Of a stretch of DNA of 48,545 nt, positions 1 to 48,545 are shown one piece after another. Under the pieces are notes generated by a model. That model did not search any database, was not told where the DNA came from, and worked only from the letters and a program-made list of their open reading frames with translations. The position numbers were made by a program, and so were the translations under genes. This stretch comes from Gemmatimonadota bacterium (lineage in GTDB: Bacteria > ARS69): the NCBI GenBank assembly GCA_030747075.1, contig JASLLL010000019.1, forward strand, positions 1 to 48,545, given 5' to 3'. Each line of letters starts with the position of its first letter. Positions within the stretch are counted from its first letter, which is position 1.

Positions 1-47
1 TTCAGGCAGACTCGCTCCGGCGCGAAGAGTTCCCCGTCCGTCGTCAC
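1..47 (-). CDS. 5' end of a gene cut by the window edge
   Basis: A GTG at 47-45 overlaps the stop codon of the isocitrate dehydrogenase gene (GTGA, 47-44), the coupling used repeatedly elsewhere in this window. The frame stays open to base 1 and would begin [15 protein letters not shown]. Fifteen codons are too few to recognise a family, so no function is given. The overlap is the only support. Confidence 0.35.
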
Positions 48-1300
48 GCGGGCAGGTTCTCCACAACGGCTTCCGCGAATCCGGAGGTGGACAACGGCTT
101 CACATCGCCCATCAGCCTCGCCAGATCGTAAGTGACACGCTTCTGAAGAATGGTCTCCTCCAGCGCGGCCTCAATGGCGACCGACGCCTCTGACCATCCC
201 AGGTAGTCGAGCATCATGACCCCCGAAAGCAGGAGCGAACCCGGGTTGACCTTGTCCTGATCCGCATACTTGGGTGCCGTTCCGTGCGTGGCCTCAAAGA
301 GCCCGATGGAATCCCCGAGGTTGGCTCCGGGCGCCATCCCGAGTCCGCCCACCTGCGCGGCGCACGCATCAGAGAGGTAGTCCCCGTTCAGGTTCGGCAT
401 GGCCAGTACGGAATACTCGTCCGTGCGTGTCAGGATCTGCTGGAACATGCTGTCCGCAATCCGATCCTTCATGACGATACGACCGTCCGGCGCCGGGCCG
501 TCCAGCGTGTCTTCGCGAACGGTCTCCCCGGCGAACTCCTCTTCCGCCAGTTCGTATCCCCAGTCGCGGAACGCGCCCTCGGTGAACTTCATGATGTTTC
601 CCTTGTGGACGAGCGTCACGCTGGATCGGTCCCGGTCCAGCGCATGGCGAATGGCCTTCTTCACAAGACGCTTCGTTCCGAATGCGGAAATGGGCTTGAT
701 CCCGAGTCCTGATGCGTCTCGGATCTTCGCTCCCATTTCGTCCCGCAGGAAAGCCAGCACCTTCTCCGCTTCCGGCGTGCCGGATCGGTACTCGATGCCC
801 GCGTACACATCCTCGGTGTTCTCCCGGAAGATCACGACATTCATCTTCTCCGGACTCACAACCGGACTCGGGACTCCCCGGAAGTAACGCACCGGACGAA
901 CGCACGCGTACAGATCGAGCACCTGACGCAGGGTCACATTCAAACTGCGAAACCCGCCGCCGACCGGCGTGGTCAGCGGTCCCTTGAGTGCGACGACGAA
1001 GTGCCGGATGGCCTCGAAGGTGTCCTCGGGAAGCCACTCGCCGTACTCCTCGTTGGCGCGCTCCCCGGCGTACACATCGAACCATGCAATCTTCCGGCGC
1101 CCCTCGTACGACTTTTCGACGGCCGCATCCAGGATGGTTCGCGTCGCACGCATGATGTCACGGCCGATTCCATCGCCTTCGATCACCGGGATCACGGGAT
1201 GGTCCGGAACGATCAGCCCGTCCGGTCCAGCTGTGATGCGCTCTCCCTGCGGAGGGGTGATCCGGTCCAGCGCGGGGGCTCCCGCTTCGGTATTGTTCAT
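44..1300 (-). CDS. icd: NADP-dependent isocitrate dehydrogenase
   Basis: Cytosolic TCA-cycle enzyme that oxidatively decarboxylates isocitrate to 2-oxoglutarate. The 418-residue protein has the family's usual length. Visible motifs are GDGIG (residues 42-46), RSLNVTLRQ with the substrate-binding Ser at about 119, [12 protein letters not shown] at about 160-171, and [18 protein letters not shown] near residue 340. The Lys-Tyr pair in that last motif is the signature of NADP rather than NAD use. The ATG at 1300 is preferred over an in-frame upstream start at 1336, because it has an AAGAG ribosome site and begins where homologous N-termini begin. The gene lies 61 nt downstream of the ammonia-lyase gene on the same strand, so co-transcription is possible. 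The next gene overlaps its stop codon. Confidence 0.96.
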
Positions 1301-1361
1301 CTCTTGATCCAGCCTTCCGGGGAGCCTCCTCCCCATGGTGGCGCCACCAGTGACGCCGATT

Positions 1362-2867
1362 TCACTCCAAAGTCCCCGTCACCGCCTCCACCGCGCCGAG
1401 GAGATCCCCGGCAAGGGCAAGGCGGGACGCGGCCCGCAGATCCGTCGCGGCGTGGCGATCTTCCTCCCAGAAGGGGACCGCCCCGCGCATGCACTTCCTC
1501 AAAGCTACTGTCGCGTCACCGAAGGACCCACCCCGGACGAGATCGACGGCCTGGCACGCGGCCATCGCCGCCGCACCCACGACGACGGCTGTGTTCTCCA
1601 GAATACCCCCGGCCTTGTGGACGGACACCCCGCCCATGCTGACATGATCCTCCTGGTCCGCGGACACCGGAATGGAATCCGCGCACGCAGGGTGGCACAG
1701 CACCTTGTTCTCGGAGACGAGAGAGGCCGCCGTGTAGTGAAGGATCATCAGCCCGGAATTCAGCCCTGTTGCCGGAGCGAGGAACGCGGGGAGCCCGGAG
1801 AGCGCCGGGTTCAACAGCCGGTTCATCTGCCGCTCTGCCAGGGAGGCGATCTCCGCGAGCGCAGTCCCGAAGTGGTCGAGCGCAAGCCCCAGACTCTCGC
1901 CATGGAAGTTCCCGGCGGCGATGATCTCCCGGGACTCCGCGAAGACGAGCGGGTTGTCGCTGGCGGCGTTCACCTCTACCGCCAGTCGTCGATCCAGGTC
2001 GTCGAATGCATCCGCCACGCCGCCCAGAATCTGCGGGACACAGCGGAGCGAATAGGCTTCCTGCACGCGCCCGCCGCTCTCGCCGCCGGTCCGGAGTGTC
2101 CGCAGATTGGCGGCCACGGCTCGCTGCCCCGGATACGGTCGCGCGTCGTGAACGCGTTCATCAAACGGCTCGGACGACGCGCCGAAGACCTCGAGAATCA
2201 TGCCCGACACAGCCTGCGCCGTACGCAGGAGAATGCGCGCGTCGTGCAGGAGCAAGGTCCCGCGCCCCGCCATCACCTGGCAGCCATTGATGAGGCCCAG
2301 CCCCTCCTTGAAGGAGAGTGTCAGCGGCTCCAGCCCCGCCTCGCGGAGTCCCTCCACAGCCGGGAGGGTGCGCCCGTCGTGATCGACCTCCCCCTCGCCC
2401 TGAACCGCCAGCGCAACATGCGCCAGTGGCGCGAGATCTCCGCTGGCCCCCAGGGAACCCTTGGCCGGAACCACCGGGAGGACATCCTCGCGAAGCATTC
2501 CCTGAAGGAGCCGCACGAGTTCCGGACGCACGCCGGAGAGCCCCTTCGCAAAGAGGTTGATCTTCAGCAGAAGCACGGCGCGAACCTCGTCCGCCGCCAG
2601 CGCGGGACCGGTGCCCGCCGCATGGCTGCGAACGATATTCCGCTGAAGGTCTTCCAGCTTGTGTGCGTCGATCGCAACCTCGGCCAGGTGGCCGATTCCC
2701 GTGTTCACGCCGTAGATGATCTGACCGCTCGCGACACGCTCCTCCAGAAAAGCGCGCGCGCGCGCGACCGCGTCCATGGCGTCATCGGAAACGGAAGCGG
2801 GGGTGCGCTCCCGGGCGACGGACACGACATCCGCAAGCGTCAGATTCCTACCGTCGAGAGAAACCAT
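1362..2867 (-). CDS. hutH: Histidine ammonia-lyase (MIO-dependent aromatic amino acid lyase)
   Basis: Removes ammonia from L-histidine to give trans-urocanate, the first step of histidine breakdown. The 501-residue protein shows IYGVNTGIG (about 50-58), SHAAGTG (81-87), and [14 protein letters not shown], whose Ala-Ser-Gly (141-143) cyclises to the MIO electrophile. The SHAAG stretch favours His over Phe or Tyr as substrate, although that cannot be proved from sequence. No hutU, hutI or hutG gene is near, so a complete Hut pathway is not shown here. The ATG at 2867 is chosen: the codon before it is TTG, and a G-rich stretch lies just upstream. The gene is transcribed away from the amidohydrolase gene, and icd follows 61 nt later. 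Confidence 0.93.
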
Positions 2868-2948
2868 CAATCGACCCCCCCCGGGGAGCGTTCAGGATGC
2901 GGCGAGCGATCTTCCCACAGCGGCCGGTCCGCGTCAACGCGCCCGCCG

Positions 2949-2977
2949 TTGCCCGGCGGAGGTCTCGCTGGTATGGT
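2949..2977 (+). promoter_or_regulatory. Candidate sigma-70-type promoter for the amidohydrolase operon
   Basis: TTGCCC (2949-2954) and TATGGT (2972-2977) are separated by 17 nt and end about 31 nt before the ATG at 3009. Spacing and position fit a housekeeping promoter. It lies in the 141-nt divergent gap with hutH. This is pattern matching only. Confidence 0.45.
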
Positions 2978-3008
2978 GCCGGGCATCCCCGATGAAGAGG
3001 AGTCGAGC

Positions 3009-4592
3009 ATGAACCACACCGGTTTCGCGCTGTTGGGGGCGTGCATCATCCCGGACCCCGGCGACGGGAGCGACTCGGTGCTCATTCGCGGGGGGCGCAT
3101 CGAAGCGGTGGGAAACGCCTGGGAGATCCGGCAGGCGGCGGGCGATCTCTTCACGCTGGAGGTCGGAGGGCGGCCGCTGTCCGCGGGCTTCCACGACGCC
3201 CACGCGCACTTCTTCCAGGCGGGGCTGGCGGGCGGGCGGCTGTCGCTGGAGTCCTGTCGAAGCCTCACCGAAACGCTGGACCTGCTTCAGGACGCGCTGG
3301 CTGCGGACAAGGGCCGCGGACCCTTTCTCGCCGAAGCGTGGGACTCCACCGATTGGCCGGATTCCCCCCCCGCCCGGAAGCACCTGGACGCCGTCACCAG
3401 CACCCGGCCTGTCATCCTGCGCCGAGTGTGCGGGCATATCGCGGTCGCCAACACGCCGGCTCTCGCGTTGCTTGCCCGGAAGTGGACCGGCGACGGAATC
3501 GACCCCGACAGCGGAATCTGCGTGGAAGGCCCGGCACTGGCGATGGACCAACTCTTCCCGCCCGGGAAAAGGGAACGACGACGCGCGTTCCAGGCCGCGG
3601 GAGACCAGTGTCTTCAGTGCGGCATCACGACCACGACCGACTTCCTGTCCCCCGACCTTCTGGAAATGTACCGACAGGAGATGGGCGAACGCCCGCTGCC
3701 GTTGCGAGTCCGCGCCTACCTCGTGGATCCGGATGCTCAGGCTCCGGACCCTCCGCATGAGAACGATCGCTTCCGTGTGGAGGGCATCAAGCTCTTCGCC
3801 GACGGCTCCATTGGTGGAGGAACGGCCGCGCTGGAGGCCGACTACGCCAATGCGAAGGGGGAACGAGGCGTCCTGCTGTTCACGGACGCGGAGCTTGCCG
3901 AAGCGGTTCGAGCCGGACACGATGCGGGTCGGCGCGTGGCCGTCCACGCCATCGGCGACCGCGCCATTCGACAGGTGCTCGACGCCTTCGCCGCGTTGAA
4001 TCCGGAAGAGTCACGGGCGCTGGGGCATCGCATCGAGCATTTCGAGATGCCTTCGACCGAGGACATGAAGCGCCTGCGGGAGCTGGGCGTGCGCCCGTGC
4101 ATGCAGCCGAACTTCGTCGGAGCGTGGGGCATGCCGGGCGGCCTCTACGAGCGCACCCTCGGATCGGCAAGATGGCGGCGCATGAATCCGCTCCGAAGTG
4201 TGGCCGACTCCGGCGCGGGGCTCTTCTTCGGGTCGGACGGCATGCCCACCTCCCCGCTTTTCGGGATCGCCTCCGCCGTCGGCCACCCGGTGGAATCGGA
4301 GCGTCTTTCTCCGGAGTCCGCCCTCCGCCACTACACGCTGGCTTGCGCGGAAGCCTCCGGCGATTCGATGCGCACCGGACAGATCCGCCCGGGCTTCGAT
4401 GCGGATCTGGTGATTCCGGCTGTCTGGCCGGGAGACGAACCACCGGAAGAGAACGAATCACTTCTGACGATTCTCACGGGCCGGGTTGTCCACGCGGCCG
4501 GCCCCTTTCAACACTTGAGTACACAGGACTGCGACGGCAGCCTGCTGTCTTCGCCGGGCTGGCCCGGTCCCAACGGAGGAACCGCTTCGTGA
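3009..4592 (+). CDS. Amidohydrolase 3 family metal-dependent hydrolase (YtcJ-like)
   Basis: Predicted cytosolic TIM-barrel hydrolase of the amidohydrolase superfamily; the substrate is unknown. The 527-residue protein has the metal-binding GFHDAHAHF (His65-x-His67), GIKLFADGSIGG near 258, a His motif HAIGDRA near 315, HRIEHFEM near 345, and GSDGMPTSP near 415, in the order typical of the YtcJ/Amidohydro_3 group. The last residues return to the small beta domain that also begins the protein. An AAGAGGAG ribosome site precedes the ATG at 3009. The frame is open for a further 558 codons upstream, but that stretch is antisense to hutH and is not coding. The stop overlaps the GTG of the next gene (4589-4592), so the two are probably translationally coupled. 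Confidence 0.9.
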   Translation: MNHTGFALLGACIIPDPGDGSDSVLIRGGRIEAVGNAWEIRQAAGDLFTLEVGGRPLSAGFHDAHAHFFQAGLAGGRLSLESCRSLTETLDLLQDALAADKGRGPFLAEAWDSTDWPDSPPARKHLDAVTSTRPVILRRVCGHIAVANTPALALLARKWTGDGIDPDSGICVEGPALAMDQLFPPGKRERRRAFQAAGDQCLQCGITTTTDFLSPDLLEMYRQEMGERPLPLRVRAYLVDPDAQAPDPPHENDRFRVEGIKLFADGSIGGGTAALEADYANAKGERGVLLFTDAELAEAVRAGHDAGRRVAVHAIGDRAIRQVLDAFAALNPEESRALGHRIEHFEMPSTEDMKRLRELGVRPCMQPNFVGAWGMPGGLYERTLGSARWRRMNPLRSVADSGAGLFFGSDGMPTSPLFGIASAVGHPVESERLSPESALRHYTLACAEASGDSMRTGQIRPGFDADLVIPAVWPGDEPPEENESLLTILTGRVVHAAGPFQHLSTQDCDGSLLSSPGWPGPNGGTAS

Positions 4593-5065
4593 AGCTCTCC
4601 GCATATCTCTCACCGGATGGCATGGCCATTCCGCTGACGAGCTCCGACAAGACTCGGGTGCTGGAGGAGCTGGTCTCGCTCCTGCCGTCCGCTCGCGACG
4701 ACGCCACGCGCCGCGCACTTCTGGAGGCCGTCGTCGAGCGCGAGAACCGCATGTCCACCGGCATCGGCCAGGGCATTGCCATCCCCCACGGCAAGTCCGA
4801 TCTCATCCCGACGATGGAGATCTCCTTCGGACTGGCTCCCGCCGGAGTCGCCTACGAAGCGCTGGACGGGGAACCGGTGCGCATCCTGTTCCTGCTCGTT
4901 TCCTCCCCCGGGCAAACCGGGCCACACATCCAGGCGCTGGCCCAGATTTCGCGCCTGCTCTCCTCCGATGTGCTGCGGGAGCGCCTCGCATCCGCCACGG
5001 AGCCCGCGGATGTCCTCGACATCCTTCGCATGGAAGAGGCCGTTCAGGAGGAGTCGGAATCATGA
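4589..5065 (+). CDS. PTS EIIA-like (fructose/nitrogen type) phosphocarrier protein
   Basis: A 158-residue stand-alone PTS EIIA domain of the fructose/PtsN class. Such proteins carry phosphate on a histidine; here it is His67 in GIGQGIAIPHGKSD. When not attached to a sugar permease they usually act as regulators. Start: a GTG at 4589 has GGAGGA at 4575-4580, eight bases upstream, and overlaps the previous stop codon. The gene is locked between the amidohydrolase and rpiA by four-base overlaps on both sides, suggesting one transcript. No EI, HPr or EIIB/C gene is in the window, so neither the phosphate donor nor the target is known. Full family length, no missing key residue. Confidence 0.9.
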   Translation: MKLSAYLSPDGMAIPLTSSDKTRVLEELVSLLPSARDDATRRALLEAVVERENRMSTGIGQGIAIPHGKSDLIPTMEISFGLAPAGVAYEALDGEPVRILFLLVSSPGQTGPHIQALAQISRLLSSDVLRERLASATEPADVLDILRMEEAVQEESES

Positions 5066-5754
5066 CGCCGGATGCGCTCAAGCGGGCCGTGGGATACCGG
5101 GCCGCGGAACTCGTGGAGGACGGCATGGCCGTCGGCCTGGGGACCGGTTCCACCGCCCGCTATCTCGTAGAGCGACTCGGGGAACGCGTGGCAGGCGGGC
5201 TTTCGCTTCGGGCCGTCTCGACCTCGGACCGGACCTCCGCCCAGGCCGCCGAGGTGGGAGTCCCGCTGACCACGCTGGAGGAGTGCCCGGTTCTTGACCT
5301 GGCCATCGACGGCGCGGACGAGGTGGACCCCGACGGACAGCTCATCAAGGGACTCGGCGGGGCGCTCTATCGGGAGAAGCGCGTGGCGGTGGCCGCACGC
5401 CAGTTCGTGGTCATTGTGGACGAGTCCAAGCTGGTGCCCCGGCTGGGGGAAGCCTGCCCCGTCCCGGTCGAGACGCTTCCGGACGCCGTCCCTGCCGTGT
5501 CCGAGGCGCTCCGTCAGCTGGGAGCCAATCCGGTCCTCCGACCGGGAGCCGACGGCTCTGCGTGGATCACCGACAACGGCAACCCCATCCTCGACGCGCA
5601 CTTCGCGGCGGTGGAGAATCCTGCCGGGATGGAGGCCGCGATCAACGCGCTGGATGGCGTTCTGGACAATGGCCTCTTCGCCGGTCTCACTTCCCGCGTC
5701 CTCGTGGGCTCCCCGAAGGGTGTCCGGGAATGGATTCCCCCGCTCGCACGCTGA
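5062..5754 (+). CDS. rpiA: Ribose-5-phosphate isomerase A
   Basis: Interconverts ribulose 5-phosphate and ribose 5-phosphate in the non-oxidative pentose phosphate pathway. The 230-residue protein matches the family length and carries GLGTGSTA (25-32), DGADEVDP near residue 83 with catalytic acidic residues, and IKGLGGALYREK near 95. The third Gly of the usual KGGGGA is Leu here, a mild variation. The start codon overlaps the preceding EIIA stop as ATGA (5062-5065), making this the third gene of a coupled set. After it there is a 195-nt non-coding gap before the regulator gene. Confidence 0.96.
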   Translation: MTPDALKRAVGYRAAELVEDGMAVGLGTGSTARYLVERLGERVAGGLSLRAVSTSDRTSAQAAEVGVPLTTLEECPVLDLAIDGADEVDPDGQLIKGLGGALYREKRVAVAARQFVVIVDESKLVPRLGEACPVPVETLPDAVPAVSEALRQLGANPVLRPGADGSAWITDNGNPILDAHFAAVENPAGMEAAINALDGVLDNGLFAGLTSRVLVGSPKGVREWIPPLAR

Positions 5755-5879
5755 TCCCGCACAGGCGGCAAAAAGCGGATCCGGGAGTCCGAAAAGACGC
5801 GTGAAAGTCCGGGTTGATCGTTCCCGCACTAACTGCTTGCGATTCCGCCACTTGCACAGCGTTGGCAGGGTATTTAGAC

Positions 5880-5908
5880 TTGAACTTCCCCTTCTCGACC
5901 CGTAGAAT
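5880..5908 (+). promoter_or_regulatory. Strong candidate sigma-70 promoter for the XRE regulator gene
   Basis: TTGAAC (5880-5885) and TAGAAT (5903-5908) are spaced by exactly 17 nt, placing a start site near 5915 and giving a leader of about 35 nt to the ATG at 5950. A GGAG ribosome site lies at 5940-5943. It is among the best promoter matches in the window and sits in an otherwise empty gap. Confidence 0.65.
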
Positions 5909-5949
5909 GGTGTCTGTGCGTTATCGTGTCTAGCCACCCGGAGTAACCC

Positions 5950-6321
5950 ATGAGTGACATCGGGCAGAACATCCGGCTTCTCAGGCAACTCAAGGGCATC
6001 ACGCAGACGGAGTTGGCCCACGGCGCGGGAGTCGCTCCGGCATACATCAGCCAGATTGAGTCGGACATTCGTGTTCCCAGTCTGAAGATTGCCCGCGGCA
6101 TCGCCGAATCGCTGGGAACGACCGTGGGTGTCCTGCTGGGCGAGGATTCGGCCCACACGACGCTCCGGGGGCGCATCTCCAAGCTGGAGCAACTCCAGCT
6201 CCTCCAGCGCCTCGTTCTGGAACTGCAGGCGGAACTGGACGCTGAGGACGCTGTCGTGGAAGACGCCGGAGCTGCCGAAGACGCGGACGATTCCCCGGCA
6301 CGCCGGGCTTCCGGCCCTTAG
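5950..6321 (+). CDS. XRE-family DNA-binding regulator with acidic tail
   Basis: A 123-residue cytosolic protein. Residues 1-65 form an XRE/Cro helix-turn-helix (IRLLRQLKGITQTELA, then the recognition helix region VAPAYISQIESD). Residues 70-100 are a Leu/Gln/Glu-rich segment likely to form a coiled coil for dimerisation, and the remainder is acidic and Ala-rich. The gene is monocistronic, with its own promoter at 5880-5908, and lies between rpiA and a nucleotidase gene. Target genes cannot be read from the sequence; autoregulation is possible but no clear palindrome was found at the promoter. Confidence 0.88.
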   Translation: MSDIGQNIRLLRQLKGITQTELAHGAGVAPAYISQIESDIRVPSLKIARGIAESLGTTVGVLLGEDSAHTTLRGRISKLEQLQLLQRLVLELQAELDAEDAVVEDAGAAEDADDSPARRASGP

Positions 6322-6458
6322 TCCGCGCGTCTCACCCGGCATCGGCGAACACCCCCATCGACCTCCCCGGCGTTTCGCGGTAGCCTCGGTCAATCAATCT
6401 GCACATCAAGCCGATGAGATGGAATAGCCACCCTCACTGCCCCTCACCCTCGAGCGAC

Positions 6459-7952
6459 ATGACTCAGAATCCAGGACCTCCCACGCCCGAACCACCTCCC
6501 CGCGCGAGGCCCGGCAGAGCCATCCCTTCCGGTGTCCCTCTCCGTCCCGTCCCCCGGGAGGCGAGGATCTTCGTCAACCGGAACCTCAAGATGGGGTCGC
6601 TCGGTGCCATCGGCTTCGATCTGGACCATACGCTCGCTCACTACCGGGTTCAGGAAGTGGACGAACTCGCGTTTCGCATCACCCAGAAGAAGCTGGTGGA
6701 GAAGCGTGGCTATCCGGAGGAAGTCCTGCGGATTCCCTACAACCCGCTCTTCGTCGTCCGGGGACTCGTGATCGATCGAAAGCGCGGCAACATCCTCAAG
6801 ATGGACTATCACAACTATGTCACGCGCGCCTATCACGGCAGCCGCCTTCTCGACGAAGCCGATCGCAAACGAATCTACCGGATGCGGAGGCTTCGCCTGT
6901 CTTCGGATGCCTACATCTCGGTCGACACGCTGTTCCATATGCCCGAAGCCTATCTCTACCTGGCGCTCGTGGATCATTTCGAATCACGGGGAAGCACTCC
7001 GGACTTCGAAGCGATCTACGCCGATGTCCGCGCCATGATCGACGAAGCGCACGCCGACGGTTCCATCAAGCAGGAGATCCGCGCGGATCCCGCTCATTAC
7101 ATCGCGCCGGACCCGATGCTCGGGCGTGTTCTGGCCATGTTCCGCGACTCTTCACGGAAGGTGTTCCTTCTGACCAACTCCGAGGCCTACTACACCGATG
7201 TTCTGCTCTCGTTTCTGCTGGAATCAAACGGAGGCCCGTCCTGGAAGTCGTACTTTGATCTGGTCGTGGTCGATGCCTGCAAACCCGGCTACTTCCTGAA
7301 TCGCGATACCCCCGGGCGTTTTCTGGAAGGCACCGGCGAACCGGGGAGCGTGTACTCGGGAGGAAATGTCGCCCACCTCGAGGAGCAACTCGGCTTCGCG
7401 GGAGACCGCATCCTCTACTGGGGGGACCACACCTACGGAGACATCCTGCGATCCAAGAAGAGTGTCGGCTGGCGCACGGCCATGATCATTCCCGAACTGG
7501 AGGCCGAGTTGGCCACCACCGACCGCATCTCCACCGATCTGCACCTTCTGAACGAAGCGCTGACCTCGCGCGACCGGCTGGACCGCGAAGAGAACCTGAC
7601 GCTCCAGGCGTCCGAGCGGCTGGCCGCGATGGCGGAGCATTCGGCGGACAGCCCGGACGAGGTTCGCAAGGATCTCCTCTTGCGCCTCAAGCGAACCCGC
7701 GACCATCTGGCTGCCGTCCGCGCGGAGCGAGTGCGGCTCCATCGGGAGATCGCGCAGCGCGACGACGAGTGCCAGCGCGCCCACAACCCGTTCTGGGGAA
7801 TGCTCTTCCGCGACGGAAACGAGATCACCCGATTCGGCCATCAGGTGCGGGACTTCGCCTGCATCTACACGAGCCGCGTCTCGAACCTCCTCAACTACCC
7901 GGCGGATTCCTACTTCCGCGCCCCGGTGAACCGCCTGCCGCACGAATGGTAA
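6459..7952 (+). CDS. HAD-superfamily 5'-nucleotidase (cytosolic purine nucleotidase type)
   Basis: About 497 residues, related to the HAD-type 5'-nucleotidases of the NT5C2/5_nucleotid family that hydrolyse purine nucleoside monophosphates. Motif I is GFDLDHTLAHY with the nucleophile and general acid Asp54-x-Asp56. Motif II is VFLLTNSEAYY with a conserved Thr. Late acidic motifs appear as LYWGDHTYGDIL. Residues 330-430 are rich in Glu, Arg and Leu and probably helical. The ATG at 6459 is favoured; an ATG at 6414 in the same frame adds 15 residues with no better ribosome site. The first 35 residues are Pro-rich and likely disordered. The substrate is inferred from the family only. Confidence 0.88.
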   Translation: MTQNPGPPTPEPPPRARPGRAIPSGVPLRPVPREARIFVNRNLKMGSLGAIGFDLDHTLAHYRVQEVDELAFRITQKKLVEKRGYPEEVLRIPYNPLFVVRGLVIDRKRGNILKMDYHNYVTRAYHGSRLLDEADRKRIYRMRRLRLSSDAYISVDTLFHMPEAYLYLALVDHFESRGSTPDFEAIYADVRAMIDEAHADGSIKQEIRADPAHYIAPDPMLGRVLAMFRDSSRKVFLLTNSEAYYTDVLLSFLLESNGGPSWKSYFDLVVVDACKPGYFLNRDTPGRFLEGTGEPGSVYSGGNVAHLEEQLGFAGDRILYWGDHTYGDILRSKKSVGWRTAMIIPELEAELATTDRISTDLHLLNEALTSRDRLDREENLTLQASERLAAMAEHSADSPDEVRKDLLLRLKRTRDHLAAVRAERVRLHREIAQRDDECQRAHNPFWGMLFRDGNEITRFGHQVRDFACIYTSRVSNLLNYPADSYFRAPVNRLPHEW

Positions 7953-7963
7953 CGCGCGGCCCG

Positions 7964-7993
7964 TTGACTTGACGCGCCTCTCCGCTCTACGCT
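7964..7993 (+). promoter_or_regulatory. Possible promoter upstream of the ThyX-like gene
   Basis: TTGACT (7964-7969) and TACGCT (7988-7993) are 18 nt apart and lie about 30 nt before the ATG at 8024, in a 71-nt intergenic gap. The -10 element is a weak match. Confidence 0.35.
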
Positions 7994-8023
7994 GTCGCCT
8001 CACGCCAGCCTCGGGGACACGCT

Positions 8024-9529
8024 ATGGAATCGATCGCAGGATCCGCTGAATCGTCCGCCCTCCGCGCCCATGTCAGTTCCACCACCGACGATGTCTACGC
8101 CATCACGAACCTCCCCGAGGAAGTGATCGCGGTGGTCTTCGCCTATGTCAGCCGCAGTCCGAAAAGTTTTCGGGACAACCTGCTCGCCGTCACCGAGGAG
8201 AAGGCGGGGCGTTTTCATGAGAAGTGGGTTCTGGACTACGGCCACGGATCGGTGGCCGAGCACGCCGCCGTGCATCTTGGGGTGGAGCGGATTTCGCGAT
8301 ACGCCAGTGCCGTGCTGGAAGCGTCGCGCCTGGTCTCCGTCACGGAGTACTCGCAGCGATATCAGCGACCCTCGCGCGGGGACTATGTCACGCCCCCCGG
8401 GCTGGAGGAAACCGGGCTGGCCAATCGCTTCCACCGGCTCCAGCACGACACCTTCGACTGCTATGAGCGACTCTTCGACGGTCTTCACGCGCACCTTCTT
8501 CGCAACGGGACGCGCCACGAGGGCGAAAGCGACGCGGCCTTTTCACGCCGGATGGAAAAGCTGGCCTTCGAGGACGCCCGGTACGCGCTGACGCTGGCGG
8601 TCCACACGAATCTCGGGCTGACGGCGAACGCGCGGACGCTGGAACAGATGGTGTCACGCCTCTTGTCGGAGGACAGTCCCGAATCGCGTGCGCTGGGTGA
8701 GTCGATGCGCGACGCGGCACGCACCGTCGCCCCCACGCTGTTGAAGTACGCCATGCCGAACGAGGCCCGGAAAGCGGCCGCCGCGCTGTGTCAGGATTTC
8801 GCTGCGCGCCTGGACTCTCCGGATGTCCCCGGGACGGACCCCGTGGCCGAACTGGCCGCATACACCGGAGAGAACACGCCGGACCCGGAAGGCTGGGCGC
8901 TGGAGCGTGTGCTCGAAGCCGCGCTGACGCCCTCGTGGCGCGGGACGCTCGGGGATCTCGCGGACGCGCTGACCACCCTTCCCCGCCGTGAAGCGTTCTC
9001 CGCTTACCGGGAACTCCTCACCTCAACGGGGCCGCATGATTCCACGCCGCGCGCGCTGGAGGAAGTCTCCTACGCGTTCCGGATCACGCTGTCGGAAGCG
9101 GCGTGGCACCAGTTCTTGCGTCACCGGATGATGTCGCTTCACGCGGCCGCCCCGGATACCACCGTCGGCATCACCGTCCCTCCCGCCGTTCAGGACGCCG
9201 GGCTCACCGACACGCTGCGCGCCGCCATCGAACCGGCGGAAGTGCTGCACCGCGAACTACAGGACCGCGACCCGCGTCTCGCGCCGTACGCGGTCACGAA
9301 CGCCCATCACCGCCGCATTCGCGCGCGCCTGAACCTCCGGCAGTTCCACCACATCGCCAACCTGCGGCTGGACTCGTCCGCGCAGTGGGACATTCGGAAT
9401 GTGGTCGTGAGAATGCGCGACTCCATTGCGGAAGTGCACCCGCGTCTCTGCGTCCATGCCCGTGCCCGGAAGGACGAGGCGCGCCGCGAGATGGAACCGG
9501 CCGCTACCAGTCCGGATAGCGCGAGATAA
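8024..9529 (+). CDS. Double-length ThyX-like flavin-dependent thymidylate synthase homologue
   Basis: Canonical ThyX (about 220-250 residues) methylates dUMP to dTMP using FAD and folate. This 501-residue protein holds two ThyX-like halves. The first half has YGHGSVAEHA (72-81) followed by ASRLVSVTEYSQRY (100-113), which keeps the SxxEYSxRY part of the family signature but has Ala-Ser instead of the leading Arg-His. The second half has RHRMMS (366-371), which keeps Arg-His-Arg and Ser but continues LHAAAPD where S-x-R would be expected. Each half thus carries the piece the other lacks. Long ThyX-like forms are known in some bacteria; whether this one is an active synthase is unproven. A GGGGA ribosome site precedes the ATG. 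Its 3' end overlaps the convergent gene at 9504 by 26 nt. Confidence 0.85.
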   Translation: MESIAGSAESSALRAHVSSTTDDVYAITNLPEEVIAVVFAYVSRSPKSFRDNLLAVTEEKAGRFHEKWVLDYGHGSVAEHAAVHLGVERISRYASAVLEASRLVSVTEYSQRYQRPSRGDYVTPPGLEETGLANRFHRLQHDTFDCYERLFDGLHAHLLRNGTRHEGESDAAFSRRMEKLAFEDARYALTLAVHTNLGLTANARTLEQMVSRLLSEDSPESRALGESMRDAARTVAPTLLKYAMPNEARKAAAALCQDFAARLDSPDVPGTDPVAELAAYTGENTPDPEGWALERVLEAALTPSWRGTLGDLADALTTLPRREAFSAYRELLTSTGPHDSTPRALEEVSYAFRITLSEAAWHQFLRHRMMSLHAAAPDTTVGITVPPAVQDAGLTDTLRAAIEPAEVLHRELQDRDPRLAPYAVTNAHHRRIRARLNLRQFHHIANLRLDSSAQWDIRNVVVRMRDSIAEVHPRLCVHARARKDEARREMEPAATSPDSAR

Positions 9530-10538
9530 TCGCGGCGGGGATGTCGCCTTCCCCGTCCCAGTTCGCAAACCGCATGGGGCCGGTGAACTCCAGCCAGTCG
9601 TAGGCGCGTTCGCGCAGATCATTCACGGCAGCCCGTGTCAACAGCGGGTCGGGGAAGTCGAACCTGCGGAGATCTCCGAAGCCGATGTCGGGGAGAAACC
9701 ACGGAAGCTTCACTTTCAGTTCGGGGAAGTACATGGCCGAGCCGATGAGTCGACGGCCCTCCGGCGGCGGATCGATTCCGTTGGCAACGGAACTCCAGAT
9801 CACCATGGCCGATGCCGTGTGAAGCCCGAACTTGCGGACATACTGCCCCCGGATGTCCTCCACCACTGACACCAGAACCGGGATGCCGTCCTCCATCACC
9901 TCGAACTGAAGGATGGAGCCGCCCGACACCTCTTCGTACACCACCACGACCTTCTCGTGCGAGAAGGTGTGCATCTCCACCATGGCCGCGCGAACATCGC
10001 GGCCATCGAGAAGAACATCCTCCGTCCAGCCACCCATGCGAAGTCCGCCGATGGTGATCTCCCGCACTTCGGGTCTGGAAAGATCGAATCGGAAGAGAAA
10101 CGCGCCGGCCCCGGTCCGCGCTTCCTTCAGATTGAGAACGGGATAAGTGCCCGGGTTGCGGAACCGCGCGGAGAAGGCTTCGTGGAGATCGGCTTCGGAA
10201 GTGGTGTAGATGGCATCGGACTGGAGCGCCATCGCGCAGACCAGTGAGAAGGTCGACTCCGCATTGTAGAGGAGCGCGGCCAGCGCGTTCTTCCTCGACT
10301 TGCGGTGCCCCGGGGTTCCGTACCTTCCGCTCTGGTACGCTTCTTCGATCCGCCCCGCAAGGACCATGTTCCGATCCGAGATCCCGCTCCCGATCGAATC
10401 AATCGCCGCCGCGCCGAGATGCACGACCGGCAGGCCGTCGGGATTCGCCACGAGGTCATAAGGCGGCTCTCCCGCATCCGCGGGGAGTTGCATAGCCAGC
10501 GCGATCACGCATGCCCACTCGATGCGTCTCACCTTCAT
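9504..10538 (-). CDS. Secreted protein of unknown family, last gene of the TRAP operon
   Basis: A 344-residue protein starting MKVRRIEWACVIALAMQLPADA, a plausible Sec signal peptide cleaved near residue 22, so it should act outside the cytoplasmic membrane. No further membrane segment or known domain was recognised; the body alternates charged strands and turns and looks globular. A strong GAGGAGG ribosome site precedes the ATG at 10538, and this start overlaps the DctM stop codon as ATGA (10538-10535). The tight coupling implies expression in fixed ratio with the transporter. A role as a periplasmic or outer-membrane partner is inference only. Its 3' end overlaps the convergent ThyX-like gene. 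Confidence 0.85.
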   Translation of the reverse strand: MKVRRIEWACVIALAMQLPADAGEPPYDLVANPDGLPVVHLGAAAIDSIGSGISDRNMVLAGRIEEAYQSGRYGTPGHRKSRKNALAALLYNAESTFSLVCAMALQSDAIYTTSEADLHEAFSARFRNPGTYPVLNLKEARTGAGAFLFRFDLSRPEVREITIGGLRMGGWTEDVLLDGRDVRAAMVEMHTFSHEKVVVVYEEVSGGSILQFEVMEDGIPVLVSVVEDIRGQYVRKFGLHTASAMVIWSSVANGIDPPPEGRRLIGSAMYFPELKVKLPWFLPDIGFGDLRRFDFPDPLLTRAAVNDLRERAYDWLEFTGPMRFANWDGEGDIPAAIISRYPDW

Positions 10539-11812
10539 CCGCCTCCTCGAATCACGCTCAGAAGGAACAGGCTCAACTGAGGAACATAGGTGATCAGCGC
10601 CAGAGCGATCAACAGGATCCCGAGGAAGGGCAGGCTGGCGCGGTAGAGTTCCACGACGGACCTCCCGAAGCGATACGACGCGATGAAGAGGTTGAGTCCG
10701 ATCGGCGGTGTGGAGTATCCGATCTCGAGGTTCGCCAGGAAGATGATCCCCAGATGCACAAGACTCACGCCATAGCCCTCCGCGACCGGAACGATGAGCG
10801 GCACGACGACGATGAGCGCGGAGAAGATGTCCATCAGGCTTCCGACGATCAGCAGGAAGAGATTGAGCGCGAGAAGGAACATGATGCGTGAGGTGAATGC
10901 GCCCTGCATCCACTCCAGAAGCCGCATGGGAACCTCGGCGTCGATCAGGTAGTTCGTCAGCCCGAAGGCCGCGGCCAGGATTGCGAGGATCCCGGCGACC
11001 AGCACCATGCTCTCGCCGGCCAGCGCGGGGAGGCGGCGCAGGGGGACATCGCGGTAGATGCCCGCCTCGACAACGATCGCATAGGCAGCGGTGAGGGTGG
11101 CGGCTTCGGTGACGGTGACGCGACCGGAGTAGATCCCGCCGAGCACCACAAACGGGAGCGGAATCTCCCACGCGGCTTCACGGAGAGCGCGGAGGGCGCG
11201 ATCCCATCGGAAGGGGCTTCGCGTGACCTGTGCAACGCCCGCGCGGCGTGCGCCGTGGATCGCCAGCAGCGCGACAAGGAGCAACCCCGGCACCACTCCG
11301 GCGATGAACAGGTCATCGACCGCGACTCCCGCCACATACGCGTAGATGATCATCGGAAGGCTGGGAGGGAACAGGAGCCCCAGAGACCCCGAGGTCGTGA
11401 GCAGCCCGAGGGAGTAACGCTCCGGATAGCCGGACCTTGCCAGCGCCGGAAGAAGCAGCCCGCCGACCGCCACGATGGTGACTCCGCTGGCTCCCGTGAA
11501 CGCGGTGAAGAGAGCGCAGGTCAGGAGAGCGACCACGGCCATGCCGCCGGGAAGCCAGCCCAGCCACTCCCGCGACAGCGCGACGAGCCGCCCGGACGCG
11601 CCTCCTTCGGCAAAGACCGCTCCCGCGAAGGTGAAGACGGGGATCGCGACGAGAAGCGGAGACCCCGCAAGCCGGAGCATCTCGATGACGACCGAGGAGA
11701 GTCCCACATCGATGGCGGTGAACGAGACCATCGCGATTCCGGACAGCACCAGAAAGAGCGGGAGTCCCAGCACCCCGGCGAGGAGAAGAAGCGCGACGAG
11801 AAGCCCGGTCAC
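10535..11812 (-). CDS. dctM: TRAP transporter large permease subunit, DctM family
   Basis: The 425-residue inner-membrane protein is the large, ion-coupled subunit of a tripartite ATP-independent periplasmic transporter. It is almost entirely hydrophobic with about 11-12 membrane helices and shows the conserved segments LFTAFTGASGVTIVAVGG and LGLLFPPSLPMIIYAYV in the first half and LEIGYSTPPIGLNLFIAS near the end, typical of DctM. Length matches the family. Its start overlaps the DctQ stop by four bases (11809-11812), and its stop overlaps the next gene. The solute cannot be deduced from the permease. Confidence 0.95.
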   Translation of the reverse strand: MTGLLVALLLLAGVLGLPLFLVLSGIAMVSFTAIDVGLSSVVIEMLRLAGSPLLVAIPVFTFAGAVFAEGGASGRLVALSREWLGWLPGGMAVVALLTCALFTAFTGASGVTIVAVGGLLLPALARSGYPERYSLGLLTTSGSLGLLFPPSLPMIIYAYVAGVAVDDLFIAGVVPGLLLVALLAIHGARRAGVAQVTRSPFRWDRALRALREAAWEIPLPFVVLGGIYSGRVTVTEAATLTAAYAIVVEAGIYRDVPLRRLPALAGESMVLVAGILAILAAAFGLTNYLIDAEVPMRLLEWMQGAFTSRIMFLLALNLFLLIVGSLMDIFSALIVVVPLIVPVAEGYGVSLVHLGIIFLANLEIGYSTPPIGLNLFIASYRFGRSVVELYRASLPFLGILLIALALITYVPQLSLFLLSVIRGGG

Positions 11813-12459
11813 GAGCCCGCCTCCGCGTTCGCCTTCTCTCCCACCGATGGTGCCGTCGACGCTTCACCCGCCATCTCCTGAAACGCGAGGAAGAGGAACC
11901 GAAGCGCAAGCGGAAGGAAGGCCGCCGGGAAGAGCGCCACGACGACCCACGACGGAATGTCCAGGAAGAGGAGTTCGCTGAACAGGAGTTCATCGCCGAG
12001 GAGCGAGAGCGATGCGTGCGTGAGCGCGAGCGAGATCCACCCCGCGAGAAGCGCAATCCCCGTGCCGACTCCCCGGGCCGCGCGCGCGGAGAGGAGCCGG
12101 GTGGCGGCGTCGATCCGGATGTGACGCTTGCCTGCAACCGCGCGCACCATGCCGGAGAGCGCCATCAGAAGCAGAAGATGCCGCGTCAGCGGGTCGATCC
12201 AGAGAAACCCCGTCCCCAGAAGATTCCGCAGGACAATCTGAAGCGCGGAGAGCCCCAGGATGGCGAAGAGGGAACCCACGATCAGCCCCAGGAGCACATG
12301 ATCGAGAAGTCGGCAGAGCACGGTGAACGGGCGGCCATGACGGACGAGAAACGCGAGGCCCGCCACGAGGAGCAGAACGGGGAACCCGCCGAGCAGGAAG
12401 GGCCCAATCTCGGGAAGATGGGACACCGCTTGCGCCAGAGCTTCCGCTGTGCCGCCCAC
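11809..12459 (-). CDS. dctQ: TRAP transporter small permease subunit, DctQ family
   Basis: The 216-residue membrane protein is the small subunit that pairs with DctM. It has about four core helices plus an additional hydrophobic segment near residues 20-38, with DctQ-like sequence around FLWIDPLTRHLLLLMALSG and GKRHIRIDA (about 85-115). The start is a GTG at 12459 sharing one base with the dctP stop (TAGTG), preceded by GGAAGAG inside dctP. The N-terminus is slightly longer than typical DctQ. Small subunits diverge quickly, so identity rests on topology, the HIRID motif and the position between dctP and dctM. Confidence 0.9.
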   Translation of the reverse strand: MGGTAEALAQAVSHLPEIGPFLLGGFPVLLLVAGLAFLVRHGRPFTVLCRLLDHVLLGLIVGSLFAILGLSALQIVLRNLLGTGFLWIDPLTRHLLLLMALSGMVRAVAGKRHIRIDAATRLLSARAARGVGTGIALLAGWISLALTHASLSLLGDELLFSELLFLDIPSWVVVALFPAAFLPLALRFLFLAFQEMAGEASTAPSVGEKANAEAGS

Positions 12460-13484
12460 TACTCTTCCGGCGCCGATGCGGCTTCGCGGTGAGCGAGAAT
12501 CCGGGCGCGCACGCGTCCTAGAAGCTCCGCCGGGAAGAGGGAGGCGGTCCCGAGGTCGGCCGACCGGGCCCCGATGGCGAGGAACTCTTCCACGGCGTCT
12601 TCGTCCGCCTGGACCACGGTGATCCCCGCGGCACGGATGTCCTCGACCGCGCGACGGTTCTCGTCACGGGACGCGCTCTTCAGGCGAGTGAAAATGTCCG
12701 AGGCAATCCCTCGAATCTTCTCACGCGACTCCGCACTGATCTTCTCGAACTGTTTGCGCGTCACCACCACGGCGCCGATGGCGTGGCTGATCGGCGTGGC
12801 ACTCATGGCCCCGACCCGCGTATGCCACTGCAGCACGACACACGCATACGGCGAGCAGTAGACGCCATCGATCAGACCCGTCTGGAGACTCGTGTAGACA
12901 TCCGTGATCGGCAACGGCACCGGAGTGATCCCCGCCTCCCGGAAGAAAAGCTCGGGCAGCGGATCCCCCTCCCAGAGCCACATGCGCACATCGCGGAAGT
13001 CCGCGAGCCGCCGGACCGGTTCCCGGGTGAAGACATGGACGAAGCCCACCTCGGCCCACCCGAGAAGAACATAACCACGGCTCTCCACCAGGGCGGAGAA
13101 CTCCTCGTCGAACGCGTCGTGCACGGCGTCCAGTTCCCCTTCGTCGGTGAAGAGGAACGGCGCTTCCAGCACGCGAAGCTCCGGCGCGATGACCCCCAGT
13201 CCGTTCCCGGTGAAGCCCCCGCCATGAAGCTGCCCGCTGCGCATCTTCCGCAGGACGAGCTTCTCGTCTCCCTGCACGCCGCCGGGGTAGAACCGGAATC
13301 CGGCCTCTTCGCCCGTGTCCTCGCGGACGCGGTCGTCGAGTTCGTGCATGAGGTTCATCCAGGTGGAACCCTCCGGCGCGAGCGTCGCGATCTTCATCGT
13401 GACGCGCGGCTTCGCGCTCGCGGGGCGCGGGGTTGCAAGAAGGCCCAGCGCGGCCAGAGTCATCAGCATGGTGCGGAGCCGCAA
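12459..13484 (-). CDS. dctP: TRAP transporter solute-binding protein, DctP family (TatP-like)
   Basis: A 341-residue periplasmic solute receptor. Residues 1-24 are a Sec signal peptide ending PASA. The mature part starts VTMKIATLAPEGSTWMNLM, as in DctP proteins, and the ligand-contact region DVRMWLWEGDPLP (about 165-177) keeps the conserved Arg used to bind a carboxylate in many TRAP receptors. The start is TTG at 13484, chosen because GGGAGGT lies six bases upstream and no better start exists. The next upstream gene encodes a TatT-like protein 12 nt away, so this receptor probably belongs to the class described in Treponema as TatP. The ligand is unknown; hydrophobic organic acids are possible by analogy. 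Confidence 0.94.
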   Translation of the reverse strand: MRLRTMLMTLAALGLLATPRPASAKPRVTMKIATLAPEGSTWMNLMHELDDRVREDTGEEAGFRFYPGGVQGDEKLVLRKMRSGQLHGGGFTGNGLGVIAPELRVLEAPFLFTDEGELDAVHDAFDEEFSALVESRGYVLLGWAEVGFVHVFTREPVRRLADFRDVRMWLWEGDPLPELFFREAGITPVPLPITDVYTSLQTGLIDGVYCSPYACVVLQWHTRVGAMSATPISHAIGAVVVTRKQFEKISAESREKIRGIASDIFTRLKSASRDENRRAVEDIRAAGITVVQADEDAVEEFLAIGARSADLGTASLFPAELLGRVRARILAHREAASAPEE

Positions 13485-13496
13485 GCGGGCACCTCC

Positions 13497-14372
13497 CTAG
13501 TCGAAGATCTCGTCGGCAAGAGGGAGAAGGCGCGCGGCCTTTTCCCGGGCAACCGCATTCATCAGTTCCGCATCCGGAAGCTGCCCCGCGGGCGCATCCA
13601 GCACTTCGCGCAGGGACGACCGGTAGAGATCCCCGTCGAAGACCTGCATGCAGTAGGTTCGCGCATAGAACACCTGCGCCATGAGAAGGGTCCGGTCGCT
13701 TGCGGCGAATGCGAGTTCAAACTCCGCGAGCGAGGCTGCGGAATCTCCGCCGAGCATGGCGGGGCGCGCGCCGTGGAGGGAGCCCAGGAGAATGTGGGGC
13801 ATCCCCCAGAACGCGTCGCCGTCGAGTTCGACCAGTCGCGTGACAAGCGGAAGCACCCGCGCAAGGTCGGCGGCGGCTCGCGGATCCGCCAGATTCAGCT
13901 GGATCCACGAACTCCAGTTGGCCGCGATCCACAGGAGCGCGGGGGCGTCCCCGGGATCGCAGGCGGCCAGCGCCTCCCGCAGCGACGGAAAGTCGCCGGA
14001 CCGGATCGCCTGCTCACGATCCGGATCTCCGAACGCGCGCCACCCGAGTTCGATTCCCTGCCGGTAGAGAGTGGAGGCGCGGGCCGGGTCCTCGTCCTCG
14101 ACGAATGCGTACGCATACGAAAAGGAGAGCATGGAAGCCAGTCGCGCCACTTCGCTCTGCTCGGGGTGGGATTCCAGAAGCCCTTGCAGAAGGAGAATGC
14201 TGGTGGGCAGGGCCTCGCGAACCAGCTGGGGATCCTGAGAGCGAAGCGCGGCCGTGGTGGTGTCGCGAAGGACGGGCGCCATGAGATCCACGGTGAGGCG
14301 CGTGGTGCTGCAACCCGTGACCGAAACCGCGACCCACGCGAGCGCGGCGATGGCCGCACGCTGCTTCTTCAA
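13497..14372 (-). CDS. TRAP-associated TPR lipoprotein, TatT family
   Basis: A 291-residue helical lipoprotein. The start is TTG at 14372 with a G7AG ribosome site six bases upstream; it gives a clean lipoprotein signal LKKQRAAIAALAWVAVSVTGC ending in the lipidated Cys (residue 21). Starting at 14435 instead would put an unnatural polar leader before the signal. The mature protein is made of helix pairs of the TPR type (for example LLLQGLLESHP, LYRQGIELGWRAFGD, FAASDRTLLMAQVFYARTYCMQVFDGDL). This is the layout of TatT (Tp0956), the trimeric partner of the TatP receptor. It is the first gene of a five-gene operon, just before dctP, which supports the assignment. Confidence 0.88.
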   Translation of the reverse strand: MKKQRAAIAALAWVAVSVTGCSTTRLTVDLMAPVLRDTTTAALRSQDPQLVREALPTSILLLQGLLESHPEQSEVARLASMLSFSYAYAFVEDEDPARASTLYRQGIELGWRAFGDPDREQAIRSGDFPSLREALAACDPGDAPALLWIAANWSSWIQLNLADPRAAADLARVLPLVTRLVELDGDAFWGMPHILLGSLHGARPAMLGGDSAASLAEFELAFAASDRTLLMAQVFYARTYCMQVFDGDLYRSSLREVLDAPAGQLPDAELMNAVAREKAARLLPLADEIFD

Positions 14373-14470
14373 GACCGACTCCCCCCCCGCATTCGCGATT
14401 GCCGGAGTATCCGAACGGCCCGGCGGAACCGTCAAGCGGCGATCCGGCCCGGGGGAGGGCGAAAAGGGGT

Positions 14471-15904
14471 TCAGCGCACGCGCAGAACGGTCCGGGCCTC
14501 GCGGGTCCCGCCGGCTTCGATCCGCACGAGGTAGAGACCGGAAGCCGCACTCCGCCCCGATGGGTCCCTTCCATCCCAGTGAACAGTGGTCACTCCGGCG
14601 GGAAGGGTGCCGTTCACGAGACGCGCTACACGACGGCCGCTGACCGTGAGAATGTCCACGACGGCGACCGACGGGGCCGACAGATGCACGGGAATCGCGG
14701 TGGACCCGCGAAAAGGGTTCGGCCGCGCGGGAAGCAGAAGGACGGGGCCGGATGCGTTCGTTCCGGGCGGCGGGACGGCCGTCGCGCCGGTGAGAAGAGG
14801 TTTCAGGCCCATGAATCCCAGGTACGCGGTGACCCAGGCCTGATCGGACGAGTCGGGATCCGACGGCTGTCCCTGGATCCCGCCGTCGAGGTCGGTGGCG
14901 TCAAACGCGAGAAGGTAGTCCGTCAGACTCCGGTGGTTCATTCCGTGGGCGGGATCTCCGGTCGACTCCTCCAGGCGTTTCCACCCGAACGCGTACCAGC
15001 CCTGCCAGGCGTTCTCCCACGAACCCGGGTCCGCGAAGGTGTCCATGAACCCGGCGTTCGACGCCACCCAGGCCGCCTCTTCAGCGGGATACTCGTCGAA
15101 GTACGACTCGAGGAGCCCCCACATCACGGCGCCCCCGGACATGGCCCATTCCTCGCGCCCGAGAATGCCGGGGTCCGCGTCGACCCAGTTCTTCGCGCGC
15201 CGACCGCGCTTCCATCCGTTGGCCATCCAGAGTGAGTCGGACGCGGCCACCCCGTAGGCGCGCAGGTTCCCCGCACCCCAGGAGAGCACGGCCGGGTTCA
15301 CGCGGTCGTGCATGTTCCCGGAACCGGTCACGCTCAGCGTGTTCGCCGACAGGTAGTTGGCGCAGCTGTCCACATACGCCTTGTGGGTGGTGTCCGCGAA
15401 GACGCGGGTGAACTCCATTCCCGCGCGGAGCGCCCAGCCGCAGTTGTAGTAGCGGTAGTAACCGTTCGCCGGAAGGGAGCTTCCCTCTTCCGAGTAGGCG
15501 GGGTGCCCGAGGACATAGGTCCATGACGCGTCGAGGTGCGGGAGGATGGACGCGTCTCCCGTCCGGTCGAAGTAGTGCGAGAACATCCAGATGGACTCGG
15601 AGGTGTTGTCGGTCTGGATGATGTGCAGGAGCGTCTCCCCTTCGCGGATCCCGCCGTACTCGGGGTCCAGGGGATCGGAGACCTGCATCGACGCGATGAA
15701 CCAGACCGCGCGCGCGAAGGCATCGTCGTAGGAGGACGCGCGCGTCCCGGCGGGGGGCCGTGCGTCGGGGCGTTCCCCGGCGGGGAGACGGACCGCGCGC
15801 GCCACCGCGGCGTCGGTCTCCGTCCAGTAGGGCGTGGCCCACGCCCGGGCAGGCAGCAGGAGGGCGGGAAGGAGAAGGGCGGGAAGGAGGCGGCGCGTCA
15901 GCAT
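14471..15904 (-). CDS. Secreted protein with FlgD-like C-terminal domain; main domain not recognised
   Basis: The 477-residue protein has a Leu-rich Sec signal (MLTRRLLPALLLPALLLPARAWA) at residues 1-23. Residues 25-385 are rich in Trp, Tyr and short helices (for example GYYRYYNCGWALRAGMEF, GWYAFGWKRLEES) and resemble helical-toroid enzymes acting on glycans, but no catalytic signature was identified. Residues about 390-477 form a FlgD-like beta-sandwich: LPARPNPFRGSTAIPVHL, then SGLYLVRIEAGG, ending VLRVR. That terminal domain is shared with two other proteins here and is probably a sorting or anchoring module. The ATG at 15904 has GGGAG eight bases upstream. It ends 98 nt before the TRAP operon start. 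Confidence 0.82.
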   Translation of the reverse strand: MLTRRLLPALLLPALLLPARAWATPYWTETDAAVARAVRLPAGERPDARPPAGTRASSYDDAFARAVWFIASMQVSDPLDPEYGGIREGETLLHIIQTDNTSESIWMFSHYFDRTGDASILPHLDASWTYVLGHPAYSEEGSSLPANGYYRYYNCGWALRAGMEFTRVFADTTHKAYVDSCANYLSANTLSVTGSGNMHDRVNPAVLSWGAGNLRAYGVAASDSLWMANGWKRGRRAKNWVDADPGILGREEWAMSGGAVMWGLLESYFDEYPAEEAAWVASNAGFMDTFADPGSWENAWQGWYAFGWKRLEESTGDPAHGMNHRSLTDYLLAFDATDLDGGIQGQPSDPDSSDQAWVTAYLGFMGLKPLLTGATAVPPPGTNASGPVLLLPARPNPFRGSTAIPVHLSAPSVAVVDILTVSGRRVARLVNGTLPAGVTTVHWDGRDPSGRSAASGLYLVRIEAGGTREARTVLRVR

Positions 15905-16948
15905 GGCGAACTCCCGGTGGGGGTGCGACTGGGGCAGAACGAGATCATACCATGCGCGAGGCGTGGGGTTCACGCGCTGCGGGCGGGCGCGGCATACCGC
16001 GCCCCCGTTGAAACAGACCGGTGCTCACCCGGCACGCCGGGACCGCTGGCGGCTGGCTGCGCCGCCGCCCGTGCGCTCGGAACCGACGGTACCAGCCGGG
16101 TCTGTCCGTTGCTTGCAGGGGCAGGAGCGCGAGGAGGGAAGTTTGGCGTCCCCAACGGGCGTTACTTCGAACTCTCTTGGGTTGCTTCCAGACGTCGGCG
16201 GGCTGCGAGAAACGCTTCTGCTGGCCGCGTAGGGGGCGAGTTCGGCGAGCGGGACCCAAGCGGGATGAAGTTCGAACTCCGGACCCCAACGGGCGTTGGT
16301 TCGAACTCTGCTCGGAGGGGCGACCCCAACGGGATTCGAACTCTGCCCTACTCCTTATAGAAGCTGCCTTCACGCGGCCCTCAGTCGTCCAATGACCGCT
16401 GATCCGTCGGGCTACCATGATGACAAGAAGTCGGAATTGGGTGAAGCCAATCATCTCTCCAGTCTATCAGGCGCTCCGCAAGTCGTTCGGGCACAGCTCG
16501 ATCGAGTTTTCGGACACTACGCGATTCAACACTCGGCGAACTTCGATTTGACAATGCTCAGCCGAAAGTTGGCCACCGAACGCAGGCAAAGCGACGTTTC
16601 CGGAAGAGACTAGCGGTCGTTCGAGCTCTTTGACCCTACGGGCACTCGGTCAAGTCCTGACCTAAAGGCCAGGAATGGCCATCCAAGCCCGCGACTACCT
16701 GAGCGCAGCCTGCCCACCGCCGCCCGGCCGGTTCCAGGGGGACGAGGAGCTGAGGTTGTCCAGATGCCGAAAGTCGGTGGTCTACGTCACCACTACGAGC
16801 CGCGAGCGGTGTGACATTGGGTTCTCCGAAGGGACAAGGCGATGCGCTCGCCGGCTCGTGATCCGCCTGACGTTCGGGAGCCGTCGGGATCCTGCCCGCG
16901 AGCCGAGGACGCTCCCGCATTCCCTGCGCGCCGTGCGCGTGGCTCCCC
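15905..16948. other. Gene-poor kilobase
   Basis: No convincing gene. Open frames here lack ribosome sites and recognisable domains. The stretch around 16391-16613 is less GC-rich than its surroundings and holds a 73-codon plus-strand frame starting MTADPSGYHDDKKSE, which I regard as unproven. Short hairpins occur at 16648-16662 and 16667-16680. The notable content is the tRNA-like repeat cluster at 16144-16343. Confidence 0.6.
16144..16343 (-). repeat. Cluster of degenerate tRNA-Glu 3'-end repeats
   Basis: The 16 bases at 16144-16159 are identical to the 3' end of tRNA-Glu including its CCA (18806-18821). CCCCAACGGG recurs at 16284-16293 and 16324-16333, and TTCGAACTC occurs at 16166, 16271, 16300 and 16335. 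The last copy (16324-16341) shares 18 consecutive bases with the T-arm end of tRNA-Glu (18812-18829). None can fold into a whole tRNA. They look like leftover attachment-site or tRNA fragments. Confidence 0.7.
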
Positions 16949-18517
16949 CTACCGCATCAGGATCAGCTTCTTCACCTCGCGGTCGCCACCGGCTCGGAGC
17001 TCGTAGAAATAGATCCCACTCGCCACCGGGCTCCCCGCCACATCCCGACCGTCCCACCGCTCCGTGTACGCTCCTGCCGAGCGAGCCCCTTGAACGAGCG
17101 TCCGCACCACTGCCCCGTTCACGTCGAGGATCCGGAGCGCCACATCGGACGTTTCGTGGAGATCGAAACGGATCGCGGTTTGAAGGTCGAACGGGTTCGG
17201 GACGTTCTGCGCTAGCCTGACCGTCTCGGGCCGCAGCGAGGCAAGGTCCCCGACTCCCGTTGGGACGCTCGTGCTCGTGGAAACGGAGAAGTAGCCCAGG
17301 CACCCGTAGTCCGTGTACCCGTCGCCGAGAGGGTTCCCCTTCCCAACCCCCGTGACGGATACGTAGTAATCGCCGGGCGCCAGATTCGCTTGAAGATCCG
17401 CGTGAAGGAAATCGACCGGGTTCGAACTCTGCAGGACTGCGCCCTGAGAATCATGCAGCTCCGCCAGAATGTCCAGGTTCGCTGCGGCGTTGACGATGCC
17501 GACGCCGTCGACGGGGACCTCGAGACCGTCCGGCTCGACGAGCAGCTGGACGTCGCCCGCGGCCGTCATCGTGAACGAGAAGAAGTCGACGTCGTCGTTT
17601 CGTTCGATGATCCCCTCGGCCGCGAGTTCGAGCGATCCGCTCCCGAGCGAGATCGGAGTGGCCCCGCCCGTCGTCGAGCCGTGATCGTCCGGCCGGTATC
17701 CGAAGCCGTTCTGCGTCGTGATGATGGCGAGATCGTCTTCTTGGTTGTTCGCCCCCGAGTACTCCCCAAGGCTCCACTGGCTGATGCCGTATCCCGCCCA
17801 TCCCATGATGGGGCTCCAGTGCGTGTGCCCCGATCCGTGCCCCTGGTAGTATTCGCCGTCCCCTCCGCCTCCGTCGTGGCTCAGGCCGAGCGAGTGGCCG
17901 ACCTCGTGGTTGACCGTGTCGGCGACCCAGTGGATGGAGTTGTCTCCCGTATAGGCTTGGCACTCGTAATCCGTATCCCAGGTGAAGGAACCGACGTACG
18001 CCCAGCCGTAATCCCAAGGCCCGGGGGCTACCACGCAGCGGATCCCCCAGTGCGTATCGCCGCCGCCCGTGTTGCGGAGCGCCTCGATCCCCGGGTCCTC
18101 TGTGGTGATGTCGACCTCGAAGGGCAGGAAGTCCTCCGCGACCACCTTCCAGATGAGCTGGATGCGAGTCAGCTCGGCGTCCGAGAAAGTCTCCGGGGCA
18201 CCCTCGAAGTTGTAGGGCGGATATGGTCCCTCGAACCCGCCGTGTCCGTCGAAATCGATGTACACCACCTTCGACGCGCCTGGGCGGCTGTGCAACAGGA
18301 AGGTCTCAGAGAGCGGGAACAGGGCCTCCTCCGACCCTCGCGCCTCCCTCCCAGGGACGGGCTCCGCGCGGGGCGGGAAGTGGTCGATGATCTTGGTGCC
18401 TCGCTCGGTGGTGATGGACTCGGACCAGGAGGTGTTCTCCGCGAGGACGGAGGGTGCGGTGGCGAGTAAGCACGACAGTACGACCAGCCCAAGTCGCACG
18501 TGGATGGACCGCTTCAT
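16949..18517 (-). CDS. Secreted metzincin-like zinc metalloprotease with PPC and FlgD-like domains
   Basis: The 522-residue protein has a Sec signal at residues 1-26, then a protease domain with NHEVGHSLGLSHD near residues 201-213. This is the extended HExxHxxGxxHD zinc site of metzincins, followed by SPIMGWAGYG, a plausible Met-turn. Residues about 300-420 resemble a bacterial pre-peptidase C-terminal (PPC) domain (DDVDFFSFTM, LAPGDYYVSVTG). Residues about 435-522 are the FlgD-like module starting NVPNPFDLQTAIRFDL and ending KKLILMR. The ATG at 18517 has AGGAG six bases upstream. The exact peptidase family was not fixed. The gene sits between tRNA-Glu-like repeats and tRNA-Glu itself, so it may have arrived with an inserted segment. 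Confidence 0.9.
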   Translation of the reverse strand: MKRSIHVRLGLVVLSCLLATAPSVLAENTSWSESITTERGTKIIDHFPPRAEPVPGREARGSEEALFPLSETFLLHSRPGASKVVYIDFDGHGGFEGPYPPYNFEGAPETFSDAELTRIQLIWKVVAEDFLPFEVDITTEDPGIEALRNTGGGDTHWGIRCVVAPGPWDYGWAYVGSFTWDTDYECQAYTGDNSIHWVADTVNHEVGHSLGLSHDGGGGDGEYYQGHGSGHTHWSPIMGWAGYGISQWSLGEYSGANNQEDDLAIITTQNGFGYRPDDHGSTTGGATPISLGSGSLELAAEGIIERNDDVDFFSFTMTAAGDVQLLVEPDGLEVPVDGVGIVNAAANLDILAELHDSQGAVLQSSNPVDFLHADLQANLAPGDYYVSVTGVGKGNPLGDGYTDYGCLGYFSVSTSTSVPTGVGDLASLRPETVRLAQNVPNPFDLQTAIRFDLHETSDVALRILDVNGAVVRTLVQGARSAGAYTERWDGRDVAGSPVASGIYFYELRAGGDREVKKLILMR

Positions 18518-18805
18518 TGTGGCTCCTGGGTTCGAGTGCGCCGACTACGGGTGCCGCCTCCCGCAGCGCGTCTCGGCGACCGGGGCCGAACGGGCTCGGC
18601 AGGCATTACTCATATCCGGATGTTATCACAGACGGTGGGGCGAACGAGCCGCAACCTGAGACTCGCAATGGACCGCCATCTTGGGGCATTTCAGACTGGG
18701 GGGGGCCATTCGTCAGTGTCTTGAAGGAGAAACGAAAGCCCTGTTCGAGCGAGATCCAGTCCTGCGGCCGTGAGCGGGAGCACCTGGCACATCGGGAGTC
18801 TAGAA

Positions 18806-18883
18806 TGGCGTCCCCAACGGGATTCGAACCCGTGCTGCCGCCGTGAAAGGGCGGTGTCCTGAACCTGGCTAGACGATGGGGAC
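18806..18883 (-). tRNA. tRNA-Glu (anticodon TTC)
   Basis: The minus strand folds as a cloverleaf: acceptor GTCCCCA/TGGGGAC, anticodon stem CCGCC/GGCGG around loop CTTTCAC (anticodon TTC), T-arm CGGGTTCGAATCCCG, discriminator G and an encoded CCA (18808-18806). The 288 nt between it and the upstream metalloprotease gene show no gene. Confidence 0.95.
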
Positions 18884-19018
18884 GCACACACTCCTTACAG
18901 GAACGCGGGAAGATAGCAGCGCCCCGCCTCTCCTGTCAACGAACGCGCTCCGGCGTATTCAGCCCCCCTGCCCTTCCGATGCGCGGACCCCCGCCCGCTG
19001 CGCCGACGCGCGACCGCC

Positions 19019-19633
19019 CTACAGGCGTCGGTAGATTCCCACCACCTTCCCCAGAATCTCGAACTCGTCCGACGCGCTCACGGGGATGGGGTCGTACGCC
19101 GCGTTGGCCGGTTCCAGCGTGGTCCCCTTGCGGGACCGGCGAAGCCTCTTCACGGTAGCCTCTTCTCCCAGCCGCGCGGCGATGATCTCTCCGCTGGCCG
19201 CTTGGCTCTGAGACCGCACCACCACCAGATCTCCGTCCAGGATTGCGGCCTCTTCCATGGAGTCTCCCTTCACGGTCAGGAGGAAGGTCTCCCCGGTTCC
19301 CAGAAGAGCCTCGTCCATGATGAAGTCCGCCTCTCGGTTCTCCACCGCCAGAATGGGACTTCCCGCCGCGATGCTCCCCACCAGCGGAACCGAACGCGCC
19401 GAGCGAAAATCCGGCCGGTCCAGAATGACAATCGCCCGGGACTTCCCCGGCTCCCGACGAATGACCTCCTTCCGCACCAGTGCGGCGAGATGGTCCTCCA
19501 CTCCCTTGGTCGAGCGAATCCCAAAGCGTTCCCCGATCTCCCGGATCGTCGGGGGGACGCCCTCCATGTCGATGGTCTCCCGGAGGTAGTCCAGGATCTC
19601 GGCCTGTCTGGCCGTCAGCGACTTTCCGCCCAT
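19019..19633 (-). CDS. lexA: LexA repressor
   Basis: SOS-response repressor and self-cleaving peptidase. The 204-residue protein has a winged helix-turn-helix at residues 1-65 (LTARQAEILDYLRE, PTIREIGERFGIRS), the Ala-Gly cleavage site in GSIAAGSPI near residue 92, the catalytic Ser in GDSMEEAAI and the catalytic Lys in ATVKRL. The ATG at 19633 is chosen: GGGAGGA lies about seven bases upstream and the N-terminus then matches the family. The frame is open further upstream but that part is antisense-like leader. The DnaE-like gene ends 25 nt upstream on the same strand, so the two probably form an SOS operon under the palindrome at 20809-20832. Confidence 0.96.
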   Translation of the reverse strand: MGGKSLTARQAEILDYLRETIDMEGVPPTIREIGERFGIRSTKGVEDHLAALVRKEVIRREPGKSRAIVILDRPDFRSARSVPLVGSIAAGSPILAVENREADFIMDEALLGTGETFLLTVKGDSMEEAAILDGDLVVVRSQSQAASGEIIAARLGEEATVKRLRRSRKGTTLEPANAAYDPIPVSASDEFEILGKVVGIYRRL

Positions 19634-19658
19634 CGCGGTTCCTCCCTTCTCGGCGCGA

Positions 19659-20786
19659 TCACCACGATCCGCCATTGAGCCCGAGTTCACTACCACCCCT
19701 GCCGGGATTCCTGACGCTGCGATGCGGCCAACCCGCCGTGCCCGCCCCACCGAGAACGCGGGCTCCCCAGCCCACACCGGAAAGAAGAGCCTTCCGAACG
19801 CGGGACACCGGGCCGCCCACGCGGGTTTCCCACTCCACGCGAAAGCGCCGACGACGCTCGATATCATCCAGGCCATTGAGCGCCCCGCTTCTCTCCAGCG
19901 TCCGCAGAGCCGAGCCTTCCAGAGGCAGTGCGCGGGCGCGGGACAGGAAGTTCTTCAGGCTGGTGTACTCCCCCCCCCGCTCTCGATCCAGAACGATCTG
20001 CCCGGCTGCCATGCGCCCGACAAACGGCGCGAGCCCCGGCCGCAGGGCGCGCCCCTCCGGAACCGCCAGAAGCGAACTGTGCAGGACGCACGGTCTTCGC
20101 ACATTCACGCCCCATGACCGGCCCTTCAAGACCCACCGGGAGGCTTCCTCAGGGGAGGCGAACCCCCGGGTTTCCCGCGCCATCCACCAGGCCGGGCGGT
20201 CCAGCTGCCATGCCAGCGCGGCCCGCCAGCGATCTCGCACTTCCAGAGGGCCCTGCGTCGCTTTGCCGGAAGAGGCACGCTCCAGAAGATCCTCCCGACG
20301 CCCCGGGACCACATCCACGCTGGGGCGGGCATCCGGTGACAGCAGCACGGACGCGCGAATCCACGCCTCCGGGTTCGGCCACACGGAACTTCTCTCCAGG
20401 AGGCTCTCCAGAGGCGGCAGCAGCGCGAGGCAGGACTCCTCCACCCTGATCCAAGGGTTCCCCGCATCGGGTGAGAGGTCCGGGTCTGCCTCCAGCCAGG
20501 CCTCGACGCAGCGGGTTCTTCCCGGGGGGACTCGCAGAGTCAGCCCCCCGTGAGGCAGACGGCGCGCGCCTCCTGAAGCCGCCCCGGAGGTGCCCGGCGC
20601 CACCTCCGGGAGCGGCCACGACAGGAGATCCGAACTCCCGGCTTCCAGCGCGAAGCCCGCTCCACGAGCGCGCCTCCCCAGGCGCCCGACCGCGTCCACC
20701 CAGGCTGTTCCGAAGCAGGATTCCCAGCGACACCCGGCCCCCGGCGATGCCCCCGCCGTCTTTTCCGCAACCGCATCCTTCCGCAT
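19659..20786 (-). CDS. Protein resembling the C-terminal part of DNA polymerase III alpha (DnaE-like), without catalytic domains
   Basis: The 375-residue protein is not a full polymerase. Residues about 200-340 resemble the segment of DnaE that links the fingers to the helix-hairpin-helix: RGFASPEEASRWVLKGRSWG, then VRRPCVLHSS, LRPGLAPFVGRMAAGQIV, RERGGEYTSLKNFLSRA, and LRTLERSGALNGL. The PHP domain and the palm with its catalytic aspartates are absent; the first ~190 residues match nothing I know. The ATG at 20786 has a GGGAGGGG ribosome site; an in-frame start at 20840 is less likely because it would cross the candidate operator. Its place directly before lexA recalls ImuABC/DnaE2 mutagenesis cassettes. 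It could be a repurposed accessory protein or a decaying remnant. Confidence 0.65.
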   Translation of the reverse strand: MRKDAVAEKTAGASPGAGCRWESCFGTAWVDAVGRLGRRARGAGFALEAGSSDLLSWPLPEVAPGTSGAASGGARRLPHGGLTLRVPPGRTRCVEAWLEADPDLSPDAGNPWIRVEESCLALLPPLESLLERSSVWPNPEAWIRASVLLSPDARPSVDVVPGRREDLLERASSGKATQGPLEVRDRWRAALAWQLDRPAWWMARETRGFASPEEASRWVLKGRSWGVNVRRPCVLHSSLLAVPEGRALRPGLAPFVGRMAAGQIVLDRERGGEYTSLKNFLSRARALPLEGSALRTLERSGALNGLDDIERRRRFRVEWETRVGGPVSRVRKALLSGVGWGARVLGGAGTAGWPHRSVRNPGRGGSELGLNGGSW

Positions 20787-20808
20787 TCGCCCCTCCCTTT
20801 TCGGCCAC

Positions 20809-20832
20809 ACTACTGAACGCCCGTCTAGTAGT
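20809..20832. promoter_or_regulatory. Imperfect palindrome, candidate LexA operator
   Basis: ACTACTGAAC and GTCTAGTAGT flank a 4-bp centre (GCCC); 8 of 10 positions are symmetric. The core TGAAC-N4-GTCTA loosely resembles the GAAC-N4-GTTC boxes of Gram-positive LexA. It ends 22 nt before the start of the DnaE-like gene that precedes lexA, the position expected for an autoregulated SOS operon. No second copy was found in this window. Confidence 0.45.
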
Positions 20833-20921
20833 CCACCCATTTTTCATTCCCGCCGCTTGACGATTCCCGCCGAGCGGTCCATAGATGCTGAAACCGACGC
20901 AAGGTCCGGTCACAGGGGTGC

Positions 20922-20950
20922 TTGTCGGGGTTTCGGTCCTGTGCTAGGCT
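20922..20950 (+). promoter_or_regulatory. Possible promoter of the beta-helix protein gene
   Basis: TTGTCG (20922-20927) and TAGGCT (20945-20950) are separated by 17 nt and lie about 66 nt before the ATG at 21017. The match is moderate. Confidence 0.35.
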
Positions 20951-21016
20951 GCGCCGGTTCTCTCATGGGTATTCGCGGTTGCGCGTGCCCCCCACATGAT
21001 CCGGAGGCCTCTTCGC

Positions 21017-22747
21017 ATGAAGTGGATGCCAAGAATGGTCCTCCCGACCGCTCTCCTGCTGGTTGTCGCCCAGACGGCCCCGGGAGCGGTCCGGAGGGTT
21101 CCCGACGACCACACCACCATCGCCGCGGCACTGACCGCCTCGGCCTCTGGAGACAGCGTCCTCGTCGCCGAAGGCACCTATGCCGAGCACCTGAATCTCG
21201 TCGACGGGGTGGTGCTTCTGGGCGGGTGGGATCCCGGCTTCACGACGCAGGATCCGTCCGTTCACACGACGAATGTTCATGGCGGCGGAACCGGATCCCC
21301 CTTCACGGCCGATGCCACCATCGGCGCCGCAACGCTCGTCAGCGGCTTCCTCATTACCGGAGGGGGCGGCTTCCCCGGCGCGGGGGTCGTGATCGACGGC
21401 GGGTCTCCGACAATCCGCGGCAACGACATCTACGCGAATGGTTCCCCCGGAATCGCGGGCGGCGTACTGATTCGCTCGGGATCGACGGCGCGCATCGAAG
21501 GCAACCTGATTCGAATCAACACATCCACGAGCAGCGGTGGCGGGCTTCGTGTGGAAAGCTCCTCCCCCAGCATCGTCGGCAACACGATCCGCGGGAATGT
21601 CGCGACCGACGCCGGCGGCGGGATCTACTTCTTCGCTTCCTCCGCCATCTGCAGCACGAATGTGTTCCTCAACAACTCCTCCACGGATGGCGGTGGCGGC
21701 GGCGTCTACTTTCAGAACTGCCCGGACGGCATCACGGTCGCAGACTGCCTGTTCGAAGGGAACACCTCCACCTATGGAGGCGCGGCGCTCCTTCGCGATG
21801 AGTCGACCGTCTCGTTTTCAGACACGCACTTTGAACTCAACACCGCCATCAGCAACGGGGGCGCCATCTGCGCACTCTCGTTCACCACTCTCTCACTGGA
21901 CCGATGCACCTTCGCGAACTGCACCGCCGGTTCGTACGGGGGCGGTGTCTACGCCCGCTTTGCCGAGGTCTCCTTCACGGGAACGGATCCCCTGGCCGCA
22001 CTGCCCGACGCGGGGATGTCCGGCTGTCATGCGGGGACAGAAGGCGGTGGCATCTTCTTCTCCGACTGCGAGGGAGAGATCTCGCGGAGTGCCTTCTCCG
22101 AGTGCACGGCCGTGTCTCGCGGTGGTGGAATCGGCCTCTTCCGCTCGGCGGTGACCATCCTTGGCACGCTCGTCGCAGAGTGCGTGTCGGAAGACGGCGG
22201 CGGAATCGCGGTGACCAGTGACCGGGCCAACAACTCTCCCGTGACCCTAATCCAGCAGTGCACGATCTACGGATGCTCCGCCACCGGTTCACCCAGCAAC
22301 AAGCACGGCGGCGGTGTCGTGCACATCGCCAACAATGGTGAGAAGGCCGCCGAACTGATCGCGACCATTGTCTGCCATACGCGTCAGGGAACCGCGATTC
22401 GGTGCAAGAAGTGGTCCGGGTCGGGCGCGGGAAAGCCGTCTTTCTCCTACACCATCTTCCATCAGGACAGTTCCAACCCCGAGACAACCGCGGTGGGTGG
22501 CAACCAGTGTCTGAGTGCACTCAGTGGACCGCAAAACCACGACGGAGATGATCCCCTTCTCTGCGGCCTGCCGTCCCCGGTGGACTTCAGCCTTCAGGAT
22601 TGCAGCCCCGCCGTAATTGCCGGATCCACCGACCCCACAGGCGAGTGGCCGTTCATGGGTGTCGCAAAGACCACCTGCGCCTGCGAGACGGTCCAGTCCT
22701 CACTGGAGTCCATCTCCTGGGGCCGGGTCAAGTCGCTCTACCGGTAG
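21017..22747 (+). CDS. Secreted right-handed parallel beta-helix protein
   Basis: The 576-residue protein has a signal peptide (residues 1-24, ending APGA), then many Gly-rich turns of the polymorphic right-handed beta-helix type: SGGGLRVESSSPSIVGNTI, AGGGIYFFASS, GGGGVYFQNC, YGGAALLRDES, EGGGIFFSDC and others at a spacing of about 25 residues. Several turns contain Cys. Such folds bind or cut polysaccharides or form adhesins; no lyase signature was identified. The C-terminus is not the FlgD-like module of its neighbours but a short tail, SLESISWGRVKSLYR. The ATG at 21017 is chosen over 20996 because GGAGG lies nine bases upstream. It is transcribed divergently from the lexA operon. Confidence 0.88.
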   Translation: MKWMPRMVLPTALLLVVAQTAPGAVRRVPDDHTTIAAALTASASGDSVLVAEGTYAEHLNLVDGVVLLGGWDPGFTTQDPSVHTTNVHGGGTGSPFTADATIGAATLVSGFLITGGGGFPGAGVVIDGGSPTIRGNDIYANGSPGIAGGVLIRSGSTARIEGNLIRINTSTSSGGGLRVESSSPSIVGNTIRGNVATDAGGGIYFFASSAICSTNVFLNNSSTDGGGGGVYFQNCPDGITVADCLFEGNTSTYGGAALLRDESTVSFSDTHFELNTAISNGGAICALSFTTLSLDRCTFANCTAGSYGGGVYARFAEVSFTGTDPLAALPDAGMSGCHAGTEGGGIFFSDCEGEISRSAFSECTAVSRGGGIGLFRSAVTILGTLVAECVSEDGGGIAVTSDRANNSPVTLIQQCTIYGCSATGSPSNKHGGGVVHIANNGEKAAELIATIVCHTRQGTAIRCKKWSGSGAGKPSFSYTIFHQDSSNPETTAVGGNQCLSALSGPQNHDGDDPLLCGLPSPVDFSLQDCSPAVIAGSTDPTGEWPFMGVAKTTCACETVQSSLESISWGRVKSLYR

Positions 22748-22876
22748 CCAGCCCCCAGCCCTTGGATGACCGGGTCTCCCCGAAGGCGGACCGGAGCGAC
22801 TGGTCGGTGGGTCCAGCATGGTGTACTGTGTTGAGGTGCCTGTACTCTTGCAAGCAATCTCACTCAGGAGAACCTC

Positions 22877-24016
22877 ATGCGTGCCTTTTGCGCTCCTTTC
22901 GCTCAAGACGCCCTTTTTGCTCCGCGAGGTCTGCTTCTTCTGGCAGGCCTCCTGGCTCTCCCCGCTCTCGCCGAATCGGAACCGGGTCTTGGGAACCCCG
23001 GCACCTCGGCCGAGATCTCCTTTCGAGCAACCGCCCTCCTTCATGCCGCCGATGAACCCGCCGCGGCATCCTGGGAAGGCGCCTCCGCGTTCGACGCCAT
23101 GGCGACCATTCCGTGGAAGCGCGGCTCCTGGACGGCGCTGCTGGAAACGGGCCGCGGCGCGGGTTACGGCGAGCACCTCCCGACCCTTTCCGGGCTCTAC
23201 GACGACGCGGACGACGACCCCTCCATCCATGTGACGGAGTTCTATTTCGACGCTCCGGCCTCCGAGGGGCGAATCGGCTTCGAGGTCGGAAAGCTCGATC
23301 TCACCGCCCGGCTGGAAAGCCCGGCCTGCGGGCGCTGGGACGGGGCCGGGTTTCATTCGACCGGCTTTGTTCACTCGCTGGCTGTCGCCTACCCCGATCC
23401 CGGCCCCGGGGGCACTCTTCGCGTTCGTCCCACCGGTGCGACCACGCTCTCCCTCGGATGGGCTTCGGCCGACGCCTCGTGGGAGCGCCCCTTCTCCCGA
23501 CCCTTCGTCTGGGCGCAACTGGAGTTCGCCCGGGCCCATGCCCGACGCCCCGGGACATGGGTGGTGCATGCGTGGAGGAACGGGTCCGACCACGAGAGGT
23601 TGGATTTACCGGGAACGACGACCGGGGCGGGCTGGGGCGCGGGCGTGTCCGGCATTCAGGAGGTGGGCGGGAATGCGGCGTTCTTCCTGCGAGCGGGCCT
23701 GCAGCGAGAGGAGATCTACGCGGTGGGCCAGTCGTTCAGCGGCGGGGTCATGCTCAGCGGGACCGCGTTCCGCCGGCCTCACGACGAGGCGGGCGTCGCC
23801 ATCGGCGTCGCGAGACCGGGCGGACCGTTCGCGACGGCCGCGCATGCGGCGGGCCGCGTTCCCGCTGACGAACGGCATATCGAAGCCTACTACCGAGTGA
23901 ACATCGGCGGCGGCTGGTCTCTCTCCCCGCATATGCACTGGATCACGAATCCCCAAGGGGAACGAAGCGGCGACGACGCCCGGGTCTTCGGCGTGCTGAC
24001 CTCATGGGAAGGCTGA
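22877..24016 (+). CDS. OprB-type carbohydrate porin
   Basis: The 379-residue outer-membrane protein has a signal peptide (to about residue 32, ending ALA). The rest is a run of alternating strands, and the ending HIEAYYRVNIGGGWSLSPHM, followed by HWITNPQG and a final strand FGVLTSWEG, is typical of the OprB family, as is EFYFDAP with FEVGKLDLT in the middle. OprB barrels let sugars cross the outer membrane. An AGGAG ribosome site precedes the ATG. The protein ends in a small hydrophobic segment rather than a final Phe. No sugar uptake genes are adjacent; tRNA-Lys follows 18 nt after the stop on the other strand. The presence of a porin supports a Gram-negative envelope. Confidence 0.85.
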   Translation: MRAFCAPFAQDALFAPRGLLLLAGLLALPALAESEPGLGNPGTSAEISFRATALLHAADEPAAASWEGASAFDAMATIPWKRGSWTALLETGRGAGYGEHLPTLSGLYDDADDDPSIHVTEFYFDAPASEGRIGFEVGKLDLTARLESPACGRWDGAGFHSTGFVHSLAVAYPDPGPGGTLRVRPTGATTLSLGWASADASWERPFSRPFVWAQLEFARAHARRPGTWVVHAWRNGSDHERLDLPGTTTGAGWGAGVSGIQEVGGNAAFFLRAGLQREEIYAVGQSFSGGVMLSGTAFRRPHDEAGVAIGVARPGGPFATAAHAAGRVPADERHIEAYYRVNIGGGWSLSPHMHWITNPQGERSGDDARVFGVLTSWEG

Positions 24017-24034
24017 GGGAAACGCACAATGACC

Positions 24035-24110
24035 TGGTGAGCCGTGCAGGGATCGAACCTGCGACCCTCTGATTAAAAGTCAGATGCTCTACCGACTGAG
24101 CTAACGGCCC
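24035..24110 (-). tRNA. tRNA-Lys (anticodon TTT)
   Basis: A full cloverleaf on the minus strand: 5' GGGCCGT pairs with ACGGCTC (one G-T pair), anticodon stem TCTGA/TCAGA with loop CTTTTAA (anticodon TTT), T-arm GCAGGTTCGATCCCTGC and an encoded CCA at 24037-24035. Its 5' half is repeated at 26232-26270. Confidence 0.95.
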
Positions 24111-24113
24111 ACC
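24075..24113 (-). repeat. Direct repeat, left copy (5' half of tRNA-Lys)
   Basis: These 39 bases run from the anticodon loop of tRNA-Lys through its 5' end and three flanking bases. They match 26232-26270 with a single mismatch. The pair brackets 2,157 bp and looks like the two ends of an integrated or duplicated segment. Confidence 0.75.
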
Positions 24114-24515
24114 TGGCCTGGAGGCGTTCTAGAGCGTCGGCGCGGATTGGCTAATCATCCGTTAGTCATCCACCTCGTGCGCTCGCGCAGCATGCTACCA
24201 CGAGGCCGCCAGATGAGCGACAGCCTGCGTCGCGAAGAGCGCACTCCCCGACCAGGGACTGTTCGCCGCGTTCACCAACATGGCGTCTTGCGGCTACGCG
24301 CTTGCCGCACGCGAAGCCCACGAGAGTGCTGAGAGTGACCCCCACTTCGGCCGCTGCATCTTGTCGGTCTAACTCAGCGCGCTGACGGCGACCAGAGCCA
24401 GGGCCAGGAACGCGAACTGAAGCGACACGGGAATCTCGCTTCAACCGGATAGGGCAATATCATCGGAGCCCGCTCAGCGTCTCCGGGGGTATCCGCCCCG
24501 CGGAACCGTCACGCC
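24114..24515. other. Stretch without a supported gene inside the tRNA-bounded segment
   Basis: Several short open frames exist, none with a ribosome site or recognised domain. A minus-strand fragment near 24370-24430 reads as a hydrophobic helix (LQFAFLALALVAVSALS) followed by a stop, which may be the remnant of a membrane protein gene. The stretch looks like decayed DNA. Confidence 0.5.
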
Positions 24516-24565
24516 CCGAAAGGGGGGGCACATTCGATGACCGAAAGGGGGGGCACATTCGATGA
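24516..24565. repeat. Exact 25-bp tandem duplication with a G7 run
   Basis: The 25 bases at 24516-24540 are repeated without change at 24541-24565; each unit contains CCGAAAG7CACATTC. The array sits exactly where the NicO-like reading frame loses similarity, so it may mark a deletion or insertion-element scar. Confidence 0.85.
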
Positions 24566-24703
24566 CCGGTAACACCACCACCGATGCCGACTCCTGAGCG
24601 CAAACATCGCAGCCACCGGCCCCCCGTGCCCTGGCTCCACACCATGCAGCATCCCGATGGAAACGCCGGTGGCGTACACCGCGGCAGTCCCCTGAAGCGG
24701 CAT
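24566..24703 (-). pseudogene. Truncated NicO/RcnA-like metal transporter, N-terminal fragment
   Basis: From ATG at 24703 the frame reads MPLQGTAAVYATGVSIGMLH and then GVEPGHGGPVAAMFALRSRHR. The LHxxEPGHG-type motif is that of the first helix region of NicO-family nickel/cobalt exporters, normally well over 200 residues. After about 46 codons the sequence enters the G/C-run repeat and stops at 24509. The start lies 11 nt after the anchor-protein stop, with GGGGGA upstream, so it was the third gene of the hupE-like operon. Family assignment rests on the short motif only. Confidence 0.5.
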
Positions 24704-24713
24704 GATCGTCCCC

Positions 24714-25352
24714 CTAGAGCGTCCGCTTCAGCTCCGAATACTGGCCACGAGTGCGCAGCGTCAGCGACACGGTCTCTCGCGTCCGGTTCCGCCAGAACCA
24801 CCCGTGGTGCCCGTCGAATGAAGCGGTCAGCGTACCCGCCCCGTCCTGCGCTCCGCGACCTTTCTCGTATGTGATCGACAGACCACCGCCGTCGCCGTGC
24901 GTGTTGAAGTTCAGCACTCCGTTCTCGGCCACCCATTGGTACTCTGCCTCTTCGCCAGCCTTCATCACCAGTTTGAGTTCGATCGCCTCGTCGGGGGCAA
25001 TGAGAACGGCGGTCTCGTCCCGCCAGTCATTGCCGTTGGTGGCAACCGGGCTGGAGACTGCGACGGGAAGTGACCCCACTGTCGGCGTGCTCTCCTCCGC
25101 CGCGATCCCAATCGATACGGCTTCATTCGCGGCACCTTCCTCCGCCCGTGCCTCCTCCGCGAGTTGCATCTTGATCTGGCCCATACGCGTGAGTCCGAGG
25201 GCGTTTCCAACCCCGGTCGGGTCCACCCCGTATTCCGACGGCAGGACGAACCCGACCAGAATCACCGCGGCCACGCCGAGCGCGATCAGAGTGGAGCGCA
25301 GCAACCGGGCCGCAGAGGGCGGTTCATACCCAGGAGGTCCAACAGTATTCAT
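24714..25352 (-). CDS. Membrane-anchored protein next to HupE-like permease (transmembrane anchor protein type)
   Basis: The 212-residue protein has one membrane helix at about residues 20-40 (LLRSTLIALGVAAVILVGF) and an extracytoplasmic C-terminal domain. The last ~100 residues (IELKLVMKAGEEAEYQWVAE, FNTHGDGGG, ASFDGHHGWFWRNRT, LTLRTRGQYSELKR) are a compact domain I recall from proteins called transmembrane anchor protein that accompany HupE/UreJ genes. The Gly-His-rich loops could contact metal, but this is not shown. The ATG at 25352 follows the hupE-like stop by 13 nt; a GTG at 25361 is possible. Function is inferred from context: assisting metal uptake or sensing. Confidence 0.78.
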   Translation of the reverse strand: MNTVGPPGYEPPSAARLLRSTLIALGVAAVILVGFVLPSEYGVDPTGVGNALGLTRMGQIKMQLAEEARAEEGAANEAVSIGIAAEESTPTVGSLPVAVSSPVATNGNDWRDETAVLIAPDEAIELKLVMKAGEEAEYQWVAENGVLNFNTHGDGGGLSITYEKGRGAQDGAGTLTASFDGHHGWFWRNRTRETVSLTLRTRGQYSELKRTL

Positions 25353-25365
25353 CGTGAGCACTCGC

Positions 25366-26076
25366 TTATTGGAGGAAGAATCCTGTGAGCTGATAGCCGA
25401 TCAGTACGAATCCAGATGACATCAACATTACATTGCCACCGTACGCCTGGCGAGCGAAGCCAGCTGTGCGTCGCCAATACGCCATCGCGATGAGAATCCC
25501 CGTTAGCCCCAGCAGCTGCCCGATCTCCACGCCGACATTGAACGAAAGAAGATTCGGAAGGAGCCCATCCGCCGCGAGCTCGTACTCGAGAATCTTCGTG
25601 GCCAAGCCCAGTCCATGAAACAGGCCGAACACCAGCGTGGCGATCTTTGTGTTCGGCTGGCGGCCGAACCAGCGCCGGAACGCCCCCATGTTGTCCAGGG
25701 CCTTGTAGACCACCGAGAATCCGATGATGGCGTCGATGAGATACGGGTTCACACCCCACCCGAAGAACACGCCTAGCAGCATCGTCGACGAGTGCCCGAC
25801 CGCAAAGAGGCTTACATAGACCGAGATGTCCTTGAGGCGATACAAGAAGAAGATGACACCCACGAGAAAGAGCAGGTGATCGTACCCCGTGACCATGTGC
25901 TTTGCGCCGAGATACAAGAAGGACGCAATGTGCGGCCCGGAAATCTCCTGGATGTAGCCTTTGTCTCCCTGCGCAACGCCATGCGCGAAGGCTGAGCTGG
26001 CGGAAAGAGCCAGGGCCAGTGCTGCGCCGAGGGTTGCCGATAGGCGAGTGCGCCGTCTTCGATCTGCAGCGTGCAT
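25366..26076 (-). CDS. HupE/UreJ-family metal permease
   Basis: The 236-residue membrane protein has a cleavable signal peptide (residues 1-31, ending AFAHG, so the mature N-terminus begins with His) and about six membrane helices. The family signature appears as LYLGAKHMVTGYDHLLFLVG (residues 55-74), followed by FAVGHSSTMLLGVFFG and FGLFHGLGLATKI, with conserved His and Asp residues that would coordinate nickel or another divalent metal. The ATG at 26076 gives the clean signal peptide; an in-frame GTG at 26106 would add ten polar residues. First gene of a three-gene set with the anchor protein and the broken NicO-like gene, all inside the tRNA-Lys-bounded segment, which suggests horizontal acquisition. 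Confidence 0.88.
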   Translation of the reverse strand: MHAADRRRRTRLSATLGAALALALSASSAFAHGVAQGDKGYIQEISGPHIASFLYLGAKHMVTGYDHLLFLVGVIFFLYRLKDISVYVSLFAVGHSSTMLLGVFFGWGVNPYLIDAIIGFSVVYKALDNMGAFRRWFGRQPNTKIATLVFGLFHGLGLATKILEYELAADGLLPNLLSFNVGVEIGQLLGLTGILIAMAYWRRTAGFARQAYGGNVMLMSSGFVLIGYQLTGFFLQ

Positions 26077-26231
26077 GGACCTGCCTGTGGGTAGAGGTGG
26101 TCCCACTTTCTTGGACGCCCGGCGGCCAAGCTAAGGTGGACTCCACCAGTTTCATTGTTATGCCCCGTACATGACGGTTTCGCAACTACTTCGGTTGATC
26201 TCCAGGACGGCGGGGCAAAAAGGACCTACTC

Positions 26232-26270
26232 AAAAGTCAGATGCTCTACCGACTGAGCGAACGGCCCACC
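26232..26270 (-). repeat. Direct repeat, right copy (truncated tRNA-Lys 5' half)
   Basis: Matches 24075-24113 at 38 of 39 positions; a G replaces T in the D-arm region (26259). On the minus strand it follows straight on from purA and stops in the anticodon loop, after which the sequence bears no likeness to a tRNA. It therefore cannot encode a functional tRNA. The purA stop codon lies inside it. Confidence 0.75.
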
Positions 26271-27565
26271 GCAACTTCCGGAACTCCCTCCGGGCACTCC
26301 ACCGTCTCCTCCCGGTCCGGGCCGACCGACACCGCGACGACCGCGCACCCCGACAACTCCTCCAGTCGACGCAGGTAGGACCGCGCCGCGTCCGGAAGTT
26401 CCTCGGGTGAGCGCGCGCCTCGAAGGCTCTCCGTCCACCCGGGATGCTCTTCGTATACCGGAGTCACCCCGCCCAGCGCAACGGCTGTATCCGGAAACTC
26501 CGTCGTCTCGCGTCCGTCGATCCGGTATGCCACGCAGATGCGAAGCGGGTCGATGCCGGTCAGCACATCCAGCTTCGTGACAACCTGCGCGGTCAGCCCG
26601 TTGAGGCGCGTGGAGTACCGGGCCGCGACCCCGTCAAACCACCCGCACCGCCGGGGGCGGCCGGTCGTGGAGCCGAACTCCGCGCCCGCGCTTCGCAACA
26701 GGTCCCCGGTCGGATCCTCCATGAGTTCGGTCGGGAATGGCCCGTTCCCGACTCTCGTCACATACGCCTTCGTCACTCCCCAGACCGCGTCCACGGAAGT
26801 CGGCGGGACTCCGCACCCCGTGCACGCCCCGCCCGACACCGAACTCGAGCTGGTCACGAACGGGTAGGTGCCGTGATCCAGATCCAGAAGCGTCCCCTGT
26901 GCGCCCTCCAGCAGCACCTCCTCCCCCGCCTCAATCCGCTCGCGGAGAAGGACGCCCGTATCCTCCACCATCCCCGCCATGGCGCGCGCCGATTCCAACG
27001 CCTCTTCCACGAGCGCGTCCGTATCCGCAAGCTCCTCCCCGGCCTCTTCCTGCATCGCGTGGATCCGCCGCATATCCGCACGCACCTTCGCCTCCACGCG
27101 TTCCGGCAGCGCCAGTTCCCCCGCACGCAGCCCCTCGCGCAGCACCTTGTCGCCGTACGCCGGGCCGATCCCCTTCCCCGTGGTGCCGATCGCCTCCGCG
27201 CCCCGCCGGTCCTCCGCAAGCCGATCCAGCAGCCGATGCGTCGGAAGAATCACATGCGCGCGCGGACTCACGAGAATGCGGTCCCGGCAGTCGATCCCAT
27301 CCGCTTCCAGCGCGCGAATCTCCTCCATGAAGAGCACCGGGTCCACCACGACCCCATTCCCCAGAAGACAGAGGCACCGCTCATGGAGAACGCCGGACGG
27401 GACATGATGCAGAATCGTCTTCTTCCCGCCGATCACGACCGTGTGCCCGGCGTTGGGACCGCCTCCGTACCGGGCCATCACCGACGCGCGTCCGGCCAGC
27501 GCGTCGATCACCTTGCCCTTGCCTTCGTCGCCCCACTGCGTTCCTACCAGAATCCGGACGGCCAT
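26246..27565 (-). CDS. purA: Adenylosuccinate synthetase
   Basis: Joins IMP and aspartate using GTP to make adenylosuccinate, the first committed step to AMP. The 439-residue protein shows GTQWGDEGKGKVID (residues 8-21), YGGGPNAGHTVV (34-45), the catalytic Asp and His within these motifs, TTGKGIGPAY near 130, and LEGAQGTLLDLDHGTYPFVT near 220. Homologues normally end soon after VSVGPDRE; here about 15 further residues follow, and the last six codons plus the TAG stop are encoded by the truncated tRNA-Lys 5' half. The start overlaps the engB stop by one base (TGATG, 27567-27563), so translation is probably coupled. Confidence 0.96.
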   Translation of the reverse strand: MAVRILVGTQWGDEGKGKVIDALAGRASVMARYGGGPNAGHTVVIGGKKTILHHVPSGVLHERCLCLLGNGVVVDPVLFMEEIRALEADGIDCRDRILVSPRAHVILPTHRLLDRLAEDRRGAEAIGTTGKGIGPAYGDKVLREGLRAGELALPERVEAKVRADMRRIHAMQEEAGEELADTDALVEEALESARAMAGMVEDTGVLLRERIEAGEEVLLEGAQGTLLDLDHGTYPFVTSSSSVSGGACTGCGVPPTSVDAVWGVTKAYVTRVGNGPFPTELMEDPTGDLLRSAGAEFGSTTGRPRRCGWFDGVAARYSTRLNGLTAQVVTKLDVLTGIDPLRICVAYRIDGRETTEFPDTAVALGGVTPVYEEHPGWTESLRGARSPEELPDAARSYLRRLEELSGCAVVAVSVGPDREETVECPEGVPEVAVGRSLSR

Positions 27566-28200
27566 CAGTCTCTCTCCGCGTTTCGCGAACCGGTGCGGGC
27601 CTCACCGGACCAGTCCGCCAACCTGTCGTCAATCCACTTCCACACGGGTTTTCGCCCGACACGCGTCACACACGAGAACCCCTCCACCGAAAAGCCCGCC
27701 CCGGAGACTTCGTCACGCAACTTCCCCAGTGCGATCCCGGCGGCGCCGCGCTTCAGCTTGTCCATCTTGGTCCCCACGACCAGCGTCGGGATGTCCTGCG
27801 AAGCCAGCCAGCCCAGCATGTCGCGGTCCAAGGCGGTGGGATCATGGCGGAGATCCACCAGCTGCACCACCCCGACCAGTTGCTCGCGCGAGGCCAGGTA
27901 GTTCTCCACGAGACTTCCCCACTTACGGCGCATCGCCCCCGGGACGCGAGCATACCCGTAACCGGGGAGGTCCACGAGATGGAATCGGTCCTCCACATTG
28001 AAGTAGTTGATCTCACGGGTCTTCCCGGGCGTGGAACTGATCCGCGCCAGCGCCTTTCGGCGGAAGAGCGTATTCAGCAGCGACGACTTCCCCACATTGG
28101 AGCGTCCCGATACGGCGATCTCCGGAATCCGCGCCGCCGGAAGTCCGTCCAGCGCGACGACTCCCTTGAGGAAGGTCGCCTGCGGCGTCTTGCCGGCCAT
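27565..28200 (-). CDS. engB: Ribosome biogenesis GTPase EngB/YsxC
   Basis: Small essential GTPase involved in large ribosomal subunit assembly. The 211-residue protein carries G1 GRSNVGKSS (residues 32-40), G2 near SSTPGKTREINYF, G3 DLPGYGYA, and G4 TKMDK. The length is normal. It lies in the classic tig-clpP-clpX-lon-engB order and is coupled to purA downstream by a one-base overlap. A G-rich ribosome site precedes the ATG at 28200. Confidence 0.95.
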   Translation of the reverse strand: MAGKTPQATFLKGVVALDGLPAARIPEIAVSGRSNVGKSSLLNTLFRRKALARISSTPGKTREINYFNVEDRFHLVDLPGYGYARVPGAMRRKWGSLVENYLASREQLVGVVQLVDLRHDPTALDRDMLGWLASQDIPTLVVGTKMDKLKRGAAGIALGKLRDEVSGAGFSVEGFSCVTRVGRKPVWKWIDDRLADWSGEARTGSRNAERD

Positions 28201-28221
28201 GCCCTCCCCCTTTCCCTCTTC

Positions 28222-28356
28222 TCAGCGAAGCACCGGAACGGACAATGGCCCGAAGAGCGAGGTGCTTCCCTGCGCCGGACCCGCCGCCTGCACGCGCGCT
28301 CCCCCGACGAAGACCCCTGCGGCGCAGTCCTTCCAGAAGCGACCGGTGGCAATCAT
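28222..28356 (-). CDS. Possible 44-residue protein between lon and engB
   Basis: An ATG at 28356 shares its A with the lon stop codon (TGATG), and the frame runs 44 codons to TGA at 28222, 21 nt before engB. The predicted product begins [20 protein letters not shown] and ends GPLSVPVLR. About 80% of third positions are G or C, as in real genes here, and the coupling geometry matches neighbouring genes. No family was recognised, and a chance frame in GC-rich DNA remains possible. Confidence 0.42.
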   Translation of the reverse strand: MIATGRFWKDCAAGVFVGGARVQAAGPAQGSTSLFGPLSVPVLR

Positions 28357-30977
28357 CAGTGTGGGGCGTGCGGAAGCGAAGCGGAATCCTGCCCGCCGTC
28401 GGTAGCCGCAAGGAAGCGTTCCAGCATCGCCGAAGGCGCCAGCGCGTGCCGCAGCACATCATCCACATGATCGACGAAGATCACGCTCAGACCGCGGCGG
28501 GCCTCCGCGGGAATCTCGCCCCACTCGCGCTCGTTCTCGCGCGGCAGAATCAGCCGGGAATATCCGGCCAGCGACGCCGCCACCACCTTCTCGTTCAGCC
28601 CGCCGATCCGAAGCACGCTCCCCTGAAGAGTGATCTCCCCCGTCATCGCAACATCCCGGCGCGCCGGTATGCGGGTGAGAGCGCTGACAATCGCGGTCGT
28701 GATCCCGACGCCCGCGCTGGGACCGTCCTTCGGGATGGCTCCTTCCGGCATGTGCAGGTGGATGTCGAGGTTCGACGCAAAATCCGGGGACAGCCCCAGA
28801 AGCGGAGCCCGCGAACGCGCATACGAAAGCGCGGCCTTGGCCGACTCCTTCATCACCTCGCCCATCCTCCCTGTCAGCGACATCTTCCCGGCCCCGGGCA
28901 GCGCCATCGCTTCAATCGGGAGCACATCACCGCCGTACTCCGTCCACGCCAGCCCGGATGCAATCCCCACACGGTCCTCCTCCGCCACCTGCCGCTCCGA
29001 GAACTTCGGCGGACCGAGGAGCTTCTCCAGCACGCGGACGCTCACCTTCATACCCGTCGGCGTGCCGCGCACGCGCTCCGTCACGGCCTTCCGGCACAGC
29101 GCGGCCAGTTCCCGCTCCAGATTCCGCACGCCCGATTCCCGCGTGTACCGCGTGATCAACATATTCAGCGCGGGGTCGGTGATGCTGAGATCCGAGTCAT
29201 CCAGACCGTGCTTCTCCACTTGCCTCGGGATCAGGAAGCCGCGCGCAATGCCCGCCTTCTCGTGCTTCAGGTAACCCGGAAGCCGCAGCACTTCCATCCG
29301 ATCGATCAGCGCCGGAGGAATGGCGGGCAGCACATTCGCCGTCGTCACGAACATGACCTCCGACAGGTCGAAGTCCACATCCAGGTAGTGATCGTTGAAC
29401 GCGCAGTTCTGCTCCGGGTCCAGCACTTCCAGCAGCGCCGCAGCGGGATCACCCCGAAAGTCCGCGCCAAGCTTGTCGACTTCATCCAGCAGGAAGACCG
29501 GGTTCCGCGTCCCCGCCCGCTTCATTCCCTGAATGATCCGGCCCGGCATCGATCCGATGTAGGTCCGGCGATGGCCTCGGATCTCCGACTCGTCCCGGAC
29601 CCCCCCCAGCGACACACGCACGAACTTCCGTCCAATGGCCCGCGCCACCGACCTTCCGAGCGAGGTCTTCCCCACTCCGGGCGGCCCGACCAGGCACAGG
29701 ATGGTGCCGCGCGGACGCTTCACCAGCTTCACCACGGCCAGATACTCCACGATGCGATCTTTGATCTTGTCCAACCCGTAGTGGTCCTCATCCAGAATCC
29801 GCCGCGCGCCATCAAGGTCAATCCGATCCCGTGACCGCTTCTTCCACGGCAGTCCGACCAGCGTTTCCACATAGCTGCGGATCACCGAAGCCTCGGGCGA
29901 CATGGGGCTCATCCGCGAAAGGCGGTCGACTTCGTGCAGCGCCTTCTCCCTCGCCTCCTTCGGCATCCCCGCCTTCTCGACGCGTGCGCGCAGGGCCTGC
30001 CCGTCCATGTCGTCATCGCCGGTCGACTCTCCCAGCTCCTTGCGGATCGCCTTCAACTGCTCATGCAGATAGAACTCACGCTGCCCCTTGAAGACCTGGC
30101 TCTTCACTTCGCCTTCGATCTTCTTCTCGATCTTCAGGATCTCGATCTCTTCATGCAGCACACGCGCCAGATCCACCAGTCGATCGCGCAGCTTCTCCAC
30201 CGACAGAAGTCGCTGGCGAATCGCCAGTCCCACCAGAAGGCTGCCCGAGACCATGTTCACCACGCGAACCGGGTCTTCCTCCGGGGCGATCGACGCTACC
30301 GCCTCGTCCGGGATGCGCGTATGGAGCTTCACATACTCCTTGAAGTGACTCATTGCGCTGCGGGCCAGCGCCTTGATCTCCGGGCGTCCGTCTTCCGGTT
30401 GTTCGAAGAGCCGGAGCCGAGCACGAAGGTACCCGTCGCGGCGCGTGATCTTCCCCACGGAGACACGACACGCCCCCTCGACCACCACTCGCAGCGTATT
30501 GTCCGGCAGGCGCAGCACCTGAAGCGCACGGACGACCACGCCGACATCGAAGAGATCCCGCGCGGCCGGTTCTTCTTCATGCGGATCCCGCTGCGAGACC
30601 ACCACGAACGCCTTCTCACCGTCCATCGCGGCTTCCAGTGCGGCCACCGAGCCGGGACGCCCTACCAGAAGCGGCACGATCATTCCCGGGAACATGACGA
30701 CATCGCGCAGCGGCAGAAGCGGGAGTTCCCGTGCGAAGGAGAAGTCCTCGTGATCCGCAAAGGGGAACGCGATGCGCGTCGGCGTCCGCTTCGCCGCGGG
30801 CTTCCGCTTGGCCGCGGGCTTGCGCTTGGCGGCAGGCTTCCGCTTGGCGGCAGGCTTCCGCTTGGCCGCGGGCTTCCGCTTGACGGCAGGCTTGCGCTTG
30901 GCGGCAGGCTTGCGCTTGGCAGCGGGCTTGCGCGCGCTAGGCTTTCTTTTTGCGGTGCTCTTCCGAGAGGACGACAA
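28356..30977 (-). CDS. lon: ATP-dependent protease Lon with lysine-rich N-terminal tail
   Basis: Cytosolic AAA+ protease, 873 residues. Before the LON substrate-binding domain (from about residue 80, [15 protein letters not shown]) comes a tail of about 65 residues built of eight AAKRKP-like hexapeptides. The AAA+ module has Walker [10 protein letters not shown] and Walker [10 protein letters not shown]; the peptidase has the catalytic Ser in [10 protein letters not shown] and Lys in [11 protein letters not shown]. Start: TTG at 30977 has GGAAGGAG eight bases upstream, inside clpX, which it overlaps by 41 nt; an ATG at 31004 is the alternative. No start codon between the tail and the LON domain would leave the domain intact, so the tail is almost certainly translated. 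Such tails occur on histone H1-like proteins and suggest DNA or RNA binding. Confidence 0.95.
30786..30945 (-). repeat. 18-bp tandem repeats coding the Lon basic tail
   Basis: About eight imperfect 18-bp units, each coding AAKRKP (or AVKRKP), run through the 5' part of lon. They are in frame and differ mostly at synonymous positions, so selection on the protein is likely. Their number may vary by slippage. Confidence 0.85.
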
Positions 30978-32190
30978 TGGGGTCACTCCTTCCCAGCACG
31001 ACATCGTCCGTGATCACACACTCCACGACACCTTCCGTGGAAGGGATCTCGTACATGATGTCGAGCATGGACGACTCCAGCACCGAGCGCAGTCCACGCG
31101 CCCCGGTGCCTCGCTTGTTTGCAATCCGGGCCACCGCCGCGAGTGCCTCGTCCGTGAAGGTGAGCTCGACCTTTTCGATCCGGAAGAGCTTTCGGTACTG
31201 TTTGCAGAGCGCGTTCCTGGGTACGGTGAGAATCTGAATGAGTTGCTCTTCCGAAAGCTGCTCCAGCGTACACGCGACCGGAAGGCGGCCGATGAGTTCC
31301 GGAATCAGGCCGTACTTCAGGAGATCTTCCGGCTCCAGCTTCTCGAAGATGTTCCCGTCGGCTTCGGCCACGCCGCTTTTCAGCTTGGACCCGAAGCCCA
31401 TGATCTTGCGCCCCGTCCGGCGGCTGATAATACTCTCCAGCCCCGCAAACGCCCCGCCGCAGATGAACAGGATGTTCCGGGTATTGACCTCCAGGTACTT
31501 CTGTTGCGGATGCTTGCGGCCACCCTGCGGTGGAACATTGGCGACCGTACCTTCCAGCATCTTCAGGAGCGCCTGCTGCACGCCCTCGCCCGAGACATCC
31601 CGGGTGATGGAAGGGTTGTCCGCCTTGCGCGAAACCTTGTCGATCTCGTCGATGTAGATGATCCCGCGCTCGGCGTTCTTCACATTGAAGTCCGCGGCCT
31701 GAAGCAGTTTCACAAGGATGTTCTCGACATCCTCTCCGACATACCCGGCCTCGGTCAGCGTGGTGGCATCCACGATGGCGAAGGGCACTTTCAGGATTCG
31801 CGCGAGTGTCTCCGCGAGGAAGGTCTTCCCCGTACCGGTCGGGCCGACGAGGAGCACATTCGACTTGTCGAGTTCGGTGGGATCCTCATCCGACACGGCG
31901 TCGATCCGTTTGTAGTGGTTGTACACCGCAACCGCCAAGGCCTTCTTTGCTCCGTCCTGCCCGATGACATACTCGTCCAGACTGGACTTGATCTCCGACG
32001 GCTTGGGCAACTCCATGCGCTGCGTGGAAGTCTCGCGGCCGAGTTCTTCCTCGATGATGTCGTTGCAGAGCTTGATGCACTCGTTGCAGATGTACACCGA
32101 CGGCCCGGAGACCAGCTTGGTCACCTCGTCCTGGCCGCGCCCGCAGAACGAGCACTTGATCGCGTGCGGTGTGTCCACCCGCTTCTTCAT
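30937..32190 (-). CDS. clpX: ATP-dependent Clp protease ATP-binding subunit ClpX
   Basis: Hexameric unfoldase that feeds ClpP. The 417-residue protein has an N-terminal zinc finger with Cys13, Cys16, Cys35 and Cys38, Walker A GPTGTGKT (116-123), Walker [10 protein letters not shown] near 180, the ClpP-contacting loop region [13 protein letters not shown], and a sensor-2 region GARGLRS. The length is standard. The gene follows clpP by 32 nt, and its last codons (EEHRKKKA) overlap the start of lon. Both genes read lysine-rich sequence there in different frames. Confidence 0.97.
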
Positions 32191-32222
32191 GCATCTCCCT
32201 CCGCGGTTTTCAGCACACCCGA

Positions 32223-32807
32223 TCAGGCGCGCTGCTCGATGACCTCGTCGACAATGCCGTAATCCCGGGCCTCGACAGCGGACATGAAGTAATTCCGGTC
32301 CGTGTCCTTTTCGATCTCCTTGAGCTTCTTCCCCGTGTGCTTGACGAGGATGTCGTTCAGGCGACCCCGAAGTCCGAGGATCTCTCGTGCGTAAATCTCA
32401 ATGTCCGACGCCTGGCCCTGGCTTCCGCCGAGCGGCTGGTGGATCATAATCCTGGAGTTGGGAAGCGCCGACCGCTTGCCGTCCGTCCCCGCGGCCAGAA
32501 GCAGCGCACCCATGCTGGCCGCGAGCCCCATACAGATCGTCACGACATCCGGCTTGATGTACTGCATCGTATCATAGATGGCCAGCCCGGAGGAAACCGA
32601 CCCGCCGGGGCTGTTCACATACAGGAAAATGTCGCGCTCCGGATCCTCGGCCTCCAGAAACAACATCTGCGCGATGATCAGATTGGCGACATTGTCGTCC
32701 ACCTGAGAACCCAGAAAGATGATCCGGTCCTTCAGCAGGCGCGAGAAGATATCGTAGGCGCGTTCCCCCCGCCCGTCCTGCTCCACAACCATTGGAACCA
32801 GAGGCAT
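32223..32807 (-). CDS. clpP: ATP-dependent Clp protease proteolytic subunit ClpP (Asn in place of catalytic Asp)
   Basis: The 194-residue protein has the normal ClpP N-terminus [19 protein letters not shown], nucleophile Ser98 in GLAASMGA and His123 in RIMIHQP. At the third triad position the sequence is DTDRNYFMS: Asp170-Arg171 are kept, but residue 172 is Asn (codon AAT) rather than Asp. An Ser-His-Asn triad is documented for Listeria ClpP1 and lowers activity there. No second clpP copy is visible in the window. It lies between tig and clpX; a hairpin at 32833-32854 separates it from tig. Start ATG at 32807 has an AGGGGG ribosome site. Confidence 0.96.
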
Positions 32808-32832
32808 TGCCCATCCCCCTTCACAAAGAATC

Positions 32833-32854
32833 GAGCGCTCCGAGTGAAGCGCTC
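32833..32854 (-). terminator. Hairpin between tig and clpP
   Basis: GAGCGCT and AGCGCTC form a perfect 7-bp stem with an 8-nt loop, starting one base after the tig stop. On the minus strand it is followed by GATTCTTTG, too poor in T for a confident intrinsic terminator. It may be a weak terminator or a processing or stabilising element that sets the tig to clpP ratio. Confidence 0.4.
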
Positions 32855-34165
32855 TTAAGCCTCCGGACGCGCCCCCACGGGCACCATCCGCTCGGTAATC
32901 TCGGCATTCTCAACCAGAAACGCAAGGACCTTTTTGTCGCGAAGATCCCGGTGGAACCGCTGCACGAAATCCGGGTCTCCGACCGCTTCCTTGAACTGCT
33001 CCGGCGTAAGTCCGCGGCTTTGCGCCATGGCCGACAGGCGTTCCCCCACCTCCTCGCGGGCAACCTCCAGATCCTCCTGGCGAGCCAGCAGTTCCAGCAC
33101 GAATGTGCGCACCACTTCGCGTTCGGCCACGGATCTCTTCTCCGTGCGAAGCGCTTCCTCGTCGATCGCGGCAGGATCCTCTCCGCGCTGCTCCGACTCT
33201 GCGCGGGCACGCGACACGACCTCGGTCAGGAGGCCCTCCACGACACCGGCAGGCGGATCGAAGAGGTTCGCGTCGACCACCTGTTCCAACAGCACCATCT
33301 CCAGGCGCTCCGCGGCCACGCGCTTCGCCTGCGCCTCCAGTTCTTCGCGAACCTGAGCACGCAGTTCCTCCACCGTCGTCACATCCGTATGCTCCGCGGC
33401 AAGCGAATCGTCCAGTTCCGGAAAGCGCTTCTCCTGGACGCTGTTCACACGAATCCGGTACCGGGCCGTCTGTCCCGCAAGCACAGGATCCGAGTGGTCC
33501 GCGGCATAGGGCACCTCGGCCGTTGCCACCGCTCCGGCGCACACGCCGGTCACCGCCTCTTCAAACGACTCCATGACCTGTCCGGCGCCCAGTTCCAGTC
33601 TGTATCCCTTCACATTCCGGCCGGGAACGGGCCGGTCGTTTTCGTCCACTGCCTGATAGTCCAGAAAGAGAACATCACCCGCGATGCTCTCGCGGGTCAC
33701 ATCTTCCAGATCCGCACGGCTCTTGCGAAAGTCCTCCAGGACATCGTCGATGTGCGAGTCCGTGACCTCCGGCACTTCCTTCTCCACCTGAAGGCCCTTG
33801 TGCCCGGTGATCGCGATGTCCGGCCGACACTCGAACGCCACTTCAAAAGAGAACGGCTTGTCCTCTCCGTGCGAGAGATCGGCAAACTGCGGTTCCGTGA
33901 CCGGGTCCAGATCCGTTTCCGTCAGCGCGTGACGGAACGCACGCGGGAGCAGGTCCTCCACGAACTCACGATCCAGTTCTTCCCGGAACGACTTCCGCAC
34001 CAGGGACACCGGCACCTTCCCCTTGCGAAACCCGGGAACCTTCAGCTTGCGTCCCAGTTGACGCGCCACGGTCTCATACGCCTTCCCCGCTTCTTCGGCG
34101 GGGACTACCACCGACAGTGTGCGACGCCAGCCTTCGCCCTTTTCAACCTCGACCTTCACATTCAC
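32855..34165 (-). CDS. tig: Trigger factor
   Basis: Ribosome-bound chaperone and peptidyl-prolyl isomerase. The 436-residue protein has the ribosome-docking loop PGFRKGKVP (44-52), an FKBP-like domain at about residues 155-240 ([20 protein letters not shown]), and a helical C-terminal domain to the end. The start is GTG at 34165, because AAAGGAG (34179-34173) lies seven bases upstream and the N-terminus then matches homologues; a longer frame to 34222 would run into tRNA-Leu. The leader between the tRNA-Leu 3' end and this start is only 18 nt. First gene of the clpP-clpX-lon block. Confidence 0.95.
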
Positions 34166-34183
34166 GCATTCACTCCTTTCGGA

Positions 34184-34265
34184 TGCGAGAGGGGGGACTC
34201 GAACCCCCACGAGTTGCCTCACCGGGTCCTAAACCCGACGCGTCTACCAGTTCCGCCACCCTCGC
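34184..34265 (-). tRNA. tRNA-Leu (anticodon TAG)
   Basis: Class II tRNA on the minus strand: acceptor GCGAGGG pairs with CTCTCGC (one G-T pair), D-arm AACTGGTAGACGC, anticodon stem TCGGG/CCCGG with loop TTTAGGA (anticodon TAG), a long variable arm, T-arm GGGGGTTCGAGTCCCCC and discriminator A. CCA is not encoded. The tig ribosome site lies four bases beyond its 3' end. Confidence 0.94.
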
Positions 34266-34312
34266 AACCGAACCCGCCGAACGACGGGCCGACAGATGAC
34301 TCCCCTGCTCCC

Positions 34313-35527
34313 TCAGGAGCCCGATTCGATCACCATGGCGATGCCCTGCCCGCCACCAATGCACGCGCTGGCCACTCCCACGCCCCCACCCCGGCGACGC
34401 AGTTCGTACGCGAGCGTCAGAAGAAGCCGCGTCCCGGTGGCCGCCAGCGGATGCCCCAGCGAAATGGCCCCGCCGTTCACATTCACCTTTGCGCGGTCCA
34501 GTTCCAGGTCGTGCTCCACCGCGAGATACTGCGCGGCGAAGGCCTCGTTGATCTCGAAGAGGTCCACATCCGCCAGCGACATCCCCGCATTCGAAAGCGC
34601 CAGGCGGATGGCCGGAACCGGTCCGATCCCCATGTACTCCGGCGGCACACCCACCGTCCCCCACGAACGAATGCGCGCAAGAGGCGAATGCCCGTCGGAC
34701 CGCGCGGCCTCCTCTTCCTGGAGGACGAGCGCCGCCGCTCCATCCACGATCCCGCTGGCGTTGCCCGCGGTCACGGTGCCGTCCTTCCCGAAAGCGGGAG
34801 GCAGCGCGCCCAGTCCCTCCAGCGTGCTGTCCGGCTTCAGGTGATCGTCCGTGTCCACGGTGCGCGCCCGGCGACCCTTCCCGGTCTCCACCGGGACGAT
34901 CTCCTCGGCATGAACCCCACGCTCACGCGCGGCCGCCCCGCGCTGCTGGCTCTCCAGCGAGAACTGGTCCTGCGCTTCCCGGGTGAGCTTCCGATCCGCC
35001 GCGATATTCTCCGCGGTGTTCGCCATGTACAGCCCACAGTAGGTGTCGAGCAGCGCGACCATGAGCAGATCCTCCAGCTTGCCCTGCCCCAGCCGGAACC
35101 CGGACCGCGCCCCGCGAATGACATGGGGCGCCTGACTCATGCTCTCCATGCCGCCGGCGAGGCACACCGTGGCCTCGTCATGCCCGATCGAGTGGACGGC
35201 GCTCACGACCGACTGAATCCCGGACCCGCACAACCGGTTGACCGTCAGCGCGGGCTTCTCCAGCGGAACTCCCGCCTTGAGCCCCACATGGCGCGCGCCG
35301 TAGATGGCATCGCCGGAGGTCTGGAGCGCGTTTCCGAAGAACACGGCATCGACCGCCTCCGGAGCGATCCCCGCCCGCTCGATGGCGCCCCGGGACGCCA
35401 CCGCCCCCAAGTCCAGCGCAGTCACCGACTTCAACGCGCCTCCCGGACGGCCGTCTCCGGTCTTCCCGCCTTCGTATTCCGCCATCGGGGTTCGGGCCCC
35501 GTCCAGGATCACCACGCTCTTCGCCAT
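34313..35527 (-). CDS. Thiolase (acetyl-CoA C-acetyltransferase)
   Basis: The 404-residue enzyme joins or splits acyl-CoAs. The acyl-accepting Cys is in NRLCGSG (near residue 98), GGMESMS follows, and the C-terminal catalytic motifs are NEAFAAQ, GHPLAATG with the catalytic His, and CIGGGQG with the second Cys. The complete set supports an active type II thiolase; biosynthetic versus degradative use cannot be told. The start ATG at 35527 has GGGAG upstream. The PaaI-type thioesterase gene lies 32 nt upstream on the same strand, and the propionyl-CoA cluster is divergent, so this locus is centred on acyl-CoA metabolism. Confidence 0.95.
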   Translation of the reverse strand: MAKSVVILDGARTPMAEYEGGKTGDGRPGGALKSVTALDLGAVASRGAIERAGIAPEAVDAVFFGNALQTSGDAIYGARHVGLKAGVPLEKPALTVNRLCGSGIQSVVSAVHSIGHDEATVCLAGGMESMSQAPHVIRGARSGFRLGQGKLEDLLMVALLDTYCGLYMANTAENIAADRKLTREAQDQFSLESQQRGAAARERGVHAEEIVPVETGKGRRARTVDTDDHLKPDSTLEGLGALPPAFGKDGTVTAGNASGIVDGAAALVLQEEEAARSDGHSPLARIRSWGTVGVPPEYMGIGPVPAIRLALSNAGMSLADVDLFEINEAFAAQYLAVEHDLELDRAKVNVNGGAISLGHPLAATGTRLLLTLAYELRRRGGGVGVASACIGGGQGIAMVIESGS

Positions 35528-35559
35528 TCGATCGACTCCCTTTCCGCTACCCGTGTCCG

Positions 35560-35961
35560 CTATTCCGCGGGCCGAATGCAGTCTGCCACGGCCTCCACCA
35601 CGATCTGTCCGCCACGCAGAGCCTTCGCCTCCATACGAACGAGCCGCCCTCTCCGCGAAACTTCCCGCGCCTCAACCCGGAGCGCTTCTCCGATGGGGGC
35701 GGGTCTGCGAAACCTGACCTCCAGCGAAGCCGTCGCCGCGGATTCCCCGCGCGCCTTCAGGTACGCGATCATCGTCTCGTCGAGCAGCGCCGCGAGGATG
35801 CCCCCGTGGCACACACCCTCCCAGCCGGTGTGAATCCGGCGCGGAGTGAACTCCGTCTGAATCGTTCCGTCCGGGGCGGATTCGAACACCAGTTGAAGCC
35901 CCGCCTCATTCCCGGGGCCACACCCGAAGCAGTCCGGGCTGTTCGTCCACTTCCCGGTCAC
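35560..35961 (-). CDS. PaaI-type hotdog-fold thioesterase
   Basis: The 133-residue protein has the hotdog signature GVCHGGILAALLDETMIAYL (about 52-71), with HGG and the acidic residue on the central helix, typical of PaaI/YbgC-like acyl-CoA thioesterases. It is cytosolic, and the substrate is unknown. The start is GTG at 35961 with GAGAGG upstream. The N-terminus CFGCGPGNEAGL contains a Cys pair seen in a subset of the family. Operon with the downstream thiolase. Confidence 0.88.
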   Translation of the reverse strand: MTGKWTNSPDCFGCGPGNEAGLQLVFESAPDGTIQTEFTPRRIHTGWEGVCHGGILAALLDETMIAYLKARGESAATASLEVRFRRPAPIGEALRVEAREVSRRGRLVRMEAKALRGGQIVVEAVADCIRPAE

Positions 35962-36302
35962 CCCGAACCTCTCCCGCGCATTTCCGGCACCCCACGCCCT
36001 GCCGATCCGATATTCCGCAGAGCATGAACCCGGTCACGCTATCCCGCGCACCCCGCCATGTCAAGAAGCCCCCCGTCACCCCCCCCCATCCGCCCCGGGT
36101 CCCGCAAACTGCGGGGTGGCGCGTCGCAGACCGGCAGGCTAATCTGCGTGCCCGAGACTGCATCGCCTCCTGCGGGAGGCCGTTTCCCGAACCGGCCCGA
36201 GGAACCGGAAGCTCTGGTCCCTCTCCTGCCGGGGAGTCCATTGTCCGGCTGGTCAGGATGTGCCCCGGCCACGGGAGCGCCCTGCCCGCAAGAGGAGCTT
36301 CC
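35962..36302. other. Divergent intergenic region of 341 nt
   Basis: Lies between the thioesterase gene (minus) and the FAH-family gene (plus), so it must hold promoters for both acyl-CoA operons. I see no confident -35/-10 pair or palindrome. An open frame continues upstream from the FAH gene to 36024 but lacks a ribosome site. Confidence 0.5.
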
Positions 36303-37187
36303 ATGCGCATCGTCCGCTGGATTGCCGATGACCTCCCCGAACCGTGTTTCGGCCTGTGGATCGATGACATGATCGCCGATGCGGGCACCGCGGAGGACCT
36401 CGGGCTGCCCCCGGGTGCGGGCGCGGAGGCACTCTTCGCCAGGGGTGCCTCCGCGCTCATGGATCTGGAGGGGCGCGCCGTCACGCGCACCCGCCGCCCA
36501 CGCTCCGAAGTTCGTCTTCTCGCCCCCATCGTCCGGCCGTCGAAGATCCTGGCTGTCGGCCTCAACTATTCCGGGCATGCCGAAGAGCAGGGGCTGGCCC
36601 CGCCGGAAGAACCCATGCTCTTCCTGAAGCCGCCGTCCTCCATCATCGGCCCGGAGGAGGACATCATCATCCCCCCCTTCGTGACGCACCCGGACCCGGA
36701 GGTGGAACTGGCCTTCGTCATCGGCCGGAGGGCGAAGGGCGTCCGGAAGGAGAGCGCCCTCCGGTTCGTGGCAGGCTACACGGTGCTCAACGACTTCTCC
36801 GCGCGAAAGCTCCAGAAGCGGGACGGCCAGTACGGACGCGCGAAGGGCATCGACACATTCACTCCGGTCGGGCCGTGCGTCGTCACCAAGGATGAACTCC
36901 GGGATCCGCAGAATCTCTCCATCCAGCTCTCGGTGGACGGAGAGGTGCGCCAGCAGGATCACACGGCAAACATGATCCACCCGGTCGCGGAGCTGGTGGC
37001 GTTCATCACCGCGGGCATCACGCTGGAACCGGGAGATGTGATCGCCACCGGGACGCCCGCCGGGGTCGGCGTTCACCGGAACCCCCGGGTATTCATCGAA
37101 AGCGGCCAACTCATCCGCTGCGAAATCGAGGGCATCGGCGCGCTGACCAATCGAGCCGTCCGCCAGGAAAACGGAGAGGACCGATGA
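36303..37187 (+). CDS. Fumarylacetoacetate hydrolase (FAH) family protein
   Basis: The 294-residue cytosolic enzyme has the FAH fold: an N-terminal domain of about 75 residues, then [14 protein letters not shown], the metal-binding acidic residues in [42 protein letters not shown] and TGTPAGVG. This group includes acylpyruvate hydrolases and oxaloacetate decarboxylases (FAHD1-like); the exact substrate is unknown. The ATG at 36303 has AGAGGAG upstream. Its stop overlaps the next start as ATGA (37184-37187). It is the first gene of a six-gene overlapping operon for propionyl-CoA, so a link with oxaloacetate or methylmalonate chemistry is plausible. Confidence 0.9.
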
Positions 37188-38734
37188 CATCGGACATCAG
37201 ACTCGCGGAACTCGCGAAACGACGGGACGAAGCGTACCTCGCCGGCGGCGAAGACCGGATCGCAAAGACTCACGAAGCCGGGAAGCTCCTCGCCAGAGAG
37301 CGGATTGACCTCCTTCTCGACCGCCACTCCTTTGAGGAGCTCGGGTTCTTCGTCAAGCACCGCACCACCGACTTCGGCATGGGAAGCCGACGGATTCCCG
37401 GCGACGGCGTGGTCTCCGGCTTCGGCCGGATCGACGGGCGCACGGTGTTCGTCTTCGCGCAGGACTTCACCGTCTTCGGCGGCACCATGTCGGAAGCGAA
37501 CGCGCGAAAGATCTGCCAGATCATGGACATGGCAATGGAGGCGGGCGCACCGGTCATCGGACTGAACGACTCCGGCGGCGCGCGCATTCAGGAGGGCGTG
37601 GCCAGCCTCGGCGGATACGCGGACATCTTCCTGCGGAACACGCTGGCCTCGGGGGTGGTGCCCCAGATCAGCGCGGTCCTCGGCCCGTGCGCGGGAGGGG
37701 CCGTGTACTCCCCCGCCATCACGGACTTCATCCTGATGGTGGACGGCACCAGCCACATGTTCATCACCGGCCCGGATGTCATCCAGGCAGTCACCAACGA
37801 AGAGGTCACCTTCGACGACCTCGGTGGATCCCTGCCGCACAGCACAAAGAGCGGCGTCGCCAGCCTGCGCTGCCCTTCGGAGAAGGACTGCCTGGCCGCC
37901 ATCCGCCGCCTCTTCTCCTTTCTGCCTTCGAACAATACGGAGAACGCGCCGTTTCTCGAATCCGGGGATCCCGCGGATCGCACGGAGAGCTCGCTGGACT
38001 CACTGGTGCCCGACAACCCCAACAAGCCGTACAACATCAAAGACGCCATCCGCGCCGTCATCGACCACGGCGACTTCTTTGAAATCCAGCCGGAGTACGC
38101 CAGAAACATCGTCATCGGTCTCGCACGCCTCGGCGGGCACGCGGTGGGGGTCGTGGCCAACCAGCCGAATCATCTGGCAGGCGTGCTCGACATCGAGTCC
38201 TCGATCAAGGGCGCGCGCTTCGTCCGCACCTGCGATGCCTTCAACATTCCGCTCGTCACATTTGAGGATGTGCCGGGCTTCCTTCCCGGAACCGCGCAGG
38301 AGTGGGGCGGGATCATCAAGCATGGCGCCAAACTCCTCTACGCATACTGCGAAGCCACCGTGCCGAAGCTCACGGTCATCACCCGCAAGGCGTATGGCGG
38401 CGCCTACGATGTCATGTCCTCCAAGCACATTCGCGGTGATTACAACATCGCGTGGCCCACTGCGGAGCTGGCGGTGATGGGCGCGCAGGGGGCGGTGCGC
38501 GTGATCCACCGGAAGGAGATCCGCAACGCCAAAGATCCCGCAGCGGAAGAGAAACGCCTCGTTGACGAGTACAACGATAAGTTCGCCAATCCATACATCG
38601 CGGCGGAGTTGGGGTACATCGACAATGTGATCGAACCCTCCCGGACGCGTCCGCATCTCATCGCAGCGCTGGGAGCTCTGCAGAACAAGCAGCAGACTCT
38701 TCCGCCGAAGAAGCACGGAAACATCCCGCTCTAG
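37184..38734 (+). CDS. pccB: Propionyl-CoA carboxylase beta subunit (acyl-CoA carboxyltransferase)
   Basis: The 516-residue carboxyltransferase moves CO2 from carboxybiotin to propionyl-CoA (or a close acyl-CoA). Typical segments: [80 protein letters not shown] and [14 protein letters not shown], with both Gly-rich oxyanion sites intact. The length matches PccB and methylmalonyl-CoA carboxyltransferase 12S subunits. ATGA overlap with the FAH gene and 19 nt to the biotin carboxylase gene. The adjoining mutase and epimerase support propionyl-CoA over acetyl-CoA as substrate. Confidence 0.93.
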
Positions 38735-38753
38735 CGCGAGAATGGAGGCCGCC

Positions 38754-40271
38754 ATGCCATTCGGCAAGGTACTGATTGCGAACCGGGGCGAGATCGCCGT
38801 TCGTGTCATCCGCGCTCTTCGCGACATGGGAATCCAGTCGGTCGCCGTGCATTCCGAGGCGGACCGAACGGCGCTGCATGTACTGCTCGCCGATGAAGCC
38901 GTGTCCATCGGTCCGTCTCCGGCCGCGGAGAGCTACCTCGACATCGGCAAGGTCCTCAACGCGGCACGCACCACCGGTGCAGAGGCCATCCACCCCGGCT
39001 ACGGCTTCCTTGCGGAGAATGCGGAGTTTGCGGCAGCTTGCGCAGATGCGGGAGTCGCGTTCATCGGGCCGCCGCCGGAAGCCATCACCGCCATGGGGGA
39101 CAAGGCGGAAGCCAAGGACCGTGCGAAGAAGGCGGGAGTCCCCGTCGTTCCGGGCAGCGACGGTCCGGTCACGAACGAAGAAGCGAGCGGCGTCGCCTCC
39201 CAAGTCGGCTACCCGGTCCTCCTCAAGGCGGCGAAAGGCGGCGGCGGGAAGGGCATGCGCGCCGTCCACACGGAAGAGGAACTGGAAGCGGCGCTCCGCA
39301 TGACTCGCGGCGAAGCGGAGTCCTCTTTCGGAAGCGGGGACATCCTTATCGAGAAGCTGATCGAACGCCCACGCCATGTGGAAGCCCAGATCATCGCGGA
39401 CACCCACGGCCGGACCGTCTTCGTGGGAGAGCGTGAGTGCTCTCTCCAGCGCAGACACCAGAAGGTCATCGAGGAGGCCCCCAGCCCCAGTCTGGGCGAC
39501 GAACGGCGGCGGGACTTCGGCGAAGTCGCGGTGCGTGCGGCGGAGGCCGCGGGGTATGTGAACGCGGGAACGGTGGAGTTCCTGCTCGCACCCGACGGCT
39601 CCTACTACTTCCTGGAGATGAATACGCGTCTCCAGGTGGAGCATCCCGTCACGGAAGAGACGACCGGCGTCGATCTCGTGAAGGAACAGGTGCGCGTTGC
39701 CGCGGGAGAACCGCTCTCCATCGCGGACAAGATCGCGCCACGCGGACACGCCATCGAGTGCCGCATCTACGCCGAGGATCCGGCGCGCGGCTTCCTGCCT
39801 TCCGTCGGGACCATCGAGTTCATGCGGCTTCCCTCCGGGCCCGGCGTCCGCAACGATGGCGGGGTCTATCCGGGCTTTGAAGTTCCCATTTTCTACGATC
39901 CCATGCTTGCCAAGCTCATCACGCACGGCGCCACCCGCGAAGAAGCCCGCGTGCGGATGCTGCGGGCACTGATCGAATACCGCATGGAAGGCCCGATCAC
40001 CAACATTCCCTATCTCCGCTGGATTCTCGAGCATCCGGACTTCCGCGAGAACCGCGTCAACACGAACTGGCTGGAAGCTCATCAGGAAGAGTACCAGCCC
40101 GCGGGCATCGGGTTCGGACGGCGAGAGGATGTCGCGGTGATCGCCGCCGCCATCTTCGCGCATCGTGCGCAAGGAGAGACGCGCCCCGCCGCAGGTTCGG
40201 CAGGCGGCGACGGCGGGCTTCCACCGTGGGTCCGCATCGGACGCGCGCGCGCACTGGGAGGCCGGTCATGA
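38754..40271 (+). CDS. Biotin carboxylase subunit of acyl-CoA carboxylase
   Basis: The 505-residue ATP-grasp enzyme carboxylates biotin on the separate carrier protein. Motifs: [15 protein letters not shown] (7-21), [22 protein letters not shown] (the ATP Gly loop), [14 protein letters not shown] with the catalytic Glu and Arg, and a C-terminal biotin carboxylase domain up to about residue 450. It stops short of the biotinyl domain, which is the next gene. The ATG at 38754 has GGAGG five bases upstream; the ATG at 38742 contains that ribosome site and is less likely. The last ~40 residues are Gly/Ala-rich. The stop overlaps the next start (40268-40271). Confidence 0.93.
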
Positions 40272-40798
40272 GCAACTCCGGCATTCGCTACTTCGTGGAC
40301 TACAAGGGGAAGGAACGCGTCGTCGATCTCGAGGAGAAGGACGGCGTGCTGGTGCTTCACCTCGACGGGGAGCCGGTCGATGCGGATCTGCGCGTGATTT
40401 CCGCACCTTCGCTCCACTCGCTCCTCCTCGACGGGCACAGCCGCGAGATGGTGCTCTCCCGCGAGGGCGACGAGATCACCGTGTCTCTCGACGGAGAACG
40501 CATCGTGCTTCGCGTGCAGGACGAAGTCGGCCGCGCACTGGCGGCGTTCACCGAAGGCACGGGCTCCGGCGCGCTGGATGTACTGGCCCCGATGCCGGGA
40601 GTGGTTGTGGAGGTGCTGGTGAAGCCCGGCGAAACAGTCACCACCGGGCAGCCCGTCCTGGTACTGGAAGCCATGAAGATGCAGAACGAACTCACTTCCG
40701 AAAGCGACGGGGTCGTGGATGTGGTGCATGTCGCCGCCGGGGATACTGTGGAAAGCGGAGCCGTGCTCGTCTCCATCCAGCCCGGGGAGGAGTCGTGA
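40268..40798 (+). CDS. Stand-alone biotin carboxyl carrier protein of the acyl-CoA carboxylase
   Basis: The 176-residue protein has its C-terminal ~75 residues as a biotinyl domain, with the biotinylated Lys137 in VLEAMKMQN. The N-terminal ~95 residues ([35 protein letters not shown]) resemble the beta-rich BT domain that lies between carboxylase and biotinyl domains in fused PCC alpha chains, so this looks like a PCC alpha tail encoded separately. The ATG at 40268 overlaps the previous stop, and the stop overlaps the mutase GTG (40795-40798). Acts with the two neighbouring subunits as a three-part carboxylase. Confidence 0.9.
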
Positions 40799-42390
40799 GC
40801 AACGCGGAGGAGCGGAAGCGAGGCTTCGCCACTCCCTCCGGCATCGAGATCCCGGCCGTCTGGCCCGCGGACGACGCCGCTGCGTCAGACGGCTCCGCCC
40901 CCGGGGACTTCCCCTACACGCGTGGTGTCCGCCCCGGTATGTACCGCGGCCGCCTCTGGACCATGCGCCAGTATTCGGGCTTCGGCACCAGCGCGGAGAC
41001 CAACCGGCGCTTCCGGCTCTTGCTGGAAAGCGGCGGGACGGGGCTCTCGGTCGCGTTCGATCTTCCCACGCAGATGGGATACGACTCCGACGACCCGCTT
41101 GCTCGCGGAGAAGTCGGCCGCACCGGCGTTGCCATCGACACCGTGGCGGACCTCGACACGCTCCTTGACGGAATCCCGCTCGATCGCGTGTCCATCTCCA
41201 TGACGATCAACTCCACCGCGGCGGTGCTTCTCGGAATGCTGGTGGTGCTCGCCGAGAGGCGCGGCGTGGATCCCGCGCTGCTCACCGGCACTGTCCAAAA
41301 CGACATCCTGAAAGAGTATATCGCCCGAGGAACCTACATCTTTCCGCCGCGCCCGTCGCTTCGGCTCACTTCCGACATCTTTCGGTTCTGCAGTCAGCGC
41401 ATGCCGAAGTGGAACACCATTTCCATTTCCGGCTACCACATCCGCGAGGCCGGTTCCACCGCGGTGCAGGAAGTCGCCTTCACGCTGGCCAACGCCCGGG
41501 AATATGTCACGGCCGGACTCGCCGCGGGGCTGGCCGTGGACGAGTTCGCACCGCGCCTCTCGTTCTTCTTCAATGTGCACAATCACTTCTTCGAGGAGAT
41601 CGCCAAGTTCCGCGCTGCCCGAAGACTGTGGGCCGGCATGATGCGCGACGAGTTCGGCGCGCGGAACCCCCGCTCCATGATGCTCCGCTTCCATACGCAA
41701 ACCGCCGGGTCCACGCTGGCGGCGCAGCAGCCGCTGAACAATGTGCCGCGGGTCACCCTTCAGGCCCTGGCCGCCGTCCTCGGGGGCACGCAGAGCCTGC
41801 ACACCAACTCCTTTGACGAGGCGCTCGCACTGCCGTCCGAGGAGTCCGCACGCCTCGCACTCCGCACACAACAGGTGATCGCCGAGGAAAGCGGTGTCGC
41901 GGACGCGGTGGACCCGCTGGGCGGCAGTACGCTCGTGGAGGGACTGACCACGCAGATCGAAACGCGCGCGGTGGAATACCTGGCGCGGATCGACAAGATG
42001 GGCGGGGCGCTCGCCGCCATCGAGGCAGGGTTCCAGCAGCGGGAGATCGAGGAAGCCGCCTATCGCCACCAGATGGCGGTGGAGTCCGGAGATGCGCGCG
42101 TCGTCGGGGTCAATGTCCACGAGGAATCCGATCTCGGGAACGCGCCCGCTCTCTTCGAGGTGGATCCCGGAGCGGAGAGTGCGCAGTGCCGTGCGCTTCA
42201 GGCCCGGAAGGCCGCGCGGGACCCGGTGGCCGTGGAGGAGGCGCTTCGGGCCGTGAAAGATGCGGCATCCGGTGAAGGTCCCGTGGTGGAGTCGATCGTG
42301 GAGGCGGTGCGTGTCGAAGCCGGTCTCGGAGAAATCTGCCACGCGCTCCGCGATGTATGGGGAGTGTACCGGCCGGGGAGCGGGTCATGA
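40795..42390 (+). CDS. Methylmalonyl-CoA mutase, catalytic (alpha) subunit without B12-binding domain
   Basis: Rearranges methylmalonyl-CoA to succinyl-CoA with adenosylcobalamin. The 531-residue protein spans the substrate-binding barrel: [20 protein letters not shown] with conserved Tyr and Arg, [66 protein letters not shown] and [15 protein letters not shown]. The C-terminal cobalamin-binding domain (DxHxxG) of long mutases is missing and not encoded in this window, so a separate small subunit must lie elsewhere. The start is GTG at 40795, overlapping the carrier protein stop, with GGGGAGG upstream. The upstream open frame to 40165 is out of phase with real genes. Confidence 0.94.
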
Positions 42391-42806
42391 CAAAGCGCGA
42401 AGGACGGTACCGCGGAATCGACCATGTCGGGATTGCCGTGGAGGACCTGGATGCGGCTCGGGATGTCTTCGAACGACTCCTCGGCATGACGGTTGTCGAA
42501 GAGGAAGAGGTGGCGGATCAGGGAGTCCGCGTCGTGAAACTGGACGCGGGCGGCGGAGAACTGGAACTCCTCGGCGCGACGCGAGACGACAGCCCGGTCG
42601 CGAAGCACCTGACCCGACGCGGGCCCGGGCTGCATCATGTGACGGTTCGCGTGGAAGACCTCTCGCGGACGCTGCGCGAACTGGAAGACGCCGGGGTGGA
42701 ACTCATCGACCGGGAACCCCGCGATGGCGCGGGCGGTTCGCGAATCGCGTTTCTGCATCCGCGCTCGTGTGCGGGCGTGCTCGTGGAACTGATCGAGCGG
42801 GCGTAG
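42387..42806 (+). CDS. mce: Methylmalonyl-CoA epimerase
   Basis: Interconverts the (2S) and (2R) forms of methylmalonyl-CoA between carboxylase and mutase. The 139-residue vicinal-oxygen-chelate protein has the metal ligands in GIDHVGIAV (His12), GLHHVTVRV, and VLVELIE (Glu near 136). ATGA overlap with the mutase gene (42387-42390) makes it the last gene of the six-gene set. Its stop is one base from the stop of the convergent astacin gene, with no room for a separate terminator. Confidence 0.93.
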
Positions 42807-42807
42807 C

Positions 42808-45800
42808 CTACCGCAACCGCACGAGTCGCTTCGTTTCCGCGTGCCCGCCCGCCTCATACCGCACGAAGTAAATGCCCGCGGCCGTCATGCCTCCCCCGTC
42901 GGTGCGGCCGTCCCAGACAACCCCGTGCCGACCCGCCTCCTTCCGCTCTTGCGCCACCGTTCGCACCATGCGCCCGGCGACATCGTACACGCGCAGGGAG
43001 ACCACCCCGGCAAGGGGGAGGTCGTACCGGAGCGTCACGCTTCCCGAGAAGGGATTCGGACTTCCGGGAAGAAGCGCGGCCCGCGATGGAAGCAGAATGC
43101 CGCTCTCCGCGTCCGTCGCGTCGGTCTCAACGATCGAGATCCACTGGTCCGCGACGAATGCGCCGAGGGTCTGCAGCGTCCCGTCCGGCCAGCGCACCTC
43201 CAGCGTATCCACGACCGTCGCGCTCCCCAGCCCGAACTCCAGCGCCAGCGACTCCTGCGAGAGATAGCCGGATCCACCGGAGACCTGGCGAATCCGGGAC
43301 ACGCCGCCCGAGACCACCCGCACCCGCGCGCCGATCGCACTGGCGTTGGAAGAAGTCCCGTGAAGCGTCACATGGATCCAGTGGTTCGTTCCCGACGCGA
43401 AGTTCTGCAACAGAACATCCGCGCTCCCCGAGTTCGCGACGAAGAGATCCAGGTCGCCATCTCCGTCCGCGTCCCCCCAGGCCGCTCCCCGGGCATTGCC
43501 GGATCCCGCCAGATCCCCGGTAGCCACATTCACGAAAGCTCCCGCGCCCTCGTTTCGGAACAGGCGATCCGCGCTCCCCGAGTTCCCGACGAAAAGGTCC
43601 ATGTCGCCGTCGCTGTCGTAGTCCGCGGCGGCCACGCCGTACGCCGAACCCGCATCGTCCAGAGGAGGGGAGGTCGTATCCGTGAAGGCCCCGAAACCGT
43701 CGTTCGTCAGGAGGACATTGGCCGCGCCCGTGTTGGCGACATACAGATCAAAGTCCGCGTCATTGTCGAAGTCCGCGAAGAGCGCTCCGTAACTCCCGGC
43801 CGCCCCGGCCAGCTCCGGGGTGGTGATGTCCACAAAGACACCGCCCCCGTCATTCCGATAGAGCCGGTTCGGCCCCAGATTCGCGAGATACAGATCCGGA
43901 TCGCCGTCGTCGTCGATGTCCGCCCAGGTGGCCTGCGTCCCGAAACCCGAGTCATCGAGTGGAGAGACCGTGGCGTCGGCAAACCCCGCTCCCGTGTTCC
44001 GAAGGAGCAGGTTGGGCGCCATCTCGTTCACCACATAGAGATCCACCCATCCGTCGCGGTCGTAGTCCGCCCAAGCCGCGCTCGCACCCGCGCCCGCGTC
44101 TCCCTCAGGCCCGGCGGTGGCCTCCGCATAGACCCCTCCGTCGTTTCGGAAGAGATGGTTCGCCCCGCCTCGTACCGTGACATAGAGGTCCGGGTCGCCA
44201 TCGTTGTCGTAGTCCGCGCGGACTGCGGCCCCGCTGTTCTCCCCAAGACCCTCCAGTCCGGCAGGCGTCGCGTCCGACAAGTCTCCCCAACCGTCATTGG
44301 CCAGAAGGCGGTTCGCGCTCAGCGTCTCCGTCACGAAGAGATCCAGGTCCCCGTCCGCATCGTCGTCACCCCAGGTGACACCCTGCCCGCTGCCGGTGGA
44401 AGCCGCCACGCCATGGGCCACATTCACGAACCCCGCACCCGCGGGTGACACCATCGTGAATGCGGGGCTTGCCGCGGAGTGGGTCCCCGCCGCATTGGCC
44501 AGCGATACGCGAACCCTGGCGGCTCCCGCCGTGTCCGGCAGCGTCCACAAGTGCGCGGGCTCGGCGGGGACGGGCGCATCCGCCGACACCGGTGACCAGG
44601 ACGCTCCCCCGTCCAGCGACAGGTCCACGGCATAGGTGGTCGCCAGTCCGCCGGAGTTCGTCCAGATGATCTCATGCGTGGAACCCGCGGCCCAGACTTC
44701 CCCTCCCGAGGGCACCGTCACCGCCGCGACCGGCGCACCGGTGATGGTGAAGTCCGCATCGCTCGCATCTTCCGCCATGCCCGCGTCGTTCTCCGTCCGA
44801 ACCCGGATCCTCCCGGCTGCCGTTGCCGAGGCCGGCAAGGTCCAGTCATGGGAACCCGCCGAAGCGGCCGCTCCGGACAGCACGATGACGGTCGACCAGC
44901 TGACCCCGGAGTCGGTGGAAAGGGAGACTGTCGTGTTCGTCTCCGGGCAGGACGCATTGGTCCAGGTGATCGCCTGCACCGATCCCGCGGGCCAGACCTC
45001 TCCCCCGTTCGGCACGGTGACCGACGGCGCGGGCGCTGCGGCCGGGAGAATGCTGAAGTCCGCATCCGTCGTGTCCGCGTCGGTTCCGCCACAACTCTCC
45101 AGCACCACCCGAACCCGGCCGGAAGCGGTCGGCGCGTCGGGAACATACCAGGACACGGAGCCACCCCCCGACGAGGTGCCGCTCTCAACCGGCGCCCAGG
45201 TGCCCCCCCCGTCTGTGGAGAACTCCACATCGTAGAGCGTTGGGATGCCCGTTCCCTCCGACCAGGAGATCGTCTGCGTGGAAAGGGCGCACCAGGCCTC
45301 CCCGCCGTTGGGGGTCAGAAGGGTCGCCGCCGGGACCACGCCCGACGGGTTCGTCGTGCAGGGGTACAGGTGCCACAGCCCCGCCTGATCGCCGTCACTC
45401 AGGTGATCGCGCTGTCCGATCAACGACTGCCACGCCACATTCGGTGGCAGCACATCGATCGTCGTGAGGAAACCGGGGTTCGTACTGAAGTCGTACTGGC
45501 CGTAATGCATCACTGAGTCGAAATCGTAGACCCCGTAGGTGGTCGACCCCGACTGAATGAAGAAGTTCCCCGACGCGCCCGCCTCGATGTTCCCCCAGTT
45601 GATCTGGACATAAGTGTCGCGATCGGTGCGCTGCTGCTCATGCCACACACCCAGCGCGTGCATGATCTCGTGGCAGATGATGAGCGGGTAGTTCCAGTTG
45701 TAGATGCTGATATCCTGCGCGCCGCCCTGCCGCCCGACATACGACCAGTTGCCTCCGTACTCGCCGAAGTGCAGATAGGCGGATTCCGTCGTGCGCGGGA

Positions 45801-46107
45801 TGAAGAGCACCGCCGCGACCGCTTCCAGTCTGTCCATGGCCTGCCGGGTCTGACTCTGTTCCCCCGACGAGATCCCCGCGTCGAAATCATACGGCACCAC
45901 GCCGTCCGGCCAGAGATTGGATGCGTGGCCCATGCGGGGCACCCCGCCGGGGTACCGGACTTCGCAGGCAGTCGGGGGACGGTCGGCCCAGGGTGGTTCG
46001 ACTGCGGATTCCCCCCGGGGGGGCGCGGCGGAGGCGGCCAACGACAGCGTGAGTTGCCCGCAAAGAGCAAAGACTGCGACAAAAGTCCGGGTAGAAATGC
46101 GAGCCAT
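42808..46107 (-). CDS. Secreted astacin-type metalloprotease fused to FG-GAP, ASPIC/UnbV and FlgD-like domains
   Basis: The 1,099-residue exported protein. Order: Sec signal (1-28); astacin domain with HEIMHALGVWHEQQRTD (146-162) and Met-turn SVMHYGQ near 198; three beta-sandwich repeats each opening with an NGGEVW-type motif (about 265-550), like Kre9/Knh1-type modules; FG-GAP/VCBS repeats (about 570-930) full of Asp-rich loops such as DYDNDGDPDLY that bind calcium; an ASPIC/UnbV domain (about 930-1000, VEVRWPDG-like LEVRWPDGTLQ); and the FlgD-like end starting PGSPNPFSGSVTLRYDL and closing KRLVRLR. The ATG at 46107 gives a clean signal peptide. The acidic sugar- or protein-binding modules suggest it degrades surface or extracellular protein. 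Confidence 0.92.
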   Translation of the reverse strand: MARISTRTFVAVFALCGQLTLSLAASAAPPRGESAVEPPWADRPPTACEVRYPGGVPRMGHASNLWPDGVVPYDFDAGISSGEQSQTRQAMDRLEAVAAVLFIPRTTESAYLHFGEYGGNWSYVGRQGGAQDISIYNWNYPLIICHEIMHALGVWHEQQRTDRDTYVQINWGNIEAGASGNFFIQSGSTTYGVYDFDSVMHYGQYDFSTNPGFLTTIDVLPPNVAWQSLIGQRDHLSDGDQAGLWHLYPCTTNPSGVVPAATLLTPNGGEAWCALSTQTISWSEGTGIPTLYDVEFSTDGGGTWAPVESGTSSGGGSVSWYVPDAPTASGRVRVVLESCGGTDADTTDADFSILPAAAPAPSVTVPNGGEVWPAGSVQAITWTNASCPETNTTVSLSTDSGVSWSTVIVLSGAAASAGSHDWTLPASATAAGRIRVRTENDAGMAEDASDADFTITGAPVAAVTVPSGGEVWAAGSTHEIIWTNSGGLATTYAVDLSLDGGASWSPVSADAPVPAEPAHLWTLPDTAGAARVRVSLANAAGTHSAASPAFTMVSPAGAGFVNVAHGVAASTGSGQGVTWGDDDADGDLDLFVTETLSANRLLANDGWGDLSDATPAGLEGLGENSGAAVRADYDNDGDPDLYVTVRGGANHLFRNDGGVYAEATAGPEGDAGAGASAAWADYDRDGWVDLYVVNEMAPNLLLRNTGAGFADATVSPLDDSGFGTQATWADIDDDGDPDLYLANLGPNRLYRNDGGGVFVDITTPELAGAAGSYGALFADFDNDADFDLYVANTGAANVLLTNDGFGAFTDTTSPPLDDAGSAYGVAAADYDSDGDMDLFVGNSGSADRLFRNEGAGAFVNVATGDLAGSGNARGAAWGDADGDGDLDLFVANSGSADVLLQNFASGTNHWIHVTLHGTSSNASAIGARVRVVSGGVSRIRQVSGGSGYLSQESLALEFGLGSATVVDTLEVRWPDGTLQTLGAFVADQWISIVETDATDAESGILLPSRAALLPGSPNPFSGSVTLRYDLPLAGVVSLRVYDVAGRMVRTVAQERKEAGRHGVVWDGRTDGGGMTAAGIYFVRYEAGGHAETKRLVRLR

Positions 46108-46188
46108 GGCGTTTCTCTCAAGATGCGAAGCTGCGAAGGGGGCCGCTGCGTGCATTGTCCCACGAAACGCCGGAGAGAGGCAAGCGGG

Positions 46189-47622
46189 TCAGCCCTTCCG
46201 CTTCCTCCGGCTCATCCCATGGCGGGAGAGCATTCGGCTGAAGCTCTGGCGCGGGATGTCGGCGAGGCGCGCGGCCTCCTTCACGACCCCGTGCGATCGG
46301 TGCAGCGCATGTTCCAGGTACCGGCGCTGGAATGCATCCTGCACATGGCCGGAAGCCTCATGGTACGAAAGTCCCATCCACCCGTCCGGCAGGGTGAAGT
46401 CCGCACACCCGAGCGCCGCCCCCTGCCGCTCATCCAGCGCGAGGCTCACCACGGACGCTTCCACCTTGTGGCCTTCTCCCCGGCAGATCAGCTCAATCAC
46501 GAGGTTCTCCAGCTCGCGCACATTGTTCTCGCGGTACTCCCACTCGCTCAGCTTGCGGATGGCGCCCGGCGTGAAACCCCTCGCCCAGTCCCCGAGCCAA
46601 CCCCGATGCCGCAGGAGGAAGTGCTCCGCCAAGATCGGCACATCGTCCAGACGCTCCCGCAGCGGCGGCACCACGATCTCCACTTGCCTCAGCCGGAAGT
46701 GCAGATCTCTCCGAAAGGCCCCGCGCTCGCAGAGATCCCTCAGGTCTTCCTGCGTCACCGAGATCACCCGGAAGTCCGACCGGCGCACCTTCCGCGCATC
46801 CCCGCCGATCCTGCGAAAAGTCTTCTCCTGAAGCACCCGCAGGAGGGCCACCTGCGCGTCGTTCGGAAGTTCGGCGATTTCGTCCAGCATGAGCGTCCCG
46901 CCGTCGGCCGCCTCCACATGTCCGATGCGCTCCGAGTCTCCGTTCGTGAAGGACCCCTTCTCGTGCCCGAAGAGTTCGTCCATGAGAAGCGTCTCCGGAA
47001 GCCCAGGGATCAGCAGATCGACGAAGTTCCCGTCGCGGCGCGCGGAGAGCGCGTGAACCTGTCGCGCCACCAGTTCCTTCCCCGACCCCGACTCGCCCCG
47101 CACGACGACATTCACCGGAGCCGCCGCGATCCGGGCGATCTTCTCCCGCAGCACCATCATGGCGGCCGACTCCCCGACCATCGCCTCCACGCACTCCGGA
47201 ACCGGCGCCGGGGACGGCAGCGGCTCCGAACGCCTGGATTCACGAGCCGCCTTCAGCAGTCCCTTCACGCTCTCGGGGATCTCCTCCGCCCAGCCGTCCG
47301 CCTTCGACAGGTAGTCGTTCGCGCCGCAGCCCAGCGCCCGGACAACCGCCCTCGGATCCGCCTCCCGGCTCAACACGACGCACGGCACGCAGCGGTCCAT
47401 CTTCCGGATGGCTTTCAGCACTTCCAGACCGCTCCGGTCGGGCAGGCGCACTTCCATCACCACCAGATCCGGGGCCGTCTCCCCGAAGACCTCCAGGCCC
47501 TCCTCCCCCGACGACGCCTCATGCAGCGTCCGCCCGGCCCCCAGCAGTCGGCGAAGATGCCGACGAGTGCTCTCCTCCGGTTCGATCAGGAGGATGTCCG
47601 TTCCATTCCCCGCCTGAGTCAT
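46189..47622 (-). CDS. NtrC-family sigma-54 activator with altered receiver and GAFTGA loop
   Basis: The 477-residue response regulator has a receiver domain (8-125), AAA+ domain (about 145-380) and a Fis-type helix-turn-helix (about 440-477, HGVVKEAARLADIPRQSFSR). The phosphate-accepting Asp is replaced by Glu57 in LVVMEVRLPDRSG, and the usual acidic pair reads EPEE. The conserved Lys is present (YLSKAD). Walker A GESGSGKE and Walker B GGTLMLDEI are intact, with the arginine-finger region RRDLHFRL. The sigma-54-contacting GAFTGA loop reads GSFTNG. It could act without phosphorylation or respond to another signal. No sensor kinase is adjacent in the window. Confidence 0.92.
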   Translation of the reverse strand: MTQAGNGTDILLIEPEESTRRHLRRLLGAGRTLHEASSGEEGLEVFGETAPDLVVMEVRLPDRSGLEVLKAIRKMDRCVPCVVLSREADPRAVVRALGCGANDYLSKADGWAEEIPESVKGLLKAARESRRSEPLPSPAPVPECVEAMVGESAAMMVLREKIARIAAAPVNVVVRGESGSGKELVARQVHALSARRDGNFVDLLIPGLPETLLMDELFGHEKGSFTNGDSERIGHVEAADGGTLMLDEIAELPNDAQVALLRVLQEKTFRRIGGDARKVRRSDFRVISVTQEDLRDLCERGAFRRDLHFRLRQVEIVVPPLRERLDDVPILAEHFLLRHRGWLGDWARGFTPGAIRKLSEWEYRENNVRELENLVIELICRGEGHKVEASVVSLALDERQGAALGCADFTLPDGWMGLSYHEASGHVQDAFQRRYLEHALHRSHGVVKEAARLADIPRQSFSRMLSRHGMSRRKRKG

Positions 47623-47785
47623 CGTCCCCTCGCTATGTCGGGCCGCTGGTCAATGACGGCGACCCCCGCACACCCGCGGGCCGCCCATCTGTTCCTCTGT
47701 CGCACCAGACACATCAATGTTTACGCCGAAACACCGCGATTTCACATTCTCTCACGCTCCGCCAGAATGTCTCACGGCGGGGCCG

Positions 47786-48541
47786 CTATCCGCCTGAAGC
47801 CTCCGCCACCCGGAACCTACGGCTCAGAGGAGGCCCTGCGGGATCTTCCGCCTCGACCGACAACTCATACTCTCCCGGGGAAAGGACGGCCGTCGGCACC
47901 ATCACGGCAATCGCCGCGCGCGCAAGATCGATGAGGCTTGCGGCCGACCCCGCATGCGCCCACACCTCCCGGGCCGTGGAATCCTCTGCCCGGAGAATCC
48001 TCACGCAAACACGGTGATCCGACTCCAGATCGGCCCAGTCAGGGTCCGTCGCCTGCACAAGAATGGGCTGCAGCGCCTGACCGGCCCGGATCCGGACGGT
48101 TGGAATCGTTCCCTCCGCGGAACGGACCGGCGCCGCCAGGAACAGGACCGACACGCCGCCCCCCTGTGGGGAGGGCGGCCGGTTCCCCATCCGCCAGAGT
48201 CCCAGCACCGCCGGGACCAGCAGTACCAGAGCCAACGCCCTCCACGCGGGACCCGGCGTGCCCCATACGCCTCCGGAGGGCAGGAGTGCACGCACGCGCT
48301 CCCCCAGACGGAATAGCGGCGAGCGAACCCTTGCGATCGCCTCCCGGGCCACAGTCAGCTCTGCCCGACAGCACGGGCAGCCCGCGAGATGCCGCTCCAG
48401 TGCCTGTGTCGCCTGCTCTTCGGGCGAGTGCCCGGAGACGGCCAGCGCCGCCAGAGCCTCCGCCGACGCGTGAGAGTCCCCGCCCCCCCCCCCCCCCCAA
48501 CCAGCCGCCCCCCCGCCACGCCCCACAACCCACCCCCCCAC
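47786..48541 (-). CDS. Anti-sigma-factor-like protein with zinc finger, N-terminus lost at contig end
   Basis: Readable part from about residue 22: a zinc-finger ZAS-like segment ALERHLAGCPCCRAEL (His-x3-Cys-x2-Cys), a linker, one membrane helix (WRALALVLLVPAVLGLW), and an extracytoplasmic beta-rich domain of about 130 residues ending RRFRVAEASGG. This is the layout of membrane anti-sigma factors that hold an ECF sigma factor, whose gene would lie just beyond the edge. The first ~20 codons fall in the C/G-run stretch at 48480-48545 and are not trustworthy, so the true start is unknown. Function is inferred from layout only. Confidence 0.6.
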   Translation of the reverse strand: MGGWVVGRGGGAAGWGGGGGGDSHASAEALAALAVSGHSPEEQATQALERHLAGCPCCRAELTVAREAIARVRSPLFRLGERVRALLPSGGVWGTPGPAWRALALVLLVPAVLGLWRMGNRPPSPQGGGVSVLFLAAPVRSAEGTIPTVRIRAGQALQPILVQATDPDWADLESDHRVCVRILRAEDSTAREVWAHAGSAASLIDLARAAIAVMVPTAVLSPGEYELSVEAEDPAGPPLSRRFRVAEASGG

Positions 48542-48545
48542 CCCC
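48480..48545. other. C-rich low-complexity contig end
   Basis: Long C runs broken by a few other bases, unlike any sequence in the window. Probably sequencing or assembly error at a contig end rather than biology. Confidence 0.75.

Follow-up and report, generated by a model that had tools for sequence, protein, structure and literature searches.

We describe a 375-aa protein (mini-DnaE), encoded directly before lexA in a 48,545-nucleotide stretch of Gemmatimonadota DNA (the whole of which is called the window here), that is homologous to the alpha subunit of DNA polymerase III (PolIII alpha), lacks its catalytic residues, is conserved in four genera, and lies behind an operator common to translesion operons. 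The host clade comprises little-known, uncultured bacteria, and for its phylum we know of no previously described LexA-type operator. As to function, we regard as evenly poised the proposal that mini-DnaE is a dead, shortened PolIII alpha derivative, repressed by LexA and induced in the SOS response, that would serve as a nonenzymatic translesion accessory or competitor. With more reserve, we suggest that it might represent a dead C-family member kept as a dedicated SOS factor, i.e., an adaptor or decoy in the polymerase swap, parallel to ImuB.

The comparisons below draw on a sample of five genomes of the phylum, namely, the window's own (G000) and four relatives (G001 to G004). Within the window, the locus is composed of the following elements.

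Positions 19659 to 20786, minus strand: mini-DnaE gene (PolIII-alpha-derived protein), an open reading frame with relatives in G001, G003, and G004.
Positions 19019 to 19633, minus strand: lexA, 204 aa (TIGR00498, 4.1e-65; LexA_DNA_bind, 9.9e-24; Peptidase_S24, 1.5e-33).
Positions 20809 to 20832: 24-bp imperfect palindrome ACTACTGAACGCCCGTCTAGTAGT, a LexA-type operator conserved in relatives and present before lexA, imuA-imuB, and dinB operons.
Positions 20807 to 20835, minus strand: putative promoter composed of TGGACT (20830 to 20835), a 17-bp spacer filled by the operator, and TAGTGT (20807 to 20812), with the same geometry in relatives.
Positions 20996 to 22747, plus strand: divergent gene for a right-handed beta-helix protein (named by eye), a synteny marker outside the lexA unit that is the same neighbor in G001, G002, and G003.
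Positions 18806 to 18883: tRNA-Glu gene, 3' of lexA.

On the minus strand, the palindrome, mini-dnaE, and lexA follow one another in this order, and the coordinates, protein length, and spacing given in the initial annotation are correct: 22 nt separate the palindrome from the mini-dnaE ATG (at 20786), and 25 nt separate the mini-dnaE stop codon (19659 to 19661) from lexA. A Shine-Dalgarno sequence, GGGAGGGG, is located between the palindrome and the ATG. The predicted LexA of the window is canonical, a consensus scan recovered no internal lexA promoter, and the two genes probably form one transcription unit, with mini-dnaE first. On the far side of lexA, between it and the tRNA-Glu gene, lies a strong sigma-70-like promoter without a LexA box (TTGACA-18-TATCTT; window positions 18910 to 18939, minus strand).

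The resemblance to DnaE that had been noticed at the outset is real, as profile searches centered on the following region of the protein indicate.

Positions 19854 to 20111, minus strand: tandem helix-hairpin-helix (HhH) block of PolIII alpha, residues 226 to 311 (Pfam HHH_6).

HHH_6 is the sole Pfam domain of the window protein (1.1e-9; 38.8 bits versus a cutoff of 25.6) and also exceeds the cutoff in G003 (32.1 bits) and G001 (34.2 bits), i.e., in three of the four members of the family. NCBIfam searches recovered PolIII alpha models only, weakly and over the same region. The HhH block matched DnaE in hhalign with an E value of about 1e-9, and a profile built from three members recovered Taq PolIII alpha from the PDB (2hpi; 1.4e-8). 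A tree of this block has very long branches and skewed composition and does not separate descent from DnaE1 from descent from DnaE2. PolIII alpha uses its HhH pair to hold the duplex behind the active site. In the G004 protein, about 28 residues of the block are missing, which argues against DNA binding through the HhH pair being universal among the members.

Family profiles gave no match to residues 1 to 200. Taken with the modest E value of the palm match reported below, this would suit a chimera in which a lineage-specific N-terminal domain was joined to a borrowed PolIII HhH pair to yield a DNA-binding SOS factor, its likeness to the palm being fortuitous. We consider such an origin unlikely, given what the N-terminal half has in common with DnaE in sequence and in predicted structure.

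Positions 20610 to 20702, minus strand: palm-entry remnant, residues 29 to 59, aligned to DnaE '...DFV.WA+..GIPV.pGRGSAAGS' (the best hhalign match of the N-terminal half).
Positions 20436 to 20543, minus strand: strand-helix-strand, residues 82 to 117, without D-x-D, at the expected place of the PDxDxD-helix-strand of DnaE (AF2 models and motif scan; placed by eye).

The family alignment of the N-terminal half has its best match in DnaE1 at the palm entry ('DFI.AK..GIPVGPGRGSAAGS'), at a position collinear with the HhH block, and the features preserved in the remnant are a helix, GIPV, and GS. The remnant is short and its E value weak (0.011 to 0.025 in one comparison), but no column shuffle reached its score, either in 150 trials with three members against DnaE1 or in 200 trials with four members against each of two target alignments (0 of 350 versus DnaE1 when the two sets are pooled); against DnaE2, a weaker test with two sequences only, 3 of 150 shuffles did so. 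Used singly in blastp, the G003 and G004 proteins gave several matches on the same DnaE palm motif and others that reach into the end of the fingers. A model of the full-length window protein was too poor for use (pLDDT, 54) and retrieved no significant fold match. A trimmed-core model with the G003 protein as the lead sequence (pLDDT, 72.7; pTM, 0.71) retrieved PolIII alpha or PolC structures as all 17 of its best matches in the PDB (best E value, 6.2e-4; probability, 1.00), over spans of 140 to 210 columns. Throughout the four members, a conserved LRV strand replaces the PDxDxD strand.

The catalytic apparatus is missing from the family. A script scan detected no D-x-D in three members, nor does the aligned G001 sequence contain one. 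Mini-DnaE has no match to the PF07733 palm, to the Y-family IMS domain (which is recognized in the ImuB of G003, at 41.3 bits), or to a PHP domain, for which there is also no room between the operator and the palm remnant; no OB fold is matched after the HhH block of the window protein, and none of the four members has a clamp-binding motif. Because the DnaE2 of the window's own genome, searched as a control against the same library, displayed PHP, palm, finger, HHH_6, and OB matches, these absences do not reflect a shortcoming of the library. The initial statement that PHP and palm are lacking holds for the PHP domain and for an intact palm; what it missed is the collinear palm-entry remnant, which is detectable without the catalytic aspartate. 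We conclude that the protein is a PolIII alpha derivative stripped of the PHP domain, the PDxDxD aspartates, the thumb, the clamp motif, and the OB fold and that the palm-entry remnant and the end of the fingers survive, together with the tandem HhH in most members. An N-terminal RYG..W prompted a search for a RecA-NT motif, which was unsupported (47 of 100 shuffles were equally good). With no clamp-binding motif and no RecA-NT motif found, the sequence points to no interaction partner.

Four of the five phylum genomes, each from a different genus, carry mini-dnaE at the same short length: G000, the genome of the window; G003 and G004, where a direct search found it; and G001, where a profile did (4.8e-44). 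In G003, lexA follows it directly, as in the window; in G004, the contig ends 3' of mini-dnaE, within an element that is directly 5' of lexA in both G002 and G003. The gene is gone from G002, which keeps the beta-helix gene, the palindrome, and lexA. As G000 branches outside G003, G004, and G002 in a tree of DnaE pieces (with modest support), loss in G002 seems likelier than late gain, and by virtue of this loss mini-dnaE is dispensable. Outside the phylum, searches of 381 genomes yielded no full-length match; the matches listed comprise the HhH or the end of the fingers only and nearly all fall within full-length DnaE frames. A scan of GTDB recovered no relatives beyond two MAGs that were already known, and viral contigs contained none. 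The gene is best read as clade specific and fast evolving.

Between members, identity at third codon positions is at chance level (0.34 to 0.41 versus 0.35 to 0.36 expected), whereas positions 1 and 2 match well above expectation (0.49 to 0.62 versus 0.26 to 0.32 expected); thus, the protein has been kept while silent sites became saturated. This pattern and the presence of relatives in the same phylum led us to reject a chance open reading frame. The constraint is weaker than that on lexA (pN/pS of about 0.7 versus 0.37), and this value, the long branches, the HhH deletion in G004, and the loss from G002 with the box and lexA retained are all compatible with a decaying remnant, in which a former dnaE copy downstream of the lexA operator is undergoing stepwise loss and the frame is preserved mainly as the leader of the lexA transcript. 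We nevertheless judge such decay, raised initially as a possible fossil, to be quite unlikely. The frames remain open over 335 to 384 codons at the same place in four genera, and 45 columns are invariant over members that share 32 to 41% identity; the retention of a short, constrained gene in place, which had been put forward as a check, is what four of the five phylum genomes display. A full-length dnaE, including the dnaE2 that had been envisaged there, occupies this position in none of the phylum relatives.

The palindrome pairs 18 of its 24 positions around the core CTAGACGGGCGTTCAG (20813 to 20828, minus strand). It is kept before mini-dnaE in G001, G003, and G004 and before lexA in G002, the equivalent cores in the relatives being CTAGACGCCTGTCTAG, CTAGACGCGCGTCTAG, CTAGACGTGCGTTTAG (before lexA in G002), and CTAGACATTCGTCCGG (G001). 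In the window, it occupies the spacer between the -35 and -10 elements, the position expected of a repressor site; the promoters of the relatives read TAGACA-17-TATATT (G003), TGGACA-17-TATATT (G002), and TTGACA-17-TATCCT (imuA of G003). Sites with no more than one mismatch to CTAGACGNNCGTCTAG number five in the five genomes, and they precede mini-dnaE (G003 and G004), lexA (G002), imuA-imuB (G004), and a radical SAM gene (G004). A palindrome box also precedes the imuA-imuB-dnaE2 cassette of G003, and G000 has boxes of the form CCAGACANNTGTCTGG at two loci, upstream of dinB-dnaE2 and upstream of a DUF6504-like gene with a dinB downstream. The initial annotation had suggested looking for the palindrome upstream of other SOS genes: it is present upstream of dnaE2, in the form of the dinB-dnaE2 operon, and recA, with no LexA-type box upstream, was rejected as a member of the regulon. 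Since the box is shared with lexA and translesion operons and sits in the promoter spacer, the computational case is good for the palindrome being the clade's LexA operator and for coregulation of mini-dnaE with the translesion polymerases; this would define CTAGACG-NN-CGTCTAG as a LexA-type operator for the phylum. The original picture of a catalysis-free DnaE relative in a unit with lexA is upheld, with the palindrome as a LexA-type operator and the unit itself probable; because of this operator and this probable unit, mini-dnaE is probably SOS related.

Several further elements were observed in the same genomes. On contig C10 of the window's own genome (L027:4606-8963), a dinB gene behind a LexA-type box is overlapped by a full-length dnaE2 that bears the active site, and inspection by eye places a RecA-NT-like motif, AVRRRFGQGALVVG, at the end of the DinB. 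On contig C21 of this genome (L073:1-1525), a LexA-type box precedes the small DUF6504-like gene and another dinB. The radical SAM gene behind a LexA-type box in G004 (L040:1501-2566) belongs to the PA0069 family (NF033668, 1.5e-113) and is a possible unrecognized SOS gene. In G003, a second box-like site, CTAGACAAATGTCCAC (L003:2221-2236), lies between mini-dnaE and lexA and is perhaps a second lexA promoter. Lastly, the single-copy element CACCTTTCCnGCnTCnCAnCnTGnTTGCCCACAnTCCGAGGCC (L003:2149-2191, L032:1388-1430, and L025:4173-4215, all outside the window) precedes lexA in G002 and G003 and follows mini-dnaE in G004. It is far better conserved than the neighboring gene, its differences partly resemble codon third positions, and it has no Rfam match; it is possibly a lexA leader element or a short peptide.

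We propose that LexA would repress the mini-dnaE-lexA unit at the operator within the promoter spacer and that the level of mini-DnaE would rise upon DNA damage. As it is unable to polymerize, mini-DnaE most likely acts by binding: without chemistry of its own, it may serve as a scaffold or a competitor at replication forks that have met damage, where it could help the coregulated DinB and DnaE2 to replace the replicative DnaE1 in the manner of ImuB. A free palm-fingers-HhH piece could occupy either the primer-template or a replisome partner; the former could be held because the HhH pair holds DNA in PolIII alpha, and the fact that G004 has lost part of the HhH argues for protein contact being no less important than DNA contact. 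It is improbable that the protein acts instead on LexA or RecA, by tuning cleavage or filaments, and not on polymerases: although mini-dnaE directly precedes lexA in the window and G003 and has the conserved pre-lexA element after it in G004, its PolIII alpha ancestry points to replication partners, it has no RecA-NT motif, and G002 keeps lexA without it. Should the role at the fork proposed for mini-DnaE be correct, it would be the first known catalytically dead C-family polymerase member retained as an SOS factor, would mean that a former replicase can take on the role of a damage response accessory, and would make a small, tractable protein available for studies of replicase displacement by translesion polymerases.

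Among known systems, ImuB, a dead Y-family protein that serves as an adaptor, appears to be the nearest functional analog of mini-DnaE, and to our knowledge, dead polymerases as SOS helpers come solely from the Y family. Mini-DnaE shares with the ImuA-ImuB-DnaE2 mutasome a LexA-type operator and the presence of a dead polymerase homolog among SOS genes, and the same clade has the cassette with the same box; it differs in that the dead protein belongs to the C family and is paired with lexA. The likeness to lexA-imuA-imuB-dnaE2 cassettes drawn initially is apt as a functional analogy and does not extend to the identity of the gene. The imuA-imuB-dnaE2 cassette of G003 lies on a contig other than that of mini-dnaE, imuA-imuB is present in G004, the window's own genome has no ImuB relative, and neither imuA nor imuB neighbors mini-dnaE at its locus; as these genomes have the cassette or dinB-dnaE2 at a separate place, we rejected the view that mini-dnaE is the cassette's degraded dnaE2. 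Its co-occurrence with ImuA-ImuB(-DnaE2) in G003 and G004 and with DinB-DnaE2 in G000 indicates that it is not tied to one type of mutasome. Operons in which lexA is accompanied by a second gene exist, e.g., lexA-dinB and lexA-sulA-like operons, and the present one resembles them in cotranscribing an SOS gene with lexA, with the difference that mini-dnaE stands ahead of lexA and derives from a polymerase gene.

With DnaE/PolIII alpha proteins (DnaE1, DnaE2, DnaE3, and PolC), mini-DnaE shares the tandem HhH, the end of the fingers, the palm-entry remnant, and the PDB fold matches, but it has one-third of their length and none of the PHP domain, catalytic aspartate motif, thumb, clamp motif, and OB fold. 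Sections of two surveys of the C family (PMC3919608 and PMC12926913) describe four groups, truncated C termini, and inactive PHP domains, and no homolog with a dead polymerase core is reported in those sections. The DnaE2B-PolY(-RecA) modules, as outlined in part of the latter survey (PMC12926913), have a counterpart in the dinB-dnaE2 operon of G000, with its LexA-type box and RecA-NT-like DinB end (by eye); their DnaE2 keeps PDLDIDL and all domains, whereas mini-DnaE comes in addition to DnaE1 and DnaE2, as the third protein derived from the C family. Because the sections of these surveys (PMC3919608 and PMC12926913) report no dead core and ImuB is nearest, we place mini-DnaE beside the ImuB-type dead SOS polymerases: what is new here is a dead SOS polymerase homolog from another polymerase family, the C family, paired with lexA.
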